From Bacteroidota bacterium (GTDB taxonomy: Bacteria > Bacteroidota > Bacteroidia > Bacteroidales > Prolixibacteraceae): a stretch of DNA of 44,338 bases. The DNA is taken from assembly GCA_030684645.1 (NCBI GenBank), contig JAUXUF010000248.1, forward strand, positions 1 to 44,338, written 5' to 3'. A program made the position numbers and the translations under genes. Below the pieces are notes generated by a model that saw only the letters and a program-made list of their open reading frames with translations, was not told the origin of the DNA and did not search any database. Each line of letters begins with the position of its first letter. Positions within the stretch are counted from its first letter, which is position 1. Below, one piece after another: positions 1 through 44,338 of the stretch.

Positions 1-134
1 AATAAAATTGCCCGTTAACGAATAACCATTCTTTCAAGTTTAAATTCGAGAGGATGCAAATCCTTATTGCTGTTAAAATTGAATTGCCGTATTTATTAAC
101 CATTTAAAAGGGAGAAATCCCTAGTAATTTTCAC
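1..134. other. Leader region before the cytochrome-like cluster
   Basis: AT-rich, with no coding sequence that I can support. A small hairpin with a GAAA tetraloop (GGGA-GAAA-TCCC, 110-121) lies just before the start of the next gene. I see no clear TAnnTTTG promoter here, so transcription may begin upstream of the window. Confidence 0.4.
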
Positions 135-846
135 ATGAAAATTAGACGACTTGGATTTTTATCGGCATCGATGATATTAGGACTTGTTTCTGTATTCTTC
201 CTGGTTGATTCCTGCTCTCACAGCGGAGTTCCTGCTGATCAGATGCCACAAATCTGCTTTACCGATCAGGTACTGCCTATCTTCCAGAACAGTTGCGGAA
301 CTTCCGGATGTCATAATGGAAATGGCGGCGAAAGCAATTATGTCTTCACCAATTATGCAAGTATCATGCAAGCAATTACCCCCGGAAACGCTTCAAAAAG
401 CAAGGCATATCAAGCTATGATAAGTACTTTTCAGCTCATGCCTCCCAACAATGCTTTATCAACCAATAAACGAACGCTCATCAGGCTGTGGATTGAACAG
501 GGAGCCAAAGAAACCACTTGCGTACCACCTGTGGCAAGCTCAATCAATCCTGAAGCTAATCTCATTACCAAATCAGGAACGCTTTGGGCCTGTTACGACC
601 GAGACATTCAGCCGATATTGATGAATTCTAGATTTATCATGTGTATCCTGCCATGGGGCGAACAATCCTTCAGGAGGCATTAGATTAACGACAGCAAGCG
701 ATGTTCAAACCATTGCGAAAACTGGCAGGTTGCTTGGCGCAGTAAAAAGGCAATCAGGCTTTAAGCCTATGCCAGCTGCATATACGCTGTCAACCTGTGA
801 TGTAAAGCAAATTGAATTATGGATCAATCAAGGATACATTTTATAA
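135..846 (+). pseudogene. Frameshifted di-heme cytochrome c-like lipoprotein
   Basis: Reads from ATG 135 with an N-terminal signal (hydrophobic stretch, Cys at residue 27 in LVDSC, a relaxed lipobox) and a first heme-attachment motif CGTSGCH followed by a 'LMPP' region that could supply a Met ligand. The frame then runs into a stop at 681-683. In the +1 frame the reading continues from about 625 with a second motif CVSCH (codons 640-654), 'PMPA' and a WI.QG end, stopping at TAA 844-846. The second half is clearly paralogous to the next gene. One extra base near 621-635 would explain the break; it could be a real mutation or an assembly error. The family is the small cytochrome c-like domain seen in secreted Bacteroidota proteins. 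It would sit in the periplasm or on the outer membrane, probably in electron transfer (inference). Confidence 0.7.
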
Positions 847-852
847 TACGCC

Positions 853-1230
853 ATGAAACTAACAATTAGAATAATTCTGTTCCTGTCCATTATCTTTCTG
901 GCAGGTTGTTATTACGACAGCGAAGAAGTACTCTATCCGAAGCTTTCAAACCCGTGCGATGATACAGTTGTTACTTTTTCGGGCACTGTAACCCAGATTC
1001 TACAGCCCTGCCGGTCGTGCCATTCCAATTCAAATGCTTCGTCTTCCGGAAATAGAATTCGGCTGGAAAATTATTCTGACGTTCAGGCTGCGGCCAAAAG
1101 CGAAAAATTAATGGGAGCGATCAGTCATTCCAACGGATTTGTTGCTATGCCAAAAGACGGGGGAAAACTAAGTGACTGCGAAATCAGCCAATTGCAGAAA
1201 TGGATCGACAACGGCACTTTAAACAACTAG
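853..1230 (+). CDS. Mono-heme cytochrome c-like lipoprotein
   Basis: A 125-residue protein with a clean lipoprotein signal (LAGC, lipidated Cys 19). It has one c-type heme motif CRSCH in the middle and a later 'AMPK' Met that could be the distal ligand. The C-terminus (cEISQLQKWIDNGT) matches the end of the preceding frameshifted protein, so the two are tandem paralogues. It starts 6 bp after the stop of the upstream reading frame and is followed by the DUF5777 gene with an 11-bp gap, so an operon is likely. Heme binding is inferred from CxxCH; the electron donor and acceptor are not evident. Confidence is high that it is a real gene and moderate for the function. Confidence 0.8.
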   Translation: MKLTIRIILFLSIIFLAGCYYDSEEVLYPKLSNPCDDTVVTFSGTVTQILQPCRSCHSNSNASSSGNRIRLENYSDVQAAAKSEKLMGAISHSNGFVAMPKDGGKLSDCEISQLQKWIDNGTLNN

Positions 1231-1241
1231 AATTCAAATCA

Positions 1242-2126
1242 ATGAAAAACCCATATTCCATATTTTTCGGCCTTTTCCTTCTTTTAATTTCAGGAAATGT
1301 ACACAGTCAGGATTTGGATGCATTGTTAGATGCAGAAACAAAGCCAACGATCAATTATGCAGCTGCAACATTTAAATCGACCCGGATTATCAATGGTCAT
1401 TCCATTGAACAAATGAAGAAAGATCAGCTGGAATTCCGCATCTCGCACCGGTTCGGAACCTTAAACAACGGACCTTACGGCTTTTTTGGACTCGATCAGT
1501 CGGTTATCCATTTCAGCCTTGAATACGGGCTAAACGATTGGCTGATGCTTGGCGCCGGACGCGGAAGCTTAAACAAAACCTACGACACCTTTGCCAAATT
1601 CAAGCTTTTGAGACAATCATCAGGGGCCAAATTTATGCCTGTTTCGCTGAGCTATTTCACATCTGTTGAGCTGAATACCCTGTCATTTCAGGATCCGACA
1701 CGGACCAACTACTTTTCATCCCGACTAGCTTACGTTACTCAATTGCTGATAGCCAGGAAGTTCAATGAAAATCTTTCTGTTCAGTTAACGCCAACTTATA
1801 TCCATCGCAACCTGGTAAAAACTGAACTTGACCAGAACGACATATTCGCCATGGGCGCTGGTGCACGGTACAAGCTTTCGAAACGTCTTTCGGTGAACGC
1901 AGAATATTTTTACACATACAATCCAAATGCAAAGTTTTTGGAAACCAGGTATTACAATGCCTGTGCGGTTGGTGTTGACATTGAAACCGGCGGACATGTT
2001 TTCCAGATCATGCTAACCAATTCACAAGGAATGCGCGAAGGAACATTCATCCCGCAAACCACCGGGAATTTGCTAAAAGGAGATATTCACCTTGGATTTA
2101 ATATTTCAAGGGTATTTGCATTGTAG
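1242..2126 (+). CDS. DUF5777 family outer-membrane beta-barrel protein
   Basis: About 294 residues from ATG 1242. An ATG at 1200 is in frame but overlaps the previous gene and gives no signal peptide; the 1242 start gives a clean one ending near 'VHSQ'. The body alternates aromatic and small residues as in outer-membrane beta strands, with 'ISHRFGTLN' and 'GLNDWLMLGAGRG' early and a hydrophobic aromatic terminus (GFNISRVFAL). This matches the DUF5777 barrel family as I know it, which often lies beside c-type cytochrome, YceI and OB-fold genes in Bacteroidota. The substrate is unknown; it may be the outer-membrane partner of the cytochrome-like lipoproteins upstream. Confidence 0.75.
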   Translation: MKNPYSIFFGLFLLLISGNVHSQDLDALLDAETKPTINYAAATFKSTRIINGHSIEQMKKDQLEFRISHRFGTLNNGPYGFFGLDQSVIHFSLEYGLNDWLMLGAGRGSLNKTYDTFAKFKLLRQSSGAKFMPVSLSYFTSVELNTLSFQDPTRTNYFSSRLAYVTQLLIARKFNENLSVQLTPTYIHRNLVKTELDQNDIFAMGAGARYKLSKRLSVNAEYFYTYNPNAKFLETRYYNACAVGVDIETGGHVFQIMLTNSQGMREGTFIPQTTGNLLKGDIHLGFNISRVFAL

Positions 2127-2148
2127 ATCAAACTAAATAAAATAAGCT

Positions 2149-2700
2149 ATGCTGAAAAAAGTATTCATACTGATCTTACTCGTAACATCGGTCAATGTGT
2201 TCGGTCAAGGTAAATTTATCGCCAAAAATGCCTTTATTTCATTTTACTCTTCCACTCCAATGGAAGACATACTAGGCGAATGTAATGAAGCTGTGACCAT
2301 TCTTGATTCGGAAAACGGCGAAATCATTTTCCAGTCTATTATGACTACCTTCCATTTCAAACGGGCATTAATGGAAGAACATTTCAACGAAAATTATATG
2401 GAAAGCGCCAAATTCCCGAAAGCGAAATTCAAAGGAAAAATTGAAGGGTTCAGCAAAGACATGCTGAAGGCTCCGGCAGCTAACATTAAAATAACCGGTC
2501 AATTAAACGTACACGGCGTTGAAAAAACCATCACCGTTCCCGGAACTCTTGGACTGGAAGATGGCAAGCTGGCGGCTACTTCAAAATTTAAAGTTACTCC
2601 TGAAGAATACGGGATTGCTATTCCATCGCTGGTCCGAGACAAAATTGGTAAAGAAATGGAAGTGACTGTAAAAGCCACTTATCTGCCATTCGGACAATAA
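2149..2700 (+). CDS. YceI family periplasmic protein
   Basis: A 183-residue protein with a signal peptide (cleavage near VFGQ). The YceI lipocalin-like fold is recognisable from 'FKRALMEEHFNENYMES' plus 'FPKAKFKGKIEGF', the 'ITGQLNVHGVEKTITVPGTL' strand pair and a terminal 'KEMEVTVKATYLPF'. YceI proteins bind long isoprenoid or amphiphilic lipids in the periplasm. The gene is 22 bp downstream of the DUF5777 barrel and on the same strand, so it is probably co-transcribed. The context with heme lipoproteins suggests a quinone-like or lipid ligand, but this is inference. Confidence 0.85.
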   Translation: MLKKVFILILLVTSVNVFGQGKFIAKNAFISFYSSTPMEDILGECNEAVTILDSENGEIIFQSIMTTFHFKRALMEEHFNENYMESAKFPKAKFKGKIEGFSKDMLKAPAANIKITGQLNVHGVEKTITVPGTLGLEDGKLAATSKFKVTPEEYGIAIPSLVRDKIGKEMEVTVKATYLPFGQ

Positions 2701-2705
2701 AGTTA

Positions 2706-2733
2706 TTCCAAATTTCAAGTTCCAAATTTCAAG
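2706..2733 (+). repeat. 14-bp perfect tandem duplication
   Basis: TTCCAAATTTCAAG occurs twice head to tail (2706-2719 and 2720-2733) in the short gap before the OB-fold gene. It is probably a slippage product; I know of no function. Confidence 0.85.
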
Positions 2734-2741
2734 ATATAAAA

Positions 2742-3170
2742 ATGAAAATCAAATACGCAATCATTCTAGTGCTTGTTCTGATCGTTGTCGGAGCAGGAAT
2801 TGGCCTGAAAATGTTTTTCAAACCACATGCTGATATCAGTAAACTAGATGCCGAATACAAGGTGGAAGCTACTGCTATCATGGACGAATTTCAGAAGGAT
2901 GAAAATGCCGCCACATTAAAATACAGCGAAAAACCTATAGAAATAAACGGCAAACTGGTAGCAAAAAACAAGCTTCCGAACGGTACTGACCTTTTGGTCC
3001 TGGAAAACGAAATGGAAGGAATCAGTTGTCAGCTCGACAGCAATTGGGCGGCAGCAAATCCACAGGTCATTCAGGCCCTGGAAACCGGCAGTCAGGTCAC
3101 CGTAAAAGGTGTTTGCAAAGGATTCCTGATGGAAATAAAAGTAAGTCCGGCTGTTGTGGTTTCCAAATAA
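2742..3170 (+). CDS. OB-fold (tRNA_anti-like) membrane-anchored protein
   Basis: A 142-residue protein with an N-terminal hydrophobic anchor (residues 5-26) followed by a periplasmic domain. The pattern 'PIEINGKLVAKNKLPNGTDLLVLE' then 'GISCQLDS' and 'GSQVTVKGVCKGF' is typical of the OB_like/tRNA_anti-like secreted family of Bacteroidota. Such proteins accompany YceI and DUF5777 genes. No enzymatic residues are apparent. It is the last gene of the + strand cluster, 41 bp after yceI, and ends before a strong hairpin terminator. Confidence 0.7.
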   Translation: MKIKYAIILVLVLIVVGAGIGLKMFFKPHADISKLDAEYKVEATAIMDEFQKDENAATLKYSEKPIEINGKLVAKNKLPNGTDLLVLENEMEGISCQLDSNWAAANPQVIQALETGSQVTVKGVCKGFLMEIKVSPAVVVSK

Positions 3171-3216
3171 ACTCCTGAAAAATTGTTTTCAGATTATCGA
3201 TGATAAGTCCGCAAAA

Positions 3217-3248
3217 GAAAGCGTCCGAATTATAATCCGGACGCTTTC
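3217..3248. terminator. Hairpin terminator between convergent genes
   Basis: A perfect 11-bp stem, GAAAGCGTCCG (3217-3227) with CGGACGCTTTC (3238-3248), loop of 10 nt. It lies between the OB-fold gene (+) and the aminotransferase (-), so it can serve both directions. No long T-run follows. Confidence 0.7.
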
Positions 3249-3275
3249 CTGTATTATAGAGTGGCTTAAAATCAA

Positions 3276-4502
3276 CTATCCTTCAGCCACCGTTACCATT
3301 TGTCTTACTTTACTTCCCGGATAAACTTTGAGCGCTTCTTCCAGAATTTTTAATGAAGTAGCTAAATCTTCCTTCTTCAGCACATATGCAATACGGACTT
3401 CATCTTTTCCATATCCCGGAGTGGTGTAAAAGCCCGAAGCCGGAGCCATGAAAATGGTTTGATTTTCGTATTCGAAGTCGCTTAGCAGCCAGGCACAAAA
3501 TACATCGGCATCGTCAACCGGTAGCCGGGCCACGGTGTAAAAAGCGCCCATCGGAATGGGTGAATATACTCCATTGATACGATTTAGTCCATCGATCAGA
3601 AATTTTCGACGTTCAACATATTCTTCATAAACATCGTGCAGATAATCCTGGTTGTTTTCAAGCGATGCTTCAGCGGCAATTTGTCCGATGAGCGGCGGAC
3701 TTAAACGAGCCTGGCAAAACTTCATTACATTCTTTTTCAGCGCTTTATTCTTGGTGATCAGTGCGCCAACTCTCAAACCACATTCGCTGTACCGTTTCGA
3801 AACCGAGTCGATCAGTACCACGTTCTGCTCAATTCCTTGAAGATGAAAGGCCGAAATATACGGAGCTCCGGTGTAGCAAAATTCGCGGTACACTTCGTCG
3901 GAGAACAAATACAAATCGTATTTTTTCACCATATCCCGAATCTGGTTCATTTCAGAGCGATTGTACAAATATCCGGTCGGATTGTTCGGATTGCAGATCA
4001 ATATTCCCTTGGTTCGCGGAGTAATCAGTTTTTCGAATTCCTCGATGGGAGGCAGTGCAAAACCTTCCTCAATTTTCGATGGAATTGATTTGATTACAGC
4101 ACCTGCCAATATTGCAAAAGCCGTATAATTGGCATAAGCCGGTTCAGGAACGATAATTTCGTCGCCGGGATCGAGGCAGGCCAAAAATGCAAAGGTCACC
4201 GCTTCCGAACCCCCGGTAGTGATGATGATATCGTCAGCTGATACATCGATTTTGAACGTATGATAGTACGCCGCAAGCTTTTCCCGAAAAGACTTGATTC
4301 CTTCACTCGGAGAATACTCCAAAATTTTCCGGTCAATGTTGCGGATGGCGTCCAATGCATTTTGAGGCGTTGGCACGTCAGGTTGCCCGATGTTCAGGTG
4401 AAAAACCTTTCTTCCCATTTCCTTGGCTCTGTCAGCCAAAGGGACCAGCTTCCGGATGGGCGAATCAGGCATCAAATTACCTCGTTCCGATGTAATAGGC
4501 AT
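3276..4502 (-). CDS. PLP-dependent aminotransferase, class I/II (aspartate aminotransferase family)
   Basis: 408 residues, the usual size. Family landmarks in order: 'HLNIGQPDVPTP' (34-46), 'TTGGSEA' (95-101), 'NPNNPTG' (171-177, containing the conserved Asn), 'SDEVYREF' (201-208) with the PLP-ring Asp, and the Schiff-base lysine in SVSKRYSECGLRVG (Lys 236). The C-terminal 'EVRIAYVLKKEDL' contains the conserved substrate-carboxylate Arg. It transfers amino groups between an amino acid and 2-oxoglutarate in the cytoplasm; the exact substrate cannot be read from the sequence. It is divergent from the alanine dehydrogenase gene, a suggestive amino-acid/pyruvate pairing, although each has its own promoter. 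Confidence 0.85.
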   Translation of the reverse strand: MPITSERGNLMPDSPIRKLVPLADRAKEMGRKVFHLNIGQPDVPTPQNALDAIRNIDRKILEYSPSEGIKSFREKLAAYYHTFKIDVSADDIIITTGGSEAVTFAFLACLDPGDEIIVPEPAYANYTAFAILAGAVIKSIPSKIEEGFALPPIEEFEKLITPRTKGILICNPNNPTGYLYNRSEMNQIRDMVKKYDLYLFSDEVYREFCYTGAPYISAFHLQGIEQNVVLIDSVSKRYSECGLRVGALITKNKALKKNVMKFCQARLSPPLIGQIAAEASLENNQDYLHDVYEEYVERRKFLIDGLNRINGVYSPIPMGAFYTVARLPVDDADVFCAWLLSDFEYENQTIFMAPASGFYTTPGYGKDEVRIAYVLKKEDLATSLKILEEALKVYPGSKVRQMVTVAEG

Positions 4503-4528
4503 GTTTTAAAATATTATCAATAAGCCGG

Positions 4529-4536
4529 CAAATATA
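4529..4536 (-). promoter_or_regulatory. -7 element for the aminotransferase
   Basis: On the minus strand this reads TATATTTG, a match to the Bacteroidota -7 consensus TAnnTTTG, 27 nt before the start codon. I see no good TTTG -33 element at the expected distance. Confidence 0.45.
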
Positions 4537-4719
4537 CAATTATCAATCTTAAATTAAAATTTTCGGTTTTGCTTTAATATGAAGTCTTAACAGCACAATA
4601 ACTTTCAATTTAAAACAGGTATTGCGTTTACATACAATATTGACTCTAATTTGTATGACAACTTTTCGAACCTATGAGATTCATTGTTTTTTATCATGTT
4701 TTCTGAGGTTCGGATATTC

Positions 4720-4727
4720 TATTTTTG
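4720..4727 (+). promoter_or_regulatory. -7 element for alanine dehydrogenase
   Basis: TATTTTTG matches TAnnTTTG and lies 31 nt before the ald start codon. The -33 region is weak. Confidence 0.5.
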
Positions 4728-4758
4728 AGCCCTTCAAAAACAATAAAACACTACGACT

Positions 4759-5871
4759 ATGATTATTGGAGTTCCAAAAGAAATTAAAAACAACGAGAAC
4801 AGAGTTGCTTTAACACCAGCCGGTGTAGCTGAAATGGTAAAAAACAGACATTCTGTTTTCGTGCAGTCAACTGCCGGTATGGGCAGCGGATTTAGTGATG
4901 AAGATTATATTCATGCCGGTGCCAGTATTCTTCCAACGATCGAAGAAGTGTATGCCATCGCAGAAATGATCATGAAAGTAAAAGAGCCTATCGAATCGGA
5001 ATATAAACTGATTAAAGAAGATCAAATTTTATTTACCTATTTCCATTTTGCATCAGGTGAGCCTTTAACAAAGGCCATGCTGGAAAACGGATCAATTTGC
5101 CTGGCCTACGAAACCGTTGAAATGCCTGACCGTTCGCTGCCTCTGCTAATACCGATGTCGGAAGTTGCCGGCCGCATGTCAGTTCAGGAAGGGGCCAAAT
5201 ACCTGGAAAAAACTTTTGGGGGATATGGTGTATTGCTGGGCGGAGTTCCCGGAGTGCCACCTGCAAAAGTACTGATTATTGGTGGTGGAATTGTAGGAAC
5301 CGAAGCCGCTAAAATGGCCGGTGGTTTAGGCGCCGATGTTACGATCATTGATGTAAGCCTGAAACGTTTGCGTTACCTCGACGATATTATGCCTGCCAAC
5401 GTAAAAACCTTGATGAGCAACGAATACAACATCCGCGAGATGGTTCGCAACTCTGATGTGATTATTGGTGCGGTTTTAATTCCGGGAGCTGTTGCTCCGA
5501 AATTGGTTACCCGCGATATGATTCCAACCATGAAACCGGGAACCGTTTTGGTTGACGTGGCCGTTGATCAGGGCGGTTGTTTCGAAACTACCGTGCCTAC
5601 CACACACGATCATCCGACTTTTGTAATCGATCATGTTATACATTACTGTGTTGCAAATATGCCCGGAGCCGTGCCACGCACATCAACCCTGGCCTTGACC
5701 AACGCCACACTGCCTTATGCCATACTGATAGCAAACAAAGGGTGGAAAAAAGCATGTAACGAAAATGAAGCTTTGAGAAAAGGCTTGAATGTTGTAAAAG
5801 GAAAAGTTGTTTACGAAGGCGTTGCTGAAGCTTTCGGACTTCCTTACCACGACGTTCAAACAGTACTTTAA
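4759..5871 (+). CDS. ald: Alanine dehydrogenase
   Basis: 370 residues, the normal length. It reversibly deaminates L-alanine to pyruvate with NAD in the cytoplasm. The N-terminus 'IGVPKEIKNNENRVALTP' is diagnostic. Residues known to be catalytic in the family are all at the usual numbers: Arg 15, Lys 75, His 96 and Asp 270 (VAVDQGG). The dinucleotide fold is at 173-186 (IIGGGIVGTEAAK). 'NMPGAVPRTSTLALTNATLPY' near the C-terminus is also characteristic, as 'YHDV' is at the very end. It is followed at once by a strong terminator, so it is probably monocistronic. Confidence 0.95.
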   Translation: MIIGVPKEIKNNENRVALTPAGVAEMVKNRHSVFVQSTAGMGSGFSDEDYIHAGASILPTIEEVYAIAEMIMKVKEPIESEYKLIKEDQILFTYFHFASGEPLTKAMLENGSICLAYETVEMPDRSLPLLIPMSEVAGRMSVQEGAKYLEKTFGGYGVLLGGVPGVPPAKVLIIGGGIVGTEAAKMAGGLGADVTIIDVSLKRLRYLDDIMPANVKTLMSNEYNIREMVRNSDVIIGAVLIPGAVAPKLVTRDMIPTMKPGTVLVDVAVDQGGCFETTVPTTHDHPTFVIDHVIHYCVANMPGAVPRTSTLALTNATLPYAILIANKGWKKACNENEALRKGLNVVKGKVVYEGVAEAFGLPYHDVQTVL

Positions 5872-5877
5872 ATCCTG

Positions 5878-5908
5878 AAAACCCCGGCAAAACGGGGTTT
5901 TGCTTTTT
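5878..5908 (+). terminator. Rho-independent terminator of ald
   Basis: A 9-bp stem, AAAACCCCG (5878-5886) with CGGGGTTTT (5893-5901), hexaloop GCAAAA, followed by GCTTTTT. Confidence 0.85.
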
Positions 5909-5949
5909 AAAAAGGTCGAATTCCCCGGGTTAAATTAACTGAAGATTTT

Positions 5950-6012
5950 ACCACAGATTACACAGATGGACACAGATTTTAAATCTGTGATAATTTGAGT
6001 AATCTGTGTTTT
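5950..6012. repeat. CACAGATT-type dispersed inverted repeat
   Basis: Three CACAGATT-like units on the left (5952-5980) are mirrored on the right (5981-6010), with a tip formed by CACAGATTT/AAATCTGTG and an outer pairing of CACAGATTA with TAATCTGTG, then a run of T. It resembles the 'ACCACAGATTACACAGAT' intergenic repeats that occur in many bacterial genomes. A related layout is at 14181-14262. It may end transcripts or be a small non-autonomous element. Confidence 0.6.
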
Positions 6013-6074
6013 TTTTGTTTGATGCACTCAATGGTTGGCTACTACCTTAGAATAATTTCGTCTATTCCTATTGT

Positions 6075-6123
6075 TGTTGATTATTTTCAACAAAAGCAAC
6101 GAGATTGTTGAAAATAATCAACA
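6075..6123. repeat. Perfect 19-bp AT-rich inverted repeat
   Basis: The left arm 6075-6093 and right arm 6105-6123 are perfectly complementary around an 11-nt spacer. No T-run follows, so it is not a standard terminator. It lies in the 440-bp gap between ald and valS, about 130 bp before the valS -7 element. It could be an operator, a cruciform or the end of an element. Confidence 0.8.
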
Positions 6124-6253
6124 TCTCAGAGAAAAGATTATCTAAAGTGGAGGAGAAAATTGAAACAAAATCACATATATCTGGCTGGCAATAATACTTT
6201 ATGAAGTTTGAAACCTTCCAAACCATTTTATTCTGTCAACGAAGTAATTTTTC

Positions 6254-6261
6254 TATTTTTG
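6254..6261 (+). promoter_or_regulatory. -7 element for valS
   Basis: TATTTTTG, a match to TAnnTTTG, 50 nt before the valS start codon. The -33 region is poor. The rest of 6124-6253 shows nothing I can name. Confidence 0.5.
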
Positions 6262-6311
6262 CAGCTTCGTTTAAAGAGATAATCAGAAAATAGTCAATAA
6301 AATACAAGCAA

Positions 6312-9300
6312 ATGGATATCCCCAGTAAGTACAACCCAGCCGAAGTTGAAGACAAATGGTATCGGTACTGGATGGAAAATAAGTTTTTCCATTCCGAACC
6401 CGATGAACGTGAACCTTATACGATTGTCATTCCGCCGCCAAATGTCACCGGTGTGCTGCACATGGGGCACATGCTCAATAATACCATTCAGGATATCCTG
6501 ACACGCCGCGCCCGGATGCTGGGCAAAAATGCCTGCTGGGTTCCCGGAACCGACCATGCGTCGATTGCCACCGAAGCCCGCGTGGTGAACAAATTAAAAA
6601 ATGAAGGAATTTCGAAATTCGATCTGAGCCGGGAGGAATTCCTCAGCCATGCCTGGGAATGGACCCACAAACACGGTGGGATCATTCTGGAACAGTTGAA
6701 AAAACTGGGAGCTTCCTGCGACTGGGACCGCACCGCGTTTACCATGGATGAAATTCGCAGCGATTCAGTAATTAAAACCTTTGTTGATTTGCACGATAAA
6801 GGACTGATTTATCGCGGTGTCAGGATGGTAAACTGGGATCCGGCTGCCAAAACTGCTTTGTCTGATGAAGAAGTGATCTTCAAAGAAGTACAATCGAAAC
6901 TTTACTATCTGAAATACCAGATAGAAGCCCCCCTTAATCCCCCCGTAGGGGGGAAAGAAGACCCACTGTTCAAGACTGCACGGAAATCGGAATATGAATT
7001 ACTGAAAAAGAATGCAAAAGATTTGCGGCGTTTTTCAACAGAAGCAGAAAATGTTTTGTGGGAAATGCTGCGCGCGAATAAATTAGGGGAGAAATTTAGA
7101 AGGCAACATATCATTGACGATATTATTGTTGATTTTGTTTGCCTTTCAAATAATCTTGTTGTTGAAGTTGATGGAGGATATCACAACAAGCCTGAAATTC
7201 AGGAATTAGATGAAATTAAAACTGATATTTTAAATGACTTAGGCTTTAAAGTTATTCGATTTACAAACGAAGAAGTATTAGTAAACATTGATTCAGTTAT
7301 ACAATCCATCCAAAATGCGTTAAAAAGCTCCCCCTCCGGGGGAGTTGAGGGGGCTACCTATGTAACTATTGCCACCACCCGACCGGAAACCATTCTGGGC
7401 GATACGGCCGTTTGTGTCAACCCGAACGACGGGCGTTTTCACCACTTGAAAGGCAAACGCGTTCTGGTTCCGTTAATCAATCGTTCCATTCCGATTATTG
7501 AAGACGAATATGTCGATATGGAATTTGGTACCGGCTGCCTGAAAATTACCCCGGCACATGATGTGAACGACTATGAAATCGGACTTCGTTTTAATCTGCC
7601 AAGTATCGATATTTTTAATGAAGACGGCACGTTGAGCGAACAAGCCGGAATGTTTGTTGGCGAAGATCGTTTTGTGGTCCGCGAGAAAATCATGATCGAG
7701 TTGGAAGCCACTGGAAATGTGGCCAAAGTGGATGATTATACCAATAAAGTTGGCTTCTCAGAACGTACCCATGTTCCGATTGAACCCAAATTGTCGGCTC
7801 AATGGTTCCTGAAAATGGAAGGTCTGGTTAAACCTGCCATCGAAAATGTAATGAACGATACCATCCAGTTTTATCCGCCGAAATTCAAAAATACTTACCG
7901 CCACTGGATGGAAAACATCAAAGACTGGTGCATCAGCCGTCAGTTGTGGTGGGGCCACCGCATTCCGGTGTGGTATATAAGCCCCTCCCCAGCCCTCCCC
8001 GGAGGGGAGGGAGAAAACAACTACGGATTTGTGGTTGCAGAAAATGAGGAAAAAGCCCGCGAATTAGCGTTCAAAAAATTCCCCTCCCTCGGAGGGGTTA
8101 GGGGAGGCTTTTCACTTCATCAGGATGAAGATGTGCTCGATACTTGGTTTTCCAGTTGGTTATGGCCAATCTCGGTTTTCGACGGCATTTGCAAACCCGA
8201 CAACAACGAAATTAATTACTACTACCCTACTAACGACCTGGTAACTGGTCCGGATATTATTTTCTTCTGGGTGGCCCGCATGATTATTTCCGGCTATGAA
8301 TACCGCGGGCAGTTTCCGTTCAAAAACGTTTATTATACCGGAATGGTGCGCGACAAACAGCGTCGTAAAATGTCGAAATCGCTCGGAAATTCGCCCGACC
8401 CGCTCGGCCTGATTGACACTTACGGAGCCGATGGTGTGCGTGTGGGAATGTTGCTTTGCTCGCCTGCCGGCGGCGATTTAATGTTCGACGAAAGTTTACC
8501 GCAGCAGGGAGCCGGTTTTGTGACCAAAATATGGAACTCATTCCGCCTGGTGAACGGTTGGGAAGTGGATGCCAAACTTCCGCAGCCCGAACATTCGCGG
8601 CTAGCCATCAGTTGGTTCCACGAAAAATTCAGCCAGATTGTGGAGCAAACCGACGATCATTTCGACAAATTCCGCATTTCGGATGCGCTGATGAGTGTTT
8701 ACACCACGGTTCGCGACGAGTTTTCCGGATGGTTGCTCGAAATGGTGAAACCTGCCTACCAGCAGCCCATCGATGGAAAAACTTACCAGGAATTGATTGA
8801 TATTTTTGATGAAGTGCTGCGCTTCCTGCATCCGTTTATGCCTTTTGTGAGCGAAGAAATTTGGCAATTACTGAAAGAACGCCAACAAGGCGATAGTATC
8901 ACGATCAGTTCGTGGCCCAAATCAACCGGATATGACGAAACTTTAATTGCTCAGTTTGAAGATGTGAAAGAAGCCATCGCCGGCTTACGCACCATCCGTA
9001 CAAAAAATAACATTCCGAATAAAGATCAGCTCGAATTAGCCATATTGGTTGGCGACAAAGGTTTTGCTCCTGAATTCAATTCCGTTTTGGTGAAAATGGG
9101 CAACCTTTCAACTTTGAATCTGGTTTCCGAAGAAGTAAAAGCTGCAGCATCGTTTCTGGTGAAATCCACTACATTCTTTGTACCGATGGGTGGAACCATC
9201 GATGTGGAAGAAGAACTGAAAAAACTTCAGGCCGAACTCGATTACACCAAGGGCTTCCTGAATTCAGTAGTAAAAAAACTGGCCAACGAACGTTTTGTAA

Positions 9301-9401
9301 GCAGCGCTCCCGAAGCTGTTGTAGCAATCGAACGCGCCAAACAGGCCGATGCCGAAGCAAAAATAAAAGTATTGGAGGAGCAGATTGCTAACCTGATATA
9401 A
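6312..9401 (+). CDS. valS: Valyl-tRNA synthetase with an in-frame DUF559 nuclease insertion
   Basis: 1029 residues against about 870-880 for the family. It charges tRNA-Val and edits mischarged Thr. Class I signatures: HMGH (50-53) and KMSKS (686-690). The CP1 editing domain carries ATTRPET just after residue 350, and the C-terminal coiled-coil arm (about 950-1029) is present. The excess length has three sources. Residues 206-347 are a DUF559 nuclease domain bounded by translated repeats (PLNPPVGG and SSPSGGVEG), placed in the loop before ATTRPET. Two further translated repeats, [12 protein letters not shown] (about 557-568) and [10 protein letters not shown] (about 591-600), flank native-looking ValRS sequence. 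No other full valS is visible and all core motifs are intact, so the protein is probably functional with the insertions in place. The final 240 bp reappear at 12393-12632. Confidence 0.95.
6927..7352 (+). mobile_element. DUF559 endonuclease insertion bounded by convergent C-rich palindromes
   Basis: About 426 bp (142 codons) without a stop, interrupting the ValRS editing domain between Glu 205 and Thr 349. The core (about 230-337) is a DUF559 domain, a Vsr/PD-(D/E)xK-like nuclease: [28 protein letters not shown], a His at 291 and [12 protein letters not shown]. The likely catalytic or structural residues Glu 246, Asp 274, Glu 285, Asp 287 and His 291 are all present, so it looks active. The two ends are the same palindromic repeat in opposite orientations (6928-6956 and 7326-7353), which could pair with each other in DNA or mRNA. 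No obvious internal start codon precedes the domain, so it is made as part of ValRS unless processed. Mobility is inferred from the placement and repeats. Confidence 0.75.
6928..6956 (+). repeat. C-rich palindromic repeat, copy R1
   Basis: CCCCCC-TTAAT then a hairpin of six C (6939-6944), GTA and six G (6948-6953), then AAA. In frame it encodes PLNPPVGGK. It is the left boundary of the DUF559 insertion. Confidence 0.85.
7326..7353 (-). repeat. C-rich palindromic repeat, copy R2
   Basis: Inverted relative to R1: hairpin CTCCCCC (7328-7334), TCC, GGGGGAG (7338-7344), then TTGAGGGGG. Its reverse complement lines up with R1 (CCCCCT, A-rich spacer, C-run hairpin). It is the right boundary of the DUF559 insertion. 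Confidence 0.85.
7979..8016 (+). repeat. C-rich palindromic repeat, copy R3, in valS
   Basis: AAGCCCCTCCCCAG followed by hairpin CCCTCCCC (7993-8000), GGA, GGGGAGGG (8004-8011). Translated in frame as [12 protein letters not shown], not expected in ValRS. Confidence 0.85.
8079..8112 (-). repeat. C-rich palindromic repeat, copy R4, in valS
   Basis: Hairpin CCCCTCC (8081-8087), CTC, GGAGGGG (8091-8097), then TTAGGGGAGGCTTTT. It is the inverted partner of R3, 62 bp away, and is translated in frame as [11 protein letters not shown]. Confidence 0.85.
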
Positions 9402-9407
9402 AACCAA

Positions 9408-9437
9408 GTGATTGGATGACTTAAGCCATCCAATCAC
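9408..9437. terminator. Hairpin between valS and the convergent gene
   Basis: A perfect 11-bp stem, GTGATTGGATG (9408-9418) with CATCCAATCAC (9427-9437), loop of 8 nt, six bases after the valS stop. It probably acts as a bidirectional terminator. Confidence 0.7.
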
Positions 9438-9455
9438 TCCTTCAAAAAAAATTAA

Positions 9456-10106
9456 CTATTTAAAGGTATAACCTAACCCCAAGGAAACTCCTGGCATAAT
9501 TACAGACATTTGGTTTCCCCCAGTAAAAATCAATTTAGCTGAAGGTTGTAAATATACTCTGCCAAGCTTACAGATAAGAGATCCCTGTAAAATGTTTGCT
9601 AATGATCCGCTCGAGACATTATTTTCAATTGAATTGGAATCCAGAGGATTATCAGAGAATCTAATGATGGTTCTTGACAAGTTAAAATATCCAACGGCCA
9701 TTTTTATTGAAAACCCAATAACTTTATATTGAGGGGAAAATTCAGCTCCAATAAAAGCACCACCACCAGTCAACTGATTTTCGTGTATGGATTTATATGA
9801 AATATTAGCCTCAACATTGTTATCAAACCTAAAAAAAGTAGTTCCTGCCAGATAATTAATATTCTTTAACTTCGAGGGTTTTGACAATTCTATTGTGAAC
9901 CCTGGAATCATGTCATTATTTCCAGGATAATAATCCTTACCTGTATCTAGGTATCTCTCCCATTGCATCCAAAGATCCGAGTAAAGATCCGAGCTAATTT
10001 GAAACTTGATTGTGTTCTCTAGCTTTTCAGTTGTGATGTCCTGAGAAAACGACAAAGTGGCAAGTGCTAATAAAACACTGAATATGGCTAATCTTTTCAT
10101 TTTCAT
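9456..10106 (-). CDS. Secreted, barrel-like outer-membrane protein of unknown family
   Basis: 216 residues with a signal peptide (cleavage near SFSQ). The mature part alternates polar and aromatic residues in short strands and ends in 'GVSLGLGYTFK', as outer-membrane barrels do; the predicted size would suit an 8-10-strand barrel. I do not recognise the family. It is AT-richer than the neighbours and lies in the 3-kb block between two copies of the valS 3' end, together with the lipoprotein upstream of it on the same strand (184-bp gap). The block therefore looks like acquired DNA. Confidence 0.65.
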   Translation of the reverse strand: MKMKRLAIFSVLLALATLSFSQDITTEKLENTIKFQISSDLYSDLWMQWERYLDTGKDYYPGNNDMIPGFTIELSKPSKLKNINYLAGTTFFRFDNNVEANISYKSIHENQLTGGGAFIGAEFSPQYKVIGFSIKMAVGYFNLSRTIIRFSDNPLDSNSIENNVSSGSLANILQGSLICKLGRVYLQPSAKLIFTGGNQMSVIMPGVSLGLGYTFK

Positions 10107-10290
10107 TGGTCAATTTTTTATATTATGAAATTCAAATGCTTTCTGAGATTTGATGTTAATTTTAATTTGTATTTAGTTTCAAAAACTTCACTAAACTGCA
10201 ATGTAAATGGATACTACGCATTACTATTTTGCTCAGCCTAATTAATTACTTACAAAGTCCTTGAGATAGACTTTGCAAGTAATATCTCTA

Positions 10291-12009
10291 CTAATTTGGG
10301 GAACCGGATATAGTTATGGATGCACCATAATTTTGAAACCAATATGTAATTTCGGGTTGTTCATAAAAGTCGATATAAACAATACCACAGTTTTCAAAAT
10401 CATCAGTAAGGTCCCATTCTAAGGCCGCACCGAAACCTACCTCTAAGGCATCTGAGACCTTTGTTTTAATACTTGCTGATACAGTAAGTTTATGAGCGAA
10501 CCATTGTTCATCATACTCAACCATTGAGAGCGATAAAACATCATACCAAATATCTTGACTCCAATTAATTACCAGCCGATTACTGAAATTACATGAATTC
10601 GTAACATCAGGGAAATTGAAATCTACATTACCAGCAACATTTGTTGTACTATGGCTCTGTCGATTAACATTAAAGACATTGATACGAAACTCCGGTTTCC
10701 CCGCAGGCCACCTTTCTAAATCCCAATTGGTAAACGAGATATTTTTAATGTATATTGGGTTGGCAGCCTGAATATTTCTGTAGGGTATATGAACAAAATC
10801 TTTTATCCCAGATGATTCGCCCATATAATTTACATGTTTAATCAGATAATCATATTTACCAGGCGCAACATTTCTGTCGAAATAATAGCTTGAACTTGCA
10901 GGTAATGTTGCAATGAGATCATAATCGCTTCCGGCTGTGTATGAATATCTGTAAACACGGTTTTCTGTTATAAGTTGAGAATTATAGTTAATCCAATTTA
11001 ATTTTGATTCGCTTTGAACTACATGCTCAACTGTAAATGATGTCGGATTATTTGGCAAAGCTGGAGAGGTTGCAGATGCAATATTTGAAGCTGCAGATGT
11101 AATCTCGCTTGAAGAAGCATCACTGAAGGATTTTATTCTATAACTATAGGTTGTGCTACCAGTGACAGTTATGTCTGTATATACAACATTGTATGGATCA
11201 AAGACATGAGAAATAGTATAAAAATCAATATCACTTGGGCCTTTTCTTTGAACGACATATCCACATACTCCATCAATTATAGAAGGTGCGTTCCAGATTA
11301 AATAAATACCTGAGGAAACTTGGTTGGCAATCAAATTAGTTGGAGGATATAGTGTTGTAATTATAGAAACAGATTTAAGTCTCATATATTCAGTTTTAAT
11401 TTCCCCTTCGTCATTACATCTTTCGTTCAGGTTAACAACAATTACAGGAAAATCAGGGATAATTTTCATGCTTATTGTAATTTTCTTTCCACTTTCGTCA
11501 AAAGCATTGATATATTCATCTTTGTCATCATAATCAGAAAGCATATATGCAACTACGGGATGCTGGTCATTCACGTTCCACTTCTCACAGTTAACTGGAA
11601 CAGATATTTGGAATTTCTTAAACTCGGAACTGAACAGTTCAAGTTCGGTAAGATTTTCATTACTTGTAGACCCTTCAATATTTTCGCTTATTATTTGAGA
11701 CACTTTTTTTGCATTCAAAACATGAACTTTGTCTTTAAAAGATTTCCAAATGATGTCGTAGTCTCCATCTTCTTGAGTCATAGCATTTTCCTTAATAAGT
11801 TGTCTTAAACTTTTATCGCCCAATGCTTTTGACAGAGATTTCGCAAACTTAACAACAAACCGATCGTAAGTTTCAGCTTTTAATGCTTGATCGGTGGCGG
11901 AAGCGCTTTTCAATTCATCAACAACTTGATCTTGAGTTAAAATCTCTGAGTGTTCTTGCTGGCACGCAGAAAGATAAACAAGTAATAGAATAACCATAAA
12001 TTTTTTCAT
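10291..12009 (-). CDS. Lipoprotein with fibronectin type III-like domains
   Basis: 572 residues. Lipoprotein signal LSAC (Cys 16). The N-terminal third is charged and helical, with no family I recognise. From about 220 there are two fibronectin type III-like modules: 'PPTNLIANQVSSGIYLIWNAP' to 'YSYRIKSFSD', then 'NPTSFTVEHVVQSESKLNW' to 'YDYLIKHVN'. The last 150 residues look beta-rich and end in a region with 'VSDALEVGFGAALEWDLTD'. It is probably surface-exposed and involved in binding or adhesion (inference). It is AT-rich like its neighbour at 9456-10106. The 3' neighbour and the flanking valS-tail copies indicate that both genes arrived as one cassette. Confidence 0.65.
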   Translation of the reverse strand: MKKFMVILLLVYLSACQQEHSEILTQDQVVDELKSASATDQALKAETYDRFVVKFAKSLSKALGDKSLRQLIKENAMTQEDGDYDIIWKSFKDKVHVLNAKKVSQIISENIEGSTSNENLTELELFSSEFKKFQISVPVNCEKWNVNDQHPVVAYMLSDYDDKDEYINAFDESGKKITISMKIIPDFPVIVVNLNERCNDEGEIKTEYMRLKSVSIITTLYPPTNLIANQVSSGIYLIWNAPSIIDGVCGYVVQRKGPSDIDFYTISHVFDPYNVVYTDITVTGSTTYSYRIKSFSDASSSEITSAASNIASATSPALPNNPTSFTVEHVVQSESKLNWINYNSQLITENRVYRYSYTAGSDYDLIATLPASSSYYFDRNVAPGKYDYLIKHVNYMGESSGIKDFVHIPYRNIQAANPIYIKNISFTNWDLERWPAGKPEFRINVFNVNRQSHSTTNVAGNVDFNFPDVTNSCNFSNRLVINWSQDIWYDVLSLSMVEYDEQWFAHKLTVSASIKTKVSDALEVGFGAALEWDLTDDFENCGIVYIDFYEQPEITYWFQNYGASITISGSPN

Positions 12010-12389
12010 ACTTTTGTTGTGTTAATGGGAAGGGCAGTTCTAGCTACCCTATCCCGGTTTATAAATAATTACAATTACAATCCGGTTTTCCGATTTATTT
12101 TTGGAGACCGGGTTTTTTTTTAATTCGTATTTTGTTTCAAAAGAAAATCTTCAATGTATTGGTTGATCCAGCTACAATGAAGATACATCAATTAGGAGTG
12201 GATAACATATATTTCTATATTGATTCTGTAAATATACAAAAGGGAACCCAAAACGGCGTATTTATTTTTAGTTAAACACCTAATTTAGAACAATTCTTAA
12301 TTATGATATAAAAAAACGATTAATCATCATTTTATCAGATGATTAAATAATAACTATGAAAATTGGATAAGTTTGCCATTCCTTTTTTT
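12010..12389. other. AT-rich gap between the lipoprotein gene and the second valS tail
   Basis: About 380 bp. It holds the lipoprotein's upstream region and a long T-run after GACCGGG near 12104-12121. I see no gene, no clear TAnnTTTG element for the lipoprotein and no repeats of the C-rich family. The left end of the valS-tail homology falls at its right edge. Confidence 0.4.
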
Positions 12390-12632
12390 ATGAAATCCAC
12401 TACATTCTTTGTCCCAAAGAAAGCTACCATCGATGTGGAAGAAGAACTGAAAAAACTTCAGGTTGAACTGGATTACACTAAAGGCTTCCTGAATTCAGTA
12501 TTGAAAAAACTGAGCAACGAACGCTTTGTAAGTAGCGCTCCAGAAGCGGTAGTCGCTATCGAACGCGCCAAACAGGCTGATGCCGAAGCCAAAATCAAAG
12601 TATTGGAAGAGCAGATTGCAAACTTAAGATAA
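12390..12632 (+). pseudogene. Second copy of the valS 3' end (ValRS C-terminal arm)
   Basis: 12393-12632 aligns without gaps to 9162-9401, the last 240 bp of valS including the stop. I count 32 base differences (about 87% identity), mostly at third codon positions, and 7 amino-acid changes, so this copy evolved as coding sequence before being stranded here. It now begins with an in-frame ATG at 12390 (where valS has GTG) and could in principle make an 80-residue ValRS arm; a longer frame opens at 12363. It has no synthetase core, so I treat it as a displaced 3' fragment. The cassette 9402-12389 lies between it and valS. Confidence 0.85.
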
Positions 12633-12647
12633 ATATGCAAAGAGAGA

Positions 12648-12678
12648 GTGAGGGTCTGACTTCAAGTCAGGCCCTCAC
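12648..12678. terminator. Hairpin overlapping the ATPase stop codon
   Basis: A 15-bp stem with one G-T mismatch, GTGAGGGTCTGACTT (12648-12662) with AAGTCAGGCCCTCAC (12664-12678). It includes the stop of the convergent ATPase gene and is probably a bidirectional terminator. Confidence 0.6.
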
Positions 12679-13978
12679 TAATCGCAGCTGATGCAGCATA
12701 ATAGATTGGAATAAAAGATATTTTTTGTGCAGGAATTTGTCCAAAATTGGAGTCGGAGAATACATAAGCTTCATTCACATTTGGGTAGGTTTCCAATAGA
12801 AGGTGAAGGCTTTTGAGGCTTCCACTTTTCCCGCTCTTAACTTCTATCGGCAGGATTTGATCCTGTTTTTCAATCAGGTAATCTGTTTCGGCATTGCTGC
12901 TTTTGGCTTCCCTGGCCCAATAAAAAAGATCATTACCGGTAGCTGCCAAAATCTCCTGTCCAACAAATTGTTCAGCCATTGCTCCTTGAAAAATTGACAA
13001 AAGATTTGACTTTTGATATTCAGTTGAGCGGGAAATGCCCATCAGGCTACCCAGTAATCCAACATCGAGCATGATGGCTTTGAATTTTTTATCGGAGGCG
13101 CTGGCCCCTAAAGGCAATCCGGCTGGCGATGCATTCCTGACCTTTCTGAAAAGCCGCGCTGTCTCCAGCAAATCGAATGCTTTTTTTAAAGTCGGATTCG
13201 AATAACCTTCTGCCAGACTTGAATATTTGATCTGTTGTCCGATTTTTTGTGGGATGCTTACAAGAACTGAATTGAGGCAACCCGTGTCCATCCTGGGCGT
13301 GTATTTCAAGAAATCCTGCCTGAAAGTTGACAGTAAATCAGTCTGAATTTCAAAAACTTCATTCATACTTTGTGTTTCAGCATACGTTTTTACACATTCG
13401 GGCATTCCACCAGCGAAGAAGTACTTCTTCAATTCGCCGATCAGCATATTGTGAATGTTTTCAGACAATTTTTTCGGAGCTTCCTGAATGAGTTGTGCGG
13501 CAGGTTCATTCCCTGTTGCCAGTAAAAATTCAGAAAAACTCATCGGATACATATTCATCAATTGCACCCTGCCAACCGGGAAAGGAATATTCCCAATTGC
13601 AAATTCAAGCAGTGAACCTGCTGCAACGACGTGCAAATCGGGCATTTGTTCGTAAAAATAACGAAGAGAAGCGATGGCGTTCGGGCATTCCTGAATTTCA
13701 TCGAAAAACAGCAAGTCTTTCCCGGCTACAATTCTTTTGCCTGAATTGATTTCGAGTTCGTTCACGATTCTTGTTACATCAAGATTCAGGTCAAAAATAG
13801 AATGCCAATCGATCCTCTTTTCAAAATTGATCACATGAATTGTTCCTTCGAAATACTTATTCCCAAACTCGGTGATCGTAAATGATTTTCCAGTTTGACG
13901 CGCCCCTCTTACAATCAATGGTTTACGCGTCGCACTATTTTTCCAGTTCAGTAATTTGGCAGTAATTTGGCGTTCCAT
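12662..13978 (-). CDS. AAA_14 ATPase with C-terminal DUF4143 domain
   Basis: 438 residues, the usual size for the family. The N-terminal AAA_14 ATPase has Walker A VRGARQTGKS (about 23-32), Walker B LLFFDEIQE (about 88-96) and a sensor region 'VVAAGSLLEFA'. The C-terminal DUF4143 part has 'AETDYLIEKQDQILPIEVKSG', a PD-(D/E)xK-like nuclease signature (D, then ExK). These ATPases occur as many paralogues in Bacteroidota and archaea; their role is unsettled. Here the gene lies tail-to-tail with a valS 3' fragment and is followed on its promoter side by another one (14073-14171), so it appears to be the cargo of an element integrated at the valS end. Confidence 0.85.
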   Translation of the reverse strand: MERQITAKLLNWKNSATRKPLIVRGARQTGKSFTITEFGNKYFEGTIHVINFEKRIDWHSIFDLNLDVTRIVNELEINSGKRIVAGKDLLFFDEIQECPNAIASLRYFYEQMPDLHVVAAGSLLEFAIGNIPFPVGRVQLMNMYPMSFSEFLLATGNEPAAQLIQEAPKKLSENIHNMLIGELKKYFFAGGMPECVKTYAETQSMNEVFEIQTDLLSTFRQDFLKYTPRMDTGCLNSVLVSIPQKIGQQIKYSSLAEGYSNPTLKKAFDLLETARLFRKVRNASPAGLPLGASASDKKFKAIMLDVGLLGSLMGISRSTEYQKSNLLSIFQGAMAEQFVGQEILAATGNDLFYWAREAKSSNAETDYLIEKQDQILPIEVKSGKSGSLKSLHLLLETYPNVNEAYVFSDSNFGQIPAQKISFIPIYYAASAAISEGLT

Positions 13979-14001
13979 ATTTTCTGAATTTATGGTTGAA
14001 A

Positions 14002-14037
14002 CAAAAATACATGATTTAATAACATGATTGTATTTTT
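14002..14037 (-). promoter_or_regulatory. Promoter and possible operator of the AAA_14 ATPase
   Basis: On the minus strand 14002-14009 reads TATTTTTG (TAnnTTTG), 23 nt before the start codon. It overlaps an inverted repeat (AAAAATAC 14003-14010, GTATTTTT 14030-14037) that encloses two direct ACATGATT copies (14009-14016 and 14022-14029), suggesting regulated expression. Confidence 0.5.
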
Positions 14038-14072
14038 AAAACTAATTTTTAATAATACAATGATGTTTTTGC

Positions 14073-14171
14073 AGCACCCCCAAAACGGTTGTGCCCACCG
14101 AACGCGCCAAACAGGCCGGTGCAGAAGCAAAAATCAGGGTTTTGGAAGAGCGGATTGCAGACTTGAAGTAA
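14073..14171 (+). pseudogene. Third, decayed copy of the valS 3' end
   Basis: 33 codons including the stop that align without gaps to 9303-9401. It keeps 'ERAKQAGAEAKIRVLEERIADLK'-type arm sequence (written here in its parts: ERAKQA, AEAKI, VLEE) with about 22 of 32 residues identical. Several non-conservative changes (Glu to Lys, Ala to Pro) and the lack of upstream arm sequence show that it no longer functions. As the most distal and most decayed copy, it may be the remains of the original valS end. Confidence 0.75.
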
Positions 14172-14180
14172 ACTAATTCA

Positions 14181-14271
14181 ACCGCAGAGGTAGCAGAGTT
14201 GAACAGAGATAGCGAGTAATATTTCTCTGAGCGCTCTTGATTTCCTCTGTTTTCTCTGTGGTTTTTTGCTA
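14181..14271. repeat. CAGAGG-type dispersed inverted repeat
   Basis: Left arm ACCGCAGAGGTAGCAGAG (14180-14197) pairs imperfectly with a right arm CTCTGTTTTCTCTGTGGT (14245-14262), followed by a T-run. It has the same layout as the repeat at 5950-6012, and lies between the last valS-tail copy and the phosphoesterase gene, where it may terminate transcription. Confidence 0.6.
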
Positions 14272-14305
14272 CGGGAAGGCAGGGCCTTTAGTATTAAAAC
14301 TCCAG

Positions 14306-16762
14306 TCAATCCTCATCTTTTTCCTTTTCCGGAGTAAAAAACGCTGCATGAACCGGCGCCGGACATTTGCTGTCAAGTCCATGAATAGCGGCCCAAATCA
14401 CTTCGTTAAACTGCGCGTCAGGAACCCGGTCTTCCTTGCTGAAATCAAATTTTTCGCTCAGTCTTGACATTTTATTGTTATCGCTGTTTTTCAGGTTTAA
14501 ATCGATAAGGTTTGCTGTTGCCTTAAAAGGAGGATGTGTAGCTGTGTTGTTAAAACACCGCCACATGGGTTCAGCAGCAGCATCATACTGGCTCATTGGC
14601 GGCAATCCCAATATTAATTCGATCGTTCGAAGTGCCGATGATGTTGAATACATGGTATGATCAACAAACCCTTGTTTCACAAATCCACCGGCCACATAAG
14701 TTGTTGACCGGTGTGCGTCAACATGATCAGGTCCGTTTTGCGCATCGTCTTCCACAATAATAACCACACTTTCATCCCAGATTGAAGTATGGCTGAGGTA
14801 TTCAACAAAAAGTCCACAAGCCAGATCGTTATCTGCAGCATGCGCTTTCGGAGTCGTTCTTCCCAGCCTTAATCCTTCGGTATGGTCGTTACCAAAACGA
14901 ATGGAGTTAAACTGAGGAACTTTGCCGGCTGAATACAAAGAATCAAAATCATGTTTCCACAAATAGAAGCGTGAAGTATCACGGATACTCATGTCAAAAC
15001 CGGTGTAGCCCCGGCAAAAATGATCTTCCAATACAGGAATATTTGCCTTATACGGGTCGGAAACAAACTCTCCGTAACTTCTGTAAGACAATCCATATCG
15101 TTTGCAGTAATCCCACAAAAATCCATTCTTGTTATTGGCAATTTCGCGTTCTGCTTCTCCGGGATAGAAACCGCCCCGGCCTCCATAGCTTGAAGGCCAG
15201 TTCTTTTCCAGGTAATCCGTAGCATAAGCTCCCATCGTCCAGTTGTGGCCGTCGGCGCTCACTTCACCATCCACATAAAAGTTGTCGAGCAAAACAAACT
15301 GTTTGGCCAGAGCATGAAGGTTCGGAGTAACATTTTTGCCAAAAAGCACCAGAGTGGAATCGCCATTACCCTCCTTCATATCACCCAAAACCTGATCGTA
15401 AGTCCGGTTTTCCTTGATAATATAAAAGACATATTTAATGGGGGACGATTCGCCAACCCGCGATGGGATTGGATTCCATTTTTCTCCGGTCGAAATCATT
15501 TCTTTTTCTTTGGAATACGGCGTGTTGTTGTAAACTGCCTGCGAAAAAATGGCCAGTTGATTGTCGGTTGGTTTTACAATGGCCTGAAAAGTTCCCCTGA
15601 AAAGTCCGCCAATGTATTGCACTTTAATATTTTTGTTTGCCATTTCCCTGTGATGCTCCACCTCTTCCTTTTTATCGACCGGACTTGGCCCGTAAGGATT
15701 GGCTTTTGAAGTTAAACCCTTGCCGTTGGTGACAAAAATGGTATTTTTCACTACTCTCACACAGGTTGGATACCAGGCCGTCGGAATAAATCCTTTGCTT
15801 AAACTTTTGCCGGGATTACTTACATCGAAAACCGCCAGGCAATTGTTGTCGGCATTGGCGATGTACAAAGTCTTTTCGTCGTCGCTCAGGGCGACACTGT
15901 TTGTAGTTGTTCCAGAAGGAGAGTCAGGATAAAGAGCCGTATTCAGAATTTCGACCACCCTTTTCTGTTCAAGCGAAATAACCGAAACCGAATTGTCATT
16001 GGCATTGCTAACAAAAAGATATTTACCATTGTGGGTTATGCATAAATCATTTGGATTATCACCAACTGGAATCCAACCGGTCACACTTTGTTTCCGGGTG
16101 TCAAACAAAACGACCCTGTCGCATCCCCAGCATGTGATATACAGCATCTTGCAATCATCCGACAACAGACAGGTATATCCTTCGCCTCCCAGCGGAATTT
16201 GTTTTTTTACTTTCTTTTCTTTCAAATCGAATACATACAGTGAATTGTTTTCTTTGGTAACGGTATAAAGCATCTGCTGCTCATCATCAACCGCGATGCC
16301 TACAATGGAGATTTTTTCAGGCCATGGTTTGCCAATAACCAAAGTATCGTATGGAACCAGTTTTTTGTTTTTGATCTGATACCGCATGATCCAGTTGTCG
16401 TTTCCTCCTGAAGCATACAAATATTTTTCATCTTTCGAGAATGTAAGGCCCAGCCAGCCCTTTTTAATTTCAATGGAGTCGAGCATCTGCATTTTCACCG
16501 GATCGATTAGATGGATGCTTTGATCACTTTGCCCGTTGTTGGTAACTGCCAGCATTTTTCCGGAAGGTGAAACGGCTATATTCAGAGGTAAATCGCCAAC
16601 CGATAGCATTTTCCCAACCGGAGAAAGTTTCCAGCCATTCGGCAACGAAACACGACCGGCTTCAATTTCTTTCAAACTCTGTCCGTTCACCTGTAAGACC
16701 AGAACCAACAAAAGATTCAGGCAAAGTAAACCGATCACAATTTTCAATCTGGAGTAAATCAT
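14306..16762 (-). CDS. YncE-like beta-propeller / phosphoesterase (alkaline phosphatase superfamily) fusion
   Basis: 818 residues with a signal peptide or anchor (10-27). Residues about 40-370 form a YVTN/YncE-type seven-blade propeller: repeated 'NIAVSPSGKMLAVTN', 'CITHNGKYLFVSNANDNSVSVI', 'SVALSDDEKTLYIANADNN'. From about 440 to 800 a phosphoesterase domain follows: 'YVFYIIKENRTYDQVLGDM', with the likely nucleophile Thr in ENRTYD, 'DGEVSADGHNWTMGAYATDY', 'NDHTEG' and 'IVEDDAQNGPDHVDAHRS' supplying metal ligands. It is probably periplasmic. It is the last gene of a minus-strand operon, 15 bp after the sulfatase gene. The pairing suggests desulfation or dephosphorylation of an imported or extracellular organic ester, but the substrate is not evident. 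Confidence 0.85.
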   Translation of the reverse strand: MIYSRLKIVIGLLCLNLLLVLVLQVNGQSLKEIEAGRVSLPNGWKLSPVGKMLSVGDLPLNIAVSPSGKMLAVTNNGQSDQSIHLIDPVKMQMLDSIEIKKGWLGLTFSKDEKYLYASGGNDNWIMRYQIKNKKLVPYDTLVIGKPWPEKISIVGIAVDDEQQMLYTVTKENNSLYVFDLKEKKVKKQIPLGGEGYTCLLSDDCKMLYITCWGCDRVVLFDTRKQSVTGWIPVGDNPNDLCITHNGKYLFVSNANDNSVSVISLEQKRVVEILNTALYPDSPSGTTTNSVALSDDEKTLYIANADNNCLAVFDVSNPGKSLSKGFIPTAWYPTCVRVVKNTIFVTNGKGLTSKANPYGPSPVDKKEEVEHHREMANKNIKVQYIGGLFRGTFQAIVKPTDNQLAIFSQAVYNNTPYSKEKEMISTGEKWNPIPSRVGESSPIKYVFYIIKENRTYDQVLGDMKEGNGDSTLVLFGKNVTPNLHALAKQFVLLDNFYVDGEVSADGHNWTMGAYATDYLEKNWPSSYGGRGGFYPGEAEREIANNKNGFLWDYCKRYGLSYRSYGEFVSDPYKANIPVLEDHFCRGYTGFDMSIRDTSRFYLWKHDFDSLYSAGKVPQFNSIRFGNDHTEGLRLGRTTPKAHAADNDLACGLFVEYLSHTSIWDESVVIIVEDDAQNGPDHVDAHRSTTYVAGGFVKQGFVDHTMYSTSSALRTIELILGLPPMSQYDAAAEPMWRCFNNTATHPPFKATANLIDLNLKNSDNNKMSRLSEKFDFSKEDRVPDAQFNEVIWAAIHGLDSKCPAPVHAAFFTPEKEKDED

Positions 16763-16777
16763 AGCGTTTATAGTTGA

Positions 16778-18247
16778 TTAGTTTGATATTTTAAATTCTT
16801 GCTGAAAAGTAAAAACTTCCGATGGGACGCGTGAATGATTAAGTATTTCAATCATTTTTTTCACCAATTCCGGATGTTTTCCTGCGATATTATTTTCCTC
16901 ACCAAGGTCAGTTTTCAGATCATATAATTCGGTGGTTATTTTATCCGGAGTCAGCACATTATAACGGACCAGTTTCCAATCGCCCATTCGCAGAGCCTGT
17001 CTTCCTTTTAATTCGTGAAACTCCCAATATAAACTTTCGTGTTGTTTTTGTCCGGCTTGTCCGGTTAAAGTCGGAAGAAATGAAAGTCCATCCAGATTTT
17101 TAGGAGTCGGAATTCCGGCAATTTCAGCCAAGGTTGGCATCACGTCCCAAAAGGCAGAAACATGATCGGTGGTCGATCCTGCTTTGATTTTACCGGGCCA
17201 GCAGGCTATCATTGGTTCACGGATTCCACCTTCGTAAAGGTCGCGTTTGTACCCTTTCAACGGGCCATTGCTGTCGAAATAATCCGGATCGCCACCACCT
17301 TCCACGTGAGGCCCGTTGTCGGACGAGAAAATGATGATTGTATTTTTATCCAGTCCCAGTTCTTTTAGCTTTGCAACCACTTCACCAACTTGTTTGTCGA
17401 GCAAGACAACCATCGCCGCAAAAGCAGCGTGTGTTTCGTTTTGTGTCCCATAAGCGCCAGTCCTGAAATTTTTTGATCCTGGTTCGGCGCCTTTATAAGC
17501 TTTTTCGGGCATCAGTTTTCCTCTGAACTCCTGAAGGTTTTCTTCAGGAACCGACAACTCAGCATGAGGAATAATGTTGGGATAAAACAGAAAAAAAGGT
17601 TTGCCGGTTTTGTCCGGATTGTTCTTTTCGATGAACTGAAGGGCCCGGTCATGAATCAATGCTGGTGCATACTGCCCGAACTGATTACCTGAATTGCCTT
17701 CCAGAATTACTTTATTCTGATTGTCCCACAAGTGATCGGGATAATAATTGTGGGCCAGACTCTGACAATTGTATCCGAAAAACTCATCGAATCCCTGTTT
17801 ATTCGGATCACCTTCTGTACCGACAAAACCCAAGCCCCATTTTCCAAACGCTCCGGTAGTATAGCCGGCCTGTTTAAGCATTTCAGCCATTGTAAACGAT
17901 TCGGCTGACATTGGATACTGACCTTCCGGCTCCCAACCTTTGTTACCGCGAATGGACGTGTGGCCGGTTGTTAATCCGGTCATCAACGACGAGCGCGATG
18001 GTGCGCAAACGGTACAGCCCGCATAGTGCTGGGTGAAAAGCATTCCTTCACTTGCCAAACGATCGATATTCGGAGTTTTGAACTTTTTTTGTCCGTAACA
18101 GCTGAGATCGCCATATCCCAAATCATCGGCCAGGATATAGACGATGTTTGGTTTCAAATTTTTAAAATCTTCAATTCTGGATTTGCTTCCTGATGAAAAG
18201 AAAGAAAGAGCTGCCAGACTGGTTAAAATTGGTTTACCTGGATTCAT
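16778..18247 (-). CDS. Type I sulfatase (arylsulfatase family)
   Basis: 489 residues. Hydrolyses sulfate esters; the active-site formylglycine is made from Cys 81 in the signature CAPSRSSLMTG. Metal ligands Asp 41-Asp 42 (ADDLGYGD) and the downstream 'SSDNGPH' are present, with 'GKWGLG' as the typical substrate-site segment. The N-terminal hydrophobic stretch (8-20) is a weak signal peptide. Its ATG overlaps the stop of the broken transporter gene (ATGA at 18244-18247), so the two were translationally coupled. Activity requires a formylglycine-generating or anaerobic maturase enzyme encoded elsewhere. The specific sulfated substrate cannot be told from this sequence. Confidence 0.9.
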   Translation of the reverse strand: MNPGKPILTSLAALSFFSSGSKSRIEDFKNLKPNIVYILADDLGYGDLSCYGQKKFKTPNIDRLASEGMLFTQHYAGCTVCAPSRSSLMTGLTTGHTSIRGNKGWEPEGQYPMSAESFTMAEMLKQAGYTTGAFGKWGLGFVGTEGDPNKQGFDEFFGYNCQSLAHNYYPDHLWDNQNKVILEGNSGNQFGQYAPALIHDRALQFIEKNNPDKTGKPFFLFYPNIIPHAELSVPEENLQEFRGKLMPEKAYKGAEPGSKNFRTGAYGTQNETHAAFAAMVVLLDKQVGEVVAKLKELGLDKNTIIIFSSDNGPHVEGGGDPDYFDSNGPLKGYKRDLYEGGIREPMIACWPGKIKAGSTTDHVSAFWDVMPTLAEIAGIPTPKNLDGLSFLPTLTGQAGQKQHESLYWEFHELKGRQALRMGDWKLVRYNVLTPDKITTELYDLKTDLGEENNIAGKHPELVKKMIEILNHSRVPSEVFTFQQEFKISN

Positions 18248-18522
18248 AGGTTTATTTTATTAAACTGAAACATACCAACCAACCGGCCACGATATTTGGC
18301 CGGGGCGATTTCGGCAATATACATCGGACCAACCACCATTGTGCCGATGATTGTACCAATCAAAGCGATAGAAACCGTGAACCCAAGCCAAAATTTATCC
18401 AGGCTAAAAAGTTTTTCAAGCGCTGAAGTTGCTCCTGCAATAACCGCGGTATCGAATCCGAACAGAAAACCGCCCAATGCGGCTGTCAGGGTAATAAAGA
18501 TTAGGCGTTTATTTAGTCTCAT
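18244..18522 (-). pseudogene. Broken MFS sugar transporter (XylE-like) with internal deletion
   Basis: 92 codons against roughly 450-500 for the family. The start 'TLTAALGGFLFGFDTAVIAG' is the N-terminal transmembrane helix of sugar:H+ symporters. At about 18340 helix 2 (IGTIIGT) joins directly to 'VVGPMYIAEIAPAKYRGRLV', which normally lies some 80 residues later, and the protein stops right after 'MFQFN'. So there is an in-frame internal deletion plus loss of the C-terminal three quarters. It is upstream of, and overlaps, the sulfatase gene, suggesting that the operon once imported the product of desulfation. Confidence 0.85.
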
Positions 18523-18781
18523 TAGATAGGTAAAGGTTTAGTTTGTGCCATTCTCCAAATTTAAACAAATAATGATGGTAAGGTTGAAAAAGCAATCATT
18601 TTCAATCCGGGATCAGCATCAAATAATCTCACTTTTGTTAAAATAAGTTAAATTCTGAAAACTGTTTAATCCAAGGTAAGGGTGTTTCTTTTGTGAACTG
18701 TTATATAAACATATTGCGGAATTTTTTTTCATAAGTTTGTTTTGGTTTTTGATTTGGACTTTGGTCTGAATTAAAGAATTT
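18523..18781. other. Gap before glmM, left part
   Basis: AT-rich. CAAATTTA at 18556-18563 reads TAAATTTG on the minus strand, a possible -7 for the transporter remnant/sulfatase operon. No gene is seen. The hairpin that follows has no plus-strand gene in front of it. Confidence 0.35.
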
Positions 18782-18813
18782 AAAGGGCATGGGTGAGATC
18801 CGATGCCCTTTTT
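18782..18813 (+). terminator. Orphan terminator hairpin
   Basis: A 9-bp stem, AAAGGGCAT (18782-18790) with ATGCCCTTT (18803-18811), then TT. No plus-strand CDS ends here, so it may close a short untranslated RNA from about 18620-18815 or be a relic. Confidence 0.5.
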
Positions 18814-18820
18814 AATTACG

Positions 18821-18863
18821 GCCTCATCCCCAACCCTTCTCCTTGGGAGAATGGGGATGAGGC
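18821..18863 (+). repeat. C-rich palindromic repeat, copy R5
   Basis: Self-complementary version: outer stem GCCTCATCCCCA (18821-18832) with TGGGGATGAGGC (18852-18863), inner stem TTCTCC/GGAGAA, followed by a run of T. It may act as a terminator. Confidence 0.8.
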
Positions 18864-18906
18864 ATTTTTTTTTGTCTTCCCGACAAATATTAGGCATCGA
18901 ACTCCT

Positions 18907-18914
18907 TATCTTTG
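18907..18914 (+). promoter_or_regulatory. -7 element for glmM
   Basis: TATCTTTG matches TAnnTTTG, 46 nt before the ATG at 18961. No well-spaced -33 TTTG. Confidence 0.5.
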
Positions 18915-18960
18915 TAATGTTGCTGACATTTTAAATAATCAATCTAGAAACAAACATACT

Positions 18961-20346
18961 ATGACCTTAATTAGATCAATTTCAGGAATTCGGGGAACTA
19001 TTGGAGGAAAACCAGGCGAAGGGTTAAGTCCGCTTGATGTCGTAAAATATACTGCCGCTTATGCCGAATGGGCCAAACAACAGCATGTCGGACAATCCAC
19101 TACGATCGTTGTGGGCCGGGATGCCCGAATTTCCGGACCGATGGTTCAATCGTTGGTAGTGGCAACACTTTCAGGAATGGGATGCATGGTAGTTGACCTT
19201 GGAATGGCAACAACACCAACAACCGAAATTGCCGTAAAAGAAGAGCAGGCGCAAGGTGGAATTATACTGACAGCCAGCCATAATCCGAAACAGTGGAATG
19301 CATTGAAGCTACTTAATTCCGATGGTGAATTTCTGAATGCTGCAGAAGGAGCCCTGGTTTTGGAAATTGCAGAAACTGAATCCTATTGCTTTGTGGAAGT
19401 GGACGATCTGGGCGAAATATTTACCAAGGATTATACCGATATTCATATTCAGCAGGTTCTCGACTTGGAATTGGTTGATGTGGAAGCCATCCGGAACGCT
19501 GGACTTAGAGTGGCCATTGATGCAGTTAATTCGGTTGGTGGAATTGTAATTCCTGCTTTGCTGAAAGCTCTGGGAGTTGCCGAAATTGTAGAAATAAACT
19601 GCGAAGCCACCGGCCATTTTGCGCATACTCCGGAACCTCTGCCTGAAAACCTGGTTGAAACTGCTGAAATCATTCGCAAAAATTCAGTCGATGTTGGTTT
19701 TGTGGTTGATCCGGATGTTGACCGGCTGGCCATCATCAGCGAAGATGGTTCGATGTTTAACGAAGAATATTCGTTGGTTTCGATTGCCGATTATGTGCTA
19801 AGCCAGACACCCGGAAACACGGTTTCCAACTTATCGTCGTCACGTGCTTTGCGCGACATTACCGAGAAACATGGTGGAACCTATTCGGCAGCTGCCGTTG
19901 GCGAAGTGAATGTAGTTGCCAAAATGAAAGCAACTCATGCCGTAATTGGTGGCGAAGGAAACGGCGGAATCATTTATCCTGCTTCGCATTATGGCCGCGA
20001 TTCACTGGTTGGTATCGCTTTGTTTTTAACACTTCTGGCCAAATCAGGATTAAAATGTTCGGAACTGCGGAAAACTTATCCCGATTACTTTATTTCAAAA
20101 AATAAAATTGAACTCACCCCGGAAATTGATGTTGACGGTATTCTGGTTAAAATGAAGTTAAAATATCAACATGAACAAATCACTGATATTGATGGTGTGA
20201 AAATTGATTTTGCCGATCGCTGGGTGCATTTGCGAAAATCGAATACAGAAGCGATTATCCGGATTTACGCCGAAGCGCCTTCGATAGACGAAGCCGATCA
20301 ACTGGCACAAACCATTATTCAGGATATAAAGTTGCTGATTGCCTGA
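18961..20346 (+). CDS. glmM: Phosphoglucosamine mutase
   Basis: 461 residues from ATG 18961; an in-frame ATG at 18793 would add residues encoded by the palindromic repeat and lies before the promoter, so it is rejected. It interconverts glucosamine-6-phosphate and glucosamine-1-phosphate for cell-wall precursor synthesis. Phosphoserine loop ILTASHNPKQWNALK with Ser 106; metal loop 'DPDVDR'; sugar loop 'GGEGNGG'; C-terminal phosphate-binding 'KSNTEAIIRIYAEAP'. The Bacteroidota branch is close to phosphomannomutases, so a wider hexose specificity cannot be excluded. It appears monocistronic. Confidence 0.9.
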   Translation: MTLIRSISGIRGTIGGKPGEGLSPLDVVKYTAAYAEWAKQQHVGQSTTIVVGRDARISGPMVQSLVVATLSGMGCMVVDLGMATTPTTEIAVKEEQAQGGIILTASHNPKQWNALKLLNSDGEFLNAAEGALVLEIAETESYCFVEVDDLGEIFTKDYTDIHIQQVLDLELVDVEAIRNAGLRVAIDAVNSVGGIVIPALLKALGVAEIVEINCEATGHFAHTPEPLPENLVETAEIIRKNSVDVGFVVDPDVDRLAIISEDGSMFNEEYSLVSIADYVLSQTPGNTVSNLSSSRALRDITEKHGGTYSAAAVGEVNVVAKMKATHAVIGGEGNGGIIYPASHYGRDSLVGIALFLTLLAKSGLKCSELRKTYPDYFISKNKIELTPEIDVDGILVKMKLKYQHEQITDIDGVKIDFADRWVHLRKSNTEAIIRIYAEAPSIDEADQLAQTIIQDIKLLIA

Positions 20347-20416
20347 TAAGTTAACCTGAGTTCGATATAATAGTTTCTGATAATCACCGATATGAATAAA
20401 TTAACTCCTCAATATT

Positions 20417-20445
20417 GCCCCCTAATCCCCCAAACGGGGGACTTT
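20417..20445 (+). repeat. C-rich palindromic repeat, copy R6
   Basis: CCCCC-TAAT then hairpin CCCCC (20427-20431), AAAC, GGGGG (20436-20440), ACTTTGC. Closest in sequence to R1. Confidence 0.8.
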
Positions 20446-20510
20446 GCATCCTTCAAAGTCTGAACGCATGCTCTTTAAAGCACGTCTTTTCAGAATTTCC
20501 AATGCCTGAG

Positions 20511-20550
20511 CTCCCTTCCATTTATTGGGGAAGGGTTGGGGATGGGGCAG
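20511..20550 (-). repeat. C-rich palindromic repeat, copy R7
   Basis: Inverted partner of R6, 65 bp away: CTCCCTTCC, loop, GGAAGGG, TTGGGGATGGGGCAG. Confidence 0.75.
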
Positions 20551-20593
20551 TTACATATGCATTTAATCAACAACCTTAGGTCGAACTCAGGTT

Positions 20594-20902
20594 TTGATAA
20601 TGCTGGAGTTTGGCTGGTTTACTTTTTCTTTTTTACAAGAAAAAATCCGATCAACCGTTTCCTTAATGCAAAGCAATTACTAATCTACATCTTTCCCCGC
20701 TAAAAAAACATAAATATATTTAAGAAAGCTTTACGGAGTGAGCCTTTCATAATTTAAAGTTCATGACAGGAATTGCTTCAAAAGAATTGGGTGTAATAAA
20801 ACATATAATTTGACTACCAATTTGGCATAATAGTTGAGTAAAATAATCCTTTAAAATTTATGAATCCGAATCTACAAAATTATCTACCTATAAAACAGAA
20901 TC
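20594..20902. other. Upstream region of the efflux operon
   Basis: About 310 bp, AT-rich. ATAATTTG near 20807-20815 is only a poor match to the -7 consensus. I see no gene, riboswitch or operator that I can support. Confidence 0.35.
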
Positions 20903-22291
20903 ATGAGTAACAAAAAAATCCTTTTGATGGCCGTCCCCGCTGTCCTTGTCCTTATTTTTTACTTTGCCTTCCGTAAGGGCGAAACTGATTACAACAAGGT
21001 TACAGCGAAGGTGAAACGAGGTATGTTTAATGCTTTAATCTTTTCTTCCGGCCAGCTTGAATCCGAAAAATCGGAAAGTATTGGCATTCCTGAAAAACTG
21101 AAAGACAGGAACTTACATATATGGGAGTTGACAATTACGAACATGATCGAGGAAGGGACAGTGGTTGATTCCGGTGATTATGTTGCAACATTGGATCACA
21201 AGGCAGTAGAAGAACAGATCAAAACGGCGCAGGATGATATGGACAAAATGTTGTCGGAATATGAGGACAGTAAAATTGATTCAAATCTGAACCTAAGTAA
21301 TCAGCGCGATGTGATTGTCAATGCCCGCTTAGATCTGGCTGAGAAAAAAATTATTATGGATGAATCGGTGTACGAATCACCCTCGATCCAAAAAAAGGCC
21401 AGCATGGATTTAGACAAAGCTCAGCGAAAATTGGAACAGGAACAAAAAGCTTATGGACTGAAACAAAAACAAGAGGTCAACAAAGTTGACCGGAAATACA
21501 TTAATTACCGGCAGGTTCTGGAACGTTCGGGCGAATTGCAGATACTTTTTAATGCGCTTGAGATTACTGCACCAAAAGCCGGAATTCTTACCTATTTTAA
21601 ATTTCCCTGGGGTGAAATTATCAAAACAGGATCAAAGGTTGGGATGTACAATTCTGTTATCGCCACTATTCCTGAAATGTCGAACCTGATTTCAAGAACA
21701 TATATCAATGAAATCGACATTTCGAAAGTTAAGGCTGGCCAGAATGTTGAAATTGGAATTGATGCCTTTCCTGAAAAGCACCTGACCGGACAGGTTATTT
21801 CAGTGGCAAATATTGGTCAGTCCATGACAAACAGCGATGCCAAGGTTTTTGAGGTCAAAATCAAAATCTTCGGGAAAGACAGCGAATTAAAACCAGCCAT
21901 GACAACCAGTAATGCGATTGAAGCAGGTCTATTTGCTGATACAATAATGGTTGCTTCCGATGCAGTTTTTGAAAATGACAGCCTTAAATTTGTTTACCTG
22001 GGGAATGAGAAGCCGGTTAAACAAATTGTATGGCTGGGCGATGAAAATGAAAATTTCATCCTGGTAAAAAAAGGTTTGAAAGAAAACGATGTGGTTTGGC
22101 TTTCAGAGCCCAAAAATGCAGAAGATCTAAAATATCAGGGTTTGGATATTTACGCTGAAATTTTAAAGAACAAGGAGGATGCCCGTATCCGGGCTGAAAA
22201 AGAAAGGGAGGAATTACTGAAAAAGAAACCGGACCCTATTCCGGTATCTGGTCCAAATCCTATGGTTATGAAACTAATTCAAGCCAAATAA
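20903..22291 (+). CDS. Periplasmic adaptor (HlyD/MacA-like membrane-fusion protein), first
   Basis: 462 residues. One N-terminal transmembrane anchor (5-23), then a short lipoyl-like half with 'NMIEEGTVVDSGDYVATLD' (about 86-104), a long coiled-coil hairpin (about 105-220, rich in K, E and Q), the second lipoyl half 'LEITAPKAGILTYFK', and a beta-barrel domain 'NEIDISKVKAGQNVEIGIDAFPEKHLTGQVISVA'. The C-terminus is a charged tail. It would bridge the inner-membrane permease and the TolC protein. It starts a four-gene operon with 25-bp, 46-bp and 0-bp gaps, and is a paralogue of the adaptor at 25204. Confidence 0.85.
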   Translation: MSNKKILLMAVPAVLVLIFYFAFRKGETDYNKVTAKVKRGMFNALIFSSGQLESEKSESIGIPEKLKDRNLHIWELTITNMIEEGTVVDSGDYVATLDHKAVEEQIKTAQDDMDKMLSEYEDSKIDSNLNLSNQRDVIVNARLDLAEKKIIMDESVYESPSIQKKASMDLDKAQRKLEQEQKAYGLKQKQEVNKVDRKYINYRQVLERSGELQILFNALEITAPKAGILTYFKFPWGEIIKTGSKVGMYNSVIATIPEMSNLISRTYINEIDISKVKAGQNVEIGIDAFPEKHLTGQVISVANIGQSMTNSDAKVFEVKIKIFGKDSELKPAMTTSNAIEAGLFADTIMVASDAVFENDSLKFVYLGNEKPVKQIVWLGDENENFILVKKGLKENDVVWLSEPKNAEDLKYQGLDIYAEILKNKEDARIRAEKEREELLKKKPDPIPVSGPNPMVMKLIQAK

Positions 22292-22316
22292 AACCCCAAA
22301 ACCTAAAACAAAAACG

Positions 22317-23669
22317 ATGATTTTCAAGAAATATTTCCACGATATAGTTATTGGTTTTGAGGCTATTATCGACAATAAGCTCAAGTCGATTTTAACTGCA
22401 TTGGGTATTATCTTCGGCGTAGCGGCAGTGATTAGCATGATGGCAATCGGAAATGGCGCTGAGCAGGAGATCCTGGAACAGATAAAGATGGTTGGTGTCA
22501 ATAACATTATCATAACGCCAACTGAAATAACAGGGAATAATACGAGTACATCAGGTCAGGAAGAAAAAGCAGGTGGTAAGAAATTCTCAAAAGGACTTAC
22601 GATTCTAGATTTAAAAGCGATTGAAGAAATTGTTCCAACTGTGAATATGCTAAGTCCGGTAATTTCATATAATTACACAGCAATTATTGATGGTAAAAGT
22701 AAACCAATAGCGCTCGAAGGTGTGAATACCAGCTATTTCGAGGTGTTTAATATTAATTTGCAACAAGGCGTTGTATTTAATAAGTTGCAGTCAGAGGCAG
22801 GTCAGCCGGTTTGTGTAATCGGCGACAATATAAAAACAGTTTTCTTCAATCAGGAAAATCCAATTGGGAAATACATTAAATGTGGGCAGATCTGGCTCAA
22901 AATTGTTGGAATAGTAGAACGTCGTGATTTTACAGCATCAGCTTCCGATGAAATGGGAATCAGCAGTACCGACAATAAAATATTTGTTCCGGCACAAACA
23001 ATCCTAATGCGCTTTAAAAACCGTGCACTGGTACGTGCCGATGAAGTTGAGAAGGCCAATGCCAGCAGAAGGATCATAATTACAGATTCAAATGCCAGTC
23101 CGGAAGTTGAAGACAAAAATCCCAATCAGCTTGACAAGATTATACTTCAGGTGAAAGAAACTGAACAACTCGGGGCAACAGCAAGCATCGTTAAGCGAAT
23201 GCTATTACGTCGCCATTCGGGTCTTTACGATTTTGAGGTGACCATTCCTGAATTGTTGCTCAAACAACAGCAACGCACCAAGAAAATTTTCAATATCGTT
23301 TTGGGGGCCATTGCCGGCATTTCGCTCATTGTAGGCGGTATTGGCATCATGAATATCATGCTGGCATCTGTCATGGAGCGTATTCGCGAAATTGGCACCC
23401 GGCAGGCCATCGGAGCTTCGCGAAAAGATATTGTGGCTCAATTTCTTGCTGAATCAACACTCATCAGTATTTCGGGCGGGATAATCGGTATCATTCTGGG
23501 AGTTGTTCTTTCCAAAATAATAACGGCTGTTTTTGATATCAAAACCATCATTTCTGTATTCAGCATCGTCATTGCTTTCGGCGTTTCGGCTTTGGTCGGG
23601 ATCATGTTTGGGTATATGCCGGCAAAACGGGCAGCGGAGAAAGATCCGGTTGAATCATTACGTGCTTAG
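22317..23669 (+). CDS. MacB/FtsX-type ABC transporter permease
   Basis: 450 residues. N-terminal transmembrane helix (about 24-42, 'SILTALGIIFGVAAVISMMAIG'-type sequence, seen as ALGIIFGVAAVISM), a MacB periplasmic core domain (about 45-300), then the FtsX domain with three helices after 'TKKIFNIVLGAIAGISLIV', including 'MNIMLASVMERIREIGTRQAIGA', the usual coupling region to the ATPase. There is no nucleotide-binding domain in the protein or elsewhere in the operon. It may use a separate ATPase; lolD (31414) is a candidate only by family. Likely exports a lipophilic or peptide substrate. Confidence 0.9.
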   Translation: MIFKKYFHDIVIGFEAIIDNKLKSILTALGIIFGVAAVISMMAIGNGAEQEILEQIKMVGVNNIIITPTEITGNNTSTSGQEEKAGGKKFSKGLTILDLKAIEEIVPTVNMLSPVISYNYTAIIDGKSKPIALEGVNTSYFEVFNINLQQGVVFNKLQSEAGQPVCVIGDNIKTVFFNQENPIGKYIKCGQIWLKIVGIVERRDFTASASDEMGISSTDNKIFVPAQTILMRFKNRALVRADEVEKANASRRIIITDSNASPEVEDKNPNQLDKIILQVKETEQLGATASIVKRMLLRRHSGLYDFEVTIPELLLKQQQRTKKIFNIVLGAIAGISLIVGGIGIMNIMLASVMERIREIGTRQAIGASRKDIVAQFLAESTLISISGGIIGIILGVVLSKIITAVFDIKTIISVFSIVIAFGVSALVGIMFGYMPAKRAAEKDPVESLRA

Positions 23670-23715
23670 AATCAGATAAATTGCCATCAAATCAATATCC
23701 CTTAAATCTATTATC

Positions 23716-25203
23716 ATGAAAAAATATATCCTATTTCTGATTATTTTTTGTGCAGGAGTTTTTCAGAATGTAAACGCCCAAAAAGAATCCTATAATCTAA
23801 GTTTGGAAGAAGTAGTGAAAATCGCTTCTCAGAAATCGCTGGACGCCTTCCGGAATAAAAACATGTATCTCGCCAGTTACTGGGAATATCGGTACTACAA
23901 AGCCGATAAGCTTCCAAGCCTCAACCTGAGTACTACTCCACTCGATTTTAACCATTACCGGAAACGTGAATATAACTTCCAGACCAATGAAGATCAATAC
24001 GTTTTACGTGATTACGTCAATTCGGATGTGGCTTTTCAGTTGAATCAAAAAATTGGATTGACCGGAGGTAGCTTGTTTTTAAGTTCAGAATTGGGGATGG
24101 TCAAAAACCTGGGAGGCGATCAGGTTACCTCCTTTCAGGCAACACCTGTGAGCATTGGTTATTCCCAATCACTTAACGGTTTTAATGCCTTGAAATGGCA
24201 GTCTAAAATTGAACCTGTTAAATTCGAAAAGGCTAAAAAGGAGTTTATACAGTCACTTGAAAGTCTGGCCATGAAAAGCACCACCATGTTTTTTGATCTG
24301 GTCAATGCGCAGATTCAGCTAAAAATAGCGCAAAACAATATGGCGAATGCCGACACACTTTTCAAAATCGGAAGTGGCCGTTTTCAGGTTGGGACAGTCA
24401 CACAAGACGAACTTCTAAATCTTGAACTGGGTCAGTTGAATGCGCAACAAGCATTAAGCAAGGCCAATCTGGAAGTTTTGCGTGCTCAGTCAAGACTGAA
24501 TTCGTACCTCGCTTTGGATAAGACAACAATAATTAATTGCGAGGTTCCATCTGAAATTCCTCCGCTGCAAATCATGGCCGATGAGGCGTTGGGTATGGCG
24601 GTTACAAATAATCCTGATATTCTGGATCAGTCACAGCAAATGCTGGAACAAGACAAAGCGGTTGCACAGGCAAAATCGGAAACCGGCTTAAATACCAGTC
24701 TATTTGCAGTTTTTGGACTTAATCAGTCATCGGAGGATTTTAATATGATCTACGACCAACCAGATCAAAGCCAACGATTACGGGTTGGGTTGAGCGTTCC
24801 TTTGGTTGACTGGGGCCGTCGCAAGGGGCGTTTAATGATGGCCGAGTCAACCCGCGAAGTGGCGAATGCACGCATCCGTCAAGCCCGGATCGACTTCGAA
24901 CAAAACATTTTTCAGTCGGTAATGGAATTTAACCTTCAGGCTGAACAGGTGAAAAATGCGGCTAAAGCCGATACGGTGGCGAAGAAAGGATATGAAGTTA
25001 CGTTTCAGCGTTTTCTGATCGGGAAGGTGGATGTAATCAAGCTGAATATTGCACGAAACGATCGTGAATCTTCACGAAAAGCATACATCAGCGCAGTCAA
25101 TACCTACTGGAATTATTTTTATCGTTTACGGATGCTCACTCTTTACGATTTTGTAAAAAAAGAAAACCTGACTGCTGAGTACGATAAAATCATTCAAAAC
25201 TAA
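23716..25203 (+). CDS. TolC family outer-membrane efflux protein
   Basis: 495 residues with a signal peptide (cleavage near VNAQ). Two repeats of the outer-membrane efflux protein fold: long helices with 'NAQIQLKIAQNNMANADTLF' and 'GSGRFQVGTVTQDELLNLEL', then, in the second half, 'LRVGLSVPLVDWGRRKGRL' and 'KGYEVTFQRFLIGKVDVIKLN'. It would form the trimeric outer-membrane channel for the MacB-type permease upstream and the adaptors on each side. Its stop at 25201-25203 directly abuts the start of the next gene, implying tight translational coupling. Confidence 0.9.
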   Translation: MKKYILFLIIFCAGVFQNVNAQKESYNLSLEEVVKIASQKSLDAFRNKNMYLASYWEYRYYKADKLPSLNLSTTPLDFNHYRKREYNFQTNEDQYVLRDYVNSDVAFQLNQKIGLTGGSLFLSSELGMVKNLGGDQVTSFQATPVSIGYSQSLNGFNALKWQSKIEPVKFEKAKKEFIQSLESLAMKSTTMFFDLVNAQIQLKIAQNNMANADTLFKIGSGRFQVGTVTQDELLNLELGQLNAQQALSKANLEVLRAQSRLNSYLALDKTTIINCEVPSEIPPLQIMADEALGMAVTNNPDILDQSQQMLEQDKAVAQAKSETGLNTSLFAVFGLNQSSEDFNMIYDQPDQSQRLRVGLSVPLVDWGRRKGRLMMAESTREVANARIRQARIDFEQNIFQSVMEFNLQAEQVKNAAKADTVAKKGYEVTFQRFLIGKVDVIKLNIARNDRESSRKAYISAVNTYWNYFYRLRMLTLYDFVKKENLTAEYDKIIQN

Positions 25204-26466
25204 ATGACCATGTTAAAGAAAAGAAATTATCAGATCCTCATTGCTGTTTTCGTGATCATTGGGATAAGTGCAATCGTCATCTTCCAGCTAAAACCTGAAA
25301 CCGGGAAATCTTTTAAAATAAAAAAAGGGAACCTCGAGATTGTCATTACCACGAAAGGCGAGGTAAAAGGAGAAAAATATACAGAAATTAATTTGCCTGA
25401 AGCGGTGTGCAACCAGGAACTTCGAGTTTATCAACTCAAGATTATGGATGTTATTCAGGAGGGGAAAGTTGTAAAGAAAGGCGATTACATTGCTAAACTT
25501 GACGAAGGTCAGTTTGCCACCATGATGCGCGACATTATGCAACAAAAGGAAAAGATGGATGCCGATTTACGCAATGCAGTGCTGGATAGCACAGTTACCC
25601 TTTCAGGCAAAAGAGAGGCCATTAATAATGCCAGATTAGATCTGGAATACCTTCAGATTGATTTGGATCAATCAAAATACGAATCGGAGGCTTATCAGCG
25701 AAAAACGCAGATGAATTATCAGAAAGCAGAAAATCAGGTGGACAAAATCAGAAGAGATTATTTGCTTGAAAAAAACAGGTTGAAAATTCAGGTTGGCAGA
25801 TTTGAATCGCGCGTAGCCGAATTTCGGGATAAAATCAATAAATATCAGGAAGCTTTAGTCTCAACCACGATAAAGGCTCCTGAAGATGGAATTGTAATGT
25901 TTGCAAAAAACTGGTCGGGGAAATCGTATGGAAAAGATTCGGAAATAAACATCTGGAGACCACTAATAGCAACTTTACCCGACATGTCGGTGGTCATTAC
26001 CGAAACATTTATCAAGGAAATTGATATCTCAAAAATACAACTTGGTGATAGTGTCCGGGTTACAATTGATGCTTTGCCAGATAAAATTTTCTCCGGAAAG
26101 GTGATCAAAATTGCGACTATTGGAGAAGATCACAAGGATTTCGATATGAAAGCGTTCAAGGTAATTATACTTTTCGATAAATCAGACAAGGACATGAAAC
26201 CGGGAATGACCGCCAATAACGACATTATCGTCGATTCCTACAAAGACAAACTTTTGGTTCCGCTAAAATCAATTTTTTCGAGAAACGGTAAACAAATTGT
26301 TTACCTGAAGAAAGACGGGAACATTGCCGAACAGGAAATAGAGCTGGTCGCTGAAAACGAACAATTTGGAGTCGTTGAAAAGGGCATTCAGGAAGGCGAT
26401 GTTATTTTGCTCTATCAGCCCGAGGAATTCAAAGTTGAAATTGAGAAAGTTGCCGGCAAAGAATAG
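25204..26466 (+). CDS. Periplasmic adaptor (HlyD/MacA-like), second
   Basis: 420 residues from ATG 25204 (ATG 25210 is equally plausible). N-terminal anchor (9-28), lipoyl half 'DVIQEGKVVKKGDYIAKLD', long coiled coil (about 100-210), second lipoyl half 'TTIKAPEDGIVMFAKNWSG', then barrel 'EIDISKIQLGDSVRVTIDALPDKIFSGKVIKIA', and the terminal domain ending near 'EGDVILLYQPEE'. It has the same architecture as the first adaptor of the operon. Two adaptors with one permease could form a hetero-hexamer ring or reflect an old duplication. Confidence 0.85.
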   Translation: MTMLKKRNYQILIAVFVIIGISAIVIFQLKPETGKSFKIKKGNLEIVITTKGEVKGEKYTEINLPEAVCNQELRVYQLKIMDVIQEGKVVKKGDYIAKLDEGQFATMMRDIMQQKEKMDADLRNAVLDSTVTLSGKREAINNARLDLEYLQIDLDQSKYESEAYQRKTQMNYQKAENQVDKIRRDYLLEKNRLKIQVGRFESRVAEFRDKINKYQEALVSTTIKAPEDGIVMFAKNWSGKSYGKDSEINIWRPLIATLPDMSVVITETFIKEIDISKIQLGDSVRVTIDALPDKIFSGKVIKIATIGEDHKDFDMKAFKVIILFDKSDKDMKPGMTANNDIIVDSYKDKLLVPLKSIFSRNGKQIVYLKKDGNIAEQEIELVAENEQFGVVEKGIQEGDVILLYQPEEFKVEIEKVAGKE

Positions 26467-26508
26467 TTAAACCTATTTTCATTTTTCTTTCTTTTGAAGA
26501 AAAAAGAT

Positions 26509-26595
26509 ATGAATACACAGTCGATTACCATAGATATTCCTTCAGATGTTTTTCTTGCGATTAACGAGTCGGAATCAGAATTAAACAACCATTAA
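26509..26595 (+). pseudogene. Truncated UPF0175-like antitoxin N-terminus
   Basis: A 28-residue reading frame, 'TITIDIPSDV'-like in form (here QSITIDIPSDVFLAINESE), which resembles the conserved start of UPF0175 family proteins. The family is normally about 80-90 residues; here a stop comes after 28. It looks like a remnant of a toxin-antitoxin gene. The match is short, so this is tentative. Confidence 0.45.
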
Positions 26596-26616
26596 CAATT
26601 GTTTTGAATTGTCCAT

Positions 26617-26646
26617 TTTGTGGAGTGAATGGTTTTTGTACTTTTG
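26617..26646 (+). promoter_or_regulatory. Bacteroidota-type promoter of the DUF5916 gene
   Basis: TTTG (26617-26620), 18-bp spacer, TACTTTTG (26639-26646), matching TTTG-N(17-21)-TAnnTTTG, 24 nt before the start codon. One of the two best promoters in the window. Confidence 0.75.
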
Positions 26647-26670
26647 ACAATCTAAATCTAAACCAATTTC

Positions 26671-28863
26671 ATGAAATTTGCATTGCTTTTCTTGTTCCTG
26701 CTCCTGAACCTCTTTTCATATTCTGCAAAAAAACATTTCCCCGGCATCAAAGGGTTACAAAATGATTCGGTCGTTCACAAAAAAAACGAAAACTTTATTC
26801 TCCACGTCAAAAAGGCCACTGGTCCTATTAAAATCGATGGCCTGATCAGCGAACCCGATTGGGACAAAGCTGAAAAGGCAAAGGATTTTCGTCTGGTACT
26901 TCCGGTTGATACCGGTTTCCCAAAATCACCTTCAGAAGTGGTGATGACTTACGACGACAAGGCTTTTTACCTGGGCATTACCTTTTTCGATACCATTCCC
27001 GGGAAGCGGATCATGGAATCCTTCCGGCGGGATTTTGTATTCGGGAACAACGACAATGTCCTGGTGTTTTTCGATACCTTCCTCGATCAAACCAGCGGTT
27101 TCTCTTTCGGGGCGTCGGCTTCAGGAGCCAAATGGGACGGAACCATGTCGTCAGGCCCAATAAACCTCAACTGGGATTGTAAATGGGACTCTAAAACCAC
27201 CCAATACAAAGATCGTTGGGTCACCGAAATGAAAATTCCTTTTCGTTCGATCAGGTATAAATCCGGAACCGATCGCTGGTATGTCAATTTCAGCCGGCTC
27301 GATCTGAAAACCAACGAAAAATCGGCGTGGGCTCCCGTTCCCAGGCAATTTCCAACGGCCAGCCTGGCTTATACCGGCGTATTGCAATGGGATGCGCCGC
27401 TTCCGAAATCGAAAATGATGTTTTCGGTAATTCCTTATGTTTTTGGAAGTGTGGTCAAAGATTTCGAAGCTGGAGGAAAAACGAGATACCATCAGGATTT
27501 CGGCTTCGATACCAAGTTGGGAATTTCAACCTCCATGAATCTTGACCTGACTTATAATCCGGATTTTTCGCAGGCGGAAGTCGATCAACAGGTAACTAAC
27601 CTCGATCGGTTCGAACTCTTCTTCCCTGAAAAACGGCAATTTTTCCTCGAGAACAGCGATCTTTTTTCCAGTTACGGGTTCAGTTCAGTAACACCTTTCT
27701 TTTCGCGCCGGATCGGCTTGGATGCCCCGGTCCTGGCAGGCGCACGGCTTAGCGGAAAGCTTGATAACAACTGGCGCCTGGGCCTTTTGGATATGCAAAC
27801 CGAAAGAACAGGCGATCAGTTATCGCGTAATTTTCTGGTGGCTTCTCTTCAACGTAAAATATTTGCCCGGTCGAATATCGGTATCATACTGGTGAACAAG
27901 GAATATACGAACGAACCCGGAAAACAAAATTTCAACCGGATTGCAGGTATCGATTACAACCTGGCTAGCAGCAACAATAAACTCACCGGGAAATTGTTTT
28001 ATCACCGGTCTTTTAGCCCTGAAAATCCCGGAAAACAATACGCACAGGGCTCATCTTTTGCATACAATTCCCGCCGGATTCATAGTGCCTTGTCACAGGT
28101 CAGTGTTGGCGAAAACTATATTGCCGAAGCCGGATATGTTCCACGCAAAGGGTATAACCTGTTAACTCCTGAATTCAGTTTATTGTGGATCCCAAATAAA
28201 AGGGTTGTCAGCCATGGAGTCTCGATGGTGTCCAATTATTATTTTGATTCGGGATACAGCAATCAGCTTGACCATGAAGTTACGCTGATGTATAAATTCG
28301 AATTCAAAAACAAGGCAATCCTTGATGCAGGAATAAAGGATTTTTATACGCGACTGAATAAGGACTTTGATCCGATACATCCAACTCATATGAGCAATAC
28401 ATTTCTGGCAAAAGGATCAGAATATTCTACCAATATGGGGTTTATCGATTACTTCTCGGATATCCGCAGCATGTTTAACTATTCGGCAACAGTTGCAACC
28501 GGTGGTTTTTACAGTGGCAATATCAGCCTGATTAAAGGCCAGATGACCTACCGCTACCAGCCGTACCTGAACATGTCGGTCAATTTTTCATATAACGACA
28601 TCAACCTGCCTGCACCGTTTGAACATGCCAGGTTTTTGTTATTGGGGCCAAAGGTCGATCTGACCCTGAGTGATAAGGTTTTCTTTTCAACCTTCGTGCA
28701 GTATAACGAGCAAATTGAAAACATGAATGTCAACATGCGGTTTCAATGGCGCTACAAGCCGGTTTCCGACCTTTTTATCGTTTATACAGGCAACTATTTC
28801 ACCGGAGACTGGAGCCCGAGAAACAGGGCGTTGGTAGTGAAATTGAGTTATTGGTTTAATTAG
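26671..28863 (+). CDS. CBM9-like plus DUF5916 outer-membrane protein
   Basis: 730 residues with a signal peptide. Residues about 45-235 form a carbohydrate-binding family 9-like domain: 'IKIDGLISEPDWDKAEKAKDF', 'VVMTYDDKAFYLGITFFDT', 'VTEMKIPFRSIRY'. From about 240 the DUF5916 part follows, with 'LDLTYNPDFSQAEVDQQVTNLDRFELFFPEKRQFFLEN' landmarks (given in parts: NPDFSQAEVDQ, FFPEKRQFFLEN) and a beta-barrel-like C-terminal half ending in 'LSYWFN' with a terminal aromatic. The substrate is unknown; sugar or glycan binding is inferred from CBM9. The last 110 bp are duplicated at 30107-30220, beyond the ATPase gene. Monocistronic by its own promoter. Confidence 0.85.
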   Translation: MKFALLFLFLLLNLFSYSAKKHFPGIKGLQNDSVVHKKNENFILHVKKATGPIKIDGLISEPDWDKAEKAKDFRLVLPVDTGFPKSPSEVVMTYDDKAFYLGITFFDTIPGKRIMESFRRDFVFGNNDNVLVFFDTFLDQTSGFSFGASASGAKWDGTMSSGPINLNWDCKWDSKTTQYKDRWVTEMKIPFRSIRYKSGTDRWYVNFSRLDLKTNEKSAWAPVPRQFPTASLAYTGVLQWDAPLPKSKMMFSVIPYVFGSVVKDFEAGGKTRYHQDFGFDTKLGISTSMNLDLTYNPDFSQAEVDQQVTNLDRFELFFPEKRQFFLENSDLFSSYGFSSVTPFFSRRIGLDAPVLAGARLSGKLDNNWRLGLLDMQTERTGDQLSRNFLVASLQRKIFARSNIGIILVNKEYTNEPGKQNFNRIAGIDYNLASSNNKLTGKLFYHRSFSPENPGKQYAQGSSFAYNSRRIHSALSQVSVGENYIAEAGYVPRKGYNLLTPEFSLLWIPNKRVVSHGVSMVSNYYFDSGYSNQLDHEVTLMYKFEFKNKAILDAGIKDFYTRLNKDFDPIHPTHMSNTFLAKGSEYSTNMGFIDYFSDIRSMFNYSATVATGGFYSGNISLIKGQMTYRYQPYLNMSVNFSYNDINLPAPFEHARFLLLGPKVDLTLSDKVFFSTFVQYNEQIENMNVNMRFQWRYKPVSDLFIVYTGNYFTGDWSPRNRALVVKLSYWFN

Positions 28864-28887
28864 AAAGATAACCGTGGTGACGCTATA

Positions 28888-30045
28888 TTAGGACTGCTCA
28901 ATTGAGAAAGATTGATTAAAAAATTGTTTTTTGAACCAAAGCTCAAATGCTGGATCGACAAACTCAAATCGGTTATTTACTTCGTGAATGATGTCATTAT
29001 TGATTAAAAGAGATTTATTCTTACTCACATTTCGTGGGGTGCCTAATAAATACTTTTGCATGACAGCCGCACTTGTAAATTGAGTTTCGCCTTTGGCTAC
29101 AGCTTTTAGTAAATTTAACTGCGTATAACTAATACCTTCTGTTTCATTTTGATACAAGGGAATATTGGCATTTAATAATTCTTTCAATGCGGCTTTGATT
29201 TCAGTTGTAGTTGCCGTATTTTGTGTCACATTCCAGGTGTAGTGCGCCAATTGTTGTATGTACCAGGAATGATTTTTCATTAACCGAGGGATTATTCCGG
29301 CTGTTTCTTCATCAATTTGTTTGCCTGTATCTTCAAAGCCTTTACAAATATACCGGATCCATTTTTCGGTTTCAATTTTTTGCAAAATCATGATGTCACC
29401 AAAGCGATAGAATGGCTTAGCTGGATTATTAAAAATATCAGCCATCATGTGCCGTTTACTTCCAAACAGGCAATAGGTAACCAATTTATGCCGCTGCCAA
29501 GAAGCCCGGAGCTTTTTTTCGAACGAAAGAAAATCCCTGAAAGGGGCCAGATTCTGAAATTCGTCTAAACAGATAATGAATTTTACTCCTTTTTTTTGGG
29601 CTATGGTTTCCGGGAGGTTTAGTACTTCATCACTATTTTTTTTAAGCTCGACCCAATCGAAACTTAAACTGAAATCAGTAGCTGGATCAATACCTATACT
29701 GAGTTTAGGGATTAATTTATGAAAGAAATCTTTTCCACTGTTCATCCATTCCTGCCATTTGGTTGAAGAAGCTTTAATGACCTCGCGGGCAAAGATTTCT
29801 AAAAATTCTTCTTCGTTACTAACCGAAAACAAATCAATGATCACACATCTTATGTTCTTCTCATTATTGGCTATATTGTTGATTACTTTCTCAACAAGGG
29901 ATGACTTACCCCATCTTCTTGGAGATATAATTGTGGTGTTAATTCCACTCAACAAATTGCTTTGCAGTTTCGCAATATCGGCTTCCCGATTCGTAAACGA
30001 ACGATTACTTACAGTTGATCCGTAGATAAATGGTGTATCTTTCAT
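28888..30045 (-). CDS. Archaeal-type AAA+ ATPase (ATPase_2 family)
   Basis: 385 residues. N-terminal P-loop: 'NREADIAKL' box, Walker A SPRRWGKSS (about 41-49), Walker B FIICLDEFQNL (about 155-165). A lid region follows with 'MKNHSWYIQQLAHYTW', then a winged-helix-like C-terminus ('YTQLNLLKAVAKGE' to 'FEFVDPAFELWFKKQF'). These multi-copy ATPases are known from Bacteroidota and archaea, with no settled function. It has no DUF4143 nuclease part, unlike the ATPase at 12662. It lies tail-to-tail with the DUF5916 gene (24-bp gap), and a copy of that gene's 3' end lies on the ATPase's promoter side, so it looks like inserted cargo. Confidence 0.85.
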   Translation of the reverse strand: MKDTPFIYGSTVSNRSFTNREADIAKLQSNLLSGINTTIISPRRWGKSSLVEKVINNIANNEKNIRCVIIDLFSVSNEEEFLEIFAREVIKASSTKWQEWMNSGKDFFHKLIPKLSIGIDPATDFSLSFDWVELKKNSDEVLNLPETIAQKKGVKFIICLDEFQNLAPFRDFLSFEKKLRASWQRHKLVTYCLFGSKRHMMADIFNNPAKPFYRFGDIMILQKIETEKWIRYICKGFEDTGKQIDEETAGIIPRLMKNHSWYIQQLAHYTWNVTQNTATTTEIKAALKELLNANIPLYQNETEGISYTQLNLLKAVAKGETQFTSAAVMQKYLLGTPRNVSKNKSLLINNDIIHEVNNRFEFVDPAFELWFKKQFFNQSFSIEQS

Positions 30046-30060
30046 TTATTGCTCTTAAAG

Positions 30061-30114
30061 ATTATACTATGTGGTATAATACACAAAGGTATAAAATCAG
30101 GTAATGCGATACAA
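30061..30114 (-). promoter_or_regulatory. Promoter and possible operator of the ATPase_2 gene
   Basis: On the minus strand: TTG (30114-30112), 20-bp spacer, TACCTTTG (30091-30084), 38 nt before the start codon. Between it and the gene is an inverted repeat, ATTATAC (30061-30067) and GTATAAT (30074-30080). It overlaps the left end of the duplicated host tail. Confidence 0.6.
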
Positions 30115-30220
30115 CAATGTTTCCGACCTTTTTATCGTTTACACCGGCAACTATTTCACCGGCGACTGGAGTCCAAGAAACAGGGCGTTGGTAGTGAAAT
30201 TGAGTTATTGGTTTAATTAA
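30104..30220 (+). pseudogene. Second copy of the DUF5916 gene 3' end
   Basis: Aligns without gaps to 28751-28863. Over the last 101 bp (30119-30219) I count 5 differences, all synonymous; upstream of that, two codons differ (Lys-Pro to Asn-Asn). It opens with an in-frame ATG (30104) and ends in the same ELSYWFN-type C-terminus (LSYWFN) with stop TAA instead of TAG. It is probably the original gene end, displaced when the ATPase cassette brought its own replacement tail. Confidence 0.85.
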
Positions 30221-30254
30221 AGCCTCCCCCAACCCCTCCAGAGGAGGGGCTTTT
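30221..30254 (+). repeat. C-rich palindromic repeat, copy R8
   Basis: AGCCTCCCCCAA then hairpin CCCCTCC (30233-30239), AGA, GGAGGGG (30243-30249), CTTTT. It begins right after the stop of the displaced DUF5916 tail and may serve as its terminator. Confidence 0.85.
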
Positions 30255-30298
30255 ACGTAATGCAAACTTGACATTTGAACCATGCACAGTCCTCCAAC

Positions 30299-30590
30299 AT
30301 ATTTGCGGGTGTACGACAAAATCCCCTTAATGAAAGGTTCAGGATATTGTTCTTAGGGCAAAACTGTGCCGTTAGGCACAATCGGTCGGTAGAGAGAATG
30401 GGGGGATATGATTCTTTCGTCCCGTACGGGACGAAACCTTGCTCTATTAATGACTTTTACCGACCTTGAATCCCTGACGGGATAAAAAATCCAATCACAG
30501 TTCTTCTTCGTGTCAAGTTTTTTTAGCTACCAAGGCACGAAATCACGAGAAAACACTAAAAAGGGAATTTTGTCGTACACCCATATTTGC
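30299..30590. mobile_element. MITE-like element with terminal inverted repeats and 8-bp target duplication
   Basis: A 276-bp element (30307-30582). Its ends are GGGTGTACGACAAAAT (30307-30322) and the exact complement ATTTTGTCGTACACCC (30567-30582); the pairing continues to about 22 bp with one mismatch. It is flanked on both sides by the direct repeat ATATTTGC (30299-30306 and 30583-30590), a target-site duplication. The interior has no ORF but three hairpins: TGTGCC/GGCACA (30365-30380), a perfect 22-bp palindrome (30415-30436) and ATCCC/GGGAT (30470-30483), with GGTCGGTA (30384-30391) and TACCGACC (30458-30465) as a further inverted pair. It would need a transposase from elsewhere. Family not identified. 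Confidence 0.85.
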
Positions 30591-30599
30591 CACCAAAAC

Positions 30600-30636
30600 T
30601 CCCTTCTCCTTTGGGGAAGGGTTGGGGATGGGCTTC
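30600..30636 (-). repeat. C-rich palindromic repeat, copy R9
   Basis: CTCCCTTCTCC, loop, GGGGAAGGG, TTGGGGATGGGCTT; inverted partner of R8. Without the intervening MITE and one target copy, the R8-R9 spacing would be about 61 bp, like the other short pairs. Confidence 0.75.
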
Positions 30637-30638
30637 CA

Positions 30639-31409
30639 TTAAAACTTTTCAAAAACTCCCAGTCCAAACAGTGCAAAGTCATATTTGATGGGATCTTCAG
30701 GATCGAATTCCCGCAGTTTGGCGGTGATTTCTTCCACGGCGCTCCAGTCGTTTTGAGTTCGGGTAAGTAAACCGAGTTTGCGGGCCACATTGCCGGTATG
30801 TACATCGAGCGGAAGCAACAGCGCTGAGGAAGGAATTTGCTTCCAAAGTCCAAAATCGACACCTGAAAAATCTGTTCTGATCATCCAGCGCAAATACATA
30901 TTCAGCCGTTTTCCTGCGGCACCTTTTTCGACATTCGAAACATGTTTTTCAGTCCGGTGCTGATGTTCAAGCTCAAAAAATATTTTTCGGAAATGTACCA
31001 ATGCGCTGAATATACTTTCGTCTTTCCGAAATCCCTGCGTAAAAACCTGTTCCAACCCACCATGATTCTGGTAGATATTCCGGAGAGCTTTCAGGAAATA
31101 AATACAATCAGTGCCATTGAAAGTGCGATGCTTGAAATTCAGGAATACATCCCATTCCTCTTCCGGAGTATGGAGCAGGAATTCAATTGGGTTGTTGTTC
31201 ATGAGCGTGACCAGCTTCAAGGCGTTCCGGATGATGGTCGGCCGTTGGCCCCAGGCCAGTGTGGCAGCCAGAAATCCGGCAATTTCGATGTTTTCTTTGG
31301 TGGTGAAAAGTGCAGGTACCTGAATCGGATCCGTCTCAATAAAACTGGAATGATTGAATGAAATGACTTTCTGATCCAGAAATGATTTTAGGTCTTCAGT
31401 CAAATTCAT
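30639..31409 (-). CDS. TIGR02757 family protein
   Basis: 256 residues from ATG 31409; an earlier in-frame ATG at 31433 would overlap the end of lolD by 20 bp, and the 31409 start leaves a 5-bp gap and begins 'MNLTEDLKSFLDQKV', which fits the family. Recognisable segments: 'ETDPIQVPALF', 'IAGFLAATLAWGQR', 'NMYLRWMIRTDFSGVDFGLW', 'LLLPLDVHTGNVARKLGLL' and 'PIKYDFALFGLGV'. The family resembles DNA glycosylase-like helical proteins in general layout, but its function is unknown to me. It is the last gene of the minus-strand cluster after tatA and lolD. Confidence 0.85.
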   Translation of the reverse strand: MNLTEDLKSFLDQKVISFNHSSFIETDPIQVPALFTTKENIEIAGFLAATLAWGQRPTIIRNALKLVTLMNNNPIEFLLHTPEEEWDVFLNFKHRTFNGTDCIYFLKALRNIYQNHGGLEQVFTQGFRKDESIFSALVHFRKIFFELEHQHRTEKHVSNVEKGAAGKRLNMYLRWMIRTDFSGVDFGLWKQIPSSALLLPLDVHTGNVARKLGLLTRTQNDWSAVEEITAKLREFDPEDPIKYDFALFGLGVFEKF

Positions 31410-31413
31410 CGGT

Positions 31414-32067
31414 TCAGAATTCAATAAGGCCATCTTTCATCCGGATGATGGCGTCGCTTTGGGCAGCAAAACTCTCGTCATGAGTCACAATAACAAGTGT
31501 TTGTTTGAACCGGTCGCGCAAAGTGAAAAAAAGTTCGTGCAGGTCTTCGCGGTTTTTGGTATCCAGGTTTCCTGAAGGTTCATCAGCCAGGATGACCGAA
31601 GGGTTGTTGATTAATGCCCTTGCCACAGCCACGCGCTGCCGTTCTCCTCCTGAAAGTTCGCCGGGTTTGTGATTTAGTCGGTGAGATAAGCCCAGAAACT
31701 CGAGGTATTCACGTGCTTTCTGTTCCGCATCTTTTCTGGATGTTTTTGCAATGAAAGCCGGAATGCAGACGTTTTCGAGGGCCGAAAATTCAGGAAGTAA
31801 ATAATGAAACTGGAAAACAAAACCAATTTGCCGGTTTCTGAAATCGGCCAGTTGGCGCTCATTCATGACCGAAATGTTTTGACCGTTGATGAAAACCTTT
31901 CCTGAAGCCGGTTGACTTAATGAACCAATGATTTGCAGCAGGGTTGTCTTCCCCGCTCCACTCGGACCAACAATCGAATAGAGTTTTCCGGACGGAACTT
32001 CCAGGTCAATTCCTTTCAGAACCTGAAGATCGCCATACGACTTTGTTATTTTTTCGACTCTGATCAA
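31414..32067 (-). CDS. lolD: LolD-like ABC transporter ATP-binding protein
   Basis: 217 residues. ABC ATPase with Walker [10 protein letters not shown] (34-42), Q-loop '[12 protein letters not shown]', signature LSGGERQR, Walker B '[12 protein letters not shown]' and His switch 'IVTHDESFA'. The '[16 protein letters not shown]' wording is typical of LolD, which powers release of lipoproteins from the inner membrane to LolA. The LolC/E-type permease is not in this window. A MacB-partner ATPase cannot be excluded. It is co-oriented with tatA and followed 5 bp later by the TIGR02757 gene. Confidence 0.85.
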
Positions 32068-32129
32068 TCGTGGTACTTTTTAGAATGCTTGGTTTAAGGG
32101 ATTTCAGTAAATAGCGGGAAGATTACAGT

Positions 32130-32543
32130 TCAAATGCTAAAATCTGATTTTACTTCATCGGGAATCGTCTTGGTCAGGTTTTCAGTCCCTTCAGTAATTT
32201 CACTCTTAATTTCCTTTATACTATTATCAATTTCGCTGGTTTGTGTTTTAATGCCTACCTCAATATCGCTTTTAATTTCCTTAATATCTTTCCCCAGTTC
32301 GTCGGTGTGTTTCCTGATTCCATCCTGAATATTACTTCTCGCATCCTGAATGGTTGTTCGGATATCACGGATGTCGTCGCCAATTCCACCACCACTTTCA
32401 TTGATCTCGCGTTTAATCTCATTGGTAGCTTTCTGGAATTCGCGCATGGCCTTGCCCAGCGTTCTGGCAACATCAGGAATGGCCTTTGACCCAAAGAACA
32501 GCAAGGCTATAAAAATGATTAGTACTATCTCACCTCCACCCAT
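32130..32543 (-). CDS. tatA: Twin-arginine translocase subunit TatA/TatB type
   Basis: 137 residues, longer than a typical TatA (about 60-90). The N-terminus is standard: membrane helix 'GEIVLIIFIALLFFGSKAIPD' in parts (EIVLIIFIALLFFG) followed by the conserved FGxKxLP-like turn (FGSKAIPDVARTLGKAMREFQKA) and an amphipathic helix. The last 80 residues form a charged, quasi-repetitive helical tail with repeats of 'IKEIKSDI'-like units, suggesting a coiled coil. It has its own -7 element at 32582-32589. TatC is not in this window. TatA versus TatB cannot be decided. Confidence 0.85.
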   Translation of the reverse strand: MGGGEIVLIIFIALLFFGSKAIPDVARTLGKAMREFQKATNEIKREINESGGGIGDDIRDIRTTIQDARSNIQDGIRKHTDELGKDIKEIKSDIEVGIKTQTSEIDNSIKEIKSEITEGTENLTKTIPDEVKSDFSI

Positions 32544-32581
32544 AAATGATAAATTAATTCGTTGGTCTAATAGAATTTCAG

Positions 32582-32613
32582 CAAATATACAAACTTGTTC
32601 ACGACAACGGCAA
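32582..32613 (-). promoter_or_regulatory. Promoter of tatA
   Basis: On the minus strand TTG (32613-32611), 21-bp spacer, TATATTTG (32589-32582), 38 nt before the start codon. Confidence 0.6.
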
Positions 32614-32642
32614 CAGATGCGTAAAGAAGTTTAATCGAGTGC

Positions 32643-32691
32643 AAAAAAGAAACAGGAGTTCCATCCGTCACTGACCGATGAAACCCCTGTT
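32643..32691 (-). terminator. Terminator of secDF
   Basis: On the minus strand a long stem (32676-32691 with 32651-32666, about 14 of 16 paired) followed by a T-rich run (TTTCTTTTTT, 32652-32643), 25 bp after the secDF stop. Confidence 0.8.
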
Positions 32692-32715
32692 CTGAGTTAT
32701 CCTGAAACTGTAGGC

Positions 32716-35694
32716 TTACAGTTTATCGACTTTTTTCACTTTCCTGATGGTATCATAAACCAATGGTGCAGCAACAAATACCGATGAATAGGTACCAACA
32801 CCCACACCAACCAGAAGGGCAAATGTAAAGCCCTGGATGGATGTCCCTCCGAAAAGGAAGATGGCCAGCAACACGATCAATACAGTTAATGAAGTACTGA
32901 AAGTACGGCGAAGTGTGGAGTTCATGGCACGGTCCATATTGTCAGTAAGAGTACGTTTCGGATACAGGTGCAGGTATTCACGGATACGGTCATAAACGAT
33001 AACCGTATCGTTTATCGAATAACCGATCACCGTCAGGATAGCGGCGATAAATGCCTGGTCAATTTCCAGGGAGAAAGGCAGGATTCCGTAGAAAAGGGAG
33101 AATGCCCCCAGGGTAATGGTTGCATCGTGTGCAAGTGCAATGATACCTCCCAATCCGTATTGCCAGTTACGGAACCGGACCAGAATATACAGGAAGATCA
33201 TTATCAATGCGAAGAAGATAGCCATTGCAGCTTCTTTCTTGATGTCGTCAGAAATGGTTGGTCCCACTTTCTGAGAACTCATCAGGTGCAGTTTGGTGAA
33301 AGTATCCGCTGAAATGTCGCCAAAGAAGTTTGCTTTTTTAAGACCGTCATACATGAGGCTTTCCACTTCATTGTCAACATTCTCTGTCATGTCTTCAATT
33401 TTATAAGTGGTGGTAATCTTCACCTGCTTGGCATTTCCGAACGATTTAACTTCCGGGGTCTGATTATATACCGCAGTAAGCGCACTTGCCACATCAGCAA
33501 CTTTCACGTCTTTGTCGAAGCGTACCACATATGTACGTCCACCTTTGAAATCGATACCTGAATGAAATCCTCGTACTACGAATGAAAGCAAAGAGATCGT
33601 AATCATTGTGCCCGAGATCAGATAGAAAATTTTACGTTTTTCGAGGAATGGGATTTTTGCTTTTCTCAACCATGAGCTTGTTGCTTTGGTTGTAAAAGTA
33701 ATATCCTTATTGCGGCTTAACTGGCGTTCAAAAATCAGGCGTGAGATAAAGATAGCAGTAAACAAAGAAGTCAGAATACCGATGATCAGTGTAGTTGCAA
33801 AACCTCTGATAGGACCTGATCCGAACATGTAAAGTACGATACCGGTCAACAGTGTTGTTACCTGTCCGTCGATAATGGCCGAATAGGCAGCATGGTAACC
33901 ATCAGTAATTGCCAGACGTAATGATTTTCCTGACATCATTTCTTCCTGAATACGTTCATAAATCAACACGTTGGCATCCACCGCCATACCCAGGGTTAAA
34001 ACGATACCGGCAATACCGGGCAAAGTTAATACAGCCCCAATGGAGGCAAGTATTCCGATGAGGAAGAATACGTTTACAATCAATGCAATATTAGCGGCAA
34101 GTCCAGCCTTTTTACTGTAGAAGAATAACATGTATCCCAGTACAAGCAGGAATGCGATGCCAAACGACCACATCCCACTGTTGATGGCTTCGCGACCCAG
34201 TGACGGTCCAACAACATCTTCCTGAATGATTGTTGCAGGAGCCGGCATTTTACCAGATTTCAGGATGTTCGCTAAATCCTTTGCTTCTTCAACACTTTCC
34301 ATTCCGGTAATCGATGAACGGCCACCGGTAATTTCGCCGTTTACATTCGGATATGAACGCACATAACCGTCCAAAACGATGGCAATCGATTTTCCAACAT
34401 TTTCCTTGGTTAACCGGGCCCAAACTTTAGCTCCTTCGCTGTTCATGCTCATGCTGACTTCCGGACGGCTGCCCATGTCGGCATAATCCATGCGTGCATC
34501 GGTAATCACATCGCCTTCAAGCGGAGCACGGCCGTCGCGGCCAGTTACTTTGATGGCGATCAAACGGAAAAATTTCTCTTCCTTATCAATAGACTTTGCA
34601 GTCCATTTGAAGGCCAGGTTACGTGGGAATAAAGCTTTTACCTGGTCCATTTTAAGGTAAGTGTTTACAGTAGCAGTATCTTTAAAATGAGATGTTCCCA
34701 CAGCTGCACCTGGAAATAACTGACCCTGGGCTGTTGCACTGGGCGATAAGACAGAGAACAGAGGAAACTGTTTTCTTGCATCAGCATTTTTGTCCACAGA
34801 GGCCGAATCCGCTTTGGCCTTTTTGTCCAATTCGTTCAGCAGACTGTTTGAAGCTTCGGTGATTGCAGCCTTTGCAGTTGTGTCAGAAGGAGTAGCCGAA
34901 ACCTTGGTTTGCAGCGAAAGAATTTCAACCAATTTTTGGTTGGCTTGTGCCAATAGCGGATAAACTTCGCTGTTGTCATAAGTTTCCCAGAATTCAAGAT
35001 TGGCAGTTCCCTGTAAAAGTTTACGCACACGTTTCGGATCATCCACTCCCGGAAGTTCAACCAGGATACGTCCAGCTGTTTGTAATGGCTGAATGTTTGG
35101 CTGCGCTACCCCAAAACGGTCGATTCGGGTACGGATGATATTGAATGAGTTGTCGATGGCAACTTTTGTTTCCTTACGCAGCACATTTAACACGTCGGCA
35201 TTGGTTGAATTGTATTTGACCTGATCTTTCAGTTCAAGCGTGTTGAAGATGGAAGCCAGTTTCGCGTTTGGAGCTATTTCTTCGAACGATTTTCCAAAGA
35301 GGGTCACAAAGTCATCCTGACTGTCTTTTTGTTTCTCTTTGGCCAGTTTGATCGCAGCCGTAAATGTCGAATCTTTACTGAAGTTAGAAAGTGATTTAAC
35401 CAGGTCAACCACTGAAACTTCGAGGGTAACGTTCATACCACCCTGCAAGTCAAGACCCAGACCAAGTTCGAGCGCTTTTACTTCCTTGAAGGTATATTTC
35501 CTCAACCAAAGCAAATTATAAACCACTTCACTTGACATTGAGTCAAGGTAAACTTGTTCTTTTTGTTTGTCTCCTTTTGCAAATTTCTTGGCTGCGTTTT
35601 CAACCTGGCTTGCCTTAAAGGTAAACATCAGCTGATACACACAAATCAAACCAAGGAGTATTGCAAACGTTCTAATTGCACCTTTGTTTTGCAT
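32716..35694 (-). CDS. secDF: SecD-SecF fusion protein translocase subunit
   Basis: 992 residues. It uses the proton gradient to pull exported proteins through SecYEG. The SecD half: N-terminal helix (8-26), 'LGLGLDLQGGMNVTLEV', P1 region with 'ELPGVDDPKRVRKLLQGTANLEFW', then 'GRSSITGMES' and transmembrane helices 2-6 with 'TLGMAVDANVLIYERIQEEM'. The SecF half starts near residue 690 ('GIDFKGGRTYVVRF') and ends with 'VIGYSINDTVIVYDRIREYL' and 'RTFSTSLTVLIVLLAIFLFGG'. A long linker insertion (about 265-330, rich in A, S and K) lies in the P1 region. SecD and SecF are fused, as in other Bacteroidota. It is followed by its own terminator. Confidence 0.95.
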   Translation of the reverse strand: MQNKGAIRTFAILLGLICVYQLMFTFKASQVENAAKKFAKGDKQKEQVYLDSMSSEVVYNLLWLRKYTFKEVKALELGLGLDLQGGMNVTLEVSVVDLVKSLSNFSKDSTFTAAIKLAKEKQKDSQDDFVTLFGKSFEEIAPNAKLASIFNTLELKDQVKYNSTNADVLNVLRKETKVAIDNSFNIIRTRIDRFGVAQPNIQPLQTAGRILVELPGVDDPKRVRKLLQGTANLEFWETYDNSEVYPLLAQANQKLVEILSLQTKVSATPSDTTAKAAITEASNSLLNELDKKAKADSASVDKNADARKQFPLFSVLSPSATAQGQLFPGAAVGTSHFKDTATVNTYLKMDQVKALFPRNLAFKWTAKSIDKEEKFFRLIAIKVTGRDGRAPLEGDVITDARMDYADMGSRPEVSMSMNSEGAKVWARLTKENVGKSIAIVLDGYVRSYPNVNGEITGGRSSITGMESVEEAKDLANILKSGKMPAPATIIQEDVVGPSLGREAINSGMWSFGIAFLLVLGYMLFFYSKKAGLAANIALIVNVFFLIGILASIGAVLTLPGIAGIVLTLGMAVDANVLIYERIQEEMMSGKSLRLAITDGYHAAYSAIIDGQVTTLLTGIVLYMFGSGPIRGFATTLIIGILTSLFTAIFISRLIFERQLSRNKDITFTTKATSSWLRKAKIPFLEKRKIFYLISGTMITISLLSFVVRGFHSGIDFKGGRTYVVRFDKDVKVADVASALTAVYNQTPEVKSFGNAKQVKITTTYKIEDMTENVDNEVESLMYDGLKKANFFGDISADTFTKLHLMSSQKVGPTISDDIKKEAAMAIFFALIMIFLYILVRFRNWQYGLGGIIALAHDATITLGAFSLFYGILPFSLEIDQAFIAAILTVIGYSINDTVIVYDRIREYLHLYPKRTLTDNMDRAMNSTLRRTFSTSLTVLIVLLAIFLFGGTSIQGFTFALLVGVGVGTYSSVFVAAPLVYDTIRKVKKVDKL

Positions 35695-35770
35695 TTGTAA
35701 AATTTTAAATTGTTTATTATTAAATATTTAGATTGAATTATTTTCGGAATGCATTCATCCCACAGGTCTG

Positions 35771-35778
35771 CAAAAGTA
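35771..35778 (-). promoter_or_regulatory. -7 element for secDF
   Basis: TACTTTTG on the minus strand matches TAnnTTTG, 76 nt before the secDF start. No -33 is obvious. Confidence 0.45.
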
Positions 35779-35834
35779 TCCCAAACATAAATCGTTCAGT
35801 AGTTAAAAATCCTCTGCGACCGAAGATTCAGAAA

Positions 35835-36242
35835 TTAAGAAAGTGGAGGTGTGTCGTCGGGGCTGGCATACAGGACCCGGTTAAAAGGAAGGGAATGAAA
35901 CGAACAAACGGCCGAAAAAGAAGAATGCAATGCTTCGGCTTTCATCAGTTGGAATGTCCGTAAATTATGATGTTTCAATAAAAATTTATCGTGTGCGTAT
36001 GCAAAACGGAAACGAAAAGAAAACTCAGCGCCTGAAGTTTTTAAATTGTAAGAAGTTACCTGATTGTAGAAAAACATTTTGTTGGTCTCAGCTTCATCCG
36101 AAGCTGGTATTTTCCGCACATTATCGGCCAGTTTCTGATTGACTGCATGATACATGTCGAATACGGCTGCGGCGCTTACCATTGTAAGTAGCAAGCAGAG
36201 GCGCACCAGAAAATGCTTCGACATGTATTTCTTCAGATTCAT
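35835..36242 (-). CDS. Hypothetical membrane-anchored protein
   Basis: 135 residues. A hydrophobic segment at 11-27 ('FLVRLCLLLTMVSAAAVF') makes it a signal anchor or signal peptide. The remainder has a proline-rich, polar C-terminal end ('SPDDTPPLS') and no motif I recognise. It lies between secDF and a retropepsin-like gene, all on the minus strand. It may be lineage-specific. Real-gene status is moderately supported by its length and lack of a competing frame. Confidence 0.55.
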   Translation of the reverse strand: MNLKKYMSKHFLVRLCLLLTMVSAAAVFDMYHAVNQKLADNVRKIPASDEAETNKMFFYNQVTSYNLKTSGAEFSFRFRFAYAHDKFLLKHHNLRTFQLMKAEALHSSFSAVCSFHSLPFNRVLYASPDDTPPLS

Positions 36243-36304
36243 AAATTTCTTTTTCAGCCGCCAAATATATTTATTTTTTCTGAATAATAGAACCTCAATC
36301 TTCG

Positions 36305-36742
36305 CTATCGGGACCAGGAATTATGAAACTGTATGATTTTGCGTTCATAATCAATCGTGCATTGATATTGCATCAGAATGTCACCACCCAGAAGCCCGGC
36401 AATCCGGCAAGCAGTGTATTTGCTGTAGATTTCGTTGACATGGCTCAGGTCAATCAGGGCCACTTTCAGCCCGGTAATTTCCATATCGCCAAAACGAAGG
36501 TATGTCATTTTTCCAACTGAAGTTTCCATCATTCCCTGGTTTATACCTGCGCTTTGGTAGTCATCCAGATTATCAGAGTCGATGATTTCGTAAAAGGAGC
36601 TCAGGTTCACATCCAACACAGATTTGGAAGCTCCGGTGTCAATAATCCAGCATGATGGAGTATCATCGTCAAAATGACCTTCAAGGAGAATATGGTAATT
36701 GTCGCGTTCGAGTTCAACGATTAGCAGAGGAATTTCGGTCAT
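36305..36742 (-). CDS. Retropepsin-like aspartic protease domain protein
   Basis: 145 residues from ATG 36742; an upstream TTG at 36760 is possible but gives no better start. The catalytic motif is DTGAS ('CWIIDTGASKSVLDV', Asp about 36), with a later 'AGLLGGDILMQYQCTIDYERK' that provides the second hydrophobic-hydrophobic-Gly signature of the retroviral-type (clan AA) fold. Such single-domain proteases act as dimers. No signal peptide is seen, so it is probably cytoplasmic. The substrate is unknown. It is downstream of mdh but behind the mdh terminator, so it is probably separately transcribed or a read-through product. Confidence 0.8.
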   Translation of the reverse strand: MTEIPLLIVELERDNYHILLEGHFDDDTPSCWIIDTGASKSVLDVNLSSFYEIIDSDNLDDYQSAGINQGMMETSVGKMTYLRFGDMEITGLKVALIDLSHVNEIYSKYTACRIAGLLGGDILMQYQCTIDYERKIIQFHNSWSR

Positions 36743-36758
36743 AATTCGGTTAATTTTC

Positions 36759-36791
36759 AAAAAAAAAGCTCCTGCAACATAGCAAGAGCTT
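36759..36791 (-). terminator. Terminator of mdh
   Basis: On the minus strand AAGCTC-T-TGC (36791-36782), hexaloop, GCA-G-GAGCTT (36775-36766) with one mismatch, then a run of T (36767-36760). Confidence 0.8.
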
Positions 36792-36830
36792 CAAAGATAG
36801 TTTATATTGTTTGTTCTGGCCGGAAAATAT

Positions 36831-37766
36831 TTATAGAATATTCATCCCGTCAACAACATCCATTATTTCTTTTACCGACCTGGCTGATTCAACCAGTAAG
36901 GCTTGTTCATCAGCGGTAAGTTTTACTTCAATAATTTTTTCAACTCCGTTTTTGCCTAATTTAACAGGCACTCCAACAAATACGTCTTTCAGTCCAAATT
37001 CACCTTCCATTTTGACACAGCAAGGGAATATGCGTTTCTGGTCCATAACAATAGCTTCAACCATTTGGGCTGCAGCCGAACCCGGAGCATACCAGGCTGA
37101 AGTACCCATCAGGTTAACCAATTCGCCACCACCTTTTTTGGTGCGGTCGATGATTTTGTCTAAAGCTTCCCGGTCAATTAATTCAGTTACAGGAATTCCG
37201 GCAACAGTGGTGTAGCGGGGAAGCGGAACCATGGAGTCGCCATGTCCGCCCATCAGCAAAGCCTGAATATCGCGTGGAGAAACGTCCAGCGCTTCAGCAA
37301 GAAAGGCACGGTAGCGGGCGGTATCAAGGATGCCAGCCATTCCGAGTACTTTATTTTTAGACGACTTTGAAACTGCATATGCAACGTAAGTCATCACATC
37401 AAGCGGATTTGAAACGATAATGATAATGGCATCCGGTGAATATTTGATAACGTTTTCGGTCACACTCTTTACGATACCAGCATTGATGGAGATCAAATCA
37501 TCACGGCTCATTCCCGGCTTCCGTGGAACACCTGAGGTGATTACAACTACATCAGAACCAGCTGATTTTGAATAGTCATTGGTTGCGCCGACTATACGGG
37601 TGTCATAAAAATTGATGGGGGCAGTTTGCCACAAGTCTAATGATTTACCTTCTGCCAATCCTTCTTTGATGTCAAGCAAAACTACTTCATTTACAATGTT
37701 TTTTTCTGCTACGATCTGAGCGCAGGTAGCTCCAACATTACCGGCTCCAACAACTGTTACTTTCAT
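36831..37766 (-). CDS. mdh: Malate dehydrogenase
   Basis: 311 residues of the LDH/MDH family, MDH type. It oxidises malate to oxaloacetate with NAD in the TCA cycle. NAD-binding 'VVGAGNVGATCAQ' (5-17), Asp of 'LLDIKEG' selecting NAD, substrate Arg residues in 'VPRKPGMSRDDL' (about 80-92), Asn in 'VSNPLDV', and the catalytic His in 'MGGHGDSMVPLPRY'. The Arg in RKPGMSR indicates MDH rather than LDH. It has its own -7 element and terminator. Confidence 0.95.
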   Translation of the reverse strand: MKVTVVGAGNVGATCAQIVAEKNIVNEVVLLDIKEGLAEGKSLDLWQTAPINFYDTRIVGATNDYSKSAGSDVVVITSGVPRKPGMSRDDLISINAGIVKSVTENVIKYSPDAIIIIVSNPLDVMTYVAYAVSKSSKNKVLGMAGILDTARYRAFLAEALDVSPRDIQALLMGGHGDSMVPLPRYTTVAGIPVTELIDREALDKIIDRTKKGGGELVNLMGTSAWYAPGSAAAQMVEAIVMDQKRIFPCCVKMEGEFGLKDVFVGVPVKLGKNGVEKIIEVKLTADEQALLVESARSVKEIMDVVDGMNIL

Positions 37767-37803
37767 ACGGATGTTTTTTTGATTATTTTTTCTTTAACGA
37801 CTA

Positions 37804-37811
37804 CAAAGATA
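37804..37811 (-). promoter_or_regulatory. -7 element for mdh
   Basis: TATCTTTG on the minus strand, 38 nt before the start. The remaining gap to the dedA gene (to 38009) shows no gene. Confidence 0.5.
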
Positions 37812-38009
37812 GAAGGTATTTTGAATTGAGGACTTTAATTCTTGTGGGTTTAACCATTTCGTGATAAAACTTCGGAATGAATCATTTAACAAGGGTTACC
37901 ATTTATCAGCACTGATTTTTCAGTCAGAATAATGGGGAATTGCATCTTGGGGTAGTAAAGTTTTATTTCAAAAAATGTAAAATCCCCACACCGAGTTAGA
38001 ATATCTGTA

Positions 38010-38630
38010 CTATTCTTTTTTCTTTCGGTATTTCCAGATCAGATAAATTACAAACAGCGCACCAACAGCCAGTAAAGCATATGAGAGTTCGCTCGTGTAT
38101 TTTTTGAGCAATTCCTGCTGAGTATAAAGGTAATAACTCAATATAGCCAAAATGATATGCCAAATACCTGAGCCCATTGCTGTGTAAAAAACAAACTGTT
38201 TGATATTCATTTTGGCAAGGCCTGCAGGGATCGAAATCAGGTGTCGGATACCTGGAATTAATCGACCAACGAACGTTGAACTCCGGCCATGACGGTTAAA
38301 GTAAGTTTCAGCGTGTTCTACTTTCGCCTGGTTCAGCAAAAACATTTTACCAACTTTCGACTCAGCAAAACTGTAAACTATAACTCTTCCCAGCCACCTG
38401 GCCATTATGTAGTTAAACATAGCGCCAATCACAGCTCCAACGGTGGCAAAGAAAACAACCAGATAAACATTTAATTCGCCGGTTTTTAGCGCTTGCCAAA
38501 TCGCTGGTGGTATTACTACTTCTGACGGAAGCGGAACAAATGAACTTTCAATGGCCATCAATAAAGTAATGGTGTAGTAGTTGATATGTTGCATATACCA
38601 ATCGGCGAGTGATTGAAGAAATTCGAGCAT
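38010..38630 (-). CDS. DedA family membrane protein
   Basis: 206 residues with several transmembrane segments. The family signature is present: an acidic residue in the re-entrant helix ('AIESSFVPLPSEVVIPPA'), 'GAVIGAMFNYIMARWLGR', and 'RLIPGIRHLISIPAGLAKMN', the conserved motif with functional Arg residues. DedA/SNARE-associated proteins act as lipid (undecaprenyl phosphate or phospholipid) scramblases in the inner membrane; the substrate here is not evident. It has its own promoter and is convergent to nothing nearby; ppa is divergent. Confidence 0.9.
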   Translation of the reverse strand: MLEFLQSLADWYMQHINYYTITLLMAIESSFVPLPSEVVIPPAIWQALKTGELNVYLVVFFATVGAVIGAMFNYIMARWLGRVIVYSFAESKVGKMFLLNQAKVEHAETYFNRHGRSSTFVGRLIPGIRHLISIPAGLAKMNIKQFVFYTAMGSGIWHIILAILSYYLYTQQELLKKYTSELSYALLAVGALFVIYLIWKYRKKKE

Positions 38631-38653
38631 AAAAATTGTTTTTATAATACGGT

Positions 38654-38686
38654 CAAAGATAGTCCTTGAATTTAAAATTTATCAAA
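38654..38686 (-). promoter_or_regulatory. Promoter of the DedA gene
   Basis: On the minus strand TTTG (38686-38683), 21-bp spacer, TATCTTTG (38661-38654), 23 nt before the start codon. Confidence 0.6.
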
Positions 38687-38831
38687 TATTGCAGGTATTA
38701 CCACTTATTTTATTCCTTCGGAAATGGTTTTATCAGGTATTTCCATTTACTTTGAATTCGATTTTTAGATTCAGTATAATTGGAAGTACTTTGCTTCGAG
38801 CTGAGATTATGAAAAAACTAAAGAATTAATT

Positions 38832-39494
38832 ATGGCAGACAGATTATCAGATCCAATTGGCCGCTTGATGGGACTTCGGTATAAATCTCATCCCTGGCAT
38901 GGTATTTTTATCGGCAAAGATGCTCCCGAAAATGTTACTGCATTTATCGAAGTTGTTCCAACTGACACGGTCAAATACGAAATAGACAAGGAAAGTGGTT
39001 ATCTCAAAATCGACCGGCCTCAGAAATACTCCAATGTGGTGCCTGCTCTTTATGGATTTATTCCCCAAACATACTGTGGCGACCTGGTTGGTAAGTTTTG
39101 TATGGATAAATCCGGAAAAACCAATATTAAAGGCGATGGAGACCCGATTGATATTTGTGTTTTAACCGAAAAAACCATTGCACATGGTGATATTTTGGTC
39201 GATGCCCGCCCAATTGGAGGATTCCGAATGATTGACGGAAACGAAGCAGATGATAAAATCATCGCTGTGTTAACGAATGATGTGGTTTACAGTGAATACA
39301 AAGACTTATCAGATCTTCCTGACATCGTGGTTCAAAGACTTAAACACTACTTCCTCACCTACAAAGATATGCCGGGTAAAATAAGCCATACTGAAATAAC
39401 ACACATCTATGGTATCGAGGAGGCATTGGAAGTCATAAATTGTTCAATGAATGACTATCACCAACGTTTCGATAACATTGGGATTTTATTGTGA
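38832..39494 (+). CDS. ppa: Inorganic pyrophosphatase, family I
   Basis: 220 residues. It hydrolyses pyrophosphate to drive biosynthesis. Family signature D-x-D-P-x-D in 'GDGDPIDICVLTE', preceded by 'ALYGFIPQTYCGD'; 'IVEVVPTDTVKYEIDKESG' and 'ARPIGGFRMIDGNEADDKIIAVL' supply the remaining Mg and phosphate ligands. It is slightly longer than the 175-residue bacterial form, in line with the longer Bacteroidota type. Monocistronic, with R10 right after the stop, perhaps acting as terminator. Confidence 0.95.
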   Translation: MADRLSDPIGRLMGLRYKSHPWHGIFIGKDAPENVTAFIEVVPTDTVKYEIDKESGYLKIDRPQKYSNVVPALYGFIPQTYCGDLVGKFCMDKSGKTNIKGDGDPIDICVLTEKTIAHGDILVDARPIGGFRMIDGNEADDKIIAVLTNDVVYSEYKDLSDLPDIVVQRLKHYFLTYKDMPGKISHTEITHIYGIEEALEVINCSMNDYHQRFDNIGILL

Positions 39495-39530
39495 AGAGCC
39501 TCCCCAACCCCTCCACAAGAGGGGGCTTTG
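39495..39530 (+). repeat. C-rich palindromic repeat, copy R10
   Basis: AGAGCCTCCCCAA then hairpin CCCCTC (39508-39513), CACAA, GAGGGG (39519-39524), GCTTTG. It immediately follows the ppa stop. Confidence 0.85.
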
Positions 39531-39613
39531 ATATCCGCTGTTCGTTAATTTCTCTCTTTTATCATTTGATTTGCCAAGATTTTCGGGCAATCTCCAATTT
39601 TTGACAACTCAAA

Positions 39614-39649
39614 GGCTTTCCCCCTGTGGGGGAACGGGAAGGGGGCTTC
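39614..39649 (-). repeat. C-rich palindromic repeat, copy R11
   Basis: Hairpin TTCCCCC (39618-39624), TGT, GGGGGAA (39628-39634), then CGGGAAGGGGGCTTC. Inverted partner of R10, about 83 bp away. It abuts and touches the folA stop codon. Confidence 0.85.
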
Positions 39650-40142
39650 ACTTCCTCTTTAAATTCAGGTACGAATAACTAAATCCGTTTTTTTCATCAT
39701 ACAGGTCTTCACGGTAAAGTTCTTCCCATTCTGAATAGTCAATTTCGGGAAAATACACATCTGCATCAAAGTCGCGGTGGACCAATGTCAGGTATAATTT
39801 ACCGGCAATTGGAAAAAACTGACGGTAAATCATTCCACCTCCGATGACAAAAGCTTCCCCTTCATTTTTTACTGCTTCAGCAGCTTCGTCAATTGAAAAA
39901 ACCATTTCGCAACGTTCAAACTTCTCTTCCGGGATGTCGGTAATTACAATGTTCCGGCGGTTCGGAAGCGCTCCGTTTGGTAACGAAAGCAAGGTATTCC
40001 GGCCCATAATTAACGGATGGCCGGTAGTTATTTGCTTAAATCGTTTCAAGTCGTTGGGCAGATGAAACAGCAAGTCGTTATTTTTACCAATGGCGAAATT
40101 TTGAGCGATCGCAACGATGATTGAGATGTTTTTTTGTATCAT
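39648..40142 (-). CDS. folA: Dihydrofolate reductase
   Basis: 164 residues. It reduces dihydrofolate to tetrahydrofolate with NADPH. Signatures: 'ISIIVAIAQNFAIGKNNDLLFHLPNDLKRFK' in parts (VAIAQNFAIG, HLPNDLKRFK, with the catalytic Asp 31), 'PLIMGRNTLLSLP' and 'FVIGGGMIYRQF'. It lies in a minus-strand group with thyA, whose reaction makes the dihydrofolate it recycles; a secreted hypothetical gene separates them. Confidence 0.95.
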   Translation of the reverse strand: MIQKNISIIVAIAQNFAIGKNNDLLFHLPNDLKRFKQITTGHPLIMGRNTLLSLPNGALPNRRNIVITDIPEEKFERCEMVFSIDEAAEAVKNEGEAFVIGGGMIYRQFFPIAGKLYLTLVHRDFDADVYFPEIDYSEWEELYREDLYDEKNGFSYSYLNLKRK

Positions 40143-40158
40143 AGGGAATCAAATAATG

Positions 40159-40182
40159 AGAGCCTCCTTAAGCAGAGGCTCT
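40159..40182. terminator. Hairpin between folA and the secreted hypothetical gene
   Basis: An 8-bp stem, AGAGCCTC (40159-40166) with GAGGCTCT (40175-40182). The T-run is on the plus strand only, so its role as a minus-strand terminator is doubtful. Confidence 0.4.
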
Positions 40183-40230
40183 TTTAAATTGGATCGACAA
40201 ACCTAAATTATTTTTTCCTGATTTCAAATT

Positions 40231-40794
40231 TTAAAACCCCATGCCACCGCCAGTAGCAGCCGAGAATAATTCATCCAGGTTCTTCTCAATGACTGTGATC
40301 GATTTCAGGTTCTTTTTCTTTTTCAGGAAAACCGTACCACTGCCTGAAGTGACCATTGCTTCAATGTTGCGATTCCCAAGGCTTTTATCGCCCGGAAGGT
40401 TTTTAAACCAGATATTGCTGACGGTGATTTTGTTCCGGCCTGCAACTGTTTCAATGTTAAAAGTGGCATTGAGCGGTAGTACAAGAAAGGCTGCCAGCTT
40501 TTTACGTTTAACTCCGTACTGGTCAATATTTAACTGAAAATTGGTAATGGTTCCTTTAATTTCGGTTGAAGTGGCTGAGTTCAGGTTAAAAACTGAATAA
40601 ACCTGCTCTTTCGATTTAAACTTTACGGCTAGATTCGGGAGGTTAGTGGCTCCGCCAAAAGTGTTTTGATAGAATACTTTTCCGGCTTGCAAATTCATGT
40701 TTCCAACCTTTACAGGTGAAATATAAACCGGATTAATCTGGGCAAATAACTGCGCGGTAACCAATACAAAAACAAAGATGATCAGTCGTTTCAT
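40231..40794 (-). CDS. Secreted protein of unknown function
   Basis: 187 residues with a clear signal peptide (cleavage near LFAQ). The mature part is beta-rich, with 'TEIKGTITNFQLNIDQYGVKRKKLAAFLV' in the middle (seen as GTITNFQLNIDQ, KKLAAFLVLP) and a glycine-rich C-terminal end (TGGGMGF). I do not recognise the family. It is 34 bp downstream of thyA on the same strand and 89 bp before folA, so may simply be carried in that operon. Confidence 0.65.
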   Translation of the reverse strand: MKRLIIFVFVLVTAQLFAQINPVYISPVKVGNMNLQAGKVFYQNTFGGATNLPNLAVKFKSKEQVYSVFNLNSATSTEIKGTITNFQLNIDQYGVKRKKLAAFLVLPLNATFNIETVAGRNKITVSNIWFKNLPGDKSLGNRNIEAMVTSGSGTVFLKKKKNLKSITVIEKNLDELFSAATGGGMGF

Positions 40795-40827
40795 AATTCT
40801 TGGTTTTAGTTAATTATTTTCCTGAAT

Positions 40828-41622
40828 TTAAACTGCAACAGCACCCGGAATATGAGGATGTGCCTGGTATCCCGTAAGCTCAAAATCGTCAAACCTGAAA
40901 TCGAAGATGTTCTTGACCTCCGGATTGATTTTCATCTGCGGAAGCGGAAAAGGTTCTCGGGTAAGTTGCAGTTTTACCTGATCCAGATGATTCATATAAA
41001 TGTGTGCATCGCCCAATGTATGAACAAATTCTCCGGGCTGAAGTCCGCAAACCTGCGCCATCATCAAGGTTAGCAATGCGTAGGAGGCAATATTGAAAGG
41101 AACTCCCAGAAAAATATCGGCACTGCGCTGATACAATTGGCACGAAAGTTTCCCGTTTGCCACATAAAACTGAATCAGCAGATGACAGGGCGGAAGTTTC
41201 ATCTGGTCAATTTGCCCCACATTCCAGGCACTCACCAAATGGCGGCGCGAGTCTGGATTGCTTGTCAGGCTGTTCACTACCTGCAGAATCTGATCGATGT
41301 GCCGGCCGTCTGGAGTGGGCCATGAACGCCACTGGTAGCCATACACCGGTCCGAGATTTCCATTTTCGTCGGCCCATTCATTCCATATTTTAACTCCATT
41401 TTCCTGAAGGTATTTCACGTTGGTGTCTCCGGTTAAAAACCAAAGCAATTCGTGAATGATCGACTTCAGGTGCAATTTTTTGGTGGTCAGAACGGGGAAT
41501 CCCTCTGCCAGATTGTACCTCGACTGGTAACCAAATACACTGATGGTTCCGGTTCCGGTACGGTCGCTTTTTTCAACTCCATTTTCAAGCACATGGTTCA
41601 GTAAATCAAGATATTGCTTCAT
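40828..41622 (-). CDS. thyA: Thymidylate synthase
   Basis: 264 residues, the E. coli length. It methylates dUMP to dTMP using methylene-tetrahydrofolate. Nucleophile Cys 146 in '[14 protein letters not shown]', preceded by '[10 protein letters not shown]', and followed by '[23 protein letters not shown]'. N-terminal '[18 protein letters not shown]' with the phosphate-binding Arg, and C-terminal '[14 protein letters not shown]', are normal. It is 18 bp after the nucleoside transporter gene and upstream of folA, forming a thymidylate cluster. Confidence 0.95.
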
Positions 41623-41640
41623 TTTGAGTGTATTTTTGTG

Positions 41641-42900
41641 CTATCCGGTAACGGAAGCAGATTCTGCCTGTAAAATGGTTGCTTTAACTTTATGATTGTA
41701 TTTGAATGCGAAAGGAAAAATCAGTCCCAATATCAATGCGTATCCGGCAAACACAAACCAGATGGCCGGCCAGTTTTTTATGCCCCCAACAGTGAAATAA
41801 TCGACTACCCAACCACTTGACACCCCTCCAATAAAGGCACCCAAGCCGTTGGTCATGATCATAAAAAGTCCTTGTGCACTTGCACGAATGCGGGGATCAG
41901 CTTCAGTTTCGACGAATAAGGATCCTGAAATGTTGAAAAAGTCGAAAGCCATTCCGTAGATAATCATCGACAAAACCAAAAGGATCAAACGGCTATCAGG
42001 ATTGCCAAGTCCAAACAAGGCAAACCGCAGAACCCAGGCAAATATGCTGATTATCATTACTTTTTTGATCCCAAACCGGTTTAAAAAGAAGGGTATGGTC
42101 AGGATAAACAGGGTTTCAGATATTTGCGAAATCGACATCAGCAATCCGGGATGGAGAACGCCAAACGAATTGGGATACAAAGCTTTAAAATCATGAATAA
42201 AAGGTTCGCCAAAGGTATTTGTGATTTGAAGGGCTGCTCCGATAAAAACTGCAAAGGTGAAAAACACAGCCATCTGCCGGTTCTTAAAGAGCACAAACGC
42301 ATCGAGTCCAAGCGCTGAAAGGATTGAACCGTCTTTTTTGGTATTGGTAGGCGGACATGCCGGCATGGTGAATGAATAAATTCCCAAAGCCAGGGCCGAA
42401 ATGGAACTGATATACAATTGCAGCGGACTAACTGACCAACCATTCAGATCGACCACCCACATGGCTGCGATAAAACCTACGGTTCCCCATACACGAACCG
42501 GTGGAAAATCCTTAACTACATTAAAACCCCGGGATGAAAGGATTCCATACGCAACGGTGTTATTGAGTGCAATAGTTGGCATGTAAACCATGGCATTCAG
42601 GAGCATAACCCAATACATCACTGCAGGGTCTTTTATAGTTGAGGCCCAAAACAACAGCAGTGCACCGGTGATGTGACAAAGTCCAAACAAACGCTCAGCA
42701 TTAATCCAGCGATCGGCCACAATTCCCATTAATCCAGGCATGAACAACGATGCCAGTCCCATGGTCGAATAAATACTTCCAACCTGTCCCCCTGTAAATT
42801 TGAGGGTAACAATCATATACCCACCCAGCGAGATTAGCCAAGTTCCCCAGACGAAAAACTGGAAGAAGTTCATTATGATCAAACGATTCTTTATCCCCAT
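41641..42900 (-). CDS. MFS nucleoside transporter (NupG-like)
   Basis: 419 residues with about 12 transmembrane helices. Start 'RLIIMNFFQFFVWGTWLISLGGYM' (in parts: NFFQFFVWGTWLISLG) and 'GSIYSTMGLASLFMPGLMGIVADRW' (GIVADRW), 'VRVWGTVGFIAAMW' and 'FFNISGSLFVETEADPRIRASAQGLF' (FVETEADP.IRASAQG) match the nucleoside:H+ symporter (NupG/XapB) family of MFS. It imports nucleosides; the neighbouring thyA suggests a thymidine/pyrimidine salvage link. It is 9 bp downstream of the BFN gene. Confidence 0.9.
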   Translation of the reverse strand: MGIKNRLIIMNFFQFFVWGTWLISLGGYMIVTLKFTGGQVGSIYSTMGLASLFMPGLMGIVADRWINAERLFGLCHITGALLLFWASTIKDPAVMYWVMLLNAMVYMPTIALNNTVAYGILSSRGFNVVKDFPPVRVWGTVGFIAAMWVVDLNGWSVSPLQLYISSISALALGIYSFTMPACPPTNTKKDGSILSALGLDAFVLFKNRQMAVFFTFAVFIGAALQITNTFGEPFIHDFKALYPNSFGVLHPGLLMSISQISETLFILTIPFFLNRFGIKKVMIISIFAWVLRFALFGLGNPDSRLILLVLSMIIYGMAFDFFNISGSLFVETEADPRIRASAQGLFMIMTNGLGAFIGGVSSGWVVDYFTVGGIKNWPAIWFVFAGYALILGLIFPFAFKYNHKVKATILQAESASVTG

Positions 42901-42909
42901 AATTTTGGC

Positions 42910-43506
42910 TTATTCCTTTTTTCGGCGGTTTATTTCATCACGGATAGACGAAGCTTTTTCGTAGTCTTCGGCATGAATAGCATTGGAGAGCATGTGTGTA
43001 AGTTCGGCTGAGGTGTATTTTTCATATTCGTGTTTTCCCCTGATCGGCTCATCGCTTATGGGTTGATGCCATTCTTCCTGACCCTGTTCATTTTCAAATT
43101 CGATAACGATCCCGGCGCGCTGAAGGATTTCCTCTGTCGTATAGATTGGACAGTTAAACCGAAGCGAAAGGGCAACTGCATCTGAAGTGCGTGAATCGAT
43201 GATAATCTGCTTGTCGTTTCGCACACAAATCAGTTCCGAATAAAAAATCCCTTCCTCAAGCTTGTAGATAATGATTTCCGAAACCTGAATTTCAAAAGCT
43301 GATGCCAGGTGTTTAAACAGATCGTGAGTCAGTGGACGTGGAGGCTTTAAACCTTCAAGCTGGATAGCTATTGATTGAGCTTCAATTGGACCTATGATAA
43401 TAGGGATTCTCCGATCTCCGTTTTCTTCTGCCAGAACAAGTGCATAAGCTCCTGACTGAGATTGACTAACCGAAAGTCCTAATATATTCATTTTTATTTT
43501 CTGCAT
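42910..43506 (-). CDS. Bifunctional nuclease (BFN/DUF151) with UVR motif
   Basis: 198 residues. DUF151 domain (about 1-135): 'LSVSQSQSGAYALVLAEENG', 'IPIIIGPIEAQSIAIQLEG', 'RPLTHDLFKHLASAF', 'IDSRTSDAVALSLRFNCPIY'. The C-terminal UvrB/UvrC-type motif 'AIHAEDYEKASSIRDEINRRK' (about 177-197) is present. The family is reported as an RNase/DNase in plants; its bacterial role is not firmly known. First gene of the BFN-transporter-thyA-hypothetical-folA minus-strand run. Confidence 0.9.
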   Translation of the reverse strand: MQKIKMNILGLSVSQSQSGAYALVLAEENGDRRIPIIIGPIEAQSIAIQLEGLKPPRPLTHDLFKHLASAFEIQVSEIIIYKLEEGIFYSELICVRNDKQIIIDSRTSDAVALSLRFNCPIYTTEEILQRAGIVIEFENEQGQEEWHQPISDEPIRGKHEYEKYTSAELTHMLSNAIHAEDYEKASSIRDEINRRKKE

Positions 43507-43536
43507 CTCAATCTAAATAGCATAACTATTAGGTAA

Positions 43537-43544
43537 CAAATATA
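43537..43544 (-). promoter_or_regulatory. -7 element for the BFN operon
   Basis: TATATTTG on the minus strand, 31 nt before the start. No convincing -33. Confidence 0.45.
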
Positions 43545-43672
43545 GCAATAGTTTTGTATTCTGTTTGGATTTTCGACCTTTTACATACGGGTTTTCTTTC
43601 ATTCTTTGTACCCTGAAAAATGCAATCAGAAAATTCATGTATAAAAATAAATCAGAAAATTTTAGATAACTC

Positions 43673-43703
43673 TTTGGTGGTCATCTAAAATTAAATACTT
43701 TTG
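43673..43703 (+). promoter_or_regulatory. Bacteroidota-type promoter of rplU-rpmA
   Basis: TTTG (43673-43676), 19-bp spacer, TACTTTTG (43696-43703), an almost ideal match. It leaves a leader of about 78 nt before ATG 43788, room for a ribosomal-protein autoregulatory leader. Confidence 0.75.
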
Positions 43704-43787
43704 CAGTCCGAAAGTTTTTGTGCAGGCTCTATAAGCGGTATTTCATTGGAGTCCCGCCTGCCGGAAGAAATATTAAAACACATTGAA

Positions 43788-44099
43788 ATGTACGCAATTG
43801 TAGAGATTGCCGGTCAGCAAATGAAAGTTGAAAAAGGCCGGAAAATTTATGTACACCGTTTGGAAAATGCCGAAGGCGAAACTGTTGTTTTTGACAAGGT
43901 TCTTTTGGTAGATGACGAAGGCGCTGTGAAAGTTGGAACTCCTGTTGTTGAAGGTGCAAGTGTAACTGCTACGGTAGTTGAACACCTCAAGGGAGATAAG
44001 GTATTGGTCTTCAAGAAGAAAAGAAGAAAAGGTTACCAGAAAATGAATGGTCACCGTCAATATCTGACCAAAATTCAAATTGAAGAAGTAATAGGATAA
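43788..44099 (+). CDS. rplU: 50S ribosomal protein L21
   Basis: 103 residues from ATG 43788, starting '[17 protein letters not shown]', the standard L21 start. An upstream in-frame ATG (43701) overlaps the promoter and adds 29 residues foreign to L21, so it is rejected. The C-terminus '[25 protein letters not shown]' (in parts: [21 protein letters not shown]) is typical. It binds 23S rRNA in the large subunit. It is followed 18 bp later by rpmA, the usual rplU-rpmA pair. Confidence 0.95.
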
Positions 44100-44117
44100 C
44101 ATTAAAAAAAATTTACC

Positions 44118-44338
44118 ATGGCTCATAAGAAAGGTGCGGGTAGTTCAAGAAACGGTCGCGAATCAGAAAGCAAAAGACTAGGCGTTAAAATATACGGCGG
44201 TCAGGCTGCAACAGCTGGTAACATTATTGTTCGCCAGAGAGGTACTTCACATCATCCGGGTATAAATGTTGGTATGGGTAGAGATCATACTTTATTTGCT
44301 TTGATTGATGGAACTGTTGTTTTCAAAAAAAGAAGAGA
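44118..44338 (+). CDS. rpmA: 50S ribosomal protein L27 (partial, cut by window end)
   Basis: Starts '[20 protein letters not shown]', the standard L27 start. The visible 73 codons contain '[36 protein letters not shown]' (in parts: [22 protein letters not shown]), all expected, and the window stops within 'KKR'. No N-terminal cleavage extension (as in Firmicutes) is present. Confidence 0.95.

Follow-up and report, generated by a model that had tools for sequence, protein, structure and literature searches.

Inteins occupy conserved essential genes in frame together with a nuclease, recurrently and with a patchy distribution, and Rickettsia palindromic elements (RPE) are in-frame palindromes in protein genes. 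The known EDxHD homing enzymes are described in the excerpted text of PMC3943268 as using extra DNA-binding regions. Where it deals with inteins, PMC9403480 (excerpt) counts a DUF559 gene among the EDxHD homing enzymes, and a YcjD profile was reported to detect Vsr (PMC1189080, excerpt). The palindromic repeat described in PMC2996958 is a different one. Among the papers of one open-access library that name DUF559, titles and abstract openings revealed none on flanking palindromes or in-frame insertion; one was on CRISPR.

The DUF559 insert of valS

The window, meaning the whole analysed stretch of 44,338 nucleotides, contains a valyl-tRNA synthetase gene (valS) with a DUF559 domain inside its reading frame (Table 1). 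Pfam assigned this domain with 118.2 bits against a curated cut-off of 20.6 (E 2e-34) and placed tRNA-synt_1 and other ValRS domains around it; the protein is otherwise a normal ValRS. The Thermus thermophilus enzyme (1gax) aligns with query residues 1-206 and 345-1013, and because the alignment stops at 206 and resumes at 345, the insert is located at chain residues 204-206 of 1gax, directly before the ATTRPET motif. We take this motif to be the start of the ValRS editing domain. Between Glu205 and Thr349, 143 codons are found (6927-7355), and the net gain compared to an empty valS site is 139 residues. No target-site duplication was seen at the valS site, which in its occupied form lacks about 12-15 nt of the host gene.

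Table 1. Coordinates of valS and its inserted elements in the window
Feature	Position	Strand	Description
valS, valyl-tRNA synthetase	6312-9401	+	single open frame, 1029 aa, insert included
Left palindrome	6926-6954	+	outer box AGCCCCCC and hairpin 6938-6954; in-frame peptide APLNPPVGG
DUF559 nuclease domain (PF04480)	7002-7322	+	Pfam, residues 231-337; active-site residues conserved
Right palindrome	7328-7355	-	hairpin 7328-7344 and outer box GAGGGGGCT; in-frame peptide SPSGGVEGA
Nuclease-free palindrome in valS	7980-8013	+	in frame; second palindrome site, reference position 418
Nuclease-free palindrome in valS	8081-8110	-	in frame; inverted relative to the palindrome at 7980-8013

DUF559 covers 107 of the approximately 140 codons of the insert, and the only further Pfam match is the overlapping nuclease model MTES_1575. 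Neither a transposase nor extra DNA-binding regions beyond the catalytic domain were detected in the insert with Pfam, and no intein (Hint-type splicing) domain was found in the insert or the whole ValRS. A search of positions 6000-9800 against Rfam gave no match up to E 0.1, that is, no structured intron RNA, and the valS frame is open throughout. The two border palindromes are mutually inverted, each with a C- or G-rich outer box and a hairpin, and both encode Pro/Gly-rich peptides in frame; they are non-identical variants. The two nuclease-free palindromes further along valS belong to this type as well.

The residues E30, D58, E69, D71 and H75 are all present in 141/144 embedded DUF559 copies, and they are conserved in the valS insert. 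The model of the DUF559 domain reached a mean pLDDT of 83, whereas a structure prediction of the whole ValRS was set aside (mean pLDDT 50). Based on Foldseek, the domain model resembles the endonuclease-like protein 3hrl (E 1.2e-7; sequence profile E 2e-27) and the catalytic domain of I-Bth0305I, 3r3p (E 5.5e-5, TM 0.79 on target; hmmsearch E 4.5e-7); the match to E. coli Vsr (1vsr) was weaker (E 0.12). In its predicted catalytic fold and in homology, the valS insert agrees with the EDxHD homing endonucleases.

An earlier, sequence-only reading of this DNA had described an apparently intact DUF559 nuclease lying in frame, without a stop codon, before ATTRPET, with borders that are themselves translated and with no intein, intron or transposase motif. 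The single frame, the 1gax alignment, the five residues, the two border peptides and the Pfam and Rfam searches bear this out. Its count of 142 codons was one codon short. Both borders had been regarded as copies of one C-rich palindromic repeat in convergent orientation; the orientation holds, and the copies are variants of each other.

Copies, host sites and empty alleles

A profile search of the assembly to which the window belongs gave four PF04480 matches over the cut-off. Besides valS, a DUF559 domain lies in frame in ileS (1288-aa frame) and is bordered by similar inverted palindromes, while a free-standing DUF559 gene has palindromes on its 3' side in a locus that reads like a polysaccharide locus. 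The fourth match is weak and located in a 171-aa frame, presumably a Vsr-like gene.

Within the same family, DUF559 was found in 98/140 genomes, with per-genome counts summing to 252 matches, and 40 among the matches listed lie in frames >300 aa. The embedded family copies studied comprise 38 fetched as larger stretches, the valS of the window and the contig with the ileS copy; 16 loci were dropped as repeats of larger stretches (15 in the host-site assignment). Two further fetched regions proved to be free-standing DUF559 genes. The same ValRS site is occupied in the window and 16 relatives, in one of which the contig ends within the copy's locus; the same IleRS site is occupied in 15 genomes including that of the window. 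In a further genome, G036, the ValRS insert lies in a broken frame. Five of the remaining eight family hosts were identified by Pfam as type ISP, HsdM, Eco57I-type, HisD and TrpF proteins, and the other three we take, by similarity or motif, to be HisD-, HsdR- and ISP-like.

In a sample of Bacteroidota, 222/395 genomes carry DUF559, and among the matches listed at least 48 outside the genome of the window are in frames >300 aa. The examined phylum set consisted of 29 loci and 40 fetched regions; six short loci of this set, repeats of larger stretches, were dropped from the hairpin counts and the large tree. DUF559 occupies, in frame and at recurrent sites, ValRS, IleRS, LeuRS (two sites), MetH, RecG, HsdR, HsdM and other proteins; MetH, both LeuRS sites, RecG, HsdR and HsdM are presumed identities based on conserved motifs. 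Pfam naming, applied to 13 proteins, revealed type ISP, HsdR, Eco57I-, MmeI- and N6_N4-type methylases as well as methylmalonyl-CoA mutase, a UvrD helicase and a peptidase-M23 protein. DUF559 was also found fused to the ends of proteins, namely coproporphyrinogen oxidase, N-formylglutamate amidohydrolase and a GATase_5 (PurL-like) protein by Pfam, and partners that we take to be HisF and RNase H. Many genes are occupied in frame in this way, repeatedly at the same positions, and the single case of the sequence-only reading belongs to a widespread class.

A scan of named genomes used an alignment of embedded copies as query and is therefore biased towards these. Of 582 relatives, the best 80 were kept; the domain was refound in 79/80, and in 61 cases it lies in a frame >260 aa. 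Cultured carriers include Tenacibaculum gallaicum DSM 18841, Maribacter luteus, Flavobacterium difficile and Tamlana nanhaiensis (all RecG), Gillisia mitskevichiae (LeuRS) and Dysgonomonas sp. PF1-14 (ValRS). Since cultured isolates carry embedded copies, these are no artefact of metagenome assembly. In E. coli, the DUF559 gene ycjD is present in 3365/5426 genomes; two strains without ycjD showed no clean empty site, and other genes (efflux) follow downstream of sapF.

The sequence-only reading had proposed a search for empty valS sites and for the same insert elsewhere, and both exist. Of 30 family ValRS loci read directly, 18 are clean, eight occupied and four contain palindromes only; of 30 IleRS loci, 25 are empty and five occupied, and the family ValRS and IleRS frames are mostly of the shorter, unoccupied lengths. 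An empty valS site reads ATAGAAGG...GAATTTGTAACC. In the valS of G004 and G006, the right palindrome stands alone, with 30 nt identical to those of the window, G054 retains the left palindrome alone, and G071 has both palindromes, adding 24 extra residues, without the nuclease. The form seen in G004 and G006 would be expected after a deletion between two AAGCYCCCC stretches, one in the left box and one in the right hairpin arm; insertion of a lone palindrome could have given it instead.

Hairpins with an arm of >=6 and a GC content of >=70% were counted when each flank of the domain had one at a distance of up to 180 nt; copies with <100 nt of flank were left out, among them the 40th embedded family copy, whose contig ends in the flank. 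At this threshold they border 29/39 embedded but only 5/19 free-standing copies in the family, and 20/48 embedded and 9/14 free-standing copies in the phylum set. The controls gave 0/255 ORFs in G001 (one relative only) and 18/610 random positions in the same loci, some true ones among them. As to the earlier question of whether DUF559 genes are regularly bordered by this repeat, hairpins flank them far more often than control ORFs, though not in every case. Scoring the longest exact inverted flank match (>=10 nt) separated worse than the hairpin test (14/39 embedded family copies versus 29/255 controls) and was rejected. Oriented palindromes numbered 11 in a 400-kb sample of G001 compared to one after shuffling, and nine in the 44-kb window; inverted pairs were also found between genes.

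Outside the phylum, five of 38 records of a plasmid collection were inspected, as examples and not as a count. Script-detected hairpins lie on both sides of DUF559 in Deinococcus sp. NW-56, only downstream in Synechocystis sp. B12 and only upstream in Azospirillum; beside DUF559 in the Sinorhizobium and E. coli records the script detected none. By eye, imperfect or longer C-rich palindromes were also visible, on the upstream side in Synechocystis and on the downstream side in Sinorhizobium and E. coli. That DUF559 is accompanied by such C-rich sequences in Cyanobacteriota and Deinococcota hints at a reach beyond one phylum.

GIY-YIG nucleases, surveyed in 60 family genomes with E up to 1e-14, gave 91 matches, two of them in frames >300 aa. 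One is embedded in frame in HsdR, in the linker between HSDR_N and SWI2/SNF2, as is the DUF559 copy L156; the other is fused to the N-terminus of 6-phosphogluconate dehydrogenase and has inverted palindromes of a different type at its borders. A looser limit added frames of ~600 aa, one per genome, which are taken to be UvrC. Hairpins (arm >=7) on both sides were found for 5/28 GIY-YIG genes versus 1/253 controls, after two of 30 loci at contig ends had been left out.

Insert history and competing explanations

A tree of 194 DUF559 domains required 38 changes of host label (minimum possible 11), compared to a mean of 125.3 after shuffling. Seven named loci were left out of this tree, as their genomes were judged identical to those of family members; L017 was labelled as ValRS by hand, and so were L057 and L242 if no motif matched. 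One group unites 22 ValRS copies (support 89; inner 15-row group 98), all eight MetH copies fall together with two others (support 94), and the RecG copies form one group with a support of only 66. Many forks are weak, and the ileS copy of the window's genome has no resolved place in a smaller, careful tree. The ValRS site was also entered by other lineages (G005, G016 and G021, with L251 near), and the IleRS site by several, comprising the window genome's own copy with G017, L246 with L266, and L248, L281 and L297. By analogy, such clustering by site resembles the pattern of inteins and homing endonucleases; shared descent contributes as well, and the recurrence of sites may in part be due to the limited choice of loops that can accommodate about 140 residues.

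Comparing inserts with their hosts revealed discordance in both directions. The sister species G020 and G021 share 96% identity in ValRS and 53% in the inserts, and G000 and G002 share 91% in IleRS and 62% in the inserts, whereas G121 and G132, from different genera, are 75% identical in ValRS and 85% in the inserts. Insert identity exceeds host identity in 31/120 ValRS and 8/105 IleRS pairs. Rank correlations between host and insert are 0.24 (ValRS) and 0.48 (IleRS), while the two flanks of the host correlate with each other at 0.64 and 0.69, respectively. For RecG, host and insert identities correlate more strongly (rho 0.62), and descent may therefore be partly vertical; the weaker ValRS and IleRS correlations would fit this as well.

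At synonymous sites corrected for codon use, the insert reached 0.50 against 0.05 for the host in G016/G021 and 0.50 against 0.14 in G121/G132, while G020/G021 showed the opposite (0.07 versus 0.62). The 95% intervals are apart in 8/120 ValRS pairs (five with the insert above the host, three below), 3/105 IleRS pairs (all with the insert below), 5/153 RecG pairs (two above, three below) and 0/28 MetH pairs; the pairs are non-independent and most are uninformative. Uncorrected third-position identity had favoured the insert by >=8 points in 39/120 ValRS (10 opposite), 13/105 IleRS (14 opposite) and 44/153 RecG pairs (two opposite), and was set aside because much of this excess is codon composition; after codon correction, few pairs remained. 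Judged from these sequence comparisons, the insert has a history separate from its host gene in several cases. Occupied and empty alleles of one site in related genomes, together with an insert history unlike that of the host, are expected of a homing element; both are found here, the latter clear at synonymous sites in a minority of pairs only. Of the sequence-only interpretation, the selfish, homing-like part is supported, namely by recurrent and empty sites, differing histories in several cases and the kinship with I-Bth0305I.

We consider it reasonably probable that the valS insert is a mobile, unspliced cassette of homing type, a palindrome-bordered nuclease that occupies essential genes and that the host enzyme tolerates as a linker-attached domain on its surface. 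It would consist of the left palindrome, the DUF559 nuclease and the inverted right palindrome, with the ribosome presumably reading straight through. The nuclease may cut the unoccupied allele, or a palindrome, and repair of the break from an occupied copy would then copy the cassette, as with inteins and intron-encoded homing endonucleases, but without splicing. Its spread would then be driven by nuclease homing. The palindromes could supply the Pro/Gly-rich linkers by which the nuclease hangs from a surface loop of the working enzyme, and loss may proceed by deletion between repeats, leaving an in-frame palindrome behind.

A less likely alternative is that the palindromes are REP-like and moved in trans by another enzyme (e.g., a Y1/RAYT transposase), with DUF559 as a passenger and tolerance alone selecting the loops. 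The nuclease-free palindromes in valS and the inverted pairs between genes are in line with this, as are the REPs known inside genes (PMC3733652, excerpt). The genome of the window has 11 Y1_Tnp matches, and hairpins of other types accompany four of the 11 loci, those at L081 and L083 being C-rich. However, the outer box of the DUF559 palindromes is absent from all hairpins around these genes, no hairpin was found at 7/11 loci, and no Y1_Tnp match lies in a frame >193 aa. The clustering of DUF559 lineages by site is unlike random transposition, and the conservation of the five catalytic residues in nearly all embedded copies likewise speaks against a mere passenger.

It appears improbable that the host recruited DUF559 as a useful nuclease, for repair or defence, and parked it in well-expressed genes. 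Many host genes do belong to restriction-modification systems and DUF559 proteins are Vsr-like; Caulobacter VsrA has a DUF559 domain, and a DNA damage response depends on VsrA, according to the excerpted text of PMC12907096. A selfish element nevertheless fits better with the patchy occurrence in the window's own genus (insert at valS in 8/21 genomes with a valS match), with sister species having unrelated inserts at a shared site and with the palindrome-only sites.

Removal of the insert before function, through RNA or protein splicing guided by its paired ends, is very improbable. This had been raised in the sequence-only reading together with the complementarity of the ends, which do pair strongly in the predicted RNA (duplex -48.5 kcal/mol versus -14.2 and -19.1 for the hairpins alone), as any inverted repeat would. 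Removal itself received no positive support, since neither an intein domain nor an Rfam match within 6000-9800 was found. The openness of embedded frames is no test of splicing, because the copies were picked as open frames. RNA-level splicing would need no open frame.

Finally, an old, vertically inherited ValRS domain, which the sequence-only reading had named as the finding that would speak against its proposal, or an assembly artefact is hardly credible: while the inserts of five genomes of the window's genus group within a large ValRS clade of the smaller tree (support 83/80), strictly vertical descent is already contradicted by the empty ValRS and IleRS sites and the unrelated inserts in sister species, and embedded copies occur in many independent assemblies and in cultured isolates.

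Significance and comparison with known systems

These data place a homing-type nuclease in essential ValRS, IleRS and LeuRS and in the core proteins MetH and RecG, repeatedly and across the phylum, with no splicing element found. If confirmed, this would represent an unspliced route for selfish nucleases to live in essential genes. It would also suggest what a widespread but functionally uncharacterised domain, E. coli YcjD included, may do, indicate where one class of genomic palindromes comes from and point to places in essential enzymes where about 140 extra residues are naturally accepted. More tentatively, at slightly less than even chances, we propose a general class of unspliced homing elements: palindrome-bordered single-domain nucleases (DUF559, sometimes GIY-YIG) that would insert in frame into genes for essential functions and for defence. 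Every lineage would be fitted to one site, with palindromes serving as DNA ends and as encoded linkers. The many solo C-rich palindromes of these genomes would then be footprints.

Among described systems, the cassette resembles I-Bth0305I in its catalytic fold and sequence kinship; both also sit at fixed positions in conserved genes, and relatives have alleles of these genes that are empty. The PDB chain name of that enzyme is 'mobile intron protein', whereas the cassette comes without an intron. I-Bth0305I has long DNA-binding extensions, according to the excerpt of PMC3943268, while the valS insert is almost only catalytic domain. With inteins (cf. the same excerpt of PMC3943268), it shares a nuclease in frame in conserved essential genes, recurrent sites and a patchy presence among relatives; the valS insert, however, has no splicing domain, its ends are DNA palindromes, and the nuclease appears to stay in the enzyme.

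The valS palindromes are translated in frame inside a protein gene, as are RPEs. To our knowledge, RPEs carry no nuclease, whereas the palindromes described here border one. REP/RAYT systems likewise combine inverted palindromes around a small gene for a DNA enzyme with solo palindromes elsewhere, also inside genes (PMC3733652, excerpt). In contrast to these, the enzyme is here a PD-(D/E)XK-type nuclease and not a Y1 transposase, the palindromes do not start with the GTAG or CGTC tags given in that excerpt of PMC3733652, and near the RAYT genes of this genome either different palindromes or none were found.

Palindrome pairs in the window and at the second ValRS site

Inverted palindrome pairs occur at further positions of the window, two of them between genes and one inside valS, at a site separate from the DUF559 insertion.

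Further inverted palindrome pairs of the window
Feature	Window position	Location	Nuclease
C-rich palindromes, same kind as at DUF559	20426-20535	intergenic	without
C-rich palindromes, same kind as at DUF559	39508-39634	intergenic	without
Two palindromes without nuclease, in frame and translated	7980-8110	second ValRS site	

The palindrome starts of the two intergenic pairs are spaced 87 and 110 bp, respectively, and these pairs look like miniature versions of the palindrome-nuclease element. At the second ValRS site (reference position 418/420), palindrome peptides were also found in several relatives, and none of the aligned relatives carries the nuclease there. About 190 bp upstream of valS lies a perfect A+T-rich inverted repeat (window 6075-6123; 19-bp arms, 11-nt loop).

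Further coding sequences with repeats or nuclease domains

The occupied valS of one relative (L017, G036:C1:1159350-1161731), whose genome is a single contig, is broken into frames of 159, 233 and 469 aa; both base-call errors in C-runs and genuine decay are possible causes of this split. On G000:C84 (L003/L006), the gene preceding a free-standing DUF559 gene has in-frame degenerate repeats (RPHEDTPSSPHPLTPSSHRPP), and this stretch is a further case of repeat insertion into coding sequence.

The HsdR linker between HSDR_N and the SWI2/SNF2 domain holds an in-frame GIY-YIG domain in G132:C79 (L326:2462-6076) and DUF559 in another genome (L156); two unrelated nuclease families share this site. 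GIY-YIG also forms an in-frame N-terminal fusion with a 6-phosphogluconate dehydrogenase (G043:C6, L327:2391-4199); the inverted palindromes flanking this fusion are ATTCC-type and belong to a family other than the C-rich DUF559 type.

DUF559 outside Bacteroidota

On a plasmid of Synechocystis sp. B12 (L316), a short DUF1156 gene is directly followed by DUF559 with C-rich palindromes, as if DUF559 had divided a longer gene. The DUF559 gene of E. coli K-12, ycjD, was found in 3365 of 5426 complete genomes, and in the two E. coli strains examined that are without it, other genes follow sapF. For laboratory work on the protein, ycjD would offer an easy model.
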